The position numbers and the translations under genes are program-made. From assembly GCA_013141015.1 (NCBI GenBank), contig JABFRT010000023.1, forward strand, positions 1 through 64,000: a stretch of 64,000 nt of DNA. The letters run 5' to 3'. The notes below the pieces were generated by a model that had not been told where the DNA came from, made no database searches, and worked only from the letters and a program-made list of their open reading frames with translations. Source of the DNA: Hyphomicrobium sp. Lineage in GTDB: Bacteria > Pseudomonadota > Alphaproteobacteria > Rhizobiales > Hyphomicrobiaceae. Shown in pieces: positions 1 through 64,000 of this stretch (its first letter is position 1; every line of letters begins with the position of its first letter).

Positions 1-2
1 AC

Positions 3-857
3 GTGAGCAAGACGGTCAAGACATCGCGGACAGTCAAAGATTTGCGCAAGCAAATCGCAAAGTGGCGCGAATCAGGAAAGACAGTCGCGCTGGTGCCGAC
101 CATGGGCGCATTGCACGACGGCCACTTGGCCTTGGTGCGGCTGGCCAAGAAAAAATGCGACCGGGCCGTTGTCTCGATTTTCGTCAACCCGACTCAGTTC
201 GCGCCGACCGAAGATCTCGCCCGCTATCCGCGCGACGAATCAGGCGATCTGGCGAAACTCGCGTCCGCCGACGCCGATCTCGTCTGGGCACCAACCGTCG
301 AGGAGATGTACCCGGAGGGCTTTTCAACCAGCATTGTGCCGGGCAGTGCTGCTGAAGATTTGGAAGGCGCGATCCGCCCGCATCACTTCGGCGGCGTGGC
401 GACGGTATGCTGCAAGCTGTTCTCGCAAGTGACGCCCGATATCGCGATTTTCGGCGAGAAGGATTATCAGCAGCTGACCGTACTGCGCCAGATGGTCCAC
501 GACCTTAATCTGCCGCTCAAAATCGTCGGCGCCAAGACCGAGCGCGCCAAGGACGGCCTGGCGCTGTCGTCGCGCAACGCTTACCTGACGGACGGAGAGC
601 GCAAAATTGCGCCGGCACTTTATGCGGCCATTTCAGCCCTCGCCCGTGACGTGGCCAAAGGTGCTGACATTCCAGCCGGCGTTGCCAAAGCCAAACGCGC
701 CGTGCTGGCGGCTGGCTTTGCATCCGTCGACTATATCGAGGTGCGTGATGCGGGAACTCTGGCCAAGGTCGACCGCACCACGCAAACGCCGCTGCGCGTG
801 CTGGCCGCCGCCCGGCTCGGTAAAACGCGGCTGATTGACAATGTTGGCGCCAAATAG
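3..857 (+). CDS. panC: Pantothenate synthetase (pantoate--beta-alanine ligase)
   Basis: Cytoplasmic enzyme that joins pantoate and beta-alanine with ATP to make pantothenate, the vitamin B5 precursor of CoA. The 284-residue product has the usual family length. It shows the HIGH-type nucleotide-binding signature HDGH (38-41) after PTMGAL, the pantoate-binding stretch FGEKDYQQL (150-158) and the KMSKS-like loop SSRN (189-192). The start is a GTG two bases inside the window, so the ribosome-binding site is not visible and a slightly earlier start cannot be excluded. A panB partner, if present, would lie upstream of the window. The gene converges on the minus-strand gene ending at 883, only 25 bases away. 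Confidence 0.95.
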   Translation: MSKTVKTSRTVKDLRKQIAKWRESGKTVALVPTMGALHDGHLALVRLAKKKCDRAVVSIFVNPTQFAPTEDLARYPRDESGDLAKLASADADLVWAPTVEEMYPEGFSTSIVPGSAAEDLEGAIRPHHFGGVATVCCKLFSQVTPDIAIFGEKDYQQLTVLRQMVHDLNLPLKIVGAKTERAKDGLALSSRNAYLTDGERKIAPALYAAISALARDVAKGADIPAGVAKAKRAVLAAGFASVDYIEVRDAGTLAKVDRTTQTPLRVLAAARLGKTRLIDNVGAK

Positions 858-882
858 AGCAGCGCGGCGCGAACGCTGAACG

Positions 883-2202
883 TTACTCTTTGTTCACAGC
901 AGGCGCTGCAGCGGCATCCGGTTTAACGCCAAGGTTCAGCATGATTTGCTGGCTGGGGGACTCGCCCGGCGGTGGCGGAGTCGCGCTCATCGGCCCTGGC
1001 AAAAACGGCAGCTGTAGAAAGAACGGCTTGCCCGCTGGCTTGGCGATCAGTGCCATCGCGCCGCCGTTCGCTAGTGCTGGCGCTGGTTTTTCTTGACCGC
1101 TTTGCGGCGCCTGTTGCGGCGCCTGTGCTGCAGCCGCGGGATTTTGGACTTTCACTGCGGCCGCACGAATGGCTGTGCGGCGGACGGCAGTATGCCCGGC
1201 CCGGACGTGCCGCGCCGCTGGCTGGCGCACTTTCTGCTCGCGGATTTCAACGGCCATCGATCCGGCGGTCAAGCCCGCGATGCCATAGACTTCGATATCC
1301 GCTTTGAGTGTGCCGCGCCGCCCAGCCGGCAGCGTAACGATCACAGACTTGAGGTCACTTCGCGCCAGCGCCCAATCGGTCGGCGAAACCTGCGTGCCGG
1401 TTGATAAGATGCTGCCGGTAGGCAAATGACGGATCATCACCACTCCGGCGTCTCTGGCAGGCTTCTCATTGGCAGGCCCTTGCGGATTAGAGCCAGTCTC
1501 GAGGGGTGGATCGCCGTGCTCAGCTGCAGGTTCGAGTGTCACCATGCCGCCGGTCCGAACGTCGTCGCCCGCCTCAAAGAATTCGCTGAGCCGTGGCGCA
1601 AATTCGAAACGCGCTGCAATGATCCCTGAGCCGCCGCCGAAATCATAGGTATTGCGACCATTGCCGAGATCACCATTCTGACTGGAAGCGGTGCTGTCAA
1701 TAAAGCCGGAACTTGATCCTGAGAATTTCTCAGCGACGCTATCGGCTGCAGGATTGCGCGGCGGCAAACTTGGATTACCCCGTCCCGTCCCGATCCATGT
1801 GATGAGCATGATGACAGCGGCGAGGAGTGTGACCACCCGGGGAGACTGGCGATCATGCGGGATGTTGGCGCTGTGCAGCCGTCCAACCGCCACCTCAATC
1901 GACGTTGCACGCGTGTCAAGAAAGCGTGGGAATTGGCGATGGCTGAGCGGCGGGGGCCCTGAAAAGTCTAACGCCGACGACCAATTGCTTCTATCGGCGC
2001 TGAGAACCGGAGTCTCGGGCGCTGGTTTATCCAGGCGTTCGCCACCAACATATGTGTCTGCACCGTAAGTGCCGCTGAAGTTGATCGAGCGGTCCTTGGT
2101 GCGCTCATCAAACGAACGCAGGAAATTCAGAAAGGCCGCAACGCTTAAGCCCAAAATATCACCGGCGCGCTGTATTCGCCCGAAAAAGGCACCGCCAAAC
2201 AT
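883..2202 (-). CDS. Uncharacterised single-span membrane protein with FPRFL motif
   Basis: Product of 439 residues with no family I recognise. The start at 2202 is chosen because GGAGTGA precedes that ATG; an upstream in-frame Met (2250) lacks this. A single hydrophobic span (VVTLLAAVIMLITWIG) sits about residues 120-135, preceded by the short motif FPRFL. The region after the span is Ser/Gly/Pro-rich, then comes a more ordered stretch with LPTGSI and a beta-rich pattern. The C-terminus is Ala/Pro/Gln-rich and likely disordered. The topology suggests a cytoplasmic N-terminus and a periplasmic C-terminus. The next minus-strand gene (2557-3555) has the same order of FPRFL motif, single span and (L/F)P(T/S)GSI patch, so the two may be diverged paralogues. 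Function is unknown. Confidence 0.75.
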   Translation of the reverse strand: MFGGAFFGRIQRAGDILGLSVAAFLNFLRSFDERTKDRSINFSGTYGADTYVGGERLDKPAPETPVLSADRSNWSSALDFSGPPPLSHRQFPRFLDTRATSIEVAVGRLHSANIPHDRQSPRVVTLLAAVIMLITWIGTGRGNPSLPPRNPAADSVAEKFSGSSSGFIDSTASSQNGDLGNGRNTYDFGGGSGIIAARFEFAPRLSEFFEAGDDVRTGGMVTLEPAAEHGDPPLETGSNPQGPANEKPARDAGVVMIRHLPTGSILSTGTQVSPTDWALARSDLKSVIVTLPAGRRGTLKADIEVYGIAGLTAGSMAVEIREQKVRQPAARHVRAGHTAVRRTAIRAAAVKVQNPAAAAQAPQQAPQSGQEKPAPALANGGAMALIAKPAGKPFFLQLPFLPGPMSATPPPPGESPSQQIMLNLGVKPDAAAAPAVNKE

Positions 2203-2556
2203 AACATCACTCCAGAACAAAAAAACGCAGACGCTCTCCTCTGGCGGCAAAACCCTCGCCGCCAGCGAAACTTCAACTTTTCCCGCTCTAGCGCGCAGCG
2301 GTTGAGGGTGGAATTAACGTTCGAAAACCCACAACATTGCCGCGCAAATTCTATTCTATAGGGCAATCGTTGATTAACGATTGCACTTACTTAAAAAGTG
2401 GTTGACCAATTCTTGGTTGCCGCTTCATTTCGGATTTGATCGTTTTGAGCATTCGCAGCGCTTCACGCCGCGGCAAAGCATGCGCTCAGCGAGACACGCG
2501 CAATACTGCTGCACCGCTGAGATCCCGGCGCCCTTGCGGTGTACTGCCTATCCTGC
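2203..2556. other. Intergenic region between two minus-strand genes
   Basis: 354 bases without a convincing gene. It carries the promoter side of the gene starting at 2202, including an AT-rich stretch around 2310-2420 and a perfect 9-bp inverted repeat at 2363-2384. The small ORFs on either strand have no ribosome-binding site and no recognisable composition. Confidence 0.5.
2363..2384. promoter_or_regulatory. Perfect 9-bp inverted repeat, possible operator
   Basis: GCAATCGTT, then GATT, then AACGATTGC forms a perfect dyad in AT-rich sequence about 160 bases upstream of the gene starting at 2202. The short spacer and lack of a T-run favour a protein-binding site over a terminator. No regulator is adjacent. 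Confidence 0.4.
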
Positions 2557-3555
2557 CTATTCCTGAGGTGCGAGACCGAGTGCTGACGGCTTTTCTCCGT
2601 CCGCACCGGTTTTGTTGGCGCCGCTCTTGAGCCACGCGAAGAACTTGGAAATTGGCCCGGCTGGTTTTTCCGGTTCGTTTGCTTCAGCGACGGCGGGGGG
2701 ATCGTTTTCTTTTACCGAGGGTTCATGGCTACGCGCCTTGAACGCATCGTTATTGCGGCGGATCCGGCGTTTCGGGCGCGGCTCTGCGCCAGCCATTTTC
2801 AGGGCTTTGCGAATGTGCGCGCGGTATCGGCGCTTGGCGGGTTTGGCCTCCTCATCGTTGCCTTCATCTGCAACAACGGCCGCCACGTTGACGGGCGCCG
2901 GTTGCGACACGTCTGGCCGTGAACCGGGAGCGGCCTCGACCACGTTGATCGTAAGGCCGGTGCGCGCCAACGTGTCTGCGTCCGTGATCACTGGATGCGT
3001 GCCGCCGTCGCCAAGCGACAGGGCAACCATTGCATCATCGGGCGCGGCCGCGACCCACAGGCTTTGGGCTGCGATTGAACCCGATGGAAATGCGACAGCC
3101 TCCGGCAATGGGTGCAACATGATGGATGCCAAGGAATCTGTGGCGATGCCTTGCGACGCGGCATCTATCCCGTTCGCCTCCGAACCGTCGTCAAGCCGTT
3201 CGTACTGCGACGGCATGTTGACACCGAAGCCGAGGCGCGATTCGAACGCGGCGACGACCGCGACGGCATCGGCAACGTCGTCGTGCGGGCCAACGGCGAC
3301 ATCACTGGCGGGCGGTGGCGGCTCGATGACATTTGGCGCTGGCGCGGCCGTCATCAACGCAGCCGACGTCACGGCAATCGCGCTGAGTGACGCAGCGCCT
3401 GCAATGGCGGCGCGCACAACGCCAACGCCGCGCCGCCACGGTACGCGCGGCAACGGCGGCGGTTGTGCCAGCTGTTCGGGCCGCTCGCGGTTCAAAAAAC
3501 GCGGGAATTCACTGACCCGTTCGTGTGTGGAAGCCTCATCACTAACGCCTGACAT
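2557..3555 (-). CDS. Uncharacterised single-span membrane protein with FPRFL motif (second of pair)
   Basis: Product of 332 residues starting at an ATG preceded by GGGAGGCG. FPRFL occurs near residue 18, followed by a Pro-rich linker, one hydrophobic Ala-rich span about residues 50-70, a long Ala/Asp-rich periplasmic-looking region and a basic C-terminal part (KRRYRAHIRKALKM, then RPKRRIRRN). The tail ends with a short amphipathic stretch (FFAWLKSG). The architecture parallels the gene at 883-2202, which may point to a shared partner for FPRFL. No enzymatic motif is visible and the function is unknown. Confidence 0.75.
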   Translation of the reverse strand: MSGVSDEASTHERVSEFPRFLNRERPEQLAQPPPLPRVPWRRGVGVVRAAIAGAASLSAIAVTSAALMTAAPAPNVIEPPPPASDVAVGPHDDVADAVAVVAAFESRLGFGVNMPSQYERLDDGSEANGIDAASQGIATDSLASIMLHPLPEAVAFPSGSIAAQSLWVAAAPDDAMVALSLGDGGTHPVITDADTLARTGLTINVVEAAPGSRPDVSQPAPVNVAAVVADEGNDEEAKPAKRRYRAHIRKALKMAGAEPRPKRRIRRNNDAFKARSHEPSVKENDPPAVAEANEPEKPAGPISKFFAWLKSGANKTGADGEKPSALGLAPQE

Positions 3556-4100
3556 ACCAACGCCTCCCAACCCGTGACGCAACAATTGAGCCTCGATTTG
3601 CCAAGCGCATAGCCTCGACACTCAAAGCCCACTGACTTTCCCGCATTGGCGTTGCAGCGATCCCCCAAGGACCCGGCTTAGAAATCCCCAATAGAATTTT
3701 CTAAAAACCTCAGCACCAGGCTGATTGGTCATGAACGCCAATGGCTTAGTAAACCCGTGCCGGCGGCCATTTGTGGTTGTTTTAAGGACCAATTCTAGGC
3801 AGGGGTGCTCAACCTGAGGGTGCCGCTCCGGCCGCAAATATGCTCGTGCCTGTGTGCTTTGGCGCGCACGCCCGGCGCGGTTTTCCTCAAGAGTTGCGGA
3901 CGTTGCAGCGTTGTGCCTGTGCTCTGGTAGCCACAAGACGCTTTGCCCGGTAGTGAAAGCGGTTCGCCGCGCGCTATAAGACGGCCATCCAGATTCGCCT
4001 GCGCGGCCTGTCCGGCTTTGTTGCGCGTGCCGCATGCACAGTCTTCACAGATTGCGCATCGAGAGTGTTATCACTCCGCGCATCACCGGGAACACCCGCT
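3556..4100. other. 545-bp divergent intergenic region
   Basis: It separates the minus-strand gene starting at 3555 from parE. A 137-codon minus-strand open frame (3622-4035) fills most of it but has Arg/Gln-rich composition, no homology I can see and no good ribosome-binding site, so I do not call it. No tRNA, terminator or strong repeat is apparent. It presumably holds the promoters of both flanking genes. Confidence 0.5.
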
Positions 4101-6113
4101 ATGGCTCGTCCGCTGAATGACCTGTTTTCTGATTTTGAGAGCGAAATGACCGATAAATCGTCGCGTGCGAAGAAGTCCGTTGAATCGGCCGGCTACAGTG
4201 AACACGACATCGAGGTGCTTGAAGGCCTGGAGCCCGTGCGCCGCCGCCCCGGCATGTACATCGGCGGCACCGACGAAAAGGCCATGCACCACCTGTTCGC
4301 CGAAGTGATCGATAACTCGATGGACGAAGCGGTGGCCGGCCACGCCTCGTGGATCGAGGTCGAACTCGCGGCCGACGGTTTTTTGACGGTCACCGACAAC
4401 GGCCGCGGCATTCCGATTGGCCCGCATCCCAAATTCAAGAATAAGAGCGCGCTCGAAGTCGTGCTGACCGTGCTGCACGCCGGCGGCAAGTTCGACAGCA
4501 AGGCCTATTCGACATCGGGCGGCTTGCACGGCGTCGGCGTGTCGGTTGTCAACGCGTTGTCGGAATTGCTCGAAGTCCAGGTGGCGCGCGACCAGCAGCT
4601 CTACCGCATGGTGTTCTCGCGCGGCGAACCGCAGACCAAGCTCGAAAAGCTCGGCCCGACCATGAACCGGCGCGGCACCAAAGTGCGCTTCAAGCCGGAT
4701 GAGAAAATCTTCGGCAAAGGCTGCGCGTTCCGCCCGGCACGCCTGATGAAAATGGCGCGCTCGAAGGCCTATTTGTTCGGCGGCGTTGAAATCCGCTGGA
4801 AGTGCGATCCCGAGCTGATCAAAGATGACACACCGGCGCAAGCCGTGTTCCATTTCCCAGGCGGCCTCAGCGATTATCTGACCTCGACCATCGAAGGCCA
4901 AACGCGCGTCACCAAGGACATCTTCGCTGGCAAGATCAGCAAGGAAAAAGGCCACGGCTCTGTTGAATGGGCGTGCGCCTGGATTTCGGATGAAGACGGC
5001 TTTTCGACCTCGTATTGCAATACCATTCCGACCGGCGAGGGCGGCACCCATGAAAACGGTTTGCGGCAAGCGCTCTACAAAGGCTTGCGCGCTTATGGCG
5101 AACTGACTGGCAACAAGAAGGCCGTGCAAATCACGTCCGAAGACGTGATGGGAACCGCGGCGTCGATGCTGTCGGTGTTCATCCGCGAGCCAGAATTCCA
5201 GGGCCAAACCAAGGATAAACTTGCGACCGTCGAAGCGACCAAGATCGTTGAGACTGCCGTCCGCGATGCGTTCGATCACTGGCTGGCGGATTCACCGCAA
5301 CAGGCGACACGCCTGCTGGAATGGTGCGTTGACCAGTCGGAAGAGCGCTTGAAGCGCCGCCGTGAAAAAGAAGTCGGCCGCCAGTCGGCAACGCGCAAAT
5401 TGCGCCTGCCGGGCAAGCTCTCGGATTGTTCGATCCAGCAGGCCGCCGGCACCGAAATCTTCATCGTCGAGGGTGACTCGGCCGGCGGCTCCGCGAAGAG
5501 CGCGCGCGACCGCGAAACCCAAGCCATTCTTCCCCTGCGCGGCAAAATCTTGAACGTCGCCAACGCGACCGCTGCAAAGCTTTCCGCCAACCAGTTGATC
5601 TCCGATTTGATCCAGGCGCTTGGCGCGGGAACGGGAACAAAATATCGCGACGAAGATCTGCGTTATGAACGCGTGATCATCATGACCGACGCCGACGTCG
5701 ATGGTGCCCACATCGCAGCACTGCTGATCACCTTCTTCTATCAAGAGATGCCGGACCTGATCGAAAATGGTCATTTGTATCTGGCCGTACCGCCGCTTTA
5801 CAAAATCACGCAAGGCGCGAAATCGCTTTACGCGCGCGATGAAAAGCACCGCGATGAACTGATCGCCAAAGAATTCAAAGCCAATCCGCCGGTCAAGGTT
5901 GGGCGCTTCAAAGGCTTGGGCGAAATGAACGCGTCGGAACTCAAAGAGACGACGATGGATATCAAGAAGCGGCTGCTGCTGCGCGTCGCCATCGGCGAGG
6001 GCGAGCGGTCAGGGCTTGGCGAGGTCGTGAATGCACTGATGGGATCAAAGCCCGAGGCCCGCTTCCGCTTCATCCAAGACCGCGCCGCATTCGCCAAGGA
6101 TCTGGACATTTAA
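4101..6113 (+). CDS. parE: DNA topoisomerase IV subunit B
   Basis: ATPase subunit of the type IIA topoisomerase that decatenates daughter chromosomes with ParC. The 670-residue product has the GHKL ATPase motifs EVIDNSMDEA (68-77), DNGRGIP (99-105) and GGLHGVGVS (140-148). The TOPRIM residues follow: EGDSAGG near 457 and the metal-binding DADVDGA near 530. The closing GEMNASELKETTMD is typical of the family. The length, without the extra insertion of many GyrB proteins, and an alphaproteobacterial ParE-like N-terminus favour ParE over GyrB. The ATG at 4101 is preferred; a GTG at 4065 would add 12 residues that do not resemble the family. parC is not in the window. Confidence 0.93.
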   Translation: MARPLNDLFSDFESEMTDKSSRAKKSVESAGYSEHDIEVLEGLEPVRRRPGMYIGGTDEKAMHHLFAEVIDNSMDEAVAGHASWIEVELAADGFLTVTDNGRGIPIGPHPKFKNKSALEVVLTVLHAGGKFDSKAYSTSGGLHGVGVSVVNALSELLEVQVARDQQLYRMVFSRGEPQTKLEKLGPTMNRRGTKVRFKPDEKIFGKGCAFRPARLMKMARSKAYLFGGVEIRWKCDPELIKDDTPAQAVFHFPGGLSDYLTSTIEGQTRVTKDIFAGKISKEKGHGSVEWACAWISDEDGFSTSYCNTIPTGEGGTHENGLRQALYKGLRAYGELTGNKKAVQITSEDVMGTAASMLSVFIREPEFQGQTKDKLATVEATKIVETAVRDAFDHWLADSPQQATRLLEWCVDQSEERLKRRREKEVGRQSATRKLRLPGKLSDCSIQQAAGTEIFIVEGDSAGGSAKSARDRETQAILPLRGKILNVANATAAKLSANQLISDLIQALGAGTGTKYRDEDLRYERVIIMTDADVDGAHIAALLITFFYQEMPDLIENGHLYLAVPPLYKITQGAKSLYARDEKHRDELIAKEFKANPPVKVGRFKGLGEMNASELKETTMDIKKRLLLRVAIGEGERSGLGEVVNALMGSKPEARFRFIQDRAAFAKDLDI

Positions 6114-6198
6114 GGGCATCATCCGCCTTCCCCATGATGTTGCCCAAGTTGCAGGTCCTTATCGGCGGCGGCTGGGTGGCTGCATCTTGGGGGATTGG

Positions 6199-7146
6199 GT
6201 GAAGCTCATTGGAATTTGGCGGGCGGCGCTTTGGGCCGGCCTTGCGGTTGGCGGGACACTGACGTTTGCTGGCCTGCTGACACCGTTTGATCCGGCTTTC
6301 GATATCGCCAATCAGCTCCGCTTAGTCATCCTCGCCGGCTTTGCGGCGTTGCTTGGTTTTTCATATTTCGCAAATTCACGATGGCTTCTTGCTGCAGTCG
6401 CCTTGGGCTTTGCTGGCAATGCCGTGCTGGCCGCTGCACCAATTGCCACATCAGCGGCCACCGGCCACGCGGGCAACTCATCGCGCCTTAAGATCATGTC
6501 GATCAACGTTTATTACGACAATGACGCTTACGGCAAAATTGCAGATGCGATAACGGCCGGCGATCCCGACGTTATTGTCTTCTCTGAATTTGAAAGGCAT
6601 CACGAGCAGGCCCTGCAGCCGGCCCTTGCCGCCCGCTATCCACATGCAACGAGCTGCCACACGGTACGCGCGCATTGCGATATCGGCATCTATTCGAAGC
6701 GGCGTTTACTTGGCCCGGCTGAGAGCACCGCGTACACCAAATCCACCCCATCGCTTCTGACCGTGAGAACTGAGACGCCCGGTGGTGGCAGTCTGCGGAT
6801 CATTGGTGTTCACATCAATTACCCAGGCAATGCGCCAAAGCAGGTCATCGACATCGATTGGCTGATCGCAAGGCGTAACATCTGGGACGGGCCACTCGTC
6901 CTGGCGGGCGATCTCAATTTAACGCCGTGGGCCGCCTTGCTTAGCCGCTTTCAAAGCGCGACGGGCCTCGTCCGCCACGGCACCTTCCAGCGCAGCTGGC
7001 CCGTGGAGGGCTTTGTCCCCAACATTCCCTTTGTGCTGATCGACAATGTGCTGACGACGCCAGACATCAAGGCCGTATCATTCGCCACGGGCCAGCCGGC
7101 CGGCTCCGATCACCTGCCAGTGATCGCGACGATTGCGCTCCCCTGA
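6199..7146 (+). CDS. Membrane-anchored endonuclease/exonuclease/phosphatase-family protein
   Basis: About 315 residues. Three hydrophobic segments in the first 90 residues anchor a C-terminal EEP (DNase I-like) domain likely facing the periplasm. Visible family motifs are IMSINVYYDN (substrate/metal Asn), the metal-binding Glu in SEFE, GDLNLTPW and the closing SDHLPV with the catalytic Asp-His. The family includes nucleases and phosphodiesterases, including lipid-head-group enzymes, and the substrate cannot be read from the sequence. GTG at 6199 has GGGGGA six bases upstream; TTG at 6187 is the alternative. Confidence 0.8.
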   Translation: MKLIGIWRAALWAGLAVGGTLTFAGLLTPFDPAFDIANQLRLVILAGFAALLGFSYFANSRWLLAAVALGFAGNAVLAAAPIATSAATGHAGNSSRLKIMSINVYYDNDAYGKIADAITAGDPDVIVFSEFERHHEQALQPALAARYPHATSCHTVRAHCDIGIYSKRRLLGPAESTAYTKSTPSLLTVRTETPGGGSLRIIGVHINYPGNAPKQVIDIDWLIARRNIWDGPLVLAGDLNLTPWAALLSRFQSATGLVRHGTFQRSWPVEGFVPNIPFVLIDNVLTTPDIKAVSFATGQPAGSDHLPVIATIALP

Positions 7147-7153
7147 GGCAGCC

Positions 7154-7333
7154 TTATTCCGCGGCAACCGGCGGATGGCGCGCGTCTCCGCGGCGGTTCT
7201 GGCGGCGCACGTAGGTGATGAAGGCGTCAGGCTGATCGCGCTTGACTTTAAGCGCCGCGAACAGCGCGTCTTCTGCATCGACGACCACATGGCCGGATCG
7301 CTCATTGAGCCTCAAGCCAACCGCATAGTGCAT
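7154..7333 (-). CDS. Small conserved-looking protein, 59 residues
   Basis: Short gene beginning MHYAVGLRLNE, chosen because a full AGGAGG lies seven bases upstream of the ATG at 7333; the longer open frame extending to 7576 is antisense-like and has no such site. The product is soluble, mixed alpha/beta in character, with a basic segment (VRRQNRRGD) near the C-terminus. No known family is recognised. It ends eight bases from the convergent gene at 7146 and lies downstream of the desaturase gene on the same strand. Confidence 0.65.
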   Translation of the reverse strand: MHYAVGLRLNERSGHVVVDAEDALFAALKVKRDQPDAFITYVRRQNRRGDARHPPVAAE

Positions 7334-7451
7334 GGCATTGCCTCCTTGAACGCAAAATGAAAGCAGGTTCAAGGTTGGACTATACCATAGCATCGACGCG
7401 CCGGCACGTGCCGCGTTCATCGCCCTCGTCCGTTCACGTGTGCGGCGTCTA

Positions 7452-8849
7452 TCAGCTGCTGGGCCGGCCGCTGGCCGATAGCGCCGCTTCACGGGCAATC
7501 GCGGCGGCGCCGCGCACCTCAGCGTATTCCAAAGTGTTGTTATCAACGTGAGCCGCAGACCGTTGTTTGGGCGCAAAGTCCGGCCCGATTACGTCGAGAA
7601 TATTCGGGCGCTGTTTGCCATCGTGGTGATGGTGGCCAATGACACCCTCGACCACCAGTCCCTCGGCCTTGTATTTCGGGTCCGCCAACAGCAATTCGTG
7701 CAGCGCCTTCAGATTGTAGTGCGGAACAGACGCCATCATATGGTGCGGCAGATGATAGTCCATGCCCCACGGCAGCACGCAGTAGCGGAACAGTGGCCCT
7801 GTCAGGAATACGCGCGTATTGGTGTAGCGCCCACGGTCGGCGTTACCGTGCTGCACCCACTGGCGCATCATCATATAAAGCGGGAAGGTCGTGAACAACG
7901 GCATGGCCCAGAACAGTCCGTAGTGATCAAACGCCCAGGCAACACCCGTGCCGGCCGCCGCTGAATCGTAGGCCGTGAAGGCCGCGTACAGCAGGAATAG
8001 AAACGTCATCCGGCCGATAGCTGTGGCACGATGCGAGATCACCGGCAGCAACCGGGTCTGCGGGAACTGGCTTTCGGGCAAACGTGCAAAATATCCAATG
8101 ACCGCCAGATAGGAAGCGATCAGGACGGTCCACGCAGTTGCCGCGGAAGTGCCCTTCAACAGCGTCGAGACGATGAAGGGAATGGCGACCGCGAAATAGA
8201 TGCCCGCATAAACCGGCAATTTGCTGCGCGTCTCCGACTTGTCGACATAGGGATTATCGTCATGACCAACCGCGCTGTAGCGCGCCCGGACCAGCGTAAA
8301 CCGCACCAGATTTGGCAAATACAATTGCTTGGCTAGTTTCTTCAGAACATCAATATGGGCGACTGGAAAATCAAGCCAGTGATCGCTGTCCTTCAATTGC
8401 GAGATGTCGGGATCGCGTTCCGGGTCATTGACAAACTGGTGGTGTGCCAAATGATGCACGCGATATTGATAGGTCGATGTATATATCGCAAATGCACCCA
8501 GCCAATCGGAGGCCAGTTCGTTGAGACGCTTGTTTTCAAACAGCGTGAAGTGCGTACCTTCGTGAATGACGCCGCCCAACTGATGCTGCGAACCGCCCGT
8601 GACGATGGCGGCCAGCACAACGACAGGCACCATCCACCACAGACTGGCACCCGACGCCAGGATCAAGGATTCCACATAGAGCGCCGCACCGGTTGTGGCG
8701 CCGATAATGCCCCAGACAATGGCCAGATATTTCCAGTTTGTCGCATTATCGCGCGCCTTCAGCGCCAACACAGCGGGACCATCAACCCGGCTTTGCAGCG
8801 GTTGGTTTTCTGACGCCGCAACAGGCGGCATCGTCAAGGCATTTTGCAC
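7452..8849 (-). CDS. Membrane fatty acid desaturase
   Basis: 465-residue integral membrane di-iron enzyme of the fatty acid desaturase/hydroxylase superfamily. The three histidine boxes are HEGTH (96-100), HHLAHH (132-137) and HLPHH (366-370), with an extra His near 334 in WVQHGN as often seen. Hydrophobic spans lie around 41-66, 70-87, 212-232, 236-255 and 278-292. Such enzymes introduce double bonds or hydroxyls into acyl chains or carotenoid-like lipids with O2 and an electron donor; the substrate is not predictable here. It shares its upstream region with the divergent aquaporin gene at 9144. Confidence 0.85.
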   Translation of the reverse strand: MQNALTMPPVAASENQPLQSRVDGPAVLALKARDNATNWKYLAIVWGIIGATTGAALYVESLILASGASLWWMVPVVVLAAIVTGGSQHQLGGVIHEGTHFTLFENKRLNELASDWLGAFAIYTSTYQYRVHHLAHHQFVNDPERDPDISQLKDSDHWLDFPVAHIDVLKKLAKQLYLPNLVRFTLVRARYSAVGHDDNPYVDKSETRSKLPVYAGIYFAVAIPFIVSTLLKGTSAATAWTVLIASYLAVIGYFARLPESQFPQTRLLPVISHRATAIGRMTFLFLLYAAFTAYDSAAAGTGVAWAFDHYGLFWAMPLFTTFPLYMMMRQWVQHGNADRGRYTNTRVFLTGPLFRYCVLPWGMDYHLPHHMMASVPHYNLKALHELLLADPKYKAEGLVVEGVIGHHHHDGKQRPNILDVIGPDFAPKQRSAAHVDNNTLEYAEVRGAAAIAREAALSASGRPSS

Positions 8850-8974
8850 GTCACTCGTCTCCGGATTCTAGCCACCGCTCAAAGCGATGCCGCCATAACA
8901 GACCAATACAGAATACCTGCTTCGATTATCCATCCGCAAGCTGACTTCGTCGATTTGGAAAATTGTCTTTCTTA

Positions 8975-8991
8975 ATTACAGGGGCTGTAAT
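8975..8991. promoter_or_regulatory. Inverted repeat in divergent promoter region, candidate operator
   Basis: ATTACAGGGGCTGTAAT is a perfect 7-bp dyad with a 3-base centre, placed between the divergent desaturase (start 8849) and aquaporin (start 9144) genes. It sits next to AT-rich sequence that could be a promoter. It could serve one or both genes. The binding protein is unknown. Confidence 0.4.
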
Positions 8992-9143
8992 CTATCGCCC
9001 TTCCCAAGCGCCGCCATTACCTTTGGCTTCAGGCTTCGCGTGATTCGGCACCGCCGGCATCCGTGCGGGTACATAAGGTGCGCAGATCAATGCACCACGC
9101 CATCCGGGAAGCCGAGGAGGACTTCAAACAGGGGACGACAAAC

Positions 9144-9827
9144 ATGAACTTCAAAGCGCTTGGTGCCGAGGTGACCGGCACATTCATGCTCACGGCAGCC
9201 GTGCTCGGCGCGGCGTTCTATTCGTTTGGCGGAGCGCCCGGTGTTGCCGGCGGCGCCGGCATCGTTGGCGTGGCGCTGTCGATCGGCCTGGCTGTCATGG
9301 CAACGGCATATGCCATCGGCCACGTCTCAGGTGGCCACTATAATCCAGCCGTCACGCTCGGCCTCGTTGCCGGTGGACGTTTCCCGCTTGCCGATGCACC
9401 CGGCTACATCGCAGCTCAGGTTATCGGTGCGTGCTCTGCGTGCGGGGTGTTCTCCCTGATCGGCCACACAGGTGAAACCTTTGCCGCCAATGGCTGGGGC
9501 AAGCCGTTCTCGATGCTTGATGCCACGATGGGCCAGGTGTTCGTTATCGAAACCGTGCTGACCGCGTTCTTCCTGCTGGTGATCATGGGCGTGACGCGGA
9601 AAAATGGTCCAGCGCTGCTGGCGCCGGTTGCCATTGGCCTGACACTGACTGTCATCCATCTGATGTCGATCCCCATCTCGAACACCTCGGTTAATCCGGC
9701 GCACTCAATGGGCCCGGCGCTCTATGCGGGCGGGGCTGCATTGTCTCAGGTTTGGCTGTTCTGGGTGGCGCCAATCCTCGGCGGCGTTATCGGCGGCAAA
9801 CTCGGCAATTGGCTGCTTGGCGAATAG
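9144..9827 (+). CDS. Aquaporin Z-like channel with altered selectivity filter
   Basis: 227-residue six-span membrane channel of the MIP family. The first NPA box is in HYNPAVTLG (N67) and the second in SVNPAHSMG (N184). The AqpZ-type filter His is kept in LTVIHLMSIP and the Thr in NTSVNPA. The nearly invariant filter Arg that directly follows the second NPA is His187, encoded by CAC where CGC would give Arg. That change would widen and alter the pore constriction, so water selectivity and proton exclusion may differ. The ATG at 9144 follows GGGGAC and fits the usual family start; an in-frame start at 9063 would add 27 unlikely residues. Confidence 0.88.
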   Translation: MNFKALGAEVTGTFMLTAAVLGAAFYSFGGAPGVAGGAGIVGVALSIGLAVMATAYAIGHVSGGHYNPAVTLGLVAGGRFPLADAPGYIAAQVIGACSACGVFSLIGHTGETFAANGWGKPFSMLDATMGQVFVIETVLTAFFLLVIMGVTRKNGPALLAPVAIGLTLTVIHLMSIPISNTSVNPAHSMGPALYAGGAALSQVWLFWVAPILGGVIGGKLGNWLLGE

Positions 9828-10175
9828 AGAGCGCGCTTTTATTGTGCACTATCAAGGAGGGCGGCTGCAAAGCCGCCCTTTTGCCGTAGTCCGGCAAAAT
9901 CCGGATGTGACCAGCGAGGCAGGGCCTGCGTCAATACTCCCCGCCGAATTCAAGCCAAAATCTGAGTTTTCCTTGCGTCAGGGCTTGAGGTATGCGAGCA
10001 CCCAAGCGTGCCGGAGCGCAGGGGATCGATTTGATCTTTTTTATGCTTTTTTGATCCATCTCTCCCCATTTGGCTTTTGTCCTTTTCGGCACGTGTCCCC
10101 CTGCGCTCTCGTCTAATGCCCCCGCCAGCGCAATGCTCCGGGAGCGATTGAGTATGCAGATGGAGACGATGTCTT
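9828..10175. other. Intergenic region before the DEAD-box helicase
   Basis: 348 bases holding a terminator for the aquaporin gene at 9858-9882, then a long leader before the helicase TTG start. Long leaders are common for cold-regulated helicase genes, but no cold-shock element is recognised here. No gene is seen. Confidence 0.5.
9858..9882 (+). terminator. Rho-independent terminator after the aquaporin gene
   Basis: AGGGCGGCT, loop GCAA, AGCCGCCCT forms a perfect 9-bp GC-rich stem followed by a T-run, 30 bases after the aquaporin stop codon. Confidence 0.85.
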
Positions 10176-12161
10176 TTGGAAACGACGACCTTCGCTGACT
10201 TAGGGCTTTCGCCCAAGGTGCAGGCGGCTATCACTGCCGCCGGATACGCCAACCCGACCCCCATTCAATCGGCCGCCATTCCTGTTGCCGTCACAGGCCG
10301 TGATGTTCTTGGCATCGCCCAAACCGGCACGGGCAAAACCGCGTCGTTCGTGCTGCCGATGATCACGCGGCTCGAAACCGGCCGGGCGCGCGCCCGCATG
10401 CCACGCTCGCTGATCTTGGCGCCGACACGTGAGCTTGCGGCACAGGTTGAACAGAGCTTCGATAAATACGGCATCAATCACAAGCTGACCGTCGCCCTGC
10501 TGATCGGCGGCGTGTCGATGGACGAGCAGGTCAAAAAGCTCGACCGCGGAGTTGACGTTTTGATCGCGACGCCGGGCCGGTTGCTCGATCATTTCGGGCG
10601 CGGACGCATTATGCTGATGGGCGTCGAGATTTTGGTGATCGACGAAGCCGACCGGATGCTCGATATGGGTTTCATCCCGGATATCGAGAAGATCTGCAAG
10701 CTGCTGCCGCCGCGCCGCCAGACGCTGTTTTTCTCGGCAACCATGCCGCCGGAAATCACGCGGCTTGTCAGCCAGTTCCTCAACGATCCCGTGCGCATCG
10801 AAGTGGCAAAGCCCGCCACGACCGCCAAGACGATTACCCAGCGCTTCAAGTTTTGCCCAGATGGCGAAGACTTCGCCAAGCGCGAAGTGCTGCGCGAGTT
10901 GATCAAGACCGGCAACGTCAAGAACGCGATCATCTTCTGCAATCGCAAACGCGACGTGGCCGTGCTGCACAAGTCGCTGGCTAAGCACGGCTTCAATGCG
11001 GGTGCTCTTCATGGCGACATGGAACAGAGCGCGCGCACGGCAACGCTTGATAAGTTCCGCGCTGGCGAAATCATGTTGCTGGCGGCATCTGACGTGGCGG
11101 CCCGCGGCCTCGACATCCCTGACGTCAGCCACGTGTTCAACTTCGATCTGCCGTGGGCGGGCGATGATTACGTGCACCGTATTGGCCGCACTGGCCGCGC
11201 CGGCAAGGAAGGGTATGCCGCATCGCTCGTCAGCCCGGATGATTTGAAGTTCGTGAAAGACATCGAAAAGATCACCGGTGAACCGGCGATCTGGCTCGGC
11301 GACGCACCGACCGACGAAGATTTCGTAAGCGGCGGCAAACGCAAGCGTGGCCGTGGCGGCAAGGGCGCTCCCGCACCGCGTGGCCGCGATGCGCGGGGCG
11401 GAGCAAGTGGCGGCGGAGCGGACGCCCGTCCTGCCCGCCCAGAACGTCAAGAACGTCAAGAACGTCAAGAACGTCAAGAACGTCCTGACCGGCCCGAACG
11501 TAAGGAACGGTCTTGGCCCGCACGTCCGGAACGCCAAGACACGGCAGCAGCCGGACTTGGCGCATCGCCTGACCAAGCAAGCGCCGCACAGCCACCGGCC
11601 CTCAAGCCGGACGGGCAATTGCGTCAGCATCGCGCGGAGCGTCAGCCACGGCCTGAACGCGAACGCCCGGCCCGGCCAGAGCGTCAAGACACACCCGCAC
11701 GTCAAGACACATCCGCACGTGAAGCCCGGCCCACACGTGAAGACCGCCCTGCTCGTGAAGACCGCCCTGCTCGTGAAGACCGCCCTGCTCTTGAAGACCG
11801 GCCTGCTCGTGAAGACCGGCCTGCACGTCAAGAAAGATCTGACCGCCCTGGCCGCACAGACCGTCAGGACCGGCCACAACGCGCCGACCACACCGAACGT
11901 CAACCGCGCCCAGATCGCGGAGAAACCCCGGGTGATGGGCAACGTACCGCGCCGCGCGGCGGTGATCGTCCAGCCCAACAGCCGCGCCAACCGCGTGCCG
12001 ATAGCTGGACGGATACGCCGAAGCCGGATCGCGGCGGCGCGCCGAAGCCGCAATCTAAACCCGGCCCGCAGCAGCAGGGCGACCGGGTCGGCTTCGCTGA
12101 CAGCATGCCGGCCTTCATGCGCAAACCGCCCCGGCCGCTGAAGCAGCCAGGGCGGGGTTAA
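10176..12161 (+). CDS. DEAD-box ATP-dependent RNA helicase with long repetitive tail
   Basis: 661 residues. Residues 1-375 form a RhlE-like two-domain helicase core: AQTGTGKT, PTRELA, TPGRLLD, DEADRML, SATMP, then RGLDIPDVSHVF and HRIGRTGRAGK. The last ~260 residues are low-complexity and rich in Arg, Pro, Glu, Asp and Gln. They include five ERQ/ERP units (DNA 11442-11484, 9-bp period) and five REDRPA units (11736-11825, 18-bp period). Such RNA-binding, disordered tails are known in cold-shock and ribosome-assembly helicases, but this one looks repeat-expanded. The start is a TTG with GGAG upstream; upstream ATGs are out of frame. Confidence 0.88.
   Translation: METTTFADLGLSPKVQAAITAAGYANPTPIQSAAIPVAVTGRDVLGIAQTGTGKTASFVLPMITRLETGRARARMPRSLILAPTRELAAQVEQSFDKYGINHKLTVALLIGGVSMDEQVKKLDRGVDVLIATPGRLLDHFGRGRIMLMGVEILVIDEADRMLDMGFIPDIEKICKLLPPRRQTLFFSATMPPEITRLVSQFLNDPVRIEVAKPATTAKTITQRFKFCPDGEDFAKREVLRELIKTGNVKNAIIFCNRKRDVAVLHKSLAKHGFNAGALHGDMEQSARTATLDKFRAGEIMLLAASDVAARGLDIPDVSHVFNFDLPWAGDDYVHRIGRTGRAGKEGYAASLVSPDDLKFVKDIEKITGEPAIWLGDAPTDEDFVSGGKRKRGRGGKGAPAPRGRDARGGASGGGADARPARPERQERQERQERQERPDRPERKERSWPARPERQDTAAAGLGASPDQASAAQPPALKPDGQLRQHRAERQPRPERERPARPERQDTPARQDTSAREARPTREDRPAREDRPAREDRPALEDRPAREDRPARQERSDRPGRTDRQDRPQRADHTERQPRPDRGETPGDGQRTAPRGGDRPAQQPRQPRADSWTDTPKPDRGGAPKPQSKPGPQQQGDRVGFADSMPAFMRKPPRPLKQPGRG
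11442..11484 (+). repeat. 9-bp tandem repeat inside helicase gene
   Basis: The unit GAACGTCAA is repeated four times exactly with a fifth partial copy, encoding repeated Glu-Arg-Gln. The period is a multiple of three, so copy-number change keeps the frame. Confidence 0.9.
11736..11825 (+). repeat. 18-bp tandem repeat inside helicase gene
   Basis: Five near-identical 18-bp units starting at 11736, 11754, 11772, 11790 and 11808 encode Arg-Glu-Asp-Arg-Pro-Ala. Units 4 and 5 carry single-base changes. The period preserves the reading frame. Confidence 0.9.
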
Positions 12162-12188
12162 GTCGAGACTTGAGGCCGGGCGCGCCGG

Positions 12189-12752
12189 TTAAACCGATGC
12201 GCTCGGCTTGCCCGTTATCATGCGCGCGATCAGTCCATGCTTGTGGAACTTGTCGTGCCAGACGGACGCCGCGATATGCACTAAGACCAGCGCGATCACG
12301 CCGTAGGTCGTCAGCTCGTGCGCCTCTTCGAAGAAGCCGTGATATGGCGAATTGACGCCCAGCAGGTTGGGCACCGGCACGACGCCGAACAAATAGAAAT
12401 CAAGATAAGCTTTACCGGATCCTGCCAGGAACCACCCGGACAGCAGGGCACCGAACACGATCAGGTAAAGCCCCAGGTGGCCGAGGCGCGCAGCCGTCAA
12501 TTCCCATGCCGGCGAATTTCTAGGCGGCAGTGGCGTCGGGTTTGCAACGCGCCAAAATACGCGCAGCAGCATCATGACAAGGATGCTGATGCCGACGGAT
12601 GCGTGGATGCCATAATGATAGACGCGGTCTTCGCGCACCGGCAGGCTCTTCATCCACAGCCCGTAAGCAAACATAGCAACGATAAAGATTGCCAGTCCCC
12701 AATGTAAAATCCGGGCCAGTGAGCCCCAACTCGTTTCCGTATTGCGAAGCAT
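12189..12752 (-). CDS. Cytochrome b561 family protein
   Basis: 187-residue four-helix membrane cytochrome that typically moves electrons between the quinone pool and periplasmic acceptors, or acts with superoxide. Candidate haem ligands are H17 in ILHWG, H46 and H50 in YHYGIH, H145 and H159 (VLVHI). Spans lie about 14-33, 48-66, 90-110 and 147-167. The ATG at 12752 is preceded by GGAGGAG; a longer frame to 12881 has no such site. It follows the TfoX-domain gene on the same strand after a 160-base gap and converges on the helicase gene. Confidence 0.85.
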   Translation of the reverse strand: MLRNTETSWGSLARILHWGLAIFIVAMFAYGLWMKSLPVREDRVYHYGIHASVGISILVMMLLRVFWRVANPTPLPPRNSPAWELTAARLGHLGLYLIVFGALLSGWFLAGSGKAYLDFYLFGVVPVPNLLGVNSPYHGFFEEAHELTTYGVIALVLVHIAASVWHDKFHKHGLIARMITGKPSASV

Positions 12753-12912
12753 ATTTTCTCCTCCATGAGACGAGCAGCCTATACCAATAAAACGTATGCT
12801 CCCTACAACATCCGTCGCCGCAGCTGACCAGAACCTGACATTCATTGTGCCGATTGGCCGCGCACCATCGCAAATCGTCATCCCAATGTCATTTTGGGTG
12901 GGCCAGTGGCTC

Positions 12913-13371
12913 TTAGGTGGTCTTGGGCTTGGATTTTGCCCGGGACAGTGTTCCCGGATTCGCCGCAGCAGATGGGCGTTCGCCGCGCTTTGCGGGCTTT
13001 GAATTCAACGCGCCATTGCCGGCCGGCTGAGACCGTTTGGCCTTCTTGGCATTGGCCGCCACGGAAATTGCCTCACGCGCGAGGTCCAGCATTTCGTCCG
13101 GCTCATCGAACACCCGCTCCGGCGCGCGCCAATAGGACGTCTCGACCGTCCGCGTCTGACCTTCAAACGTGAACGGTGTCATGCCCTCGTCGACATAACG
13201 CACTGACGTCGTGTCATCGGCTTTAAAATAGAGAACGTCGTCTTCAACAAGCGCAAACATCACGCCGCCGCTATAGATGCCGGCCCCGCCAAACATGCGG
13301 CGCACGGAAATCGCGCCGAGGGGTGCGAGAAACTCGCGGACCATATCGAGATAGGCTTGACTGACGGGCAT
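12913..13371 (-). CDS. TfoX N-terminal domain protein
   Basis: 152 residues. Residues 1-100 match the TfoX/Sxy N-terminal fold with the hallmark RRMFGGAGIY near 24-33 and FKADD. The tail is Lys/Ala/Pro-rich and probably disordered. In gammaproteobacteria the family is linked to competence regulation; in alphaproteobacteria single-domain versions are common and uncharacterised. It lies 18 bases downstream of sufA in the same direction, so it may be read with the suf operon without being part of the SUF machine. Confidence 0.8.
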   Translation of the reverse strand: MPVSQAYLDMVREFLAPLGAISVRRMFGGAGIYSGGVMFALVEDDVLYFKADDTTSVRYVDEGMTPFTFEGQTRTVETSYWRAPERVFDEPDEMLDLAREAISVAANAKKAKRSQPAGNGALNSKPAKRGERPSAAANPGTLSRAKSKPKTT

Positions 13372-13389
13372 CGCGTTTGGCCGCGAGAC

Positions 13390-13776
13390 TCAGTGATCGG
13401 TTGGCGCAAAGCCCGCGGGTGTAGCCGGCTCAAGGTTCACACTCTCGCCGCAACCGCACGAACTCTTCTGGTTCGGATTGTTGAACACAAATGCCGACGC
13501 GAGCTTGTCGGTCTTGAAGTCCATCTCGGTGCCGAGAAGATACATGACGGCTGCCGGGTCGATCAGCACCACTGCGCCCTTGTCTTCGATGACTTCGTCG
13601 AACTTGCCGACCTCTTCGGCCCAGCTCATCGTGTATTCCATGCCGGCGCAGCCGCCCTTCTTGACGCCGATCTTCAGCCCTTTGACGCCGGGCTTGGCGG
13701 CCATTAGCGCGCTGACACGAGCCGCTGCGGCGTCCGTCAGGGTCATCACTTTGGGCATCATGCGCAGCGACGGCAT
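13390..13776 (-). CDS. sufA: SufA/IscA-type iron-sulfur carrier
   Basis: 128-residue A-type carrier that accepts Fe-S clusters from the SufBCD scaffold and passes them to apo-proteins. The three ligand cysteines are C43 (GGCAGMEY) and C107/C109 (SSCGCGES). The ATG at 13776 is used; a GTG at 13782 with AAGG closer upstream is equally possible and adds two residues. It is the last recognisable SUF gene of the operon, 67 bases after sufT. Confidence 0.9.
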   Translation of the reverse strand: MPSLRMMPKVMTLTDAAAARVSALMAAKPGVKGLKIGVKKGGCAGMEYTMSWAEEVGKFDEVIEDKGAVVLIDPAAVMYLLGTEMDFKTDKLASAFVFNNPNQKSSCGCGESVNLEPATPAGFAPTDH

Positions 13777-13843
13777 TGGCACTCAATCCTTGTTCAACGT
13801 CTCGGCAATATGGGCATTCGCCCGCAATAAAACCAGTGCTGCC

Positions 13844-14287
13844 TCAGAACATGCCAACCGCGAGCTTGGCTTCGTCTGACATGCGGCTCTGGTCCCACGG
13901 CGGATCGAATACAATTTTTACTTTTGTGCCCGCCACGCCCGGCACCGCGTTCACCGCATTCTCGACCCAGATCGGCATTTCGCCGGCAACCGGGCATCCC
14001 GGCGCTGTCAGCGTCATATCAATCGCCACATTGCGGTCGTCGTCGATCTCGACCTTGTAGATCAAGCCCAACTCATAAATGTCGGATGGAATCTCGGGGT
14101 CATGCACCGTCTTCAAGGCGGCGACGATGTCGGTGGTCAGCCGCTCGATTTCTTCCGGCGGCAGCGCGGGCGAAGTGCTGACGCTTGCAGGCGCTGCGTC
14201 AACCGGCGTCTCCGCGGGCGCATCAAGCGCCGCGACCGCCGCCTTGAGCGCTGATGCGGCGTTGCTTGGCTTGTGTGGGTCGTCCAT
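13844..14287 (-). CDS. sufT: SUF-associated MIP18/DUF59 protein
   Basis: 147 residues. The first ~45 are Ala/Pro-rich, followed by a DUF59/MIP18-like domain with the core HDPEIPSDIYELGLIY and the conserved loop TAPGCPVAG containing its functional Cys. SufT-type proteins help Fe-S cluster maturation under heavy cluster demand. The start codon lies 12 bases after the sufS stop with GAGGA overlapping that stop, showing tight operon coupling. Confidence 0.88.
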   Translation of the reverse strand: MDDPHKPSNAASALKAAVAALDAPAETPVDAAPASVSTSPALPPEEIERLTTDIVAALKTVHDPEIPSDIYELGLIYKVEIDDDRNVAIDMTLTAPGCPVAGEMPIWVENAVNAVPGVAGTKVKIVFDPPWDQSRMSDEAKLAVGMF

Positions 14288-14299
14288 TTTTACAAGTCC

Positions 14300-15583
14300 T
14301 CACGCAAACAGATCATGGGCCTTGGTGAGCGCCGTAACAAGCGCATCAACTTCAGCCTTGGTTGAATACATCGCAAACGACGCGCGGCAGGTGGCCGTCA
14401 CGCCGAGCCGTTCCATCAGTGGCTGCGCGCAGTGGTGGCCGGCCCGGATCGCAACACCGGAGCGGTCGATGATGGTTGAGATGTCGTGTGGATGCAGGCC
14501 GTCCATGGTGAATGAGAATATCGCGCCCTTGTTTGGCGCCGTGCCGTACAGCTTCAGCCACGGCAGCGCGGCCAAGCGTTCGCCTGCATAGACCGCGATT
14601 TCAGCTTCATGGCGGGCGATTTTTTCGCGCCCCACCTGCATCATATAGTTCAAGGCGGCGGCAAGACCGATAGCTTCGACAATGGCCGGAGTGCCCGCTT
14701 CGAACTTGTGCGGCGGCTTGTTGTAGGTGATGCGATCAACGGCAACGGTCTCGATCATGTCGCCACCGCCCTCATAAGGCGGCATGGCTTCCAGATGGCG
14801 CTTCTTGGCGTACAGCACGCCAATACCGGTCGGACCATACGTCTTGTGGCCCGTGAACACATAAAAATCGGCATCCAAATCGCGCACATCGACGCCCATG
14901 TGCACGGCCGCCTGGCTGCCATCGACCAACACCGCGATCCCCTTGGCGTGCGCGATGCGGATGATCTCTTTGACCGGATTGACGGTGCCGAGCACATTCG
15001 ACATATGCGTGATGGCGATCATCTTGGTCTTGGAGGTCAGGATTTTATCGAGCTGATCGATCAGCAGTTCACCGCGATCATTGACCGGCAGCCACTTCAA
15101 CACCGCGCCCTTTTTCTCGCGCAGAAAATGCCACGGCACGATGTTGGCGTGGTGCTCCATGATCGAGAGCACGATTTCATCGCCCTCTGCGATCTCGATT
15201 TCGCCCACGCAACGGGCGACCAGATTGATGGCGCTCGTCGCATTGCGCGTGAAAATGATCTCATCCGCACTGCCGGCATTCAAAAACCGGCGCACGGTTT
15301 CGCGCGCGGCCTCAAAGTGATCGGTCGCGACGTTCGACAGATGATGCAGCCCGCGATGCACGTTGGCATATTCGAAGCGATAGGCGTGATCCATCGCTTC
15401 CAGCACTGAGCGCGGCTTTTGCGCGGACGCGCCGCTATCGAGATAGACCAGCGGCTTGCCGTGGACCTCGCGGTAGAGGATAGGGAAGTCGGCGCGGATG
15501 CGCTCTACGTCATAGGCAGCACCCGTCAGCGCGGTGGTTGCCCCGCCGCTGCGGCTTTCCGGATTGCGTGCTTCGCTGCCCAT
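14300..15583 (-). CDS. sufS: SufS-type cysteine desulfurase
   Basis: 427-residue PLP enzyme that releases sulfur from cysteine as a persulfide for the SUF scaffold. The PLP lysine is K247 in TGHKTYGP and the catalytic cysteine is C385 in RAGHHCAQP, the group II arrangement. The ATG at 15583 follows AGAGGA at proper spacing and lies ten bases after the sufD stop. No sufE partner is seen in the window. This is the second cysteine desulfurase in the operon, the first being fused to IscR at 20440-22005. Confidence 0.95.
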   Translation of the reverse strand: MGSEARNPESRSGGATTALTGAAYDVERIRADFPILYREVHGKPLVYLDSGASAQKPRSVLEAMDHAYRFEYANVHRGLHHLSNVATDHFEAARETVRRFLNAGSADEIIFTRNATSAINLVARCVGEIEIAEGDEIVLSIMEHHANIVPWHFLREKKGAVLKWLPVNDRGELLIDQLDKILTSKTKMIAITHMSNVLGTVNPVKEIIRIAHAKGIAVLVDGSQAAVHMGVDVRDLDADFYVFTGHKTYGPTGIGVLYAKKRHLEAMPPYEGGGDMIETVAVDRITYNKPPHKFEAGTPAIVEAIGLAAALNYMMQVGREKIARHEAEIAVYAGERLAALPWLKLYGTAPNKGAIFSFTMDGLHPHDISTIIDRSGVAIRAGHHCAQPLMERLGVTATCRASFAMYSTKAEVDALVTALTKAHDLFA

Positions 15584-15593
15584 ATCGATTCCT

Positions 15594-16931
15594 CTAGCCT
15601 TTCGCCGCGCTAAGCCACGCGTTTGCGGATCGTGACAGCGCCTCACGCAGGCCGTCGTGCTCCACCTTGTCGAGCGCCTCACCGATGAACGACTCAATCA
15701 GCAACGCGCGCGCCTCATTTTCCGGGATCCCGCGCGACATGCAATAGAACAGCAAATCGGCGTCCAATTCCGCTGAGGTTGTGCCGTGGCCGCAAACCAC
15801 GTCGTCGGCATAGATTTCGAGTTCGGGTTTTGAATCAAACTCCGCGTCGGGTGAAAGCATCAGCGCCTGCGCCATCTGCTTGCCGTCGGTCTTCTGTGCG
15901 TCTGGCCGAACGATGATCTTGCCTTGGAACACGCCGCGGCCGCGATCATCGAGCACGCCTTTGAACAGTTCTCGGCTCTCGCACTGCGGCACCGCGTGAT
16001 CGATCACCAGGGTTGTATCGACGTGCTCCGTTCCGCGCACGAGGTACGCGCCCGACAGGTCGAGCTTGCCGCCAACGCCTGCATACACGGCGTTGATCTG
16101 ATTGCGCGCCAGCGCTTGGCCCGACGTGTATTGGAACCCGCGATACGTCGCGTCGCGGCCGAGACTGACGTTCCAGTTGGCGAGATGCACACTTTTGCCG
16201 CTGCCTGCAGCGATCTTGACGTGGGCAAGCGTGGCGCTTTGCCCAACGGTCAGTTCCGTCAGCGCATTGGTCTGGCCGGACGCCGCCGCGCCGTCGAGCA
16301 CCACGTGCGCCTCAATCACCGTCGCAGCCGAGCCGTCACCGGTGGCAATGATATTGCGCACGGAGGTCAGCTGAGCTGCCGCGCCGGCGGTTGCGAAAAC
16401 CATCAGCAAAGGCTTGGCGAGCGTTGCGCCATCCGCGACGCGGACAATCGCGCCGTCCGTCATGAAGGCGGTGTTGAGCGCGATGGTCGCGTCGCCTTCC
16501 GGGCCCGATGTGCGCATCAAGCCCTCGGCAACCTTATCCTGCGCCGCCGTCAACGCGCGCGACAGCGGCTGCACTTCGAGCCCGCGGATCGCCGCGCCGT
16601 CTGACAGTTCAGCGCGGAAGCTGCCGTTCACAAACACGATCCGCGTCGCGTCGAGCCCGGCCAGCCCACCAAGCGCTCCAGCCAGATCCGCCGCCGTCAC
16701 AAGCGCCGCGTCGCTGACAGCCGGCGGCAGTGCGTCTTTAAGATTGACGCGCAGATCGGTGTATTTCCATTCCTCGACGCGGCGGTGCGGCAATCCGAGC
16801 TTGTTGAATGCACCAATAGCCGTGGCGCGCGCGGCCTGCACGGCGGCACTGCCTGGAAGCTTCGCCGCATTGGCTTCGAACGCTTCACTTAAGCTCTGTT
16901 CGGCTTTGGTCTTTGGGATCGCAACGTTCAT
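15594..16931 (-). CDS. sufD: SufD Fe-S assembly scaffold subunit
   Basis: 445 residues. SufD forms the SufB-SufC2-SufD scaffold and is paralogous to SufB. The C-terminal part shows the family core, including LSPDAEFDSKPELEIYADDV and CGHGTTSAELD with the conserved Cys-His. The ATG at 16931 starts one base after the sufC TGA, so the two are translationally coupled; the longer frame to 17021 would overlap sufC. Confidence 0.93.
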   Translation of the reverse strand: MNVAIPKTKAEQSLSEAFEANAAKLPGSAAVQAARATAIGAFNKLGLPHRRVEEWKYTDLRVNLKDALPPAVSDAALVTAADLAGALGGLAGLDATRIVFVNGSFRAELSDGAAIRGLEVQPLSRALTAAQDKVAEGLMRTSGPEGDATIALNTAFMTDGAIVRVADGATLAKPLLMVFATAGAAAQLTSVRNIIATGDGSAATVIEAHVVLDGAAASGQTNALTELTVGQSATLAHVKIAAGSGKSVHLANWNVSLGRDATYRGFQYTSGQALARNQINAVYAGVGGKLDLSGAYLVRGTEHVDTTLVIDHAVPQCESRELFKGVLDDRGRGVFQGKIIVRPDAQKTDGKQMAQALMLSPDAEFDSKPELEIYADDVVCGHGTTSAELDADLLFYCMSRGIPENEARALLIESFIGEALDKVEHDGLREALSRSANAWLSAAKG

Positions 16932-16932
16932 C

Positions 16933-17688
16933 TCAAGCCGCCTTGCCGGTGTAGCCGGCGTAACCGGACTTTTCGAGTTCAAGCGCCAATTCCTTGCCGC
17001 CCGTCTTCTGGATACGTCCATCAGCCAGCACGTGGACCTTATCGGGCACGATATGATTGAGGAGACGCTGATAATGGGTGATGACCAGTGTTGCGCGATC
17101 CGGTGAGCGCAGCGCGTTGACGCCGTCGGACACGATTTTCAGCGCGTCGATATCGAGACCGCTGTCGGTTTCATCGAGCACGCACAGCGTTGGCTCAAGC
17201 ATCGCCATCTGCAAAATCTCAGAGCGCTTCTTTTCGCCGCCCGAGAACCCGACGTTGACCGGACGCTTCAACATCTCAAAATCGATATTGAGTTTGGCCG
17301 CCTGTTCCTTGACGTACTTCATGAAGCCGGGCGTCGTCATTTCATCCTGGCCGCGCTTCTTGCGGACCGCGTTGACGGCGGTGCGCAGGAACGTCAGGCC
17401 AGCAACGCCCGGAATTTCCATCGGATATTGGAACGCCAGGAACACGCCCTTGGCGGCGCGCTCATCGGGCGCCATTTCGAGAATACTCTCGCCATTCCAG
17501 AGGATATCGCCCTCGGTCACCTCGTAGCCGTCGCGGCCGGCAATCACATACGACAGCGTCGATTTTCCAGAGCCGTTCGGCCCCATGATCGCGTGCACTT
17601 CACCCTTGGGCACGGTGAGCGTAAGCCCCTTGAGGATCTGCTTATCCTCGTCCGCCAACTTCACGTGCAGGTTCTTGATTTCGAGCAT
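16933..17688 (-). CDS. sufC: SufC ATPase of the Fe-S assembly complex
   Basis: 251-residue ABC-type ATPase that drives conformational change of the SufBCD scaffold; it is cytosolic and not a transporter. Walker A GPNGSGKS (36-43), Q-loop FQYP (Q88), signature FSGGEKKR (148-155) and Walker [13 protein letters not shown] (168-179) are all present. It follows the cupin-like gene by 30 bases and is coupled to sufD. Confidence 0.96.
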
Positions 17689-17718
17689 TTTTCAAATCCC
17701 AACTGTCTATTTACTATT

Positions 17719-18495
17719 TTAGGGGGCCGAGGATTTCAGTTTTTCTGCGCGCTCTTTTTCGAAGTTGCCCCTGAGGGCCTTTTCTGCTGCAAGGATTTTG
17801 TCAACGGCACTATCGACTGAATCAGCGTCGCTTTGCCGAATTCTCTGACCATTGAAATAGATGAAACCCTGCTCATCACTGACGAGTACATATTCAAGTT
17901 CACGATAGTACATCGCGACCAGCCGCCCGTCGTAGCTGTAACCTTCCCAATTCATCGTCGGCCGTTTCCAGGACCTTTCGATATACGCGCTCACAATCTG
18001 CTGCGCTCTATCTGTTCGCTCTTTGAACCTCAAAATGCTCAGCGATCGAAAAACCAGGATCTTGAGTTCTATGTTTCCCGTATTTACAATCTGGGCTTGG
18101 GTTGCAGCCGCCAGAGGCTTGATGAAAAAGCTGTGCTCTTTCAGAGAGTGATGTTCAGTTGGAAGAATGAACTGGCCAGAGCCAGTCAACACGAACCCGG
18201 TGTACTCTTCGAAGAACCGTACAGGACACGAACGTCCCACTGGCACAACAAAGATATAGCTCCCCACGTCACCCGGGTTGGTGACGCCAGCGGTGTTCAA
18301 GGAAACCTCGCCGAATTTCGACCCGTCGATCAGGGGAAGAAGGCGGACCGATTCCATTTCAATGACTACGCTTTTAAGGTCATTCGGTATGATCTTTTTC
18401 ATTTCAGCAATCGTGGGCGCGGCATAGAAGTTTACTAAGACCGCAGCAAGCACAGCAATGAGGCCCAAAGAAAACACTCTACGGAAATCAATCAC
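17719..18495 (-). CDS. Cupin-like membrane-anchored protein inserted in the suf operon
   Basis: 258 residues. An N-terminal hydrophobic segment (about 8-28) looks like a signal anchor or signal peptide, so the protein is probably periplasmic. Residues ~95-150 resemble a cupin barrel: FVLTGSGQFILP, then EHSFFIKP and IVNTGNIELKILVF. The metal-binding histidine of the second cupin motif is replaced by Gln, so it may not be an enzyme. The C-terminus is a charged helix. The GTG start overlaps the TGA of the last duplicated sufB end, whose GGAAGGGAG supplies the ribosome-binding site. Its G+C is visibly lower than the suf genes around it, and it is not part of the normal SUF set. Function is unknown. 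Confidence 0.7.
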   Translation of the reverse strand: MIDFRRVFSLGLIAVLAAVLVNFYAAPTIAEMKKIIPNDLKSVVIEMESVRLLPLIDGSKFGEVSLNTAGVTNPGDVGSYIFVVPVGRSCPVRFFEEYTGFVLTGSGQFILPTEHHSLKEHSFFIKPLAAATQAQIVNTGNIELKILVFRSLSILRFKERTDRAQQIVSAYIERSWKRPTMNWEGYSYDGRLVAMYYRELEYVLVSDEQGFIYFNGQRIRQSDADSVDSAVDKILAAEKALRGNFEKERAEKLKSSAP

Positions 18496-18553
18496 CCAAC
18501 GCTCCCTTCCAAACTAATCCCGATCAGCTTCTGCGTTTCCGCCATGAACCAGC

Positions 18554-18684
18554 CACCCGTCATCCCGGATGCGACGCAGCATCCTTCATGATGCGGCGCT
18601 GATCCGGGATCTTCGGCGTGCGCGTAAGATCCCGTGTCTGCGGCGCACCGTAAGAACGCTGCACCGCGCACGGGATGACGGGTG
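18554..18684. repeat. Intergenic palindromic element, copy 1
   Basis: Bounded by 14-bp perfect inverted ends, CACCCGTCATCCCG at 18554-18567 and CGGGATGACGGGTG at 18671-18684, with further internal dyads around GGATGCG and GGGATC. It codes for nothing convincing. It resembles extragenic palindromic repeats that occur in many copies in Rhizobiales genomes. Confidence 0.8.
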
Positions 18685-18768
18685 TTCCCGTGAGCGGACA
18701 GATGCATCACCCCACGCTCCCTTCCAAACTAATCCCAATCAGCTGCGGCACCTCCGCCATGGACCAGC

Positions 18769-18899
18769 CACCCGTCATCCCGGATGCGACGCAGCATCCT
18801 TCATGATGCGGCGCTGATCCGGGATCTTCGGCGTGCGCGTAAGATCCCGTGTCTGCGGCGCACCGTAAGAACGCTGCACCGCGCACGGGATGACGGGTG
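18769..18899. repeat. Intergenic palindromic element, copy 2
   Basis: Same element as at 18554-18684, offset by exactly 215 bases, with the same 14-bp inverted ends and essentially the same interior. Confidence 0.8.
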
Positions 18900-18921
18900 T
18901 TCCCGTGAGCGGACAGATGCA

Positions 18922-20391
18922 TCACCCAACGCTCCCTTCCAAACTAATCCCGATCAGCTTCTGCGTTTCCGCCATGAATTCCATCGGCAAGTGCTGCAGC
19001 ACGTCGCGCACGAAGCCGTTGACGACCAGCGCTATCGCTTCTTCCTTCGAAAGCCCGCGCTGCTGGCAATAGAACAACATGTCGTCAGAGATTTTCGAGG
19101 TTGTCGCTTCATGTTCGAAATGCGCCGACGCGTTCTTGGCTTCGATGTAGGGCACGGTATGCGCGCCGCACTTGTCGCCAATCAGGAGTGAATCGCAGTT
19201 CGTGAAATTGCGCACGCCGGTCGCCTTGCGATGCGCCGAAACAAGCCCGCGATAGGTATTCTGCGAATGCCCGGCTGCGATGCCTTTCGAGATAATCCGG
19301 CTCGACGAATTCTTGCCGAGATGGATCATCTTGGTGCCGCTATCGACCTGCTGATAGCCGTTAGACACAGCAATCGAATAGAATTCGCCGCGTGAATAAT
19401 CGCCGCGCAGAATGCAGCTCGGATATTTCCAGGTGATGGCCGAGCCGGTCTCAACCTGCGTCCACGAAATCTTCGAGTGATGGCCACGGCAATCGCCGCG
19501 CTTGGTGACGAAGTTATAAATGCCACCCTTGCCGTTCTTGTCGCCGGGATACCAGTTCTGCACGGTCGAGTATTTGATTTCAGCATCATCCATCGCCACG
19601 AGTTCGACGACGGCTGCGTGCAGCTGATGTTCGTCGCGCATCGGCGCCGTGCAGCCTTCGAGGTACGACACGTAAGCGCCGCGCTCAGCGATAATGAGCG
19701 TGCGTTCGAACTGGCCGGTGTTCTTTTCGTTGATGCGGAAATAGGTCGACAATTCCATCGGGCAGCGCACGCCCTCGGGGATGTAGACGAACGATCCGTC
19801 GGAAAACACCGCCGCATTCAGCGCCGCATAGTAGTTATCGGATTGCGGCACGACGGAACCCAGATACTTCTGCACAAGCTCTGGGTGCTCACGCACCGCT
19901 TCCGAAAACGAGCAGAAGATCACGCCGGCTTTTTTCAGCTCTTCCTTGAAGGTCGTGACAACCGACACGCTGTCGAACACGGCGTCAACCGCAACGCGCG
20001 AGGACGTAACGCCCGCGAGGATTTCCTGCTCTTTCAGCGGAATGCCGAGCTTCTTGTAGGTTTCCAGCAATTGCGGATCGACCTCGGCGAGGCTCGATGG
20101 GCCAGCCGTCGATTTCGGCGCCGAGTAGTAATACTGATCCTGGAAATCGATTTTCGGATAGTGAACCTTGGCCCACGCCGGTTCCGTCATCGCCTGCCAG
20201 CGCTGGAACGCGTCGAGCCGCCATTCGAGCAGCCACGCCGGCTCGTTCTTTTGCGCCGAGATATAACGCACGGTCGATTCATCCAAGCCCTTCGGCGCTT
20301 TCACGCTGTCGATCTTGGTCTCAAACCCGTACTTGTATTGGTCGACGTCAATCTGGCGGACCTGATCGATCGTCTCCTTAACGGCTGCCAT
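18922..20391 (-). CDS. sufB: SufB Fe-S assembly scaffold subunit
   Basis: 489 residues. SufB is the main scaffold on which the nascent Fe-S cluster is built with SufC and SufD. Typical segments are [39 protein letters not shown] (the functional Cys) and [20 protein letters not shown] (Glu/His region). The ATG at 20391 is preceded by GGAGACG; the open frame to 20418 adds nine unlikely residues. The last ~17 codons are duplicated twice just downstream. Confidence 0.95.
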
Positions 20392-20439
20392 CGTACTTCG
20401 TCTCCAAACGTGCGCCACGCGGGCGGTAATAACTGATCG

Positions 20440-22005
20440 TCATGCGGCCAAAGCCGCGTTGCCAGAGATTTGCTTCCAGGCGGCGGCAAATGCGGCGATG
20501 TCGTCTTGCGTCGTATCGGGTCCAAGGCTGACGCGGATCATCCCGGCTGCAACGTCACGCTCCAGGCCCATCGCCTCCGCCACGTGGCTGACACCAACTT
20601 TGCCGGACGAACATGCAGACCCGGCACTGACCGCGAAGCCAGCCAGATCAAGGCGGATGACCAGCGTTTCAGCCAACTTCCCGGGCAGTGTCAGCGTGGC
20701 GGTGTTGCACAAACGCGGTGCGGAACCGGCGATAACGACGGTCGCTGGAACGGCGTCACACACATCCCGCTCCAATTGATCGCGCAGACCAGCGATGCGC
20801 GGCGCATCCGCAAGCGCGGCCAGAGCCACTTTTGCGGCCGCACCAAAGCCGGCGATGCCAGCGAGATTTTCAGTGCCCGCACGCCGCCGGCGTTCCTGGC
20901 CGCCACCACGGATCAGCGGCGCCAGATCGTAGTGATCGCGAATAATCAGCGCGCCGATGCCCTTTGGTCCGCCGAGCTTATGTGCCGACAAACTCATCGT
21001 ATCGGCGTCGAGACCTGCGAAATCGATGGCGATGCGGCCCGGCGCCTGCACTGCGTCTGTGTGAACGCGAAGCCCGTGCTCGCGCGCAAACGCGGTCACA
21101 GCGGCCACATCTTGAATGACGCCCGTTTCGTTGTTGGCCAATTGCAGGGCGATCAAAGCCCGGCCAACAGGCGCGCCGGACAAAACGCGTGCGGCGATCT
21201 GTTCGGCCAGCACGCGGCCATCACGGGCGACGGGCACCATGATAACCTCGGCACCATTGGCGCGCGCCGGTGCCAGGATCGAATCATGTTCGACGCCCGA
21301 CACGAAAATCGTGTCCCACGGCTGCGCCATCACCCAGGCATTGCTTTCCGTCGCGCCGCTGGTGAACACCACTTCAGACGGCTTGGCGTTGACCAGACGA
21401 GCCACCTGTTCGCGCGCGGCTTCAATCACCCCTCGCGCTCGTCGCCCCTCGCTGTGCACCGACGACGGATTGCCATCGACATCGAGCGCGGCGATCATTG
21501 CGGCTTTGGCTTCGCCGCGCAGCGGCGCGGTGGCGTTATGGTCAAGATACACCCGTCGCAGCCCGGCACTTGGAGCGGCCTGAGCCCTGGCCATGCCAGC
21601 AAGTGTGCCGCCGACAACATCCGCCAGACTAACGGACGCAAAAAACGCGCTCGTCACCGCGCCGAGACGCTGCCATAGCCCATGCGTCAAACACGGCGCA
21701 TCCCGCAGGCACGACGCCTCGCCATTCGCACACCGCGTAAAGTGCGTATCTTCCTCAGCCGCGGCCATAACGTCGGCGATGGAAATTTCGGCAGCCGGAC
21801 GCGCCAAGCGGTAGCCACCGGACCGGCCGCGCGCACTTTCAACCAGCCCAGCGCGGCGCAGCCCTACAAAAATCTGTTCGAGATAAGCGAGGGGAAGCGC
21901 TTGGCGTTCAGCGATTTGCGACAATGGAACGGTCAGCGCATCGCTTTGCCCAGCGATATCCGCCATAGCCGTGACCGCATACCGCCCTTTGGTCGTCAGT
22001 TCCAC
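20440..22005 (-). CDS. IscR (Rrf2) regulator fused to IscS/NifS-type cysteine desulfurase
   Basis: 521 residues in one frame. Residues 1-135 form an Rrf2/IscR winged-helix regulator starting MELTTKGRYAVTAM. It has three candidate cluster cysteines C92, C99 and C105 plus H108 in PCLTHGLW (Cys spacing 6 and 5, one more than the 5/5 of E. coli IscR). A short linker (about 131-149) joins a group I cysteine desulfurase: YLDHNATAP (153-161), PLP lysine K343 in SAHKLGGPKG, RRAGTEN (375-380), catalytic C465 in GSACSSGK. The GTG at 22005 follows CGGAG. An internal ATG at 21594 could start a free desulfurase but has no clear ribosome-binding site. It leads the suf operon and lies 48 bases before sufB. 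Confidence 0.88.
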   Translation of the reverse strand: MELTTKGRYAVTAMADIAGQSDALTVPLSQIAERQALPLAYLEQIFVGLRRAGLVESARGRSGGYRLARPAAEISIADVMAAAEEDTHFTRCANGEASCLRDAPCLTHGLWQRLGAVTSAFFASVSLADVVGGTLAGMARAQAAPSAGLRRVYLDHNATAPLRGEAKAAMIAALDVDGNPSSVHSEGRRARGVIEAAREQVARLVNAKPSEVVFTSGATESNAWVMAQPWDTIFVSGVEHDSILAPARANGAEVIMVPVARDGRVLAEQIAARVLSGAPVGRALIALQLANNETGVIQDVAAVTAFAREHGLRVHTDAVQAPGRIAIDFAGLDADTMSLSAHKLGGPKGIGALIIRDHYDLAPLIRGGGQERRRRAGTENLAGIAGFGAAAKVALAALADAPRIAGLRDQLERDVCDAVPATVVIAGSAPRLCNTATLTLPGKLAETLVIRLDLAGFAVSAGSACSSGKVGVSHVAEAMGLERDVAAGMIRVSLGPDTTQDDIAAFAAAWKQISGNAALAA

Positions 22006-22326
22006 GTTGCAACACTCCGGACTGGCGCCGCCCCAAGTGGCGACGAAATCCTTGCCGACATCATCCAAGGCTTGCTTTTGCCACCCCGGACTGTGCTAAG
22101 AGACCGGCCCCGGCAGGTTGCGCGGCTTTAGCACGCCCGGCCTGCCTTTTGAACAGTTCTAAACTGTTACGACTATGGAAATCCTGAGCGGCCACGTCAA
22201 GGTTTAAATCGACCCGCATACGCTGATGTGATGGCCCGTGAGGCCGCGACCCGAGACTGAACACCGCGGCCTGCGCACAACCACCGCGCGGCCCGCGCAC
22301 AACCCAAGTTGCCGAGACCCAAACCG
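22006..22326. other. Divergent promoter region of the suf operon and a hydrolase gene
   Basis: 321 bases between the iscR-iscS start and the plus-strand hydrolase start. It contains the candidate Irr box at 22147-22163 and an overlapping dyad AACAGTT CTA AACTGTT at 22152-22168. No gene is seen. Confidence 0.6.
22147..22163. promoter_or_regulatory. Candidate Irr box (ICE motif) upstream of suf operon
   Basis: TTTTGAACAGTTCTAAA differs by one base from the palindromic pattern TTTAGAA-N3-TTCTAAA associated with Irr, the haem-linked iron regulator of Rhizobiales. It lies about 140 bases upstream of the iscR-iscS start. An overlapping dyad at 22152-22168 could instead be the autoregulatory IscR site. 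suf operons are reported Irr targets in this order; assignment here is inference. Confidence 0.5.
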
Positions 22327-23100
22327 ATGCCTGAACTGATCATCAACGGACCCGGCGGACGCATCGAAGCGCGCTACCACCACGAACCAAAATCCGACAG
22401 CCCGATCGCGCTGATTCTCCATCCCCACCCGCAGTTCGGCGGCACGATGAACAATCAGGTGGTCTATTCGCTGTATCACACCTTCGCGGCGCGCGGCTTT
22501 TCCGTGCTGCGCTTCAATTTCCGCGGCGTTGGCCGCAGCCAGGGTGTGTGGGACGGCGGCCCCGGCGAACTCGCCGATGCGGCATCCGCGCTCGACTGGT
22601 TGCAACTCGTCAAGCCCGACAGCAAGACCTGCTGGATCGCCGGCGTGTCGTTTGGCACCTGGATCGCCATGCAGCTTCTGATGCGCCGCCCGGAAATCGA
22701 CGGCTTCATTTGCGTGGCGCCGCCATCCAACCTCTATGACTTCTCGTTCCTCGCGCCTTGCCCGTCGTCAGGTTTGATCCTCAACGGCGACAAGGACCGC
22801 GTCGTGCCAACCGCGTCGGTTGCCGACATGGCCGCCAAGGTCAAAGTGCAGAAGGGCATCAAGAGCACCCACGAAGTCATTGCCGGCGCCAACCACTTCT
22901 TCGAAAATAAGACTGAAGAACTCGGCAAGCTGGTCGGCGACTACGTCGATGAACGCATGATCCAGTTTGAGAAGGATCGCGCCCGCGACAAGGAAAAAGA
23001 ACGCGAACGCGAACTCATGCGCCAGCGTCAGCGTGAAGTCGAACGCATGGAAAGCCAGAGCGCGCCGGCGCCTGCAGCCGATGACGGCGACGACGAATAA
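22327..23100 (+). CDS. Alpha/beta hydrolase with charged C-terminal helix
   Basis: 257 residues. Residues 1-215 are an alpha/beta hydrolase: HPHPQFGGTMNN with an oxyanion-side loop, nucleophile Ser in GVSFGT, acidic residue in NGDKDRVVP and His in GANHFF. The last ~40 residues are a highly charged Glu/Arg helix followed by an Ala/Pro and acidic end, which might bind a partner. The substrate is unknown. Divergent from the suf operon and sharing its upstream region. The ATG at 22327 fits the family better than the in-frame Met at 22309. Confidence 0.85.
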   Translation: MPELIINGPGGRIEARYHHEPKSDSPIALILHPHPQFGGTMNNQVVYSLYHTFAARGFSVLRFNFRGVGRSQGVWDGGPGELADAASALDWLQLVKPDSKTCWIAGVSFGTWIAMQLLMRRPEIDGFICVAPPSNLYDFSFLAPCPSSGLILNGDKDRVVPTASVADMAAKVKVQKGIKSTHEVIAGANHFFENKTEELGKLVGDYVDERMIQFEKDRARDKEKERERELMRQRQREVERMESQSAPAPAADDGDDE

Positions 23101-23134
23101 ACGACAGTCCATAAAAAGGGGGACGGGCGCGCGG

Positions 23135-23404
23135 TCACTTCGGGCTGATCGTGCGCCAGCCCCAACGCGCCGCCGCAATGCCGAGCACAACCGGCAGCAC
23201 GCCAAGCCCGGTGACGAGCTTCCAATAACGATACGCGTCGCCGGCCAGTGTCACGGTTTCCGTGACAGCCGTTGGCCCAGTGCCGTAACTGAAATTGATG
23301 CTTCCCGATTTGAGCGCGCTCAGCAGCAACACCGCACCCAGAAATGCGGCAATTCCGCCAATGAACATTGCCCCTAAAGCAAATCCGGCACGCAGCATAT
23401 TCAT
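23135..23404 (-). CDS. Small two-span membrane protein
   Basis: 89 residues with hydrophobic segments about 7-30 and 62-82 and a short periplasmic loop containing Ser/Thr-rich sequence. Start supported by GAAAGG upstream. It begins 12 bases after the anmK stop on the same strand, so the two are probably cotranscribed. No family recognised. Confidence 0.6.
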   Translation of the reverse strand: MNMLRAGFALGAMFIGGIAAFLGAVLLLSALKSGSINFSYGTGPTAVTETVTLAGDAYRYWKLVTGLGVLPVVLGIAAARWGWRTISPK

Positions 23405-23416
23405 CTTGCAGACCTT

Positions 23417-24553
23417 TCAATCATCATTTGAGGCTTTGATGGCCACAGTCTTTGGCAACACCAAAGTGCCGCCCGTCATCGGTGCCGCAACGCCCGTGGT
23501 GCCCGGAAACGTAATCGCCAATCGCTTCATTGAGCGGACTGCCAGATAGGCCCAGGCTTCCGCCTCCAAGCTGTCTCCATCAAGTCCCGCTGTTTCTGCC
23601 GGAATGACCGCGTTCTGCACGGTGCCTGCAAGCAACCGCATGATCGTCTTGTTGCGCCGCCCGCCGCCCGCGACAATCCACAACGCCGGTTCCTCCGGCA
23701 TATGTTCACGCGCCTTCGCAATGGCGCCCGCGGTGAATGCGGCCAGCGTTGCCGCACCGTCCTCAAGGCTCACCCCCTGGAAAGGTTCAAGCGTAAACGC
23801 ATTGCGGTCTAACGATTTCGGCGGCGGTTCTGCGAAAAACGGATCATTGAGATAGGCGTGCAGAATATCGTCAAGCACACGCCCACGAGCAGCCGATGCG
23901 CCATCCAAATCACACGCGCGATTGGTCCGCCTCATCATCCAGTCATCGATCAACGCGTTGCCAGGCCCCGTATCAAAGGCGATCAAGCGGCCGTCGCGCC
24001 CGATCCAAGTGACGTTGGCGACGCCACCAATATTGACGACCGCCATTGGCCGTTGAGACAGCTTTGCCGTCAGCGCTTGATGATAGACCGGCACCAGCGG
24101 CGCGCCTTGCCCGCCAGCCGCAACGTCAGCCCCCCTAAGATCGTAAACCACCGGCACGCGCGTCAGGTCTGCCAGCACCCCCCCGAGCCCAAGCTGCACG
24201 GTCAATTGGCCGCCCGGCCTGTGCAGCACCGTCTGGCCGTGGAATCCAATCACGTCAATCGCACCGCGGTCAATTCCCCGCTGGCCAAGAAAGGCGTCAA
24301 CGGCGGACGCATGGGCTTCGGTCATCTGGCGTTCGGCCTGCTTCAGGCATCCAGGCCGCGCCCAACGGTCCTGGAGGCCGCGCGCGTCAGCAATCGCTGC
24401 CGTCAACACCTGACGCATCTCAGCCTCATAGGCGAACGTCATCGCCGGCCCGCGCACAACCTGGCTTTCGCCGTCGGTCTCGATCATCGCCACATCGATG
24501 CCGTCGAGCGAGGTGCCGCTCATCAGCCCCAGCGCCCGCATAACCTTGCCCAT
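23417..24553 (-). CDS. anmK: Anhydro-N-acetylmuramic acid kinase
   Basis: 378 residues. Cytoplasmic kinase that opens and phosphorylates 1,6-anhydro-MurNAc from peptidoglycan turnover, giving MurNAc-6-phosphate for recycling. The N-terminal phosphate loop [11 protein letters not shown] (10-20) is diagnostic, with [17 protein letters not shown] and AFDTGPGN later. Divergent from tyrS across ~110 bases. No other recycling gene is adjacent. Confidence 0.94.
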
Positions 24554-24661
24554 TGTTGCCTTCCCGTGTACGCCGTTGGCGAGTTTAGCCCAACCGGTGT
24601 CGAGGCGCGGACCCTACGCCGCGCGCCGCCCATCGGGAAGCCCTTTCACTTTTTGCGAGCC

Positions 24662-25942
24662 ATGCGACAGCCCATGACGACAGCCCAACCCAAGCCAGCC
24701 TCAGACTTCCTCCAAGTCATGAGCGAACGCGGCTTCATTCATCAATGTTCAGATCTCGCAGGCTTGGACAAGGCCGCGAGCGAAGGCCGCATTACCGCCT
24801 ACGTCGGCTATGACTGCACAGCCCCCTCGCTGCACGTCGGCTCGCTGATTTCGATCATGATGCTGTCGTGGCTGCAAGAAGCCGGCGGAAAGCCGATTGC
24901 GCTGATGGGCGGCGGCACCACCCGCGTCGGCGATCCGTCCGGCAAGGACGAGACGCGCCAGCTGCGCACGATTGAGGAAATCGACGCCAACAAGGACGGC
25001 ATCAAGCAGGTCTTCTCACGCTTCCTGAAATTCGGTAACGGCAAGTCTGACGCCGTGATGGTCGATAACGCCGAATGGCTGGCCCCCCTCAACTACATCG
25101 ACTTCCTGCGCGACGTCGGGCGGCACTTTTCCGTCAACCGCATGTTGACGATGGACAGCGCCAAGATGCGTCTCGAACGCGAGCAGGAACTCTCCTTCAT
25201 CGAATTCAACTACATGCTGCTGCAGGCCTACGACTACGTCGAGCTTTCGCGCCGCTACGGCTGCAATCTGCAAATGGGCGGCTCCGACCAGTGGGGCAAC
25301 ATCGTCACCGGCACCGACCTTGCGCGCCGCATGGGCGTCAAGGATCAGCTGTTCGCGTTGACTTGCCCGCTGTTGACGACCGCATCCGGCGCCAAGATGG
25401 GCAAGACCGCATCTGGCGCGATCTGGCTCAATGACGCCCAGCTGTCCGCCTATGACTACTGGCAATTCTGGCGCAACACCGAGGACGCCGATGTCGAGCG
25501 CTTCTTGAAGCTATTTACAAAATTGCCGATGGGCGAGATCGCAAAACTCGCAGCACTCGCTGGTGCTGAAATCAACGACGCCAAAAAGATTCTGGCGACC
25601 GAAGCAACCGCCCTGATCCACGGCCGCGACAAAGCGGAAGCCGCCGCCGAGACCGCCCGCAAAACGTTCGAGCAAGGCACGCTTGCGAGCGACCTGCCGA
25701 CGATTGAAATTTCGTGGAGCGATTTGGAAGCGGGACTTGCAGTGCCTATGGCATTCGTGAATGCAGGGCTTGCCGCGTCAAACGGTGAAGCGCGCCGTCA
25801 TGTGCAAGGCGGCGGCTTCAAGATCAACGACGTGACGGTTGCCAATGACAAAGCGCAAGTATCAGCCGCCGACATCACCAGCGACAGCGTCATCAAGCTC
25901 TCGCTCGGCAAAAAGAAACACGTTCTGCTGAAGCCGGTCTAG
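24662..25942 (+). CDS. tyrS: Tyrosyl-tRNA synthetase
   Basis: 426 residues (422 if the ATG at 24674 is used). Class I aminoacyl-tRNA synthetase charging tRNA-Tyr. The HIGH-type motif is LHVGS, followed by GYDCTAPS tyrosine-site residues, the GGSDQWGN signature and a KMSKS-type loop KMGKTASG. The last ~65 residues match an S4 RNA-binding domain ([20 protein letters not shown]). The open frame upstream to 23858 is antisense to anmK and is not part of the gene. Confidence 0.95.
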
Positions 25943-25989
25943 TCAGTTTCTAGAGCATTTTCCGATCTAGCAACCTCGTGCACATTTTT

Positions 25990-26175
25990 CCTCTCCCTTT
26001 GGGAGAGGATGTCCCGAAGGTACAGGTGAGGGGGCTCCGGCTACAATGGCGCAGTGGTCAGCCCCTCATCCGGTCCGCATAAGTTGGCGCTATCGCGCCG
26101 GGCGGACCACCCCGGATCATTTCTCGTCCCTGTGTGACGAGGTCCGGGGCAGGCTCTTCTCCCCAAGGGAGAAGG
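25990..26175. repeat. Composite intergenic palindromic element
   Basis: Ends are dyads CCTCTCCC-TTT-GGGAGAGG (25990-26008) and CTTCTCCC-CAA-GGGAGAAG (26156-26174), with nested complementary segments between (GTGAGGGGGCT with AGCCCCTCAT, GGTCCGC with GCGGACC). This layout matches mobile-looking intergenic palindromic repeats common in Rhizobiales. Confidence 0.75.
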
Positions 26176-26209
26176 ACGGCTCACACGACTTTCTAAGACC
26201 AGGAAATAC

Positions 26210-26275
26210 TCTAGTTGGCTTTCTTCGGCTTGTCCGATGCCGGATGCCGACGACGATGACAACCGGCCATCACGC
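26210..26275 (-). pseudogene. Decayed duplicate of the AsmA-like gene 3' end
   Basis: Read on the minus strand, this stretch aligns with the last ~18 codons of the gene at 26742-30596: GATGGCCGGTTGTCATCG against GATGGCTGGTCGTCATCG, and CATCGGACAAGCCGAAG against CATCGGACGGGCAGAAG, both running into a stop. A ~14-base insertion separates the two blocks. It is too short to encode anything and looks like a remnant of a partial duplication. Confidence 0.5.
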
Positions 26276-26344
26276 CCCACAAACAAAAATCCCGAAAACA
26301 AAAAAGGCCGCTGGGGCTTTTGCCCGCAACCGCCTTCAATTCCG

Positions 26345-26398
26345 ACCATACAAAAATACTATCACACCAGCGTCACGCTGGCCAGATTTTTGTATGGT
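26345..26398. repeat. Large perfect hairpin with 13-bp arms
   Basis: ACCATACAAAAAT (26345-26357) pairs exactly with ATTTTTGTATGGT (26386-26398); an inner stem CCAGCG-TCA-CGCTGG (26367-26381) sits at the apex. Two nested perfect stems in 54 bases suggest a miniature element or a structured RNA end. It could also stop transcription from either side. Confidence 0.7.
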
Positions 26399-26419
26399 TA
26401 GCAGCCAATTTCGATTGTG

Positions 26420-26433
26420 AACGAACGTTCGTT
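26420..26433. promoter_or_regulatory. 14-bp perfect palindrome resembling a TetR-type operator
   Basis: AACGAACGTTCGTT is a perfect palindrome of the kind bound by some TetR-family repressors. No such regulator is near and no gene starts here, so it may be a relic. Confidence 0.3.
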
Positions 26434-26741
26434 TTGTTTGCGAGACGTGCGAGCTGGCGGCGAATTGCTGAACGCTCCCTCCCGCTTGCATTCCCGGCCG
26501 GAGATGTGCGGCCAGCACATCGTAGAGCCGGGATCGCGTCGGGACGTATTTTCCAGGGCCCCGCGGGAACGTGATCCCGGGTCTTCGCAAAACGCGATCC
26601 ACGCATTTTGCTCGCCCGGGAACGCAAGTGGTTCGTGGTGTAACCACCGGTCACAATACGGTGAGCTCTTACTATTGCCCTAGATGTCTCCGCTTTGTTT
26701 GTTCCGCGCCATGCGAGCGACAGCCACCTCTGTCGCCAAAC

Positions 26742-29700
26742 TTAATTAGTTTTCTTCTGCCCGTCCGATGTCGATGACGACCAGCCATCGACGATGATCG
26801 GCGGCGGCGCAACCGTCTTGGCCGGCTTGGTGCGCGTCGCCGGAACCGCGCCTGTTGGCGCCGCTGCACTCGCGCCCGCTGGCACGCTTGATGCCCGCAC
26901 ACGCTGCTCGACCGGCTTCGACGGCGCGCGTTCCTCACGCACCTGCACGCTTGGGTTCTGCCCCGTCATCTGGAACATTTCGCGGAAGATGCCGGGCGCC
27001 ACCAGCGACAGCGGATTGACCAGCACCTGCGGATCGGCCATCGGCCCCTGCACCGCGAAGGTGATGCCGAAAATGCCTTCGCCATGCGCGCCGGAAATAA
27101 GCTGGCCAAGCAACGGAATGCCGCCCAGCGCACCATTCAAACCCTGCAGCGGAATATAGGTGCCGCCGATATTGACCCGGCGCGTTTTGAAATCGACCTT
27201 GCCGCGCAGGTTGGCACCCACAACCGGGCCTTTGACGTACGACTCTTCAAGCACAAATTGCCCATAGCCGACCGAGAACGGCGCGCGCATCCGGTCGAAC
27301 TCGAACACTTCGCGCGTCACCTTGCCTTTGCCGCCGATCGCAGGCCGGCCATCGTCGGCACTGCCGACGACTTCACTGACGATTGGATCGCCGAGCACTT
27401 TGAACCGTTCGATCCAAAGCACGCCGGTCTTTTCGGCTGCTCCCTTGCCGTCGAGATTGACTTCCAGCTGCAGGCGGCCGCTGCTGATATTGGGATAGAA
27501 ATCGATCAGCTTCAAAACCTGGCCTGCATCGGTTGAATCGACCAGCAAGCGCCGGGTGCCTGTCGAAGAATCGAGCACCGCCGCGAGCGGCGCACCGCCG
27601 TCCAATGTGCCCTTGGCGTCGAACGCCGACAATTTTTCAGACCGCGTCGATAGTTTCATTTTGAAATTGCGCAGCGACACATCGTTGCCGCCAATCACGT
27701 TGCCGATCTCGACGTTGAGATTGGTGCCTTTCGACGACTTGGCTGATTTGACTTTCGGTTGCGCACCATCGCCGACCGAGAAAAGCGACTTGAAGACATC
27801 GCGGCCGTCGAAGTTCGGCCCATTGGCCTTGATTGCCCAGATATTGTCGTCGCCAAGCGTGCCTTGCACTTCAAGGCGCGAGACCACGTTCAAGGCGAAC
27901 GATGGGAAATAGAATTCGCGCATCCGGCTGTCGGCCCCGATCCCGACCCAGCCCTCAACTGCGATATCGTCGCCTGATATTTTGAGATTCTGCAGTTCCG
28001 TTTTGTGCGTCTTGCCATTGGCGATGTCGGCTTCAACAAACGCTTGTTTGCCGGCGGGCTTGCGCCATGCCACCGGCTCCAAGACGACTTCGGCGTTTGT
28101 CAAATCCGCTTTGAGCTTGATGACCGGCTCAGGCCGCCCGGCCTTTTGCAGCGACACCTCAACCGGCACCACGCCGCGCACGATATCGTTGATATCGAGA
28201 CCAAGCTGATTGCGGTCGGCGTCATCGAGATTGGCGGTCACTTTCATCGGCGGCTGCTGATCGCCTTCAACCCCGAAGATACGTTGCCCGACAATCTTGC
28301 CCGGCACGCCGTTGACCAGCAGATCGCCTTTGGCGTCAAGCGCCGTACTTGTCAGATCGAGTGCAAGCGTGAACCCTTGGATATCGAATTGCCCGCCAAC
28401 CTTGCCGAAGCGGCCATCCGTGATCTTGGCCTTGCCCTCGATAATCACATCATCGACGTTGAGTTTCGACACCAGCGGCAGCTTGATCTTCATCTGCGCA
28501 TCGACTTTGCCGTCGCCGGCCTTCGGGAACGGCGCCGCTTCGCGGACCGCGCGCACCGGTAACTGCTCGACCACTTCAAGAAACGGCCCGAGCGGCGATT
28601 GCGTGGTGAATGAAATTTCGCTCTCCGGTCTCGGCATCAGCACGTTGGCCGCGACGAGCCGCCCAGACTTGATTGGCAGCCGCCGGTTTCCGGGCAGCAT
28701 CACAGCCGCCTCCGGCACGGATATCTCAAGCGCATTGTTTTCCAGCCGTACCAAGCCGCGTGGCGCTGATATCGGCGCCATTCCGGTCAGCGGAATAAAC
28801 ATCGCGTCATTGATTTCGAAAGTCGCCGACAGCCGCTCTCCGTCATCACCAAGCGCGGGCGCCTCGTCTTTAAGGTAGTCGCCAGTCCGGTAGCTGACGT
28901 TGCCGCCTTTGAAGGTGACGGCGGTGACGCGATCGCCAACCCACGAGCGCGCGCCCGGTGCCAGTGCGCGCGGCCATATGGCCTTCAGCGTTTCCAGCGG
29001 CATCGGTGACACCGCAACATCGGCGCGTGTGCTTTGGCCGGTTTTGCCTGGTTGACTGACAACGCTCAACGCGATGTCGGCGCCGCCGCCGGTAAAGCGG
29101 GCTTCTGAAATCTGCAGCAAGCCGCGGCGCGGAACGATATCGCCACGCGCGGTCCACACGTCGATCTTGACGGGTGGAGCCGAAAATTCGAGCGGTTCGA
29201 TCACGCCATTCTTGCCGTCAATTGCAAACTGCCACTGCGCTGGTTGCCCGGCCGCTGCCACGTCCTTGGCATCACCCGATAACAGCACATTGCCTTCAGC
29301 CCATTTGATCGGCGACGGTTGAATCTGCCATGTCCGCTCAGTGCCGGAATACGCCAACTTCAAAAGTGCTGCGGTCAGATTGAATGGCTCGCCCAAATCC
29401 GGGTGGGAAATGCGCCCTGCACCGGCTTCAATCGCAATCTGCGCCCCTTCGACATTTCCATCCGTTGACAGTTCCACCGTCGCGTCGCCCGCAATCGGAA
29501 GATCCATCATCTTGAGAAGCGCTAACGGCGGCGCCGCACCCGCCAGCGACGACGGCACCAGATCGCGCACCGTCGCTTTGACTTCCAAGCGGCCCGATTT
29601 TTCCGTTTCATCGGTCACGAATGAGACGGCCCACGGTCCGCGCGGCGACGCAACGCTGGCGCGCCCCGAGATCACGCTGCGGCGGCGAGCATGGTCGAAG

Positions 29701-30596
29701 TCAACACTGGCTTCGGGCACAACCCAAGACGATTTCTGTCCGCCATAGGCCAAATTTATCGTGGCGTTGCGGACGCCGAATTCAACCAGATAGGACGTTG
29801 CATCCAAGCGTTTGCGAGCCCGCCGCGAGGCATCACTCATCATCTTTGCGATGTTCAACTGGCGCGGTGGCGCCTTCGATTGTTCGCTCACGCCAACGGC
29901 GCTGATGGGCCTCTCAGCCGGGATATCACTGGAAGACGACAGTTTGTCTTGCCGGGGCCGGCTTTCGCCGCCAGCCGCAGGCCGCACCACCTGATCGAGC
30001 GCTAAACCGTCGGCGTCGGTGTAGACGAGGTTGATTTCCGGATCGATCAATTCGACACGGGCCGGCACGATCCGCAAATTCCAGAGCGCCGCGGCTGAAA
30101 TATTGACGGCCGCCTGTGGCGCTCCGCCGATTGCGTCGCCATCCGCATCAAACACCGTCATCTGCCGCAAGCGGAATTCAAGCGCGCCCGTCTCGGTCAG
30201 ATAGAGTTCCGCGCCTTCAATTTTGACCGAGTTGTTGACGAGTTCCGCGTTAATGCCGCGCTCGATCGGTGTGACGACGAAATTAAAACTGATCGGGCCA
30301 TGGCGCAGGCGCACATAGACGATACCGGCCGCCAATCCAGCCAGCATGATCACGGGGACAAACGTATAAACAAGCGTCTTTGCCAGACCGCCTAACGCGC
30401 CAAAAATTCGAAAATAGGCAGGAGCTTTGACCGGCGCCGGTTGCGCGGGCCCCTGGCCAACCGCGACCGTGCGCACCGAGCCGGCTGGTAAAGGCGGGGG
30501 AACCGACCTTCCCGGCTGCGTCCGCGGTTCACCCGGGCGGTTGCCTGCAGGAATATTATTCAACGTCGCTCCTTGAGCCCTCGAACCCGTCGACAA
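26742..30596 (-). CDS. Very large AsmA/YhdP-like membrane-anchored protein
   Basis: 1284 residues. A Pro-rich cytoplasmic N-terminus (1-65), one membrane span about 78-97 and a long periplasmic beta-rich body typical of the AsmA-like/DUF3971 (YhdP, TamB-related) superfamily. These proteins form long hydrophobic grooves and are implicated in moving phospholipids between inner and outer membranes or in outer-membrane assembly. The C-terminal third (VGYGQFVLEESYVKGP, then NIGGTYIPLQGLNG and a Pro-rich tail) is the conserved AsmA end. It is divergent from the peroxiredoxin gene. A decayed copy of its last codons lies ~470 bases downstream. Confidence 0.85.
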   Translation of the reverse strand: MSTGSRAQGATLNNIPAGNRPGEPRTQPGRSVPPPLPAGSVRTVAVGQGPAQPAPVKAPAYFRIFGALGGLAKTLVYTFVPVIMLAGLAAGIVYVRLRHGPISFNFVVTPIERGINAELVNNSVKIEGAELYLTETGALEFRLRQMTVFDADGDAIGGAPQAAVNISAAALWNLRIVPARVELIDPEINLVYTDADGLALDQVVRPAAGGESRPRQDKLSSSSDIPAERPISAVGVSEQSKAPPRQLNIAKMMSDASRRARKRLDATSYLVEFGVRNATINLAYGGQKSSWVVPEASVDFDHARRRSVISGRASVASPRGPWAVSFVTDETEKSGRLEVKATVRDLVPSSLAGAAPPLALLKMMDLPIAGDATVELSTDGNVEGAQIAIEAGAGRISHPDLGEPFNLTAALLKLAYSGTERTWQIQPSPIKWAEGNVLLSGDAKDVAAAGQPAQWQFAIDGKNGVIEPLEFSAPPVKIDVWTARGDIVPRRGLLQISEARFTGGGADIALSVVSQPGKTGQSTRADVAVSPMPLETLKAIWPRALAPGARSWVGDRVTAVTFKGGNVSYRTGDYLKDEAPALGDDGERLSATFEINDAMFIPLTGMAPISAPRGLVRLENNALEISVPEAAVMLPGNRRLPIKSGRLVAANVLMPRPESEISFTTQSPLGPFLEVVEQLPVRAVREAAPFPKAGDGKVDAQMKIKLPLVSKLNVDDVIIEGKAKITDGRFGKVGGQFDIQGFTLALDLTSTALDAKGDLLVNGVPGKIVGQRIFGVEGDQQPPMKVTANLDDADRNQLGLDINDIVRGVVPVEVSLQKAGRPEPVIKLKADLTNAEVVLEPVAWRKPAGKQAFVEADIANGKTHKTELQNLKISGDDIAVEGWVGIGADSRMREFYFPSFALNVVSRLEVQGTLGDDNIWAIKANGPNFDGRDVFKSLFSVGDGAQPKVKSAKSSKGTNLNVEIGNVIGGNDVSLRNFKMKLSTRSEKLSAFDAKGTLDGGAPLAAVLDSSTGTRRLLVDSTDAGQVLKLIDFYPNISSGRLQLEVNLDGKGAAEKTGVLWIERFKVLGDPIVSEVVGSADDGRPAIGGKGKVTREVFEFDRMRAPFSVGYGQFVLEESYVKGPVVGANLRGKVDFKTRRVNIGGTYIPLQGLNGALGGIPLLGQLISGAHGEGIFGITFAVQGPMADPQVLVNPLSLVAPGIFREMFQMTGQNPSVQVREERAPSKPVEQRVRASSVPAGASAAAPTGAVPATRTKPAKTVAPPPIIVDGWSSSTSDGQKKTN

Positions 30597-30628
30597 TCAG
30601 CCCAAACTGCGTCACGGACATCCCGCTT

Positions 30629-30650
30629 CAGTCCCCTGTTGCCGGGACTG
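30629..30650. promoter_or_regulatory. 7-bp inverted repeat between AsmA-like and peroxiredoxin genes
   Basis: CAGTCCC, eight bases, GGGACTG. Located in the divergent intergenic region, so it could be an operator or leader hairpin. Confidence 0.25.
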
Positions 30651-30758
30651 TGCCGGTCTGCAATCGTACCCCGATGCGACCACCGGAATCCTGTTTCCGA
30701 TCCTGGTCGTAGCCCAGCACGTGCGAGTCTAAAAGCGACAAAAGAAAGGCACTTACAG

Positions 30759-31223
30759 ATGGTTGAGGATGGCAAAAAGGCGCCGGATTTCAAGCTGCCC
30801 GGCGACGATGGACAGACCATCCAACTGGCCAAATTGAAAGGCCGGCCGGTGGTTGTCTATTTCTACCCAAAGGACGATACGTCGGGTTGCACAGCCCAGG
30901 CGAAAGACTTTTCCTGTCTTGTTGATGAATTCGCCGCAGCCGGCGCCGAAATCATTGGCATTTCACCCGACAGCACCACCAGCCACAAGAAGTTCAAAAG
31001 CAAACATGACCTCGCGGTCCGCCTCGCGGCCGACGAGGAAAAGGCAGCCGCTATGGCCTATGGCGTGTGGGTGGAAAAATCGATGTATGGCCGCAAATAC
31101 ATGGGGGTAGAGCGTTCAACGTTCCTGATTGATAAGGCGGGACGCATTGCCCGGAGCTGGCGCAAGGTTAAGGTGCCTGGCCACGCTGGCGAGGTCCTCG
31201 CGGCTGTCAAAGCCCTGTCTTAG
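30759..31223 (+). CDS. bcp: PrxQ/Bcp-type thioredoxin-dependent peroxiredoxin
   Basis: 154 residues. Cytosolic peroxidase reducing H2O2 and organic peroxides. The peroxidatic cysteine is C44 in DDTSGCTAQ. The usual second cysteine five residues later is Lys49; instead C53 lies nine residues on, so the resolving chemistry may differ or the enzyme may work as a 1-Cys type. The ATG at 30759 follows GAAAGG; the longer frame to 30573 crosses into the divergent gene. Confidence 0.88.
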   Translation: MVEDGKKAPDFKLPGDDGQTIQLAKLKGRPVVVYFYPKDDTSGCTAQAKDFSCLVDEFAAAGAEIIGISPDSTTSHKKFKSKHDLAVRLAADEEKAAAMAYGVWVEKSMYGRKYMGVERSTFLIDKAGRIARSWRKVKVPGHAGEVLAAVKALS

Positions 31224-31470
31224 AGCAGACCTGCACCAATTGATGCCACTTAAGGATGTACGTGGATCCATTGCCACACTACTGGCACAACGTCATACTA
31301 AGCGATGTCGAACGCTGGATTTTCGGTGGATAGCCTGTTCCGGTAGGCTGCCTGACCGGTCTTCATCTGGTATTGCGAATCACCCGGCGCCGGCGGGATC
31401 GTCCGGCGTGTGTTTGTTGGTTGAATGCGGGAACTTTGTTGCTTCTGTTGTGTACGAGGGGGAAATTTAC

Positions 31471-31992
31471 ATGTTGCCGAACTTCCGTAGAACCGAGCCG
31501 GAACTCAACAAAATTCAGACCAGTTCGCCAGCGGTCGATTCCGCCGCCTTTCAGGCGCGGCCATTCCTTGGTGCCGCACCTCTCGGCGCCGCACCGCGCA
31601 CCGCCGACCGGACGGTCTCGATGATCGGTCCCGATCTCACAATCACCGGCAATCTGATTTCCAAAGGCGAAGTTCAAGTCGATGGCATCGTTGACGGCGA
31701 CATTCACGGCAGTCACGTGATCATCGGCGAAACAGCAACGATCAACGGCGGCATTGTCGCCGACGAAGTCGTTGTGCGCGGCCATGTCGTCGGCTCGGTC
31801 CGCTCAAAGCGGGTGATGCTGCAGGCGACCAGCCAAGTCGAAGGCGACATCTATCACCAGTCGCTGTCGATCGAGCAGGGCGCATTGTTCGAAGGCAAAT
31901 CACGCCGCACCAGTGGCGATCCGCGCGCCACCGTTCTGCCAACAGCAACAGTCCATGGCTTGCCGCCACAGCTTCCGGAGCTTGCCAACTAA
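31471..31992 (+). CDS. Bactofilin family cytoskeletal protein
   Basis: 173 residues. The central domain (about 50-145) shows the repeating beta-helix pattern of bactofilins: IGPDLTITGNLISKGEVQVDG, then GDIHGSHVIIGETATINGG and VVVRGHVVGSV. These proteins polymerise without nucleotide and organise cell-wall or stalk-building enzymes. The N- and C-terminal tails are Ala/Pro-rich, as usual. The ATG at 31471 is preceded by GGGGGA; in-frame extensions overlap the peroxiredoxin gene in another frame. Confidence 0.9.
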   Translation: MLPNFRRTEPELNKIQTSSPAVDSAAFQARPFLGAAPLGAAPRTADRTVSMIGPDLTITGNLISKGEVQVDGIVDGDIHGSHVIIGETATINGGIVADEVVVRGHVVGSVRSKRVMLQATSQVEGDIYHQSLSIEQGALFEGKSRRTSGDPRATVLPTATVHGLPPQLPELAN

Positions 31993-32025
31993 TTCTCTGG
32001 CGCAATTGCCGGCAACGGGACCTGC

Positions 32026-34314
32026 CTAAACATCCGGCCGCCACGCTGTCACAGACACGCGGCGGCCGGAAAGCGTTTGGAAGGCTGTTGCGCGGCAGGT
32101 CAGCACAATGATCTGCAAGCCACGCGGCTCGGAACCGGCGGCTGGCGATCTGAGCGACGCCGCTTGCAACACACGGCATATTTTGCCGAGGCGTTCGTCG
32201 TCGGAATAGACCAGCGGATCATCGAGCACGAGCGGGACGGAAACGCCGCGCGCGGCCAACAGTTCCGCGAAACCGAGCCGCACCAGAACGCTCAGTTGCT
32301 CGCGCGTGCCATCCGACAGCACCGCAAAATCCTGGCGCTGCCCGTCGCGCGTCAAACCGTCGATGGCAAACGCATCTTTGAATCCAAGTCCAGCGCTGCC
32401 GAAAACCTCATTCAAATAGGGTTGCACCCGCCGCGTAACCGGCTCAAAAAACGCGTCGCGCGCCTTGGCCTCTATCGCCTCCAATGTCCGCGCCAGCATC
32501 AGCAATGCTTTGCCTTCAGCTTCCAAGCGCTTCACTTCGCCGTCATGGCGCTCATATTCACCGCTCAGCGCCGCCACTTGTCCGGCGCGGCCATCTTCAT
32601 CGGCGCCGGCTTGTTCGCTTTTCAGATTTTCGATGCGCATGGTCAGCCGCGCGAGTTCGCGGGCCGTGCTGGCCTCTGCGTTGCGTGCGGCATCAAGTTT
32701 TGCCGACCGCGCGCGGAACGCCTCGTCACTCAAAATCGTGGACATCAAACCATCGACGCGTTCGCGCATGACGTGTGCCGCCGCTGCACGGCTGTTGACG
32801 TTGTCCTCGAGCGCTGCAACGCCGCCCTCCGGCGGGATTGAGGCCAGGAGGCGGTCAAATTCTTTGGCAATCGCAGCCGAGCCCTGAGGTGCAACCCCCG
32901 AGAGTTTGGCGCGCATGCGATCCAACTCTTCGGCTTTCCGGCTGCGCGCTTCAGCCCGGTCGCGGGCCTCGCCAATTGCCGCCGCGCCAATCGCCACCAG
33001 AATTTCAGCGATTTCCAGCCCGGCAGCGTCGCGGCTTTGGCGAGCCGCAGCCGTGCGTTCGGCACCTGCCGCCGTCACGCGGATTGCCGCTATGCCGTCG
33101 ATGACGATGTCAGCGCTTTCCGGCACGTCATGCCGCGCTTGACCGGCAATAACGTGCCCATCGATGCGGACAAGACCAGCACCAGCCGGCTCAACGCGAA
33201 CTTCAATTCGTGCGGCTTCGCCTTGCAGGCCCGCATCCGCAACATCGCGGGCGTGCGCGGCTCTGCTCAATTGTTGCAAACGCGCGGGCGTTGCGCCATC
33301 TGAATTGAGGCTTGCGGCAAGCGCTGCAATTTGTGCTTCCAGGTCGAGTGCCAGGCTGCGCTGCTGATCGAGGTTGCTCAGCCGCTCAGCCCGCGCGCGC
33401 TCTGCCGCCAGCGATTGCCGCGCACTTTCGGCTTCTGAAAGCCGCGCCTTCAAAGCCTCACGCGCCACATCGAACTCAGCGCGGCGCTGAACCTCGCTGG
33501 CGAGTTCGGCTTCAAGTTGAGCCAGGTCGTGTTGGCGCCGGGCGGCCAATTCCGGCGCGCTCAAGGCCGCAAACTCTGCTGACGCCGCAGCAATCGCCTG
33601 CAGGCGCTGTTCGGCAGCCGCCGCCGCGCGCTCAGCAAGGTCGAGCGCTGCCCGCGTTTCGTCCCGCTTACGGCGCGCACTATCCAGCGGTCCGTTTTTC
33701 TTGGCCGCATTGCGCGTCGGCGTTAGATACAGATCGAGCGCCGCCTCTGTCAGCTGGCGCACACGTTCTAGCGCTTCGCCACCCGCCGCCGTTTCAACCT
33801 CGCGGCCAATCGCATCCTGCAGCGCATTGCGTTCGCCGCGCGGTTTCTCCTTTCCCGAGACATAGTCGACATCGGGATCTGGCGCGTGCAGCGTGCGCTG
33901 CTGCTTGACCCAGACAAGTCCGATTGGACCTTGCAAATCACCGGCGCGGCCAATGAGGCGGCCAAGCTGGTCTTCAGCTTCCGCATTACGCGCGGCGACC
34001 CGCCCGGCTGTCAGGTCGGTCAGAATTGCAGCGCTGCCACGGCCGAATTGTTTACGGATACGCCAGCGATTGCCGTTCAAAGAAAAATCAGCTTCGACAA
34101 GTGGCTCGCCGCCGGCGAACGGACGCATCGCATCGAGCACCGTGCCGCTGACTTTGTGGCGCACCACAAAAGCCGCTTCCAGCGCATGAAAAAACGTCGA
34201 CTTGCCCATCTCGTTGGGTCCAGTCAGCACGTTGACTCCGTCTGCAAAATCTTCAATCGCCGCTGGATCGGCAAACCTGCGGAATGCCGCGACGCGGAGC
34301 GCATCGATTTTCAT
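32026..34314 (-). CDS. SMC-like ATPase of SbcC/YhaN type
   Basis: 762 residues. ABC-type ATPase head split by a long coiled coil. N-terminal Walker A GPNEMGKST near 32-40; C-terminal signature LSDGTREQL and Walker B VPLVLDDPL. The coiled-coil arms (~200-640) are Ala/Arg/Glu-rich and contain no CxxC zinc hook, unlike Rad50/SbcC, so it fits the shorter YhaN-like group. It overlaps by four bases (ATGA) the upstream nuclease gene, indicating one complex that probably processes DNA ends. Confidence 0.85.
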   Translation of the reverse strand: MKIDALRVAAFRRFADPAAIEDFADGVNVLTGPNEMGKSTFFHALEAAFVVRHKVSGTVLDAMRPFAGGEPLVEADFSLNGNRWRIRKQFGRGSAAILTDLTAGRVAARNAEAEDQLGRLIGRAGDLQGPIGLVWVKQQRTLHAPDPDVDYVSGKEKPRGERNALQDAIGREVETAAGGEALERVRQLTEAALDLYLTPTRNAAKKNGPLDSARRKRDETRAALDLAERAAAAAEQRLQAIAAASAEFAALSAPELAARRQHDLAQLEAELASEVQRRAEFDVAREALKARLSEAESARQSLAAERARAERLSNLDQQRSLALDLEAQIAALAASLNSDGATPARLQQLSRAAHARDVADAGLQGEAARIEVRVEPAGAGLVRIDGHVIAGQARHDVPESADIVIDGIAAIRVTAAGAERTAAARQSRDAAGLEIAEILVAIGAAAIGEARDRAEARSRKAEELDRMRAKLSGVAPQGSAAIAKEFDRLLASIPPEGGVAALEDNVNSRAAAAHVMRERVDGLMSTILSDEAFRARSAKLDAARNAEASTARELARLTMRIENLKSEQAGADEDGRAGQVAALSGEYERHDGEVKRLEAEGKALLMLARTLEAIEAKARDAFFEPVTRRVQPYLNEVFGSAGLGFKDAFAIDGLTRDGQRQDFAVLSDGTREQLSVLVRLGFAELLAARGVSVPLVLDDPLVYSDDERLGKICRVLQAASLRSPAAGSEPRGLQIIVLTCRATAFQTLSGRRVSVTAWRPDV

Positions 34315-35447
34315 GCTCCACCCTCGCGCCGTGCTTGCGCCGCAAACCCGAACAACCTTTGTAAAGCAAGCGCCGCGACCGCTGAATCTGGACGCGTTGG
34401 GTCCGAGGCAATGTCTGCTAAACTCCGGGCGGCCTCAACAAGCGGGCCGTCTGATCCTAGATTTTCGAAATCCTGGTCCACGGGACGCACGGCAAGTGCC
34501 GCCGTATCGACGTCAAGATGGGCAAGACGCGCTTGCCACGTTTCCCGCCACGCATCGAGGTCCGCATGCTCACTGAGCGACAGGCTTCCTGTCAGCACCA
34601 GCTTTAGGAGCAGCTTGCCCGGAGACGTTGAGAGCGATGCGACAGACGCCTCCAATCCAGCCAGATCGGACGATGATCTCAGTGCCGCTGTAGTCCGCGC
34701 CCAGGTGAACTGCGCGCTCGCAATCTTTTCGACCGATGCCGCCACACCCGGCCCATCAACCGAAACCGCCAGCACATGGCCCGGTTCATTGTTGGGAAAA
34801 CGGTCTGGCTCCGGCGTGCCGGAATACCAAGTCTGCGGTCCAACGCGCAAAGCGCCGTGCCAATCGCCAAGCGCCAGATAGGACAACCCTGCGGTTGCGG
34901 CCCGATCCCGCGCGATCAAAACCGAACTCTCGCCGTCACTGCCAAACCCTTGCACGGAACCGTGCGCCAAGCCGATGCGAACGGCACCCGCAGGCGTTGC
35001 GCCGGTGTCCATCCACTGCGTTGGATCGCGCCCAGGATTTTTTGATGTCAACGGCGACGGCAAAACAAACACGTTACCGTCAAGGGCGAGCGGCTGATCC
35101 TCCCGCACGCAGATGATATTTGCGGGCACGCCGAAGCGCATGACCCGGTCCCACACGCCACCAGTGCGCGCCGGATCGTGATTGCCCGGCAACAGCACCC
35201 AGGTCACCGCAGACTGTTCCGCCATCCGTTCGAGCGCCCGGCGCAGCATGGTATTTGATAGATCTTCAGCGTCGAAAATGTCGCCCGCTACCAGCACGTG
35301 GCGCGCACCGTTGGCGCTGGCAATGCCGGCAATCCTGGCAATCGCCGCGTACCGCGCGCCCGAGAGTTCGCCGGCCAGTTCTGGCGGCAGGTTGCCGAAT
35401 GCGCGGCCAAGCTGCCAATCAGCTGTATGGATAAATCGGAAGGTCAT
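34311..35447 (-). CDS. SbcD/YhaO-like metallophosphoesterase nuclease
   Basis: 378 residues. Calcineurin-like di-metal nuclease domain with the ordered motifs TADWQLG (8-14), AGDIFDAED, PGNHDP, AHGSVQG and GDWHGA. A C-terminal region (~250-378), helical, probably docks the ATPase partner as in Mre11/SbcD and YhaO. The partner gene overlaps its stop codon. Expected role: DNA double-strand end or hairpin processing. Confidence 0.88.
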   Translation of the reverse strand: MTFRFIHTADWQLGRAFGNLPPELAGELSGARYAAIARIAGIASANGARHVLVAGDIFDAEDLSNTMLRRALERMAEQSAVTWVLLPGNHDPARTGGVWDRVMRFGVPANIICVREDQPLALDGNVFVLPSPLTSKNPGRDPTQWMDTGATPAGAVRIGLAHGSVQGFGSDGESSVLIARDRAATAGLSYLALGDWHGALRVGPQTWYSGTPEPDRFPNNEPGHVLAVSVDGPGVAASVEKIASAQFTWARTTAALRSSSDLAGLEASVASLSTSPGKLLLKLVLTGSLSLSEHADLDAWRETWQARLAHLDVDTAALAVRPVDQDFENLGSDGPLVEAARSLADIASDPTRPDSAVAALALQRLFGFAAQARREGGA

Positions 35448-35535
35448 GGGCCGCGACCTTCCCTGCTTCGCCGGTCGCTTTCAAGGCTCAATTGACGGCG
35501 CTGTGGAGAACATGGTGGTCAACGCCCGGCCAGCA

Positions 35536-36078
35536 TCAAAGTTCGCGGCCTAGAAACACAATTTCGCGCGGCCCTTGTCCGGTTGCGCCGCGCTCCGTAA
35601 AGCCGTTCTGCGCGTAAAAACCGGCGTTGCGCGCACCCCGGCTGGTAACAACGTGGACGCCGGGCGCGCCAGCATCTTCCGCGTCACTTGCAAACCTCGC
35701 AATCAGCGCACTGCCGGTCCCTTGGCCGCGCGCGTGTGGTGCCAGATTGATATGCAGATGGGCCGGAAAGCGCGCCGTCAAATGTTTGAAATCCGCGAAA
35801 TAGGCGATGTCCGCGAAGCGCGGCGTCAAGGCCGGGTCATCGAGGCTGGCGATCAGATATCCAGCAGCAGTGCCGTCTGCCGCGAGAGCAACGTAGGCCC
35901 AGCGCCGGTCATGCATCAAATACCGGCCAAGCCAACGCTCGCGGAACTGCTCTTTCGCGGCCGCGTCAGCAAACGACTGCGTATTACTGGACTGGAAGAA
36001 GATCGCGTCGATGCCGGGCAACACGGCGTCTGCATCGGCAAGGTCTATCAGACGCTGGATCTCGACGGATGACGGCAT
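35536..36078 (-). CDS. GNAT family acetyltransferase
   Basis: 180 residues with the GNAT acetyl-CoA-binding motif in HINLAPHARGQGTGSALI (the Gly-rich RGQGTG loop) and a typical C-terminal NAGFYAQNGF. Substrate unknown; the sequence is of the eukaryote-like OGA/NAT-type length seen in alphaproteobacteria. Followed after 88 bases by the nuclease gene start on the same strand. Confidence 0.85.
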   Translation of the reverse strand: MPSSVEIQRLIDLADADAVLPGIDAIFFQSSNTQSFADAAAKEQFRERWLGRYLMHDRRWAYVALAADGTAAGYLIASLDDPALTPRFADIAYFADFKHLTARFPAHLHINLAPHARGQGTGSALIARFASDAEDAGAPGVHVVTSRGARNAGFYAQNGFTERGATGQGPREIVFLGREL

Positions 36079-36142
36079 CGGCGCCCGCTACATAAATATA
36101 GCATCGATAGTAGCCGTGATCGCCCGAGGGTGCCAATCAAAA

Positions 36143-36169
36143 TGGGGACGGGCTTGCGGCCCGTCCCCA
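36143..36169 (-). terminator. Terminator-like hairpin downstream of a small secreted-protein gene
   Basis: TGGGGACGGGC, loop of five, GCCCGTCCCCA is a perfect 11-bp stem. Read on the minus strand it is followed by ATTTTGATT, placing it as the terminator of the gene ending at 36206. Confidence 0.75.
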
Positions 36170-36205
36170 AATGTTGCGTCAATCACTTCACGCCCGCCAG
36201 GCCTA

Positions 36206-36550
36206 TTAGCCCCAGCGGCAGGCGTTGTAGCGGCGCCACCAGTAACGGCTGCCGGTACGCAGGGCCTTGCGCTTCAGATGGTAGCAGCCATCGCCGTAAG
36301 ACCGGTAGGTGTAGACCGGGGCCGCATAGAAGCGCGGACCATAGAAATTTCGGAAGTGCGGACGGTGATGACCGCCGTGGCGCATGCCAAGCCCGCCGTG
36401 GCGCATGCCGCCGTGGCGAACCTGCACGACATCGCTGTGTTGGGATGTAATCGATTTAGCCACAGGCAGCGCGTTGGCTGGTGCTGCAGCAAGACTTGAA
36501 AGTGCGACGCCAGCGGCAACAGCGAGCATCGCGAAATAGGACTTTGCCAT
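36206..36550 (-). CDS. Small secreted His/Gly-rich protein
   Basis: 114 residues with a signal peptide (MAKSYFAMLAVAAGVALSS, cleavage likely after ANA near 27). The middle holds repeated RHGG segments (four in ~25 residues), and the C-terminus is basic and aromatic with two cysteines (GDGCYHLK and RRYNACRW). The His-rich part could bind metal. GAGGAGAG upstream of the ATG at 36550 supports the start. Similar small secreted proteins are common in Rhizobiales, but none has a known role that I can assign. Confidence 0.75.
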   Translation of the reverse strand: MAKSYFAMLAVAAGVALSSLAAAPANALPVAKSITSQHSDVVQVRHGGMRHGGLGMRHGGHHRPHFRNFYGPRFYAAPVYTYRSYGDGCYHLKRKALRTGSRYWWRRYNACRWG

Positions 36551-36728
36551 CCTTAACTCTCCTCTCGAAAGACGCCGGGGGAAGCCGCGTCTTGTTTTTT
36601 TGACGGCTGGCAATTGCGCCACCGCCTGCAACGGGAACGGGCGGGCAACTTTAAATCCGTCGCTGCGCCCGGTCTGACAACAAAAATAATTCTCAACCGT
36701 GCAAAGGATATGTCAGCGAAATGAACGT

Positions 36729-37145
36729 CTATTCATCGGCATCGAGGGCTGCCGCCAGTTTTTGCCGGAAGGCGGGCGGCAGGTCCGCTGGGATTTGCGG
36801 ATGCGGCGCGTGTTCGTTGGCTGGCGCATCAGGCGCTGGCGCTGCGGAAGCCGAAGGGTTTCCTCCGCCATAGTTGCGGCTGAACGGCTCCGACGGATCA
36901 TCAGGGGACTGGCGGATTCGATGTGGCGGCGGAGTCTGCGCGGGCAACCCGTCGTCTTCGACTTCGCTGACCGCTTGGGCCACGCGCATCGTGGCGCCTG
37001 GATCTTGTGCCGTCGCGGCATGTTGAGTGGACGAGCAGCCGCCAAGTGCGGCGATAACAACGGCCAAAGCAGCGCTCGAGGCCGCACGCGCAACAGCGGC
37101 GCGAGTCTTCTGTGCCGGGATATCACCGGCTGCAAACGCAAACAT
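36729..37145 (-). CDS. Putative lipoprotein
   Basis: 138 residues. Hydrophobic segment with lipobox ALGGC (Cys near 37) suggests lipid attachment after export. The rest is Pro/Ala-rich and acidic, ending with the folded-looking DLPPAFRQKLAAALDADE. No known domain. Start not certain; an in-frame Met near residue 53 is too late for the signal sequence. Confidence 0.65.
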   Translation of the reverse strand: MFAFAAGDIPAQKTRAAVARAASSAALAVVIAALGGCSSTQHAATAQDPGATMRVAQAVSEVEDDGLPAQTPPPHRIRQSPDDPSEPFSRNYGGGNPSASAAPAPDAPANEHAPHPQIPADLPPAFRQKLAAALDADE

Positions 37146-37455
37146 GATTGTACGCCTTTACCAACGCTAACAACGCAACTCTCTGTGCCGGATTGAAACA
37201 GAGGCCGGTAAAGGCGGAGTTAATCGCTGTCGCCTTTTTGGTAGCCAACCGTCGCCTTGCCCGGGCCCGGCGCGGGGGTGGTTTAGCGGCGCACTGTCAG
37301 CAATCTTGCATCATGACTGCCAGCAGGCGGAGCGCATTTTTTGATAGACAGACGCACCGCCGCGCATCACATTTTGATTTGAGACTTTTAATTGGAGTCT
37401 TTTGATTCAGAGTCTGGGGAGGCCACGCTTTCTACCGCATCAAGGGAGATTGCCA
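37146..37455. other. Divergent intergenic region with repeats and a hairpin
   Basis: 310 bases between the lipoprotein gene and usg. It contains a short hairpin with T-run at 37210-37239 (AAAGGCG, 14 bases, CGCCTTTTT), which could end a small RNA, and three imperfect 13-14-base direct repeats at 37374-37415 just upstream of usg. No coding gene is seen. Confidence 0.5.
37374..37415. repeat. Three imperfect direct repeats upstream of usg
   Basis: TTGATTTGAGACT, TTAATTGGAGTCT and TTGATTCAGAGTCT begin at 37374, 37388 and 37402, a 14-base period. They lie 40-80 bases before the usg start, where a regulator could bind. Confidence 0.55.
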
Positions 37456-37776
37456 GTGACCAAGACGCCGACGAACGCATCGCCAGCCGGCACACCGCCT
37501 GCAACGGCATATGACGCTGATTTTCGCGCGCAACTCGCAGGCTTCAGCCTGACGACAGCGGAAATCATCTACCGCCTGCCAGACTATCCAGCACTGCTGC
37601 AAAGCTACATTTGGCAAGAGTACGACCTTGCTCCGCGGTTTCCCAAACTCAAAGGCTTCCTTGAATTCTGGACAGCCAAACTCGATGGCAAACTGTTCAA
37701 GGTCACGGTTGCCCATTCGGCTTTGCTGAGGCCCGCGGAACTGCGGATGATCGGCGCCGAATTCAAAGTGCATTGA
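37456..37776 (+). CDS. usg: Usg family protein
   Basis: 106 residues matching the small Usg family found in alphaproteobacteria: FRAQLAGFSLTTAEIIYRLP, then LLQSYIWQEYDLAPRFPKL and the C-terminal LRPAELRMIGAEFKVH. The name comes from linkage to tryptophan genes, but the function is not established. GTG at 37456 with GGGAG upstream is chosen over the ATT/ATG-less longer frame starting at 37402. Confidence 0.85.
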   Translation: MTKTPTNASPAGTPPATAYDADFRAQLAGFSLTTAEIIYRLPDYPALLQSYIWQEYDLAPRFPKLKGFLEFWTAKLDGKLFKVTVAHSALLRPAELRMIGAEFKVH

Positions 37777-37818
37777 GGGCCGTGCGCGGCGTATCGGGGT
37801 CTGCTGCCGCGGACTGGC

Positions 37819-38916
37819 TCACGTGTTGGTCGGCGGCAGGTTGCGCAGAATTTTCTGCACCAGATCTGCCTGCCGCGCCGTGTCCGTCTTGCGGAAAATC
37901 CGGCTGAGGTGGGTTTTTGCCGTTGCCAGGCCAATTCCCAGCCCATCGGCGATTTCGTCGATAATCTTGCCCTGCAGCATCGGCATCAGCACCGATATTT
38001 CGCGCGGCGTCAGGCCATAGGCGTCGGCCAATGCGCGGCCCATGGCCGGGGTCTCTGGGCCTTGCCGGCTGATGATCAACGCATAGGTGCCAAGAGACGG
38101 CTCAACCAGTAACAGGGCCGCCACATAATTGGCGCCGCCTTCGCCTTGCATCGCCAAAAGCTGCGGCGCGTTGTGAGCCCCGGTCATCCCGTCCCGAATA
38201 CTTTTCGAGGCTTCTGCATCGCTGGTGTGAATCTGGCCGTCGCGAATCGACAGAACCCCGCCTTCAGACATCATCGTGTCCGCGGCGGCATTCATCCGGA
38301 CGACCCGGCCTGAGCGATCGATCAGTACGACCGCTGCCGAAAGGCCGTTCATAAGACTGGTGAACGTCTCACGTTCAAGCGTATGACGTTCGAGAAGTTC
38401 GCCAATTGAAACCGAGCGGCGGACGTGGGGGGCGATAAGACCGATGAACCGCCTCTCGGCATCTCCAAAGCACCCACGCTCAATGCCGCGTGTCGCCGAC
38501 ACGGCCCCCACTTCATTGCTGCGCTTGGCGATGATGGCCGCCAGCATGTCGTGATAACCTTGCGGCGCGCACCACTCCTTGTAGAAGCGGCTTTCCACAA
38601 ATTCCTGTTCGTCGATGAAATCGAATGCGCCAATCGGTTGATCGACATCTGCCACCAGAAATGCAGCACCGATTGGGCTCATTTGGGCATACGTCGTCAT
38701 CAGCATGGCCGTATAAACCGGATCAGTGCCGTATTCGTGAAAGAACCCGACTTTTCCGGCGATCGGGTTGTACACGTGCACCGACGCCGCCTTGGCATCC
38801 ACGGCCGAACACATCTGATCGAGCACGCCGACCCAAAGATCCGGGTGCAGGCTCGCATCGTAAATGCGCCCTATGAGAGTCGAGTAGTCTTCCAAATCAG
38901 CCAATTTAACGGTCAT
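37819..38916 (-). CDS. LuxR-type transcriptional regulator
   Basis: 365 residues. The C-terminal ~60 residues form a LuxR/FixJ helix-turn-helix: LTPREISVLMPMLQGK, then IADGLGIGLATAKTHLSRIF. The N-terminal ~290 residues hold a PAS/GAF-like sensor region (LIDRSGRVVRMNAAADTMM resembles PAS) rather than an autoinducer-binding domain. Divergent from the FadL-type porin gene, which is a plausible target. Signal unknown. Confidence 0.85.
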   Translation of the reverse strand: MTVKLADLEDYSTLIGRIYDASLHPDLWVGVLDQMCSAVDAKAASVHVYNPIAGKVGFFHEYGTDPVYTAMLMTTYAQMSPIGAAFLVADVDQPIGAFDFIDEQEFVESRFYKEWCAPQGYHDMLAAIIAKRSNEVGAVSATRGIERGCFGDAERRFIGLIAPHVRRSVSIGELLERHTLERETFTSLMNGLSAAVVLIDRSGRVVRMNAAADTMMSEGGVLSIRDGQIHTSDAEASKSIRDGMTGAHNAPQLLAMQGEGGANYVAALLLVEPSLGTYALIISRQGPETPAMGRALADAYGLTPREISVLMPMLQGKIIDEIADGLGIGLATAKTHLSRIFRKTDTARQADLVQKILRNLPPTNT

Positions 38917-39062
38917 GTCGCCCTGAACGATGTAGATTATCTGGAAAAATGCAGGTTACAAATAATCCTGCTGAAGAACAGACCCTTGCATAGCAATGTC
39001 AAATCTTAAAGTTTAGACCAATCGTCAACCGGTACTAAGACCGGACGAAATCAAGGACGCCC

Positions 39063-40319
39063 ATGATGCGTACCAAAGCCGTTTGTGTGTTCGCCGCGCT
39101 AGGCTTCATGAGCCAAATTGAACACGCGTCAGCAGGCGGGTTCTACAGCCCGTACCAGTCGGCAACGGCGATCGGAACGGCCTTCGCCGGTGCCAGCGTC
39201 CGCACCGACGACGTGGGATTTTTTCTCTACAATCCGGCTGTCATTTCAAGCTTCTCGAAGGCCCAGACCTTTAGTGACGTGCGCGGCTTTGCCCCGTCAG
39301 CGCGGATAGTACCCACACAGGCGCTCTCGCCTGCAGGAACAAATCTCACCAGAAACGGCGATAGTGGCAACATGACAGACCTCGCTGCGGCACCGGGCAG
39401 CGTGACCGTCATACCGCTGGGGCACGGTTTGACAGCGGGTTTCGGATCATCAGCACCGTTCGCCACCGCCGTTGAAACCGACAGCGGGTGGGGCGGGCGC
39501 TTCCACCTGAAGAAGGCCTACATGGTCGGCATGAACGCGACCGGCGCGGTCAGCTGGCAGCCGGCGTCTTGGATTTCCGTGGCCGGCGGCCTCCAGGTCC
39601 AGCGCTTCGAAACCCGGTTTGAAAATTCAGCCCTGGTTCCGACAGGTCCAGCCTCAGCCGTCGAAGCCACGGCCTTTATGAAGGGCCGCGATTGGGGGTT
39701 GGGCGGGGTCGCCGGTGTCGTTCTCAAGCCCTTGCCCACCACCAGCGTCGGGCTCGCATGGCGCTCGGCAATGACCCACGACATTCACGGTAAAGTTGGA
39801 GCAAAGCTGCCCGGCATCCCGGTTGAACGGGTCAGCTACGATATCGATCTGCCGCAGACGATCACAGCAGGGCTAGAGCATCGGCTGACGCCTGAGTTGA
39901 GACTTTTTGCGGAACTGCAATGGGCAGACTGGAGCCGTTTTCAGGGTTTCGACATTTCATTCGCGTCTGGCCGCGCAAATGAAGTGCGCCCTGTCGAGTG
40001 GAAAGACACGTGGCTCGCCGCCATCGGCTTTGGCTATCGCATCACCCCCGCCACGGAAGTCACGGCGGGCGTCAGCTACGATACCGCCGCCGCAAAAAAC
40101 GGCAGCGGCACCACCCTCAGCCCCGACGCCAACAAACTGATGGTAGCCGGCGGCATCCTGACGGACGTGCCGCAAATCGGCCGGGTGTCTCTAAGCTACG
40201 GCCACGTCTTCGGCGAGGATGCGCCGGTCAATGCCAGCAATCTCAGTAGCGGGACTGTCAATGGCACACTAAAGAGTAGGCTAGACGTGGTTGCGATCGG
40301 CCTGACCCATGAGTGGTAG
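39063..40319 (+). CDS. OmpP1/FadL family outer-membrane transporter
   Basis: 418 residues with a signal peptide (cleaved near HASA at 21-24), then GGFYSPYQSATAIGTAFAG typical of the FadL N-terminal hatch. The body alternates aromatic and small residues as in a 14-strand beta-barrel and ends with a terminal Trp, the outer-membrane assembly signal. The family imports long-chain fatty acids or aromatic hydrocarbons. AAGGA precedes the ATG. A LuxR-type regulator is divergent, and idi follows 38 bases downstream. Confidence 0.9.
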   Translation: MMRTKAVCVFAALGFMSQIEHASAGGFYSPYQSATAIGTAFAGASVRTDDVGFFLYNPAVISSFSKAQTFSDVRGFAPSARIVPTQALSPAGTNLTRNGDSGNMTDLAAAPGSVTVIPLGHGLTAGFGSSAPFATAVETDSGWGGRFHLKKAYMVGMNATGAVSWQPASWISVAGGLQVQRFETRFENSALVPTGPASAVEATAFMKGRDWGLGGVAGVVLKPLPTTSVGLAWRSAMTHDIHGKVGAKLPGIPVERVSYDIDLPQTITAGLEHRLTPELRLFAELQWADWSRFQGFDISFASGRANEVRPVEWKDTWLAAIGFGYRITPATEVTAGVSYDTAAAKNGSGTTLSPDANKLMVAGGILTDVPQIGRVSLSYGHVFGEDAPVNASNLSSGTVNGTLKSRLDVVAIGLTHEW

Positions 40320-40357
40320 CCGTCCACACCACTGACCAGCAGGTGGGCGCATACTCC

Positions 40358-40888
40358 ATGACCAACGAATTCGTCATCCTGGTCGATGACACTGACCGCG
40401 AAACGGGAGTAGCTGAAAAGCTTGACGCCCACAGGCGCGGCGCGCTGCATCGCGCATTCTCGATCATCATCTGGGACGCTGCCGGGCGTATGCTGCTGCA
40501 ACAGCGCGCCGCCAGCAAATACCACTCCGGCGGACTATGGACAAACACCTGCTGCGGTCACCCGCGGCCCGGCGAGGACGTCCATGCAGCCGCCAGCCGC
40601 CGCCTCGTCGAAGAAATGGGACTGAATTGCCCGCTAACCCCGCTTGGCAGCATTACCTACCGCGCCGAATTCGACAACGGCCTGATCGAGCATGAAATTG
40701 TCCATGTGTTCCGCGGTTTGCATGATGGCGCGGTGACGCCCAATCCGGACGAAGCAGACGGATATTCCTGGCGCACGTTGGACGATGTACGACGAGATGT
40801 GGACGCCGCGCCAAACAACTACAGCGTCTGGTTCCGGCAATACGTTGCTGCCGAATGGCCAACCGCCATGGAACGCCCATCTGCATAG
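40358..40888 (+). CDS. idi: Isopentenyl-diphosphate delta-isomerase, type 1
   Basis: 176-residue Nudix-fold enzyme interconverting IPP and DMAPP for isoprenoid synthesis. The catalytic Cys and metal site lie in NTCCGHP (C65/C66, H68), metal histidines H25 and H31 precede, and IEHEIVHV carries the catalytic Glu. The ATG at 40358 matches the usual family start; the in-frame Met at 40313 overlaps the porin gene end. Confidence 0.92.
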   Translation: MTNEFVILVDDTDRETGVAEKLDAHRRGALHRAFSIIIWDAAGRMLLQQRAASKYHSGGLWTNTCCGHPRPGEDVHAAASRRLVEEMGLNCPLTPLGSITYRAEFDNGLIEHEIVHVFRGLHDGAVTPNPDEADGYSWRTLDDVRRDVDAAPNNYSVWFRQYVAAEWPTAMERPSA

Positions 40889-40909
40889 CGCCAGCCGGTT
40901 CGTGCTGAT

Positions 40910-41440
40910 TTAGGTTTTAGCCGCAACGGCCGCGAGGCTGGCAAGGCCTTTTTCAAACATCTCGCCAACCATTTTGTCGACATTGAACAACACGCACATC
41001 ACGCGTTGCAGATAGGGCCGTTCGCCGCTCATCGACCACGTGACCTTCGTGCCGCCAGCTTCGGGCTTAAGCGTAAACTCGGCCACGCTGGTGCTGGGCA
41101 TAGGCTTGAGAAAATCGAGTTTGATTTTGACGCGGCTGTTGGGGTCGCTCTCGAGCACGGTCATTTTTCCGCTGCCGACCTCGTTGTTGCCATCCCAGGT
41201 AAACGCCGCGCCGGGGCCTTCATCCGGACCGTCAAAACTATTCTTTGCGGCCGGATCGAGCTTGGCCCACGGCGACCAATCATTCCACTTCTTGAGTGAA
41301 TTGATGTGCGGGTAGATCGCCTCCGGCGTTGCTGCAATAACAGCCGAACGGGTGATCGTTCCGACCTGCGGCAGAAACGCGACGTAGACCAAGAACGCTG
41401 CAACGATTGTGGCGATGGCCGCCAGGATTTTGATCAACAT
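40910..41440 (-). CDS. SRPBCC/START-like domain protein with N-terminal anchor
   Basis: 176 residues. A hydrophobic N-terminal segment (3-22) is followed by a polyketide cyclase/SRPBCC ligand-binding fold: AVIAATPEAIYPHINSLKKWNDWSPW is the characteristic first helix region. Probably periplasmic or membrane-attached; ligand unknown. Confidence 0.82.
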   Translation of the reverse strand: MLIKILAAIATIVAAFLVYVAFLPQVGTITRSAVIAATPEAIYPHINSLKKWNDWSPWAKLDPAAKNSFDGPDEGPGAAFTWDGNNEVGSGKMTVLESDPNSRVKIKLDFLKPMPSTSVAEFTLKPEAGGTKVTWSMSGERPYLQRVMCVLFNVDKMVGEMFEKGLASLAAVAAKT

Positions 41441-41526
41441 GGCGTATGTTCCCTTGCTAGTTCGAATGCCCATTTGGCGTCGTGTTCAAGAGGCCATGGT
41501 CTCACTGCGTTCCCGCGCGGCGCGGC

Positions 41527-41772
41527 TCAGGAAAACAGCCGCAGCAGAACCGTCAGCACAATCGACAGAATGATCGACGTGGTCACAGGAAAATAGAACC
41601 TGAAATGTCCCGATGGACTTTCGTATTTGATGTCGCCTGGCAACAGCGCGTAAACTGGCGGCTTTTCAGCAGCGCCGGGTGACCGCTCGTTGTTCCGCCC
41701 GCGCCCGGCCACGTAACCGATGGCGCTGAGCGTCACTGCAACAATGAAAGCTGTTATGAGCAGTGTAAACAT
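41527..41772 (-). CDS. Small two-span membrane protein
   Basis: 81 residues with hydrophobic segments about 2-22 and 60-79 and a polar loop containing RGRNNERSPG. No family recognised. The Met at 41772 is preferred to the one at 41787 because it begins directly with the first span. Confidence 0.5.
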   Translation of the reverse strand: MFTLLITAFIVAVTLSAIGYVAGRGRNNERSPGAAEKPPVYALLPGDIKYESPSGHFRFYFPVTTSIILSIVLTVLLRLFS

Positions 41773-41854
41773 AGGGCATTCTAACACGACGCAGGGCGGG
41801 CCTCAATCAAGACCCGCCTCGCGTTATGCCAGCGCTGCCAGAATGGAGCAGAGC

Positions 41855-42148
41855 TTAGCGCTTGCCGCCGCTTCCACCGTTGTCGCGCTGCCACGTGATA
41901 TAGCCAACAGCGACGATGGCCGTCAAAATCATGGTGCCAAGAATATCAGAGCGGCGGATGAACTGCAGCCACAGCTCAAACCCTGCGGTGAACCCGCTGC
42001 GCGCGGTCAACACATTATTGAGACCGAGTATGAGCAGTGCAGCCAGAGCTGAGAGACCCGTAATGACGGCCACCTCGACGCTGCGCTTAGCAATGCGCGG
42101 TACTGAAATCATGTTGCGGCCGATAGCAAGTTGGGTCCGGTCGGACAT
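41855..42148 (-). CDS. Small two-span membrane protein
   Basis: 97 residues. A basic N-terminus precedes spans at about 25-45 and 70-86, ending with the polar tail RDNGGSGGKR. It could be a subunit-type membrane peptide; no family recognised. Confidence 0.6.
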   Translation of the reverse strand: MSDRTQLAIGRNMISVPRIAKRSVEVAVITGLSALAALLILGLNNVLTARSGFTAGFELWLQFIRRSDILGTMILTAIVAVGYITWQRDNGGSGGKR

Positions 42149-42258
42149 TGCGCGCGCTCCCGATGTCGTTTCGAATTAATCTCCCTTGTAACAGATTCGC
42201 AGGCCCTCGCGTTGAAGCTGCTGCGCAACCCGCGCGCACGTTATGCGGGCGCTGAGCC

Positions 42259-43032
42259 TTAGTCGCGGCTGGCGCGGCGCGTGCGCGAGACCTTGCGTTT
42301 GGCAAGCGCCAGCCAGCGGCGGCAGCTTGGCCGCGAAAGATCACATTCGACGGCAATGCGCGGTTCCGTGCGGCGCGGCGCATTTTTGGCTCTGGCAATG
42401 GCATCAGCAGACGGCGTGATGCCCGTTGTCAGGCGTGCGTCGATAGCGATGTCGCGCGCGGCCCGTGCAATCAGATCCTCTGCCGTCATCGAGGCCATGA
42501 ACGGATTGGCGCCGACAACGGTTGCGCCAAGCAGCGTTGCGACCGGCGTACCAGCCTTCGCCGACAGAACGCGCACGGCGCCGCCCGCACCCACCAGAAA
42601 CGCCAGCCGCAGATTGGCAAATGTCGCCTGCTGCCCGTTGGCCACCAGATGGGCGGCGTTTTCCTCGGTATAGATTTTCGCGGCCCGGCGCGCGAACGTC
42701 ATGTCGGTACGCAGATCGAGCACTTCGTGGGGCTTTAACTCGGCCGTCTCTGTAGCAAACGACGAGCGGGCAATTTGCAGCCACGTTGACGCGATGAACT
42801 GGAACGGGCCAATCGCCGTCGAGCGCGGGTTGCGGGCTGTCAGCTTGCCGCCCGATTCCGACATCATCAGCCGGTCGAGAAACATATCGAGCGTCATTTG
42901 AACAGGCGCCGTTGCAGCTTCTGAAGGCGCTGCTGCCGCTTTGGGCGGGCGCGCACTTGCCAGGGGGCTGGACGCAAGCAACAGCACCACAACACCCGGC
43001 GCACAAAGCCACTTCATCCGTCGTATCGTCAT
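42259..43032 (-). CDS. Secreted lysozyme-like (transglycosylase SLT-type) protein
   Basis: 257 residues. Signal peptide at the N-terminus (about 6-27), Ala/Pro linker, then a lysozyme-like region with LMMSESGGKL (catalytic-type Glu after Ser) and TAIGPFQFIASTWL, hallmarks of SLT-like muramidase folds. The C-terminus is basic with two cysteines. Expected to act in the periplasm on peptidoglycan. The start at 43032 fits the signal peptide; the longer frame to 43155 does not. Confidence 0.8.
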   Translation of the reverse strand: MTIRRMKWLCAPGVVVLLLASSPLASARPPKAAAAPSEAATAPVQMTLDMFLDRLMMSESGGKLTARNPRSTAIGPFQFIASTWLQIARSSFATETAELKPHEVLDLRTDMTFARRAAKIYTEENAAHLVANGQQATFANLRLAFLVGAGGAVRVLSAKAGTPVATLLGATVVGANPFMASMTAEDLIARAARDIAIDARLTTGITPSADAIARAKNAPRRTEPRIAVECDLSRPSCRRWLALAKRKVSRTRRASRD

Positions 43033-43198
43033 CACACTTGCCGTTGGCTCCGAGCATCTGTTGCCAGACGCGCGTTCTGAGCGCCCTTGTAGCGCAACAG
43101 GCTGGCAGCGCCAACCCCGGGACAAATGATCCGCAATCGTCGTTAACCGGCCCAAATCTGGCGATGGCGATTGGCCAATTCAAAGTGATGCGTATAAA

Positions 43199-43224
43199 CG
43201 CGGCGGAGATTTCTCCCCGCCGCG
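43199..43224 (-). terminator. Terminator-like hairpin after a small secreted-protein gene
   Basis: CGCGGCGG, ten bases, CCGCCGCG forms a perfect 8-bp stem. On the minus strand it is followed by TTTAT, 35 bases after the stop codon at 43259. Confidence 0.65.
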
Positions 43225-43258
43225 CTTGAAATCTTGGCTGCGTATAATCCGCGCGGCT

Positions 43259-43714
43259 CTAGCTCTTCAGAGCCTTGTTGCACAGGCTGTAGTACCCGCC
43301 GCCCTTCATGATCCACTTCATGCCACCGTTGCCATTGGTCGCCTTGTTGGCCTTGTACTGGTCGCGGCAGGTATGCATGCGGGCTTTGCCGGCAGACTCC
43401 TTGGCATACTTGGCGTCGATCGCCTTCGGGAACACAGCCGCAGAAGCAGCAGCCGCTGGGGCCGCCTTAGCAGCTGGCTTGTCAGCCGCCTTCTCTGCCG
43501 GTTTTGCGGCTTCTGCCGGCTTGGCGTCTTCGCCGCACTGGGCTTTGCGGAAATCGTTCCACTTCGTTTCGCCGAGCGTGCCGGCAGCCTTAGCCGCATT
43601 ATACTTGGCGCTGCATTCTTGAGCCGTGAGCGCGCTGCTTGGTGCAGCACCGGCGATTGCAAATGCTGCAACGGCCGCAATGGCGGCGGCAGCGGAATTG
43701 AGGTGAAGTCTCAT
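43259..43714 (-). CDS. Secreted protein with duplicated Cys motif
   Basis: 151 residues with a clear signal peptide (cut near SSA, 27). Two similar segments, ECSAKYNAAKAAGTLGETKW...C and TCRDQYKANKATNGNGGMKW...C, flank an Ala/Lys/Pro-rich spacer, pointing to internal duplication with one disulfide per unit. Loosely reminiscent of small stress-related secreted repeats; function unknown. Confidence 0.75.
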   Translation of the reverse strand: MRLHLNSAAAAIAAVAAFAIAGAAPSSALTAQECSAKYNAAKAAGTLGETKWNDFRKAQCGEDAKPAEAAKPAEKAADKPAAKAAPAAAASAAVFPKAIDAKYAKESAGKARMHTCRDQYKANKATNGNGGMKWIMKGGGYYSLCNKALKS

Positions 43715-44034
43715 ACGACGTGTCTCCTGTTCATGAGCCCGGGGAGCAAACGGCGCATCGCTGACCTTTCAGCCGCGCCGTGAGGGACTCAATTGACCGC
43801 TTAGCTTTTACGCCTTCTTGAGCGGTGCGCAAAGATCACAGCTGTAGGCCCGCATGACAAGTGGCCAATATCGGGTTGCGGGCAAAACTGAATGACAAGA
43901 ACCGTTGGCCATGGCCCCAGGGTTGCCACATTCCCGGCAGGCTTGAAGTCCCAGATGATCCAAGCACGGGCAGTGACCCAGAGCCCAGTACGCTGCGTAT
44001 TGACACCGTCACATTCGAACCGAACCGAGGGACC

Positions 44035-44448
44035 ATGAACCATCACCTGCAGCGCGCGGTCGCGTCCGTCCTCTCCCCCGCTTTGCTTTGCGCTTGTTTG
44101 GCCGTGTCGCCGGCAATCGCGGGCGCCCAGCCGCCTGCCCCGCCGTCTGCGAAAGATGCCGGCGCCCGCTTTGGCCAGGCACTCGGTGTGCTCGAGATTT
44201 GCCACGGCTCGACGCTCACCGGCAAAGCCAAGTCTCTGGGTGAGGCGTTCACCGGTGCGGATCAAGTTGCCTTCAAGGCCGAGGCGGCCAAAGTCTATCA
44301 GGCTTGGAACGGCGTTAAGGCGTGCGCCAATCAGTCAGACCCCAACCAATGCAAAATCATCATGGACAAGAGCTGCGCGGCGGCCGAAGCCGAAATCGGG
44401 GCATCAGGCACGGCCGTGCCCGGCCTTGTTGAATTCATGAAACGCTGA
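44035..44448 (+). CDS. Small secreted cysteine-containing protein
   Basis: 137 residues, signal peptide to about residue 31 (AGA), mature part helical with four cysteines (EICHGS, KACANQ, NQCKII, KSCAAA) that could form two disulfides. AGGG lies close upstream of the ATG. The longer frame to 43861 has no support. No family recognised. Confidence 0.72.
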   Translation: MNHHLQRAVASVLSPALLCACLAVSPAIAGAQPPAPPSAKDAGARFGQALGVLEICHGSTLTGKAKSLGEAFTGADQVAFKAEAAKVYQAWNGVKACANQSDPNQCKIIMDKSCAAAEAEIGASGTAVPGLVEFMKR

Positions 44449-44451
44449 GGA

Positions 44452-45036
44452 TTAGGGCGCGCCTGACGATTGCCACGCTTTGATTGCGTCAATCGGGTGG
44501 ATCAGCATCAGAATATTGAGCGCCAAATTATCGCGAATGACATAGGCCATGCCGGCCTCACTGGCGACTCCGAGCGCCACGGTGGCCCAGACAGGAAGCA
44601 CGGCGGCGAGACCGAACCCAACGGCCATCGCTGCAATATCGGCCAGCGAATTGACGACGCTGTCGCCATAATAATCGAGTGAAATGGTGGCCGCACGATA
44701 GCGATCAATGATCAACGGTGTGTTTTCGAGGACTTCCCACCCCGCTTCAATCGCCACGGCCGCTGCAAAGCGCTGCGGCACGCTCCACGATGGTGTCAGC
44801 CACCACAGCAGGGCATAGAACAGAAAGCCGTGCAGCACGTGAGAGAACGAATACCAGTCGGTGAGGTGTTGCGAATTCTCGGAACTGTTGACCACGCCAT
44901 GCCACAGCTTGATCGAACCACACGCGCAAATGGGAACGCGGCCGAGCACAAGCAAAGTAATGCCGGCAGTGATCACAATCCAAAGCGCAACGGTATATGG
45001 GGAAACGCCTAAAGCACGATCCGAACCACCGCTCAT
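44452..45036 (-). CDS. DUF2585/UPF0314 membrane protein
   Basis: 194 residues, about five spans. The family signature is the N-terminal GRVPICACGSIKLWHG followed by SSENSQHLTDWYSFSHVLHG, with conserved Cys and His that could bind a metal. Typical of Rhizobiales; role unknown. Its start overlaps by four bases the stop of the membrane protein gene at 45033-45344, so the two are coupled. Confidence 0.88.
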   Translation of the reverse strand: MSGGSDRALGVSPYTVALWIVITAGITLLVLGRVPICACGSIKLWHGVVNSSENSQHLTDWYSFSHVLHGFLFYALLWWLTPSWSVPQRFAAAVAIEAGWEVLENTPLIIDRYRAATISLDYYGDSVVNSLADIAAMAVGFGLAAVLPVWATVALGVASEAGMAYVIRDNLALNILMLIHPIDAIKAWQSSGAP

Positions 45037-45344
45037 GCGTTGCTTCCGCGCGTGGAGCGCCGGGTTTTGCGGCGCTGGCGGCCCCAGACGTAAGCTTCAA
45101 CCAGCGCCCAAACAGCGACCAGCACCATCAGAAACGGAATGGTCAGAAGCCCGAACCAACCGAGCGTCAAAAAACCCGAGAGCCAATCTCCGATATCGGT
45201 CCCAAAAGCCATACACGGCGTCGGACCGCTCTCGTTGATTTCGCAGCCCAACACGCCGGCGAGCAACGCTGTCAGCAGTATGCCAAGCAATGGCAGCAGC
45301 GAGATGCCAGCTATGATGGCCAGGATACGACGGCTCGCGTGCAT
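45033..45344 (-). CDS. Small membrane protein coupled to DUF2585 gene
   Basis: 103 residues with spans at about 6-30 and 55-85, two cysteines in the intervening loop (GCEINESGPTPC) and a basic tail. ATGA overlap with the following gene suggests a shared function. Confidence 0.75.
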   Translation of the reverse strand: MHASRRILAIIAGISLLPLLGILLTALLAGVLGCEINESGPTPCMAFGTDIGDWLSGFLTLGWFGLLTIPFLMVLVAVWALVEAYVWGRQRRKTRRSTRGSNA

Positions 45345-45584
45345 GCTCTGATCCTTCCAGGAGCCATGATACTACCCGGTATTGCCGCCGCTGTCAGGCG
45401 GTCATCTTAGGCATCGGAATCCGCGCCGTCCATTAACCCTGGTTATCACGCCATTGGTGTTTGGCCGTCCGGCCCCCTCCGCTGATGTCTTGTTGCCTGG
45501 ACGTTGGGCGGCCTATATGGCCAGAACAATCTGAAGCGACACTTGCGATATGACACTGCACACTATGACACTGAGGAAACGGCG

Positions 45585-45995
45585 ATGGCGGACTTGTCAA
45601 AACTTCAGCCCGGCCTGACCGGGACAGTTGTTGTTCCGGTCACACCGGACCGCTTGGCAACCGTTGTCGGCAGCGGCAACGCCCCGGTCTACGCGTCCCC
45701 TATGCTCGTCGCAGCATTCGAAGCGGCAGCCGTCGCCTGCGTCGAGCACTTGTTGCCGGTCGATCACCAAAGCCTGGGCATGCACCTTGATGTGACACAT
45801 TCCGCACCCACACCACTTGGGCTGACGGTCACCGCAACGGCAACCCTCAAAGAGGTTACAGGCCGCAAACTCGTATTCGCTCTGACAGCCAATGATGGTG
45901 TCGATACGATCGGCAGCGGCATGCATACGCGGGTCGTCGTCGATACCCCGCGCTTTATGGCCCGGCTTGCCGCCAAATCTCCGCCACGTGGGTAG
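45585..45995 (+). CDS. Hot-dog fold thioesterase
   Basis: 136 residues resembling the fluoroacetyl-CoA thioesterase-like family: an early VVVPVTPDRLATVVGSGN, then VYASPMLVAAFEAAAVACVE and GMHLDVTHSAPTPLG containing the catalytic-type His region. Likely hydrolyses an acyl-CoA; substrate unknown. The ATG at 45585 follows GAGGAAA; the long frame to 45504 adds an unlikely tail. Confidence 0.82.
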   Translation: MADLSKLQPGLTGTVVVPVTPDRLATVVGSGNAPVYASPMLVAAFEAAAVACVEHLLPVDHQSLGMHLDVTHSAPTPLGLTVTATATLKEVTGRKLVFALTANDGVDTIGSGMHTRVVVDTPRFMARLAAKSPPRG

Positions 45996-46076
45996 CCAAA
46001 GATGGGCGCTGAACATACGAATCGCTTGGGGCCACACGAGTGCCGCATACGGCTCAATGCCGGGATTGGAAGACGA

Positions 46077-47261
46077 ATGAAATCTACGGCAACGCTTTTG
46101 ACCGCATGTTTGGTCAGCCTGATGGTGCAAACGCCGGTTGCCCGCGCGGCGCCGTGTTCGCAGGCTGACTTCGCTGCTGCAGTCGACACATCAGGCTTAA
46201 GCCTGCGCGCCTTCACGCTTGAGGCCCAACCGAAGCTGCAAGAGCGCATGCGCCGCTACAGCGAAGTCAAAAAGCTCGAGCCATCCGGCTACGAAGATGC
46301 AGCACTCGACGCGATACAGGATGCCAAGCTTCTGGCGCTCGACGAAAAAAGCGCTGACATGCTGATGCGCATAGACCAACTCGGCCGGGTAGCAGACGGC
46401 GCCGCGCCCGATTGCGCCAAGCTTGAAGACATCAAAAACATGAGCCGCATCCTACTGGCCGTGATGAAGGAAAAATCCGACTATATGCTGGCGCGGCTGG
46501 ACGCCAAGATCGCCGAGGCTGGCGGCAGTGCGATTGCCGCAAAGCCGCCTGCGGCGGAGAAGCCACCCCCTGATCGCAAGACCGATCACAGTGAAACTGC
46601 CAAGCCGAAGTCCGCGGACGCAGAGCCGCCTGCGGCAAAGCATGGAGACAACAAGCAGGCTGGCGACGCGCCGGTCGAAACCCGGCAGCCGAAAACCAAA
46701 GCCAATGATGCGTTCGTGCCACCGGTTGTGGTGGCGCAGTCGCCAACGGCGCAAACGCCGCCCATCGCCAGCGACGAAGGCTATTCAATCGACGAAATCC
46801 GCGATGCGACGCGCGGCTTTTTCGGCACCATTTCAACCAACCTCGCCAGCGTACTCGAACACGCCTTCAAGACCACCGGCCGGCCAACGGCCTATGTGCT
46901 TGGCACTGAAGGCGGCGGTGCGTTCTTTGCCGGACTACGCTTTGGCCAAGGCACCCTGTTCATGCGCTCGATTTCCGGAACACGGCCTGTCTATTGGCAC
47001 GGGCCGTCGCTTGGAACAGACTTTGGCGCGTCCGGCTCGCGCACCATGTTTTTGATTTACAAGATGCAACAGCCCGACGCGTTGTTCCGCTCGTTCACCG
47101 GCGTTGACGGCTCAGCCTATTTCGTCGGTGGCGTCGGCGTGACGCTGCTAAAGGGCGGCGACGTGATTATGGCGCCAATCCGCTCGGGCCTCGGCCTCAG
47201 GCTCGGCGCCAATATCGGCTACCTGCGCTTCAGCGACAAGCCGACATGGAACCCATTCTGA
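46077..47261 (+). CDS. EipA/DUF1134-domain envelope protein with N-terminal helical extension
   Basis: 394 residues. Signal peptide 1-25, then an acidic helical domain (about 30-150), a Lys/Pro/Ala-rich linker (~155-230), and a C-terminal DUF1134 domain (236-394) beginning YSIDEIRDATRGFFGTIS and containing EGGGAFFAGLRFG and the Gly-rich end RSGLGLRLGANIGYLRF. EipA is a small alphaproteobacterial periplasmic protein needed for envelope integrity. Here the domain carries a large extra N-terminal region, which I have not seen in the simple form. A terminator follows at 47291. Confidence 0.85.
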   Translation: MKSTATLLTACLVSLMVQTPVARAAPCSQADFAAAVDTSGLSLRAFTLEAQPKLQERMRRYSEVKKLEPSGYEDAALDAIQDAKLLALDEKSADMLMRIDQLGRVADGAAPDCAKLEDIKNMSRILLAVMKEKSDYMLARLDAKIAEAGGSAIAAKPPAAEKPPPDRKTDHSETAKPKSADAEPPAAKHGDNKQAGDAPVETRQPKTKANDAFVPPVVVAQSPTAQTPPIASDEGYSIDEIRDATRGFFGTISTNLASVLEHAFKTTGRPTAYVLGTEGGGAFFAGLRFGQGTLFMRSISGTRPVYWHGPSLGTDFGASGSRTMFLIYKMQQPDALFRSFTGVDGSAYFVGGVGVTLLKGGDVIMAPIRSGLGLRLGANIGYLRFSDKPTWNPF

Positions 47262-47290
47262 TTTGCCGCCCACTTGCCGCGCATAAAAAA

Positions 47291-47317
47291 AAGCCCGGCG
47301 ATCAGCCGGGCTTTTTC
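47291..47317. terminator. Bidirectional terminator between convergent genes
   Basis: AAGCCCGGC, loop GATCA, GCCGGGCTT is a perfect 9-bp stem flanked by an A-run on the left and T-run on the right. It serves the EipA-like gene (+) and the L,D-transpeptidase gene (-). Confidence 0.92.
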
Positions 47318-47337
47318 AATTTGAGACCGTCAAAGAC

Positions 47338-48297
47338 CTACCAGCCGCTGCCGTAGCCATAGCCGTTGTTGCTATAGTAGTAGACGCGGCGTTGCGGGCG
47401 CTGAACGTAGACCACGCGCTGACCATTGGGGCGGCGGTAGACGACGCGTGGCGGCGGCACGGCGGCGTAGTATCCACTGCGCAGCGGCTGGCGATAGCGC
47501 GGCTTGGTGAAGCCCTGATCATAGGCTGAGGTTGGCTGATATTTCTTCGGACTGGAGAACCACCAACCCTCGTCCTGCTGCTGCGCTGCGTAACGCTGCG
47601 GACGTGGCACCTTGCGCGAAGCGATTGCAGGCGCACGCCACTTCGGTGTGCCATATACGGACACGCGGGTCATCTTGAGACCGTGCTTGTGGACCAGACT
47701 GTAGAAAGTTTTGGCATTGCCGGGCGCCAAGCGGATGCAGCCGTGGGATGCAGGGTTACCCAAGCGGCTGACGTGTGGCGTCGCGTGAACCGCAACCCCG
47801 CCATTGATGAACACGGCGTTCGGCATCGGTGCGTTGTCGTATTTGCGCGAGTACCACATTTTCGCGGTCCACTGCGGACGGAACGTGCCGCGCGGCGTTG
47901 GGAACTCAGCAGTGCCAGACGATATCGGCCAGGAATATTTTGCGTCGCCATTTTCAGATACTATCATCGTCTGCGCGCCAAGATCTATTTTTGCGGTCAG
48001 AGTTGGCGGCGGCGGCGCAGCAGGCGCTGCGGGCAGGCTGGCTTTTTGTGGTTCGGGTGCTGACGCTGCAGCAGGCACGGCACTTTCAGCCGCTGGCGTT
48101 GCGGCCGCGGCAATGTGCGGTTTGCTATCGGTTGTATTGTTTTCGGTTGCACTGGCGACCGGTGCAGCTGCCGCCGCCTGAGCGGGCAGAGAAACAGTCT
48201 GTTCGGCCTTCACGGCTTCAGCGTGCGCCGAGCCGGCCAACACGGAGGCTACGGCCGTTGAAAGGCCGAGAAAAACAAACATACGCGAACGCAACAT
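47338..48297 (-). CDS. L,D-transpeptidase (YkuD), first of pair
   Basis: 319 residues. Signal peptide, long Ala/Pro-rich linker (~30-105), then a YkuD domain with the catalytic pattern VAVHATPHVSRLGNPASHGCIRL, Cys nucleophile in SHGCIRL. The tail is Tyr/Arg/Pro-rich. The enzyme crosslinks or attaches peptidoglycan peptides in the periplasm. Met at 48297 is preferred for the signal peptide. Confidence 0.9.
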   Translation of the reverse strand: MLRSRMFVFLGLSTAVASVLAGSAHAEAVKAEQTVSLPAQAAAAAPVASATENNTTDSKPHIAAAATPAAESAVPAAASAPEPQKASLPAAPAAPPPPTLTAKIDLGAQTMIVSENGDAKYSWPISSGTAEFPTPRGTFRPQWTAKMWYSRKYDNAPMPNAVFINGGVAVHATPHVSRLGNPASHGCIRLAPGNAKTFYSLVHKHGLKMTRVSVYGTPKWRAPAIASRKVPRPQRYAAQQQDEGWWFSSPKKYQPTSAYDQGFTKPRYRQPLRSGYYAAVPPPRVVYRRPNGQRVVYVQRPQRRVYYYSNNGYGYGSGW

Positions 48298-48450
48298 GCA
48301 GCACTCCGACAATACGCAATACGGGAAACGTCGAACACCTTAGACCGAAGAACGATGCCGAACCGTTAATGCCGGAAGAAAATCACTGGGTGTCGCTCGC
48401 CTGCCTCAGTCTCAATGCAAAGGAATGTAAGGTGTTCTTCATGCTAGATA

Positions 48451-48486
48451 ATTTGGGCAGGACCGGGACATCCCTCCTGCCCAAAT
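48451..48486. repeat. Perfect 12-bp stem hairpin between two L,D-transpeptidase genes
   Basis: ATTTGGGCAGGA (48451-48462) pairs with TCCTGCCCAAAT (48475-48486) around a 12-base loop. It lies just after the stop of the second transpeptidase (minus strand). There is no clear T-run, so it may end transcription weakly or protect the mRNA 3' end. Confidence 0.65.
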
Positions 48487-48508
48487 CGATAGAATGCCGG
48501 ATATTTCA

Positions 48509-48934
48509 TCAATGATTGATGGAAATACTGGTGCTCTTCAGGCCGTGGCGCGCGACCAGATTATAAAGCCGCGCCGCATTGCCGGGCGCCAGCCGCACAC
48601 AACCATGCGACGCCGGCCGGCCTAGCCGCTTGACGTCATAGGTGCCGTGGATCGCGTACCCACCCTTGAAGAACACAGCGTGCGGCATCGGCGCGTCATC
48701 ATAGAGTGTCGAATACCATTCCGCCTCGATGCGCTTGGCGCGGTAACTACCGCCCGGCGTTTCATATCCGCGCCGCCCGGTTGACACCTTCCAGGTATGG
48801 CGCAGCTGCCCTCTGACGTAGACTTCCATCGTCTGCGAGCCAACATCCACTTCGACCTGGACATTGGCAAGCGCCGTACGCGGCACCCCCAACAGGGCCA
48901 GCATCACCGCAATGCTCGCCAACACTTTCCGCAT
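48509..48934 (-). CDS. L,D-transpeptidase (YkuD), second of pair
   Basis: 141 residues: signal peptide to ~24 and a compact YkuD domain, ending soon after the active site YAIHGTYDVKRLGRPASHGCVRL. It lacks the linker and tail of its neighbour, so it is close to the minimal catalytic unit. GAGGAG upstream of the ATG at 48934 supports this start over the frame to 49210. Confidence 0.88.
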   Translation of the reverse strand: MRKVLASIAVMLALLGVPRTALANVQVEVDVGSQTMEVYVRGQLRHTWKVSTGRRGYETPGGSYRAKRIEAEWYSTLYDDAPMPHAVFFKGGYAIHGTYDVKRLGRPASHGCVRLAPGNAARLYNLVARHGLKSTSISINH

Positions 48935-49112
48935 TCTTTGCACTCCTCGTGACTTAACTTGAACGATCAGGGCGTGCCCCAAATGCTCAAATTCAGCTTG
49001 AACGAGCAGCACTACCCCACTTGAATTGTGAGACAACTGATCGTTGCTCGCAAGCGGGCCTTTGGTCCGTGTGTCAGCACTTTCTGGGCGTTGGCGGCGC
49101 TTGTTCAGGATT

Positions 49113-50567
49113 TTATTTTTTGCTTGCCATCTTGACAGCATCGTAAGCGCTGAGCGCACGGGCGCGGGCTGCCGCATGATCCACAAGCGGGTGCGGATAG
49201 GTTTTGCCAAGCGTTACGCCGGCTGCGGCAAGTGTCAGCGCCCCGGCCGTCCACGGTGCATGGATCACGTCGTTGGGTAAAGCCGTAAGCTCAGGCACCC
49301 AACGGCGAACATAAGTGCCGTCGGGATCGAATTTCTCTCCTTGCGTCACCGGATTGAAGATCCGGAAATACGGTGCCGCATCCGCGCCCGAGCCCGCGAC
49401 CCACTGCCAACTTGCGGCATTGCTCGCCAGATCAGCATCAACCAGCGTATCCCAAAACCACGCTTCGCCCGCTTGCCAAGGAATGAGCAAATGCTTGATC
49501 AGAAACGACGCGACGATCATGCGCACGCGGTTGTGCATATAGCCGGTGTGCCACAGTTCGCGCATTCCTGCGTCAACGACCGGATATCCAGTCATGCCCT
49601 TCTGCCAAGCGGCGAGATGCGCTGGCTCGCTTTTCCAAGGAAATGCTGCGAAATCCCGGCGGAACGGCTGCTCCGGCAAGTCCGGCCAATAGTAAAGCAG
49701 CGTGTAGGAAAACTCGCGCCAGACGATTTCCTTCAAGAATGTCTCGCAACCTTTATCAGCGCCCGGCATTGAAGCCGCCGCGTGTTGCGCCGCGATCCAA
49801 CACTGAGCCGGCGAGATCTCGCCAAAATGCAAATGCGGTGAGAGCCGCGACGTGCCCGGCCGGTCTGGCCGGTTGCGGTCGTCGGCGTAGGATCGCATGG
49901 CGGCTTCGAGAAACGTTTGTAGTTTTTCATGCGCGCCATCTTCACCTGGTTTCCAGTGTTCGCCAAATCCACCCGACCAATCCGGCTTCGAGGGGTGCAA
50001 ACGCCAGGCCGCAAGGTTGTCGCTTTCCAACGCGGATTTAAAAGCCGTGATCGCCTTTGGTGGCGGAAGTGGTTTTGGCGGTGTGAAGTCCGCGGAGAGC
50101 GCTTTCCAGAAAGGCGTGTAGACCTTGTACACGTCGCCGGTCTTCGTGCGCACGTCTTCCGGTTCGCGCAGCAAGTTTCCGCCGAAGCGCTTGAACACCA
50201 CGCCGGCAGAATCGAACACCGCCTTGAGTTGGTCTTCGAGTGCAACCGCATGGGGCTCGTAGCAGCGGGTGAAGTAGACGGCGCTGGCCTTACTCTGGGT
50301 GACCAACCGCGGCAACTCTTCACCAGTCACGCCGCGCCGAAAGATCAAAGTCGCGCCACGCGTTTCGAGAGACGCCGACAATGCTGCAAGACTTTTATCA
50401 AGCCACCAGCGCGAGGCGGCACCGCGCTTCCAGGCGGCCGGCGTTTCATCGTCAAGAATATAGGTCAATATCAGCGGCGCGCCGGTTGCAACCGCGGCAC
50501 TCAATGCGCGGTTGCTTGCCAAGCGCAGGTCGCTGCGGAACCAGACGACAATCGGAGAAACGCTCAT
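49113..50567 (-). CDS. phrB: Deoxyribodipyrimidine photolyase
   Basis: 484 residues. Light-driven repair of cyclobutane pyrimidine dimers. N-terminal antenna-binding domain starts VVWFRSDLRLASNRAL; C-terminal FAD domain has TSRLSPHLHFGEISP, WREFSYTLLYYWP, HTGYMHNRVRMIVASFL and DADLASNAASWQWVAGSG. All fit class I CPD photolyase. The Met at 50567 is the family-type start. Confidence 0.94.
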   Translation of the reverse strand: MSVSPIVVWFRSDLRLASNRALSAAVATGAPLILTYILDDETPAAWKRGAASRWWLDKSLAALSASLETRGATLIFRRGVTGEELPRLVTQSKASAVYFTRCYEPHAVALEDQLKAVFDSAGVVFKRFGGNLLREPEDVRTKTGDVYKVYTPFWKALSADFTPPKPLPPPKAITAFKSALESDNLAAWRLHPSKPDWSGGFGEHWKPGEDGAHEKLQTFLEAAMRSYADDRNRPDRPGTSRLSPHLHFGEISPAQCWIAAQHAAASMPGADKGCETFLKEIVWREFSYTLLYYWPDLPEQPFRRDFAAFPWKSEPAHLAAWQKGMTGYPVVDAGMRELWHTGYMHNRVRMIVASFLIKHLLIPWQAGEAWFWDTLVDADLASNAASWQWVAGSGADAAPYFRIFNPVTQGEKFDPDGTYVRRWVPELTALPNDVIHAPWTAGALTLAAAGVTLGKTYPHPLVDHAAARARALSAYDAVKMASKK

Positions 50568-50835
50568 TCTTGATCCGCTGCGAATGAGTTGGGCGACGTC
50601 CTGCGGCAGCCATCTCGGCACAGGGGTGGGGTAGGCTTACGCCTTCCGGCGCACGCGACAGCCACCGCATTACCGGAAAGAACGGCAAATTGTCTGCGCT
50701 GGATCATGGTATTGCTCACCTTTTTGCCATCCGCGATGGCGCCCGGCCCTTGCCCGCCTCTGGCAAACCGGCTAGGCGTTGCGGCATCATCAAATACACT
50801 TGGCCACAGGCGCCAAGCTACGGGAGAAAGAGCCG

Positions 50836-51078
50836 ATGTCGGACGAAGCGGTCATCGCTCAGAAGAGCCCCTATCAGGTCGAATTGGTCGAGGGAAAAGA
50901 CTATTGGTATTGCCGCTGCGGGCGTTCGCAAAAGCAACCGTTCTGCGACGGCTCACACAAGGGCACGTCATTCGAGCCCCTTAAATTCTCCGCTGATCGC
51001 ACCGGCACATTTAATATCTGCGGCTGCAAGGCGACCGATGATGAGCCGTTCTGCGATGGATCGCACAACGTGCTTTAA
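50836..51078 (+). CDS. Double CDGSH iron-sulfur protein
   Basis: 80 residues with two complete CDGSH sites: C26/C28/C37/H41 and C62/C64/C73/H77, each expected to hold a labile 2Fe-2S cluster with a Cys3His ligand set. GGAG precedes the ATG. Bacterial double-CDGSH proteins are known but their roles are mostly unclear; redox or cluster transfer is likely. Confidence 0.93.
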   Translation: MSDEAVIAQKSPYQVELVEGKDYWYCRCGRSQKQPFCDGSHKGTSFEPLKFSADRTGTFNICGCKATDDEPFCDGSHNVL

Positions 51079-51125
51079 GCCCCAACTTCAACCGGATCCC
51101 ATTACTGTGAACGGCCAAGAGTTTG

Positions 51126-51165
51126 AAAAGGCCAGCCTAGGATGATCTCCCCCGGCTGGCCTTTT
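51126..51165. terminator. Bidirectional terminator between convergent genes
   Basis: AAAAGGCCAGCC (51126-51137) pairs with GGCTGGCCTTTT (51154-51165), a 12-bp stem with A- and T-runs, between the CDGSH gene (+) and the permease gene (-). Confidence 0.92.
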
Positions 51166-51172
51166 GCGTTGC

Positions 51173-52663
51173 CTATGCGGGCACGGTGCGCAATTTGCTG
51201 TTGCGGATCGAATAGACGAAATAGATGACCAGTCCTGCTGCCAGCCACAACATGAAGCGCACGTGCGTAATGAGCGGCAGGAAGGCGATCAGCGCGCCGC
51301 ACGACAACGCTCCCAGCACCGGCAACACGATACCGAATGGCATCTTGTATGGGCGCGGTATGTCGGGGTGTGATTTGCGCAGCGCGATCACGCCGACGCA
51401 GACAAGCACGAACGCCGCAAGCGTGCCGATATTGACGAGTTCGGCCAGTGCGCCGAGCGGAATGAAACCCGCGGCCAATGCCATCACCAGTCCGCAGATC
51501 ACAGTCACGGTTACGGGTGTATGCGTCACCGGGCTGACGTGCGAGAAAAAGCCCGGCAACAAGCCATCACGCGAGATCGCGACGACGATACGCGTCAGCC
51601 CGTAGTACAGAACCAGCATCACGGTGGTCAGCCCGAAGATGACGCCGGTTGCAACCAGTGCGGACGCCCAATTGTATCCAATCGACTGCAGCGCGTGTGC
51701 CACGGGCGATGACACGTTGAGCGAGGTGTACGGCACAATCCCGGTCAGCAGGCCCGACACCAAAATGTAGATGATGGTGCAAAACGCCAGCGACCATATG
51801 ATGCCTTTGGGCACGTCCCTTTGCGGATCGTGCGCCTCTTCGACCGCCGTGGAGACCGCATCGAACCCGACGTAGGCAAAGAACACCAAGCTCGCGCCAG
51901 CCAACACACCGACCGTCTTGCCGTCGGCGGTGTGATCGAACCAGCCGAACGGCATGAATGGCGACCAGTTTTCCGGATGCACATTGAACAGCGCAATGCC
52001 GACGAAGACAGCAATGGTCAGCAACTTCACGGCCACCATAGCCGCATTGAGTTTAGCGCTTTGCTTGACGCCAATGATCAGCATGACCATCAGCGCAAGA
52101 ATAATCATTACCGCCGGCAGATTGACGATGCCACCCATGCCAGCCTTAACGACCGCTTCCGATTTCGGATCAAAGCCAAACGGTTCGAGAATGCCGCCGA
52201 GGTACATGTTCCAAGCCCCGGTTGTCGGGCCTTTGGTCAAATAGTCCGGCAGTCCCAGCCCGATGGCCGTCAACGCGTTGTTGAAATACCCAGACCACCC
52301 ATTTGCGACGGCTGCAACCGACACGCCATATTCGAGGATCAGGTCCCAGCCGATAATCCAGGCGATCAATTCACCGAACGCGGCGTAGGAATATCCATAG
52401 GCGCTGCCGCAACCGCCTACCATGGCAGCGAGTTCAGCATAGGCCAATGCTGCAAAGGCGCAGGCTAACCCCGCCACCACAAAAGACAGAACAACGGCGG
52501 GACCCGATTGCGTCGCGGCAGCATGCCCAGTCAGCACAAAAATACCGGTGCCGATGATCGCACCAATGCCAAGAAGCGTCAGATCGACAGCACTCAAGCA
52601 CTTCTTCAGGCCGTGATCCTCTTCCCCCTCAACAATCTTCTTCTTCCGAAAGAGAGCATTCAT
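51173..52663 (-). CDS. APC-family amino-acid permease (CAT/YfnA-like)
   Basis: 496 residues, about 12 spans. N-terminal LTLLGIGAIIGTGIFVLTG is the substrate-binding unwound helix of APC transporters, followed by AALAYAELAAM and GFDAVSTAVEEAHDPQRDVPKGI, typical of cationic amino-acid transporter relatives. Substrate not certain. The Met at 52663 starts a Lys-rich cytosolic tail. Divergent from the binding-protein gene. Confidence 0.9.
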   Translation of the reverse strand: MNALFRKKKIVEGEEDHGLKKCLSAVDLTLLGIGAIIGTGIFVLTGHAAATQSGPAVVLSFVVAGLACAFAALAYAELAAMVGGCGSAYGYSYAAFGELIAWIIGWDLILEYGVSVAAVANGWSGYFNNALTAIGLGLPDYLTKGPTTGAWNMYLGGILEPFGFDPKSEAVVKAGMGGIVNLPAVMIILALMVMLIIGVKQSAKLNAAMVAVKLLTIAVFVGIALFNVHPENWSPFMPFGWFDHTADGKTVGVLAGASLVFFAYVGFDAVSTAVEEAHDPQRDVPKGIIWSLAFCTIIYILVSGLLTGIVPYTSLNVSSPVAHALQSIGYNWASALVATGVIFGLTTVMLVLYYGLTRIVVAISRDGLLPGFFSHVSPVTHTPVTVTVICGLVMALAAGFIPLGALAELVNIGTLAAFVLVCVGVIALRKSHPDIPRPYKMPFGIVLPVLGALSCGALIAFLPLITHVRFMLWLAAGLVIYFVYSIRNSKLRTVPA

Positions 52664-52902
52664 GCTTTGGCCTCTTGACTGGATTTGGCGCACATCGCGG
52701 CGCTGTTGACGGGAATGGAACGGCGGCGAAACGAAACACGGGCACTGCGTACTTCCCCGGAAATCCGCAATTTAGCCCTGCACGCCTTCACCCCACCCTA
52801 GGACAGCCCTGTTGCCAGACGCAAGTTATCGCCGCCTTGGAGGCTGGAAACGGCCCTGCTAGGGTTGGCGGCGACGTCGTGCACCGAACCGCCACAGGCC
52901 CC

Positions 52903-54054
52903 ATGTCCCACACCCCGCCTCGACTTGCAGCACGTGTGATCGCTGAAACGCGCCGCCTCGCGCTGGCGTTGCTCGTTCTCGCGCCATTTGCACAAACGGC
53001 AGACGCCGGCATCATCGTCGCTGTTGCAGGGCCGGCAACTGGTCCCGCTTCACAATTGACTGATGCAACTCTTGACGGCGCACGCCGAGCTGCTGACACC
53101 GTGAACAGCGCAGGCGGCCTCAATGGCGAGCAATTGATCGTTGAACGGCACGATGATGGTTGTGATGCTGCCAAGGCATCAACGCTCGCCACATCCCTCG
53201 CCGCCCGCAAGATTGCCCTTGTGCTCGGCCATCCGTGCACCGCCACAGCCCTCAGCGCATCCAAGATCTACGCCGGGAACTCCATTATCTTTATCGCTAC
53301 GGCTTCCCGGCATGGGTCACTCACGACTCCGCGCCCTGGCCCATCTATCTTCCGGCTTTCAGGCCGTGACGACAAACAAGGCGAGGATGCTGGCCAATAT
53401 CTGGTCAACAGCTTCGTGGGCGAAAAGATCGCCATTGTTCATGATCGCACGCGGTATGCGCGCGTGATCGCGGAACAGGCTGCTGCCGCCCACGCGAAAG
53501 CCAAAGCGCTAGTGCCAATTACCGCGACGCTGATTGCCAGTGAAAAAGATTTCCCGCTCGTCACCGCAAAAATCAAAGACGCGAAGGCGATTTTCTACGC
53601 CGGCTTCCCGCTTGAAGCGGGCATGTTACATGCCCAGCTGCGCGCGGCCGGTTCGAAAGCCGTGTTCCTGATGAGCGATAGCAATGCAACGGATGAGTTT
53701 GCATCGACATTCGGCGCAAGCGCTGCAGGAGTGCGCGTCATGCGTCCGCAGTTCGCGCTCGATGATGCCGGACAAATAGCAGATGCTGCGCAACGCGCGC
53801 AAATCGCAGCCGCCAACTTGGCCGGCGGAGCGGTTGAAATGTTTGCCGCGGCGGCGCGCGAGGCAGCAAGCAATGACCCGCAAAAAATTGCCGGCCTGCT
53901 GAGTGCGCGGCCCAATGTTACGCGGGCCGGCACTTTTGATTTTGACAGTAATGGAGATGCAAAGCGCCCATCGTTCAGCGTCTACACGTGGACGCCCGCG
54001 CTCTCGGGGCCGGCCACAAATGAGATGGGTGCGCAAAGGGTGCGCGCGAAATAG
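52903..54054 (+). CDS. LivK-like periplasmic amino-acid/amide binding protein
   Basis: 383 residues. Signal peptide to about residue 35 (ADA), then a type I periplasmic binding fold: GPATGPASQLTDATLDGARRAAD, VNSAGGLNGEQLIVERHDD and LGHPCTATALSASKIYA. It would feed a LIV-type ABC transporter, but no permease or ATPase genes are adjacent, so it is an orphan or a sensor-type receptor. The start at 52903 gives a proper signal peptide; the longer frame does not. Confidence 0.85.
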   Translation: MSHTPPRLAARVIAETRRLALALLVLAPFAQTADAGIIVAVAGPATGPASQLTDATLDGARRAADTVNSAGGLNGEQLIVERHDDGCDAAKASTLATSLAARKIALVLGHPCTATALSASKIYAGNSIIFIATASRHGSLTTPRPGPSIFRLSGRDDKQGEDAGQYLVNSFVGEKIAIVHDRTRYARVIAEQAAAAHAKAKALVPITATLIASEKDFPLVTAKIKDAKAIFYAGFPLEAGMLHAQLRAAGSKAVFLMSDSNATDEFASTFGASAAGVRVMRPQFALDDAGQIADAAQRAQIAAANLAGGAVEMFAAAAREAASNDPQKIAGLLSARPNVTRAGTFDFDSNGDAKRPSFSVYTWTPALSGPATNEMGAQRVRAK

Positions 54055-54131
54055 ATCGTCCGCTGAAGTTCAGCGAAAGCGACTGAAACACCGCAAGTTA
54101 TTGGAAACGAACGATCGCCCCCCGAACCGGT

Positions 54132-54335
54132 TTAACGGCCCTGCGACTGCTGCAGGCATTCAACCATCAGGCTGCGCTCCATGCGCGCAAGATCGTCCGG
54201 AATGTCTTGCCCCATTTGCCGGTATTCGCTGATTCGCTGTTTGACGAGTGCGTAGCAGTGGCGTGGATCGTCTTCCGACTGTTCCATCTGTTGAACCAGT
54301 TCAGCGATATCGCTACCGCCCATTTGTTCTGACAT
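54132..54335 (-). CDS. Small acidic protein, 67 residues
   Basis: Soluble helical protein beginning MSEQMGGSDIAELVQQM with two Cys. GGAGA lies ten bases upstream of the ATG. Conserved-looking but no family recognised. It converges on the binding-protein gene. Confidence 0.55.
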   Translation of the reverse strand: MSEQMGGSDIAELVQQMEQSEDDPRHCYALVKQRISEYRQMGQDIPDDLARMERSLMVECLQQSQGR

Positions 54336-54785
54336 GATGTTCGTGTCTCCGCTTTTTTAAGTCCCTCAAGTGCAGCCTCTGCACTTCTGAAGGCATTTGC
54401 CAAACCGCAACCGGGTGTAAACTTACCCGGCAGGCCAAGAGTACCGCACATCGGATAATTTGCATCCGCAAGGCGATTCAAATGGTCAATGATTTGCGTA
54501 GTGTGACCGAACTGCCCTGAACAATTTCTGAACGAAACGCGCGCCGGTCTCATGCCGCAGTGCAATCTTCAATCAACCGTTTACGGCAGCACCCGGGCAG
54601 TTCGCGCCGCATACATCACAAAATGTTGCGGCACAGCAAAAACCATCACTTGTGATGGCGATGAAATATCGCGGCGCAACACGCTAAAAAACGTAAGACT
54701 TATCGTTGCCATTGATTGCTGACGGCGGCTTGCTCTGCTACCCCTCCCGCAACGCATCAAAACTTTTTGCCGCAGGACCCCCGAC
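54336..54785. other. 450-bp intergenic region upstream of purB
   Basis: No convincing gene. It contains a nested dyad at 54624-54681 and an AT-richer stretch close to purB that is presumably its promoter. Confidence 0.5.
54624..54681. promoter_or_regulatory. Nested inverted repeats upstream of purB
   Basis: An inner dyad CCATCACTTGTGATGG (54643-54658) lies inside outer arms TGTTGCG (54624-54630) and CGCAACA (54675-54681). It ends ~105 bases before the purB ATG and could be an operator or a leader structure. Confidence 0.4.
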
Positions 54786-56087
54786 ATGATCCCTCGTTAT
54801 TCGCGCGCCGAGATGACCCAAATTTGGGAGCCGGAAACCCGTTTTAGAATTTGGTTTGAGATCGAAGCGCACGCCGCCGCCGCTATGGCCGAGATCGGCA
54901 TCGTGCCTAAAGAAGCGGCAAAAACCATCTGGGAGAAGGGTTCGAAAGCCAAATTCGACGTGGCGCGGATCGACGAAATCGAATCAGTCACCAAGCATGA
55001 CGTGATCGCGTTCCTCACCCACCTCGCCGAATTCGTCGGGCCGGACGCCCGCTTTGTCCACCAGGGCATGACCTCGTCCGATGTGCTCGACACCTGTCTT
55101 AGCGTTCAGCTGGCCCGCGCCAGCGACCTGCTGATTGCGGACATTGACCGCGTGCTCGCCGCTTTGAAAGCCCGCGCATATGAGCACAAAGACACCATCA
55201 CCATTGGCCGCTCGCACGGCATCCACGCCGAGCCGACAACCTTCGGCGTCAAGCTCGCCTTCGCCTACGCTGAATTCGCCCGCTGCCGTGAGCGCATGGT
55301 GCTGGCCCGCAAGGAAATCGCGACCTGCGCTATCTCGGGCGCGGTCGGCACCTTCGCTAACATTGATCCGCGCGTTGAAGAATACGTCGCCGCCAAACTC
55401 GGCCTCGCCGCCGAACCGGTCTCGACGCAGGTCATCCCGCGCGACCGCCACGCCATGTTCTTTGCGACCCTCGGCGTGATCGCGTCCAGCATGGAGCGTT
55501 TGGCAATCGAGATCCGCCACATGCAGCGCACCGAAGTGCTCGAAGCCGAGGAGTTCTTCTCGCCCGGCCAGAAGGGCTCGTCCGCCATGCCGCACAAGCG
55601 CAACCCGGTGCTGACCGAAAACATCACGGGCCTCGCCCGCATGGTCCGCGCTTATGCGTTGCCCGCAATGGAAAACGTCGCGCTCTGGCATGAACGCGAC
55701 ATCTCGCATTCGTCCGTTGAACGCATGATCGGACCGGATGCGACCGTCACGCTCGATTTTGCGCTCAACCGTTTGGCCGGCGTAATCGAGAAGCTGGTGG
55801 TCTATCCGGCCAACATGAAAAAGAACCTCGACAAGCTCGGCGGCCTGCACAATTCGCAGCGCGTGCTGCTGGCCCTCACACAAGCTGGGGCGTCGCGCGA
55901 GGACAGCTACTCAATGGTTCAGCGCAACGCCATGAAGACCTGGGAACACGGCGCTGACTTTTTGGCTGAACTGAAAGCCGACACGGACGTCGTCAAACTG
56001 GTGCCCGCCTCCGAGCTCGAAAAAATGTTCGACCTCGGCTACCACACCAAACACGTCGACACGATTTTCAAGCGGGTTTTTGGGTAG
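54786..56087 (+). CDS. purB: Adenylosuccinate lyase
   Basis: 433 residues, family length. Acts twice in purine synthesis, on SAICAR and on adenylosuccinate, releasing fumarate. Signature GSSAMPHKRNP (catalytic Ser loop), the early HQGMTSSDVLDT and the His in RSHGIHAEPTTFG. The following gene at 56092 starts right behind the stop and may be cotranscribed. Confidence 0.96.
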   Translation: MIPRYSRAEMTQIWEPETRFRIWFEIEAHAAAAMAEIGIVPKEAAKTIWEKGSKAKFDVARIDEIESVTKHDVIAFLTHLAEFVGPDARFVHQGMTSSDVLDTCLSVQLARASDLLIADIDRVLAALKARAYEHKDTITIGRSHGIHAEPTTFGVKLAFAYAEFARCRERMVLARKEIATCAISGAVGTFANIDPRVEEYVAAKLGLAAEPVSTQVIPRDRHAMFFATLGVIASSMERLAIEIRHMQRTEVLEAEEFFSPGQKGSSAMPHKRNPVLTENITGLARMVRAYALPAMENVALWHERDISHSSVERMIGPDATVTLDFALNRLAGVIEKLVVYPANMKKNLDKLGGLHNSQRVLLALTQAGASREDSYSMVQRNAMKTWEHGADFLAELKADTDVVKLVPASELEKMFDLGYHTKHVDTIFKRVFG

Positions 56088-56091
56088 GGAA

Positions 56092-56895
56092 ATGACGCAG
56101 GGCGAGGCCGCAACAGCTCTGAGTGCCGCCGTCGCGCAGGCATACAATGTCTTTTCGGGCTATCGTCCCGGATCGCAGCTTGCGACGTGCCGGTGTTCGA
56201 TGTGCATGGACGATCATACTGAACACCTGCTACTCACCACGCCGCTGCGTGAAATCCAACACGAAACACTCTGCGAATACACTTGGTCAGCCAACGGGCT
56301 TGATGAACCGAAATTCAATGCCGATGAACTGCGTTACTTCTTGCCGCGCTATTTCGAATTTATTGCGGGAGGTGAATGGCCAGCCTTTAGCGATCCTGAG
56401 CCGACACTCCGCCAGTTAGGCACATTGAACTATCGGGCCAACTGGCCCGCCCTCGAAGTCGCAACTGTAGACCAATTTTTTGCGGCACTCTTTCACTCGG
56501 CACTTGCCAAGCCACTGTCTTGGAATAAGAGCGAATTGGGGGACGCTCTTGCTTGGTCTACTGTCGAGGAGACCTTGTGCTGCATTGCGCACGGCGGCGG
56601 AGACATGACTTCTCTGCTTGCTGCGTGGGACCACAGTGCGTCGCCTTTTGCAGACGACCACCGGGCAGCTCTTGCCGCAAGTTGCGACGACGAAGAAGAA
56701 CACGGTTTATGGTCGCCCTTCTGGAGCAACCAACTACAGGATGCGAAAATTGTCGCGTTGTGGATTCGGCGGCCAGAGACAATCGAACGTCTCCAATGCG
56801 CGCTATCCAAGCTGCCCCCCGGGAAGAGGGCTGCCCTTCACGCAAGCGCTATAAAAAACGTTGAACAACTCACGACGGAGCCTAATGCTCGGTAG
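56092..56895 (+). CDS. Uncharacterised protein with N-terminal Cys cluster
   Basis: 267 residues, soluble. An early C33-x-C35-x2-C38 cluster followed by DDH (residues 40-42) could bind zinc or Fe-S. The rest is mixed, with EYTWSANGLDEPKFNADELRY and several Trp, and a C-terminal helical region. It sits four bases behind purB. Its third-codon usage and G+C look lower than its neighbours, so it may be acquired. No family is recognised. The ATG at 56092 is chosen over a TTG at 56080. Confidence 0.65.
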   Translation: MTQGEAATALSAAVAQAYNVFSGYRPGSQLATCRCSMCMDDHTEHLLLTTPLREIQHETLCEYTWSANGLDEPKFNADELRYFLPRYFEFIAGGEWPAFSDPEPTLRQLGTLNYRANWPALEVATVDQFFAALFHSALAKPLSWNKSELGDALAWSTVEETLCCIAHGGGDMTSLLAAWDHSASPFADDHRAALAASCDDEEEHGLWSPFWSNQLQDAKIVALWIRRPETIERLQCALSKLPPGKRAALHASAIKNVEQLTTEPNAR

Positions 56896-56962
56896 CATCT
56901 ACCAACGGCCACGCACTCAAGTTGGTCGCCAGCCCGACCCACCCCCGCCCGCCCACATAAAC

Positions 56963-57053
56963 TGTCATCCCGGGCCTTGTGCCGGGATCCATCGTGCAAC
57001 GTACACTGGCGCCAGTTGTGGAATGGATCCGGGGCACAAGGCCCGGGATGACA
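56963..57053. repeat. Intergenic palindromic element with ~30-bp arms
   Basis: Arms 56963-56992 and 57023-57053 are near-perfect complements (one-base length difference), both running through GTCATCCCGGGCC to GGATCCAT. An inner CTGGCGCCAG dyad lies at the tip. It shares the GTCATCCCGG edge with the element at 18554 but not its interior. Confidence 0.85.
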
Positions 57054-57157
57054 TTTGAAATTGAAGCACCCTCTGCCCGTTGCTTGGCGACCAGCAAGGT
57101 GCATTTCCGCGTTGGCCCGCAACGCTCACAAAGCGCACCCTCCTAACCCGCCAACCC

Positions 57158-57568
57158 TCACACCTCCGCCTGAATCTTCCCCGCGATAAAGCGGTACTCC
57201 TGCGTCTTGCCGCCGAAGCCGTAAGCGCTGGCGGGCACTTCATGCACCAGCACGTAGCTCTCATTGTGAGCCGTGCCGAGCAGGCCGCTCATGGCCGCGA
57301 ACACGCCTTCGATGTAGGCAGCCAACTCCTGCTTGGTGTTGGTGCCGTCGACCACTTTAATGTCGAGCCAAAACGTATTGATGCCCTGGGCTGCGAGCGA
57401 CGAGCCGCCCGCGAACCAGTGGGCCGGGTCGGTGTATTGGATCGCCACCGCCGTCACCGCTGGGTCTTTCCGCAGGTGGGTCTTGGTCAGGTCTGAGAGT
57501 GCGCTGGCAATCCTTCGCGACAGACCTGCGTCCGGCGCTCCAGTCACGGACACATTGATAATCGGCAT
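57158..57568 (-). CDS. Tautomerase-superfamily protein
   Basis: 136 residues. After Met removal the N-terminus is Pro (MPIINVSV), the catalytic base of the 4-oxalocrotonate tautomerase superfamily. The length is twice the OCT unit, so it is a fused-dimer type. Substrate unknown. The Met at 57568 is essential for the Pro-1; the longer frame to 57598 would bury it. Divergent from the LysR regulator, a common regulator-target arrangement. Confidence 0.85.
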   Translation of the reverse strand: MPIINVSVTGAPDAGLSRRIASALSDLTKTHLRKDPAVTAVAIQYTDPAHWFAGGSSLAAQGINTFWLDIKVVDGTNTKQELAAYIEGVFAAMSGLLGTAHNESYVLVHEVPASAYGFGGKTQEYRFIAGKIQAEV

Positions 57569-57640
57569 TGTCGGCTCCTTGTTCGGGTTGCAGCCCAAAG
57601 GTGGGCCCGGCCGTCAGTATGCCGCGCGCAACGCTCCATA

Positions 57641-57664
57641 AAAAGTGAATTGTTTTGTACTTTT
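57641..57664. promoter_or_regulatory. Candidate LysR binding region between divergent genes
   Basis: An AT-rich stretch with AAAAGT (57641-57646) and complementary ACTTTT (57659-57664) lies between the tautomerase and LysR genes, the usual place for a LysR operator. Confidence 0.35.
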
Positions 57665-57683
57665 GCTTCTGTTATTTTGAACT

Positions 57684-58535
57684 ATGCAGCATTTCGACCC
57701 AGATCTCCTGCGCACCTTCCTTGCCTTCGCTGATAGCGGCTCGCTGGCCCGCGCTGCCACCACCGTCGGGCGCTCAGCTTCCGCCGTCACCGCCCAGATG
57801 CAGCGCCTGGAGGAGCTGGTGGGCACGCCGCTGCTTGGCGCGGCAGGGCGAGGACGCGTGCTGACACCGGCCGGTGACGAGCTGGTCGGCCACGCGCGGC
57901 GCATCCTGGCGGTCCATCGCGATGCCTGGCTGATGATGCGCGGCGCGAAAGCAGATGGCCAAACGCGGCTCGGCTGCACCCAGGATTTTGCCGACAGCGG
58001 ATTGCCAGGTTTGTTGCGATCCTTCGCCCGCAGTCATCCGCGTGTGCGCGTTGATCTGCGCGTCGGGCGCACGGAAGAAATTCTGACTGGGTTCGATCAC
58101 GGCGAAATCGACATAGCCCTTGCGATGCGCACAGAGCCCGCACTCGACGAACTGAAAATTTTGAGCGAGCCGATGATCTGGCTGGTGTCCTCTGAAGGGC
58201 TGGCGCTAACAGGCGACGAAATTCCGCTTGGCCTGCTCGATCCGCCGTGCGGTTTTCGCTCAGCGGCCGTTGCAGCCCTTGATGCTGCGCGGCGGCGCTA
58301 CCGGATTGCCGCGACCAGTCCGGGTCTTGCCGGATTGAAAGCGGCCGTCCGCAGCGGCCTTGCCGTCACGCCGCGCACCCGCCGCTCCCTTGAGCCCGGC
58401 ATCATTGCAGCGCCTGCAACGCTTGGCTTGCCGGATCTGCCAGACGCCGAATTTGCGTTGCGCTTAAGCGCGGATGCCGGGCCCGCGTCAAGCGATCTCG
58501 CGGCGCTGTTGGCTGATGGGCTGGCAGCCGTTTGA
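57684..58535 (+). CDS. LysR-family transcriptional regulator
   Basis: 283 residues. N-terminal winged helix: LLRTFLAFADSGSLARAATTVGRSASAVTAQMQRLEE, then a substrate-binding-type effector domain. Divergent from the tautomerase gene, which is its likely target. Effector unknown. Confidence 0.92.
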   Translation: MQHFDPDLLRTFLAFADSGSLARAATTVGRSASAVTAQMQRLEELVGTPLLGAAGRGRVLTPAGDELVGHARRILAVHRDAWLMMRGAKADGQTRLGCTQDFADSGLPGLLRSFARSHPRVRVDLRVGRTEEILTGFDHGEIDIALAMRTEPALDELKILSEPMIWLVSSEGLALTGDEIPLGLLDPPCGFRSAAVAALDAARRRYRIAATSPGLAGLKAAVRSGLAVTPRTRRSLEPGIIAAPATLGLPDLPDAEFALRLSADAGPASSDLAALLADGLAAV

Positions 58536-58867
58536 GCGCAGCCACAGCAGGGACACGGCTGATCGCGTGCGTGCGCACGATATGCGGCGAACACACAGGA
58601 ACCCAAGACCATTGCCGCGACCATCGCCCGCCATCCTAGGGGCCTTGGTCCAGATTGTGACCAGACTTGAGCCGATAGCAGTCGTCGGACGCGGTGCCCT
58701 GGTTGAAGCGCGGCTACAGGATCAGTCTGCTGGACATGCTTCGAGCGGCAACCGGCTTTGTTCAAGGAGTTTCGAACCGGTTTGCTGCTGCTTTAGCGAT
58801 TGCGGCCCAATGACATTGCGAGTCCGCACGCCACGCAAAACCGTCCACTCTGCTTTGGAGTAGCGTC
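58536..58867. other. 332-bp gap upstream of the haem peroxidase gene
   Basis: No gene seen. The sequence AACCGG occurs at both ends of a short stretch near 58751-58784 in opposite and same orientations. The last bases carry GGAG before the ATG at 58868. Confidence 0.45.
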
Positions 58868-61800
58868 ATGGCCAGATTGTTCAAAAGCAAACACCATTTC
58901 AATGTCACCACGGCCGGTCAGTCGCCTGACCCAGCCAATGGTTTTCAATTGCGCATCGATCAGCAACCGCCGCTCGACACTGGCGCAAGTGAATTAGCCA
59001 CTACAGCTGCAGCGCCTCCAATCAGCGCGCTCGCGTTGCCCGTATTCCAACTGACGCAAAGCGATCTCGACGGTCTGCGGGCGATTGTTGGCGGACAACA
59101 GGGGGATAATGAATTCGTGGTCGGCGTCAGAACGCTGAGCGGCGAGGGTAACAATTTTGCGCAAACCGGTTACGGCGCTGCAGACACACCATTTATCCGG
59201 CTTACCGACGCACATTATGGAGACTACAACAGCGCGACAGGCAATCGCGATTTGAACCCGATTTTTGCCGGCCTCGATCCGCGCGGCATCAGCAATACGC
59301 TTGGCCGTCAGGAAGCCGATTTGCCGGTCAACGCCAACGGCGGCAACATCTTTTTCATGGCCTTCGGCCAGTACTTCGACCACGGTTTGGATTTCGTGTT
59401 GAAGGGCGGCAATGGCTCGATAGCCATTGGCGGGGCAGGGTATTCGCCAGACCCAGCACGCGACAACCCCGCAGACTTGACGCGCGGCACCGTCGTTGCC
59501 GGAACGGCTGAAGGCACACCGCAGCACATCAACAAGACGTCGGCGTTCGTCGATCAAAACCAAGCCTATGGCTCAAATGAGCTCGTTGGCCAGTTGTTGC
59601 GCGAAAGCGATGGCGCGGGTGGCGTTGGATCGCATTTGGTGCAGGGCATCGTTGATCCGTCGAACCCGGATTTCAGGCTGCTTCCGACACTTCGTGAATT
59701 GCTCGATCATCACCGGATCAACGAAACCGTTTTCAAAGGCGGCTTGATACCGGCAGAAGGCGTGACGCTGCTCGAATATTACGGCAACACGCTATTTGAC
59801 CCAGCGACCGGCACGTACAATGCAGCACTTGTTGCAGACCTTGCCTCCGACTTCATGGGCAGCACACATGCATTGCTGCTAGACACCAACCCTGGCATCA
59901 ATTTGCTCGACCATTTCGTTGCCGGCGACGGGCGAGCCAATGAGAATGTGTCGTTGACCGCCGTCCACACCATTTGGGCGCGCAACCACAATTTCCATGT
60001 CGACAATCTTAACGCTGCCGGTTTCGGCGGCACGCCTGAACAGGTTTTCCAGGCTGCCAAGGCGCTGAACGAAGCTGAATACCAACGCGTAGTGTTCGAT
60101 GAATTCGCCGATATGCTGTTTGGAGGAATTCAAGGTGCCGGAACACACGGACACGCAGGCTACGATGCCAATGCCGATGCCGGCATCTCACACGAGTTCG
60201 CTGCAGCCGTGTACCGGATCGGACATTCACTGATCAGCGATACGCTGACGGTGATAGGCGCTGACGGGCAACCCCAGCACGTCCGCTTGGTCGATGCGTT
60301 CCTCAATCCAACCAATGATCCTGCATCATTCAATGGGCCGCCGCCTCCAGGATACCAGCCGCAGCCGGGCTTTGCGCAACTGGGCGCCGACTCGATTATT
60401 TCAGGCACGATTGCGCAAGCCGCTGAAGAAGTCGATTTCAATATCGTTGACGCCGTGCGCAATGACCTCGTGCGCATTCGCGCAGATCTGTTCGCGTTCA
60501 ATGTCGCGCGTGGCCGTGATGTCGGGCTTGGTACTCTCAACCAAGTGCGCCAAGACTTGCGCGATTCAACCGACCCCTATGTTCAAGAAGCCCGCAGTTT
60601 CGCTGGAAACCTTGATCCATATTCGTCGTGGGCAGATTTTCAGCAGCGCAATGGCCTGAGCGACGCCGTTATCGCTCAATTCAAGCAAGCCTATCCTGAC
60701 CTTGTATTGGCGGTAGCAGACATTGCGGATTTTAATGACGTCAATCCCGGGATTGACGTAGCGGTGCAAGCGAATGGAACCGGCGTCGTCAACGGCATAG
60801 ACCGCGTTGATCTGTGGGTCGGCGGATTGGCAGAGCAGCACATCAACGGCGGCGTGGCGGGACAGACGTTCTTTGTGGTTCTGCACGAACAATTCGACCG
60901 GCTGCAACAGGCGGACCGGTTCTACTATACCGACCGCTTTGATAATTTCGATCTATACCAGAACATTATTGATGGCCAAAATTTCTCAGACATCATCGCG
61001 CGCAATACAGGGCTCACCGGACTGCCTGAAAGCGTTTTCCAAACGAATGGTCCGGTTGCGAACATTGCAATCGACGATCTCGCGGTGCCGGAATTTTCAG
61101 TGGACGACACTATCGTTGGCACATTGTCTGCAATCAACGTTGCGGGCGGAGCGGTAACGTTCGCACTGCTTGATGATGCCGATGGGCGCTTCGAAATCGC
61201 AGGCAATGCGCTCCGCGTTGCAGACGGCCTGCGTCTCGACTTTGAGCAAGTTGCTGCGCATGCCATACGCGTTGCAGTCTACGTCAATGGCGTCATCACC
61301 GCTGAACGAACGTTCCTGGTGTCGATCGAGAACGTCAAGCCTGAGACGGTATTCGGCGATAGCCGCGACAACGTTTTCGTCGGCGGATCAGGAACAGACA
61401 ATCTCTATGGCGCAGGCGGGAGTGACCGGTTGAATGGCGGCGCAGGCATTGATCATATGTACGGCGGCACTGGCAACGACATCTACTATGCCGATACCTA
61501 CCTCGACGACGTCAAGGAGGCGGTGGGCGAAGGCACCCTCGATCAAGTTTTTGCATCCGCCAACTACGCCTTGACGGCCGGTGCAGAAGTCGAACGCTTG
61601 GGCACTGCATCGCAATTAGGAACGTCCAGCATCACGCTGATTGGCAACGGCTTTAGCCAAGAACTTCACGGCAATAACGGCAAGAACACCTTGAGCGGTG
61701 GTGGCGGCATCGACAGCTTCGCCGGATACGATGGCGATGATATCTACGTCGTCGATCACGCCAGCGAACAGATTACTGAGACTGCAGGCCGAGGCAGCGA

Positions 61801-62350
61801 TGCCGTTTATACGACGGTGTCGTTTACGCTCGCGGCAGGTGTGTCCATTGAACGGCTTGCTGCAACGCCACAAGCCAGCACCAACGCAATTAATCTGACT
61901 GGCAACGAGATCCGCCAAGTCATTGCCGGCAACGACGGAAGCAATACGCTGAAAGGTGGCGGTGGTAACGACAGCCTCTATGGAATGGGCAGCGGCGACA
62001 TTATCGAGGGTGGTGACGGCAACGACCATCTGTTTGGCGGTGCTGGCGTCGACTACTTCCAATTCAGCCAGCCTTACGGCGCAGCCTCGGGCATTGACCG
62101 GATCTACGATTTTACCGCCGCCGACTTCATCCGCATCAACGCGGCTGATGTCGCCAGTTCATCGCCGCTCGCCGCCGCGGCCTTCGTTCTCGGTGCCGCC
62201 GCAGTGGATGCCAATGACCGGGTGATGTACGATCAACTCACTGGCATTCTGCGCTTCGACGCCGATGGAACCGGAAGCCAAGTCGCGAAGATCCTCGCGG
62301 TCCTCGACACCAAGCCCGTTGTCACAGCAGCCGACTTCCAACTGTTCTAG
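58868..62350 (+). CDS. Animal-type haem peroxidase with C-terminal RTX repeats
   Basis: 1160 residues. Residues ~120-700 match the animal haem peroxidase fold: distal GQYFDHGLDF near 167 (Gln, Asp, His retained), catalytic Arg and haem-linking Glu in GRANEN, HTIWARNHN, proximal His453 in YRIGHSLI, and AFNVARGRDVGL. A cadherin-like linker follows (~715-820), then Gly/Asp-rich calcium-binding nonapeptides (about 828-885 and 1028-1060), ending FADF-type. No signal peptide, so type I secretion is expected, but no such transporter is in the window. Bacterial members oxidise halides or iodide. The next gene is a metal ATPase. Confidence 0.9.
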   Translation: MARLFKSKHHFNVTTAGQSPDPANGFQLRIDQQPPLDTGASELATTAAAPPISALALPVFQLTQSDLDGLRAIVGGQQGDNEFVVGVRTLSGEGNNFAQTGYGAADTPFIRLTDAHYGDYNSATGNRDLNPIFAGLDPRGISNTLGRQEADLPVNANGGNIFFMAFGQYFDHGLDFVLKGGNGSIAIGGAGYSPDPARDNPADLTRGTVVAGTAEGTPQHINKTSAFVDQNQAYGSNELVGQLLRESDGAGGVGSHLVQGIVDPSNPDFRLLPTLRELLDHHRINETVFKGGLIPAEGVTLLEYYGNTLFDPATGTYNAALVADLASDFMGSTHALLLDTNPGINLLDHFVAGDGRANENVSLTAVHTIWARNHNFHVDNLNAAGFGGTPEQVFQAAKALNEAEYQRVVFDEFADMLFGGIQGAGTHGHAGYDANADAGISHEFAAAVYRIGHSLISDTLTVIGADGQPQHVRLVDAFLNPTNDPASFNGPPPPGYQPQPGFAQLGADSIISGTIAQAAEEVDFNIVDAVRNDLVRIRADLFAFNVARGRDVGLGTLNQVRQDLRDSTDPYVQEARSFAGNLDPYSSWADFQQRNGLSDAVIAQFKQAYPDLVLAVADIADFNDVNPGIDVAVQANGTGVVNGIDRVDLWVGGLAEQHINGGVAGQTFFVVLHEQFDRLQQADRFYYTDRFDNFDLYQNIIDGQNFSDIIARNTGLTGLPESVFQTNGPVANIAIDDLAVPEFSVDDTIVGTLSAINVAGGAVTFALLDDADGRFEIAGNALRVADGLRLDFEQVAAHAIRVAVYVNGVITAERTFLVSIENVKPETVFGDSRDNVFVGGSGTDNLYGAGGSDRLNGGAGIDHMYGGTGNDIYYADTYLDDVKEAVGEGTLDQVFASANYALTAGAEVERLGTASQLGTSSITLIGNGFSQELHGNNGKNTLSGGGGIDSFAGYDGDDIYVVDHASEQITETAGRGSDAVYTTVSFTLAAGVSIERLAATPQASTNAINLTGNEIRQVIAGNDGSNTLKGGGGNDSLYGMGSGDIIEGGDGNDHLFGGAGVDYFQFSQPYGAASGIDRIYDFTAADFIRINAADVASSSPLAAAAFVLGAAAVDANDRVMYDQLTGILRFDADGTGSQVAKILAVLDTKPVVTAADFQLF

Positions 62351-62534
62351 GCAGCTTTTGCCACGGACCCACGAGATTTCGTCAAGCCTCCGCACCCGCC
62401 AGTCCAGGCTTGCGGAGGCTGCCCACTTGGCTGTCTATTGGTGCCTTGCGGTTTTTTGCCGCCTTTTAAGGTTGCCGCGCTGCGACGGGTGTAGTGTTGC
62501 CAAAGACACCGTTTTTTGGGCCAGGGGCACACAC
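62351..62534. other. Short gap with a stem-loop before the ATPase gene
   Basis: GCCTCCGCA (62386-62394) pairs with TGCGGAGGC (62411-62419) across 16 bases. It is not followed by a T-run, so its role as the peroxidase terminator is uncertain. Confidence 0.4.
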
Positions 62535-64000
62535 TTGCCGGATTGGATATCAGATCGCTTTGTACGAAGGGCTTTACTTGCTGTTGCACTCTCGGGCTTA
62601 GTGCTCGGCACACTCGCCTCGTTTGCCGGGTATTCGTCTGCCGCACAAGTGTTGTGGGCCGCCGGTACAATTCCCGTCGTGATCGGACTTTTTGTGTCGA
62701 TGACGCGAGACCTGCTTGCCGGGCGCATGGGCGTTGATGCGGTCGCTTTCGTTTCGATGTCGGCGGCGCTGCTGCTCGGTGAAAACCTGGCTGGCGTCGT
62801 GGTTGCGGTCATGTACGCCGGCGGAAATCTGCTCGAAGACTTTGCTGTGGCGCGCGCCGAACGCGACCTCAAGTCGCTCGTTGACCGGGCTCCGCGCATC
62901 GCCCATCGCCACGTCGATCAAAACATCGAGGACGTGGCCATTGAGCACGTTGCCGTTGGCGACACCATTCTGGTCCGCGCAGGTGAAGTGATCCCGGTCG
63001 ATGGCGTTATTCTAAGCGCCAACGCCACGGTTGATGAGTCCGCCTTGACCGGGGAACCGATCCCGGTGACGCGAGCCAAAGGCGATCCGGTTCACTCCGG
63101 CACGGTCAATGCGGGCGAAACTTTTGAACTGCGGGCGACTGCAAGTGCTGGCGAAAGCACCTACGCGGGCATCGTGCGCATGGTCACAGCAGCGCAAACA
63201 GCGAAGGCGCCGTTCATCCGGTTAGCCGACCAATACGCCTTGTTGCTGCTACCGGTGACCCTGGCTCTCGCCGCCGCGGCCTGGCTTTGGTCCGGTGACC
63301 CGATACGTGGACTTGCCGTGCTCGTGGCATCGACGCCATGTCCGCTGATCTTGGCGGCGCCTGTTGCATTTATTGCGGGCGTTTCGCGTGCGGCACGGCG
63401 CGGCATCTTGATCAAGGGCGGCGGACCGCTTGAAGCATTGGCGCGCACGCACACCGTCATGTTCGACAAAACTGGCACGCTAACAGTTGGCGGCGCGCGG
63501 CTAGTGGCTATCGAAACGGCGCCCAATCAATCGGCCGATGAAGTGTTGCGGCTTGCGGCCTCGCTTGAACAGGCATCGCATCACGTGGTTGCCGCGGCAA
63601 TTGTTTCAGCGGCTGTTGCGCGTGGCTTGAAACTCGAAACGCCTGAAGACGTTCGTGAAACTATGGGGTCTGGACTGCAGGGCCGCGTCGGGGACCATGC
63701 CTTGCGCGCTGGATCTTATCAACTGGTCTGCGGGCAAACCAAGCCGCAACCTTGGGCTGTTCGTGCGCAACGGCGCGCATCCTGGCGCTCGGCACTGAGC
63801 GTTTTCGTCTCCGCCGACGGACAGCTGATTGGCGCCATTCTGCTTGCCGACGAACTGCGGCGTGAGACGCCGCGCGCGGTGCAGGCTCTGCGGGCGGCTG
63901 GTGTCAAACGTATCGTCATGGTGACGGGTGACCGGGCAGATGCCGCAGAAACGATTGGCGCGGCACTCGATCTTGATGCGGTGCTGGCCGACCGCGTGCC
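62535..64000 (+). CDS. P1B-type heavy-metal ATPase, 5' part (cut by window end)
   Basis: About 488 residues to the window edge, open at the end. No N-terminal HMA metal-binding domain. Visible motifs: SALTGEP (phosphatase loop) near 168, TPCPL in the membrane (near 270), the phosphorylation site DKTGTLT near 312, and MVTGDRADAAETI (hinge). The TPC triad instead of CPC or SPC points to the P1B-5 group, where a rhizobial member exports nickel and iron. The TTG at 62535 follows AGGGG, but the true start is uncertain because the frame stays open upstream. Whether the usual C-terminal haemerythrin domain is present lies outside the window. Confidence 0.82.
   Translation, partial: MPDWISDRFVRRALLAVALSGLVLGTLASFAGYSSAAQVLWAAGTIPVVIGLFVSMTRDLLAGRMGVDAVAFVSMSAALLLGENLAGVVVAVMYAGGNLLEDFAVARAERDLKSLVDRAPRIAHRHVDQNIEDVAIEHVAVGDTILVRAGEVIPVDGVILSANATVDESALTGEPIPVTRAKGDPVHSGTVNAGETFELRATASAGESTYAGIVRMVTAAQTAKAPFIRLADQYALLLLPVTLALAAAAWLWSGDPIRGLAVLVASTPCPLILAAPVAFIAGVSRAARRGILIKGGGPLEALARTHTVMFDKTGTLTVGGARLVAIETAPNQSADEVLRLAASLEQASHHVVAAAIVSAAVARGLKLETPEDVRETMGSGLQGRVGDHALRAGSYQLVCGQTKPQPWAVRAQRRASWRSALSVFVSADGQLIGAILLADELRRETPRAVQALRAAGVKRIVMVTGDRADAAETIGAALDLDAVLADRV

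Follow-up and report, generated by a model that had tools for sequence, protein, structure and literature searches.

On the minus strand of the DNA analysed here (a 64,000-nucleotide stretch of a Hyphomicrobium genome, referred to below as the window), positions 20440..22005 translate from a GTG start as a single frame of 521 residues with no internal stop. The gene fuses an IscR-type Rrf2 regulator to a NifS/IscS-like cysteine desulfurase. The regulator domain (residues 1-131; 21613..22005, minus strand) includes a winged helix-turn-helix and the residues C92, C99, C105 and H108. A linker (residues 132-151; 21553..21612, minus strand) joins it to a desulfurase domain of group I (residues 152-521; 20443..21552, minus strand) carrying H240, D317, Q320, K343 and C465. 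Pfam recognises both parts: Rrf2 at residues 3-131 (E 8.6e-36; 123.5 bits, which passes the cut-off of 30) and Aminotran_5 at residues 152-506 (E 5.5e-55; 187 bits). The first-pass annotation of the window had described one uninterrupted frame holding a full Rrf2/IscR domain and a full group I desulfurase, and both the frame and the two domains are as described.

The residues singled out in that annotation as cluster ligands (C92, C99, C105 and H108) and as active-site residues (K343 and C465) are all present and, in our alignment, are identical in all 22 members of the genus, as are H240, D317 and Q320. We take K343 to be the PLP lysine and C465 the catalytic cysteine; the roles of H240, D317 and Q320 are likewise assumed from NifS/IscS enzymes. 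For ten close pairs of genus members dN is much lower than dS in each of the two domains. E43 and Q44 are also identical in 22/22 members, while position 40 has Ala in 15 members and Ser in the other seven; Ser40, Glu43 and Gln44 are given as the base-reading residues of E. coli IscR in PMC9973013. Both the IscR half and the desulfurase half are apparently intact and look functional, and the residues retained by the former suggest that it binds DNA and a cluster.

With the NCBIfam models the fusion scores above the cut-off of rrf2_super (127.6 bits against 73.3). The best-scoring regulator model for the front half is IscR, with 151.6 bits for the fusion and 155.3 for the Rrf2 domain alone. Since this is below the equivalog cut-off of 207.55, the front half is classed as IscR-type and not as an IscR equivalog. 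The best models for the back half are NifS (314 bits, cut-off 530.75) and IscS (209.9 bits, cut-off 643.2), both scores lying below cut-off; the SufS model gives 98 bits. In the one unfused relative tested (L027), IscR reaches 159.8 bits and the desulfurase 331.1 (NifS) and 214.8 (IscS), again below the equivalog cut-offs, so that such scores seem to come with the group as a whole, not with the fusion. The spacing of the cluster cysteines had been put forward as a peculiarity (C-x6-C, different from classic IscR). We rejected it as an unusual feature because it is ordinary for the group: the C92-C99 spacing is x6 in 21 of the 22 fusions and x7 in the other, and spacings of x6 to x9 are common among unfused family members. 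The chain in PDB 4hf0, which we take to be E. coli IscR, has C-x5-C spacing, with Ala at the ligand sites.

Downstream of the fusion, all on the same strand, follow sufB (18922..20418; NF008773, 900 bits), sufC (16933..17688; TIGR01978, 350 bits), sufD (15594..17021; TIGR01981, 255 bits), sufS, encoding a second desulfurase, of group II (14300..15697; TIGR01979, 588 bits), a gene for a sufT-like SUF-associated protein (13844..14287; TIGR02945, 151 bits) and one for a sufA-like A-type carrier (13390..13782; TIGR01997, 133.7 bits, below the cut-off of 136.2). The limits given for sufD and sufS are those of the longest open frames, and the true start of sufD probably lies further in. As the first-pass annotation had proposed, the fusion stands at the head of a suf operon, and that operon retains SufS as a separate desulfurase. 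Across the genus, sufB is next on the same strand in 22/22 members, and 21 have a divergent hydrolase gene upstream, the remaining locus (L021) being too short to show it. Two further features of this region are an open frame of 258 residues with a hydrophobic start between sufB and sufC (17719-18495, minus strand), which has no NCBIfam or Pfam match, and a tandem repeat just downstream of sufB (18491-18978; a 215-base unit in 2.3 copies with 94% matches).

Used as a query against the window's genome, the fusion gives three desulfurase-type matches: itself, SufS and a family 2A encapsulin cargo cysteine desulfurase. The last is encoded on contig C44 of the same genome (locus L002, 298-2565; 755 aa; NF041166, 855 bits). 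One other Rrf2 protein exceeds the Pfam cut-off and is closest to NsrR but below the NsrR model cut-off. These searches thus found no IscR-type regulator and no NifS/IscS-type desulfurase in this genome other than the fusion. SufE is present in 20/22 genus genomes. The NifU_N/IscU model (PF01592) has no match in the window's genome; elsewhere in the genus it gives matches of about 21-25 bits in 12/22 genomes, eight of them above the cut-off of 22. The setting may therefore not be purely SUF, and we would describe it as SUF-like. The weak NifU_N/IscU-like proteins include those at L129 (1330-1776, minus strand; 148 aa) and L130 (1408-1872, minus strand; 154 aa).

Two elements occur upstream of the fused gene in all 22 genus members. 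One (22174..22202, minus strand) is promoter-like, CCTTGAC-N8-TCRGGATTT-N-CATA; it begins 170 to 241 nt ahead of the start and may contain an IscR operator lying over the -35/-10 region. The other, 2 to 13 nt after it, is a palindrome that in the window reads TTTAGAACTGTTCAAAA (22147..22163, minus strand) and resembles what we take to be the Irr-box (ICE) consensus. They are thus candidate IscR and Irr sites. Irr boxes near alphaproteobacterial promoters are described in PMC3413700. Eight unfused relatives from the family whose loci include enough upstream DNA were scanned (L027-L033 and L040): a similar first element is present in seven (it is absent in L033), and all eight have the palindrome, at 1 to 3 mismatches. 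In most of the more distant loci that were scanned both elements are missing. The presence of the same elements in unfused relatives suggests that the promoter layout probably predates the fusion. Directly ahead of the ribosome-binding site, the leader may also form a conserved GC-rich hairpin (22019..22051, minus strand). Its 12 predicted pairs were followed in 13 sequences (13/22 leaders), where one pair has a double change and two pairs are broken (in 2 and 3 sequences); covariation is weak. The start of the fused gene that follows is GTG in 21/22 members and TTG in one.

The family search covered 103 genomes including the window's own: 22 genus members and 81 genomes of other genera. All 22 genus genomes match the query in one open frame over the full or nearly full length (two matches begin at query residue 12 or 13), with 63-75% identity to the window's protein. 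Reading locus by locus gives a stop-free fused frame in every one, four of these genomes being single-contig. The first-pass annotation had recommended a check of related genomes for the same fusion and had warned of a missed stop or a sequencing frameshift; the check finds the fusion throughout the genus, which excludes both kinds of error for the window. In addition, the other frames of six members that we inspected contain no recognisable IscR tail. One distant apparent fusion, described below, does resemble a single-base frameshift, but given the 22 genus genomes we regard the chance that a sequencing or assembly error made the fusion as negligible. The gene tree allows, without forcing, a single origin within the genus, with L010 and L025 in an unresolved fork.

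In the other genera of the family the two genes, where they could be compared, are separate. With a threshold of E <= 1e-25 for an IscR match, 76 of the 81 genomes from these genera matched. Of the 76, 73 have the desulfurase on the contig and strand that carry iscR, and none of the 73 is fused; the other three are not comparable (genes on different contigs or no match). Relative to iscR, iscS is in the +2 frame in 67 of the 73 pairs, in the +1 frame in five and in the same frame in one (G071). We read 18 of the 67 +2 junctions, those of L027-L033 and L140-L150: stop and start overlap by 4 nt in 16 and by 1 nt in two. All six remaining pairs were read, G071 included, and in each a stop ends iscR and the iscS start follows 4 to 70 nt on. 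Three junctions outside this set of 73 pairs (L040, L059 and L066) also have the 4-nt overlap. L040, which is unfused, has the same sequence there as L029, and its desulfurase is the same as that in G038, from another genus of the family. As the junctions of relatives are mostly overlapping and in the +2 frame, the fusion probably arose from a small indel that joined the frames at such an iscR/iscS junction.

We also searched for fusions more widely, in samples of the order (397 genomes, seven of them genus members), the class (385) and the phylum (398), the last two each including only the window's own genus member. All seven genus members in the order sample are fused. Among the best ~150 matches listed per sample, with up to three candidates scored per genome, every non-genus match that starts at residue 1 or 2 of the IscR domain and continues through the desulfurase contains at least one stop; weakly similar fusions could be missed at this depth. 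Three listed matches are stop-free and start inside the IscR domain (G196, G391 and G907, at query residues 101, 113 and 118). In the upstream DNA taken, two of them show no IscR match, while in G907 iscR is a gene of its own that overlaps the next by 4 nt. From 576 relatives 80 loci were kept, comprising 54 separate pairs, 25 loci with no detectable Rrf2 partner nearby and one frameshifted case. This last is the distant apparent fusion (L052, 5001-6572, in a Hyphomonadaceae MAG), which we rejected as a second example: a normal IscR tail and stop are present in another frame, followed by ATGATG, so that a single-base frameshift is likely.

The linker is the variable part of the protein. It has eight lengths across the genus (15, 20, 21, 22, 23, 24, 25 and 30 residues), implying at least seven length changes, every one of which preserved the frame. 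Mean identity in the genus is 0.30 for the linker, whereas the IscR half reaches 0.75 and the desulfurase half 0.71; the alignment of the 22 fusions shows no motif common to every linker. The frame of the linker is maintained while its sequence drifts. In-frame start codons are scattered over 19/22 linker regions; in the other three (L005, L015 and L023) the stretch from residue 126 up to residue 12 of the desulfurase contains no ATG, GTG or TTG. None of the internal starts is conserved among the 22 linker regions, and a Shine-Dalgarno-like sequence precedes one candidate start, in one of the 22 genomes. The internal ATG at 21594, which the first-pass annotation had named as a possible start for a second protein, does exist (it encodes Met138), but it is not conserved and no Shine-Dalgarno-like sequence occurs in the stretch scanned. 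This distribution makes it very probable that the desulfurase is borne on the fusion in L005, L015 and L023, and likely that it is so in all members.

A structure predicted using 22 sequences (mean pLDDT 82.3, pTM 0.68) has both domains folded. The pLDDT falls below 50 at residues 135-148, in the linker, and also at 89-91, 94-96, 365-372 and 463-470, the last of these being around the catalytic Cys; with a pTM of 0.68 the model was left out of any reading of domain orientation. A linker of such low confidence, with start codons in so many members, might be taken to indicate that cleavage or internal initiation yields separate IscR and IscS in the cell. We consider this improbable in view of the unconserved start codons, the three members that have none, the single Shine-Dalgarno-like sequence and the absence from the alignment of any linker motif that all members share. 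We found no fusion-specific residues, and the variable linker and its low-confidence model give no sign of a dedicated interface between the halves.

Overall, we think it quite likely that the product is a single bifunctional chain in which an IscR-type autorepressor and the NifS/IscS-like desulfurase of the operon are made in a 1:1 ratio. The front half would sense the supply of Fe-S clusters and, as a repressor, control the operon that encodes it; the back half would mobilise sulfur, and a flexible tether would link the two. Separate expression of sensor and desulfurase would not be possible from one chain, and with 1:1 synthesis autorepression would set both together. In E. coli, RyhB uncouples iscR from the rest by removing the part of the mRNA that lies behind it (PMC11475020); at the protein level, uncoupling of this type would be impossible for the fusion. 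If both halves work as dimers, each repressor dimer would carry two desulfurase protomers. SufS with SufE would be left to serve the SufBCD scaffold, and the fused desulfurase would most likely serve general sulfur delivery and cluster supply. The simplest effect of the fusion would be the fixed 1:1 ratio, with sensor and enzyme sharing one fate.

The bifunctional chain must be weighed against an explanation that claims no benefit for it, namely that a frame-joining indel at the overlapping junction was simply kept. Such a joining would do no harm, since each domain would fold on its own and the two were translated in step beforehand, and it would be retained because reversal needs a new start site. 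The mostly overlapping gene pair of the relatives, the drifting linker and a promoter layout similar to the one in unfused relatives are all consistent with this, and we give it a little less than an even chance. By sequence it is indistinguishable from the 1:1 bifunctional reading, and a neutral origin is compatible with later use.

A further proposal, a form of which the first-pass annotation had put forward and which may hold on top of the bifunctional 1:1 chain, is that the tethered desulfurase passes persulfide to the IscR half or physically modulates it, so that repression also reads desulfurase activity. A desulfurase is a source of sulfur only; cluster assembly also needs iron and normally a scaffold, and these would still be required. 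This, the unconserved linker modelled at low confidence and our failure to find fusion-specific residues make functional coupling rather unlikely, even though the fusion has been kept in 22/22 genomes at the identities given above and precedents exist. PMC6522883 gives CysK the role 'control of CymR activity' and cites Tanous 2008 for the CymR-CysK complex, a case of an Rrf2 regulator controlled by a PLP enzyme, and PMC8931425 describes a natural desulfurase-rhodanese fusion that is bifunctional in vitro. We are similarly doubtful that the chain forms a one-piece sensor of sulfur flux, in which the desulfurase would load or modulate the IscR half in cis and repression would report local sulfur mobilisation beside, or instead of, global cluster demand.

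In the open-access papers searched we found no description of a fusion of IscR, or of any Rrf2 protein, to a cysteine desulfurase. The domains and their neighbours are known; it is their joining, fixed in one genus, that we found described nowhere in those papers. If the bifunctional reading is correct, a genus-wide fusion would hold sensor and sulfur donor at one ratio and take away their separate control. In the usual account, IscR feedback operates by competition for clusters with free apo-proteins; the fusion is a ready-made test of whether IscR must be independent of the cluster machinery, and raises the question of contact between IscR and desulfurase in other bacteria. Coupling in cis, if true, would make repression of the operon track local sulfur mobilisation. 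The fusion is also a case in which an overlapping gene pair has probably been turned into one protein.

The fusion has the same components as IscR and IscS of E. coli: a winged helix of the Rrf2 type accompanied by three Cys and one His, and a PLP desulfurase with a catalytic Cys. In E. coli, however, these are separate proteins, the spacing is C-x5-C and the isc operon includes IscU, whereas here there is just a weak IscU-like protein in some genus members. Another parallel is the alphaproteobacterial isc-suf operon of Caulobacter and Rhodobacter, which according to PMC11475020 and PMC4618611 is headed by separate iscR and iscS genes. Gene order, domain families and the suf genes behind are alike, but two genes and two proteins there correspond to one here. 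The CymR-CysK pair of Bacillus (PMC6522883) likewise associates an Rrf2 regulator with a PLP enzyme of sulfur metabolism. It consists of separate proteins, and CysK makes cysteine; for the fusion it provides an analogy only. The desulfurase-rhodanese protein of Pseudorhodoferax (PMC8931425) is, like the present one, a naturally fused protein in which a cysteine desulfurase is combined with a second domain; its partner is a sulfurtransferase, whereas in the fusion described here it is a transcription regulator.
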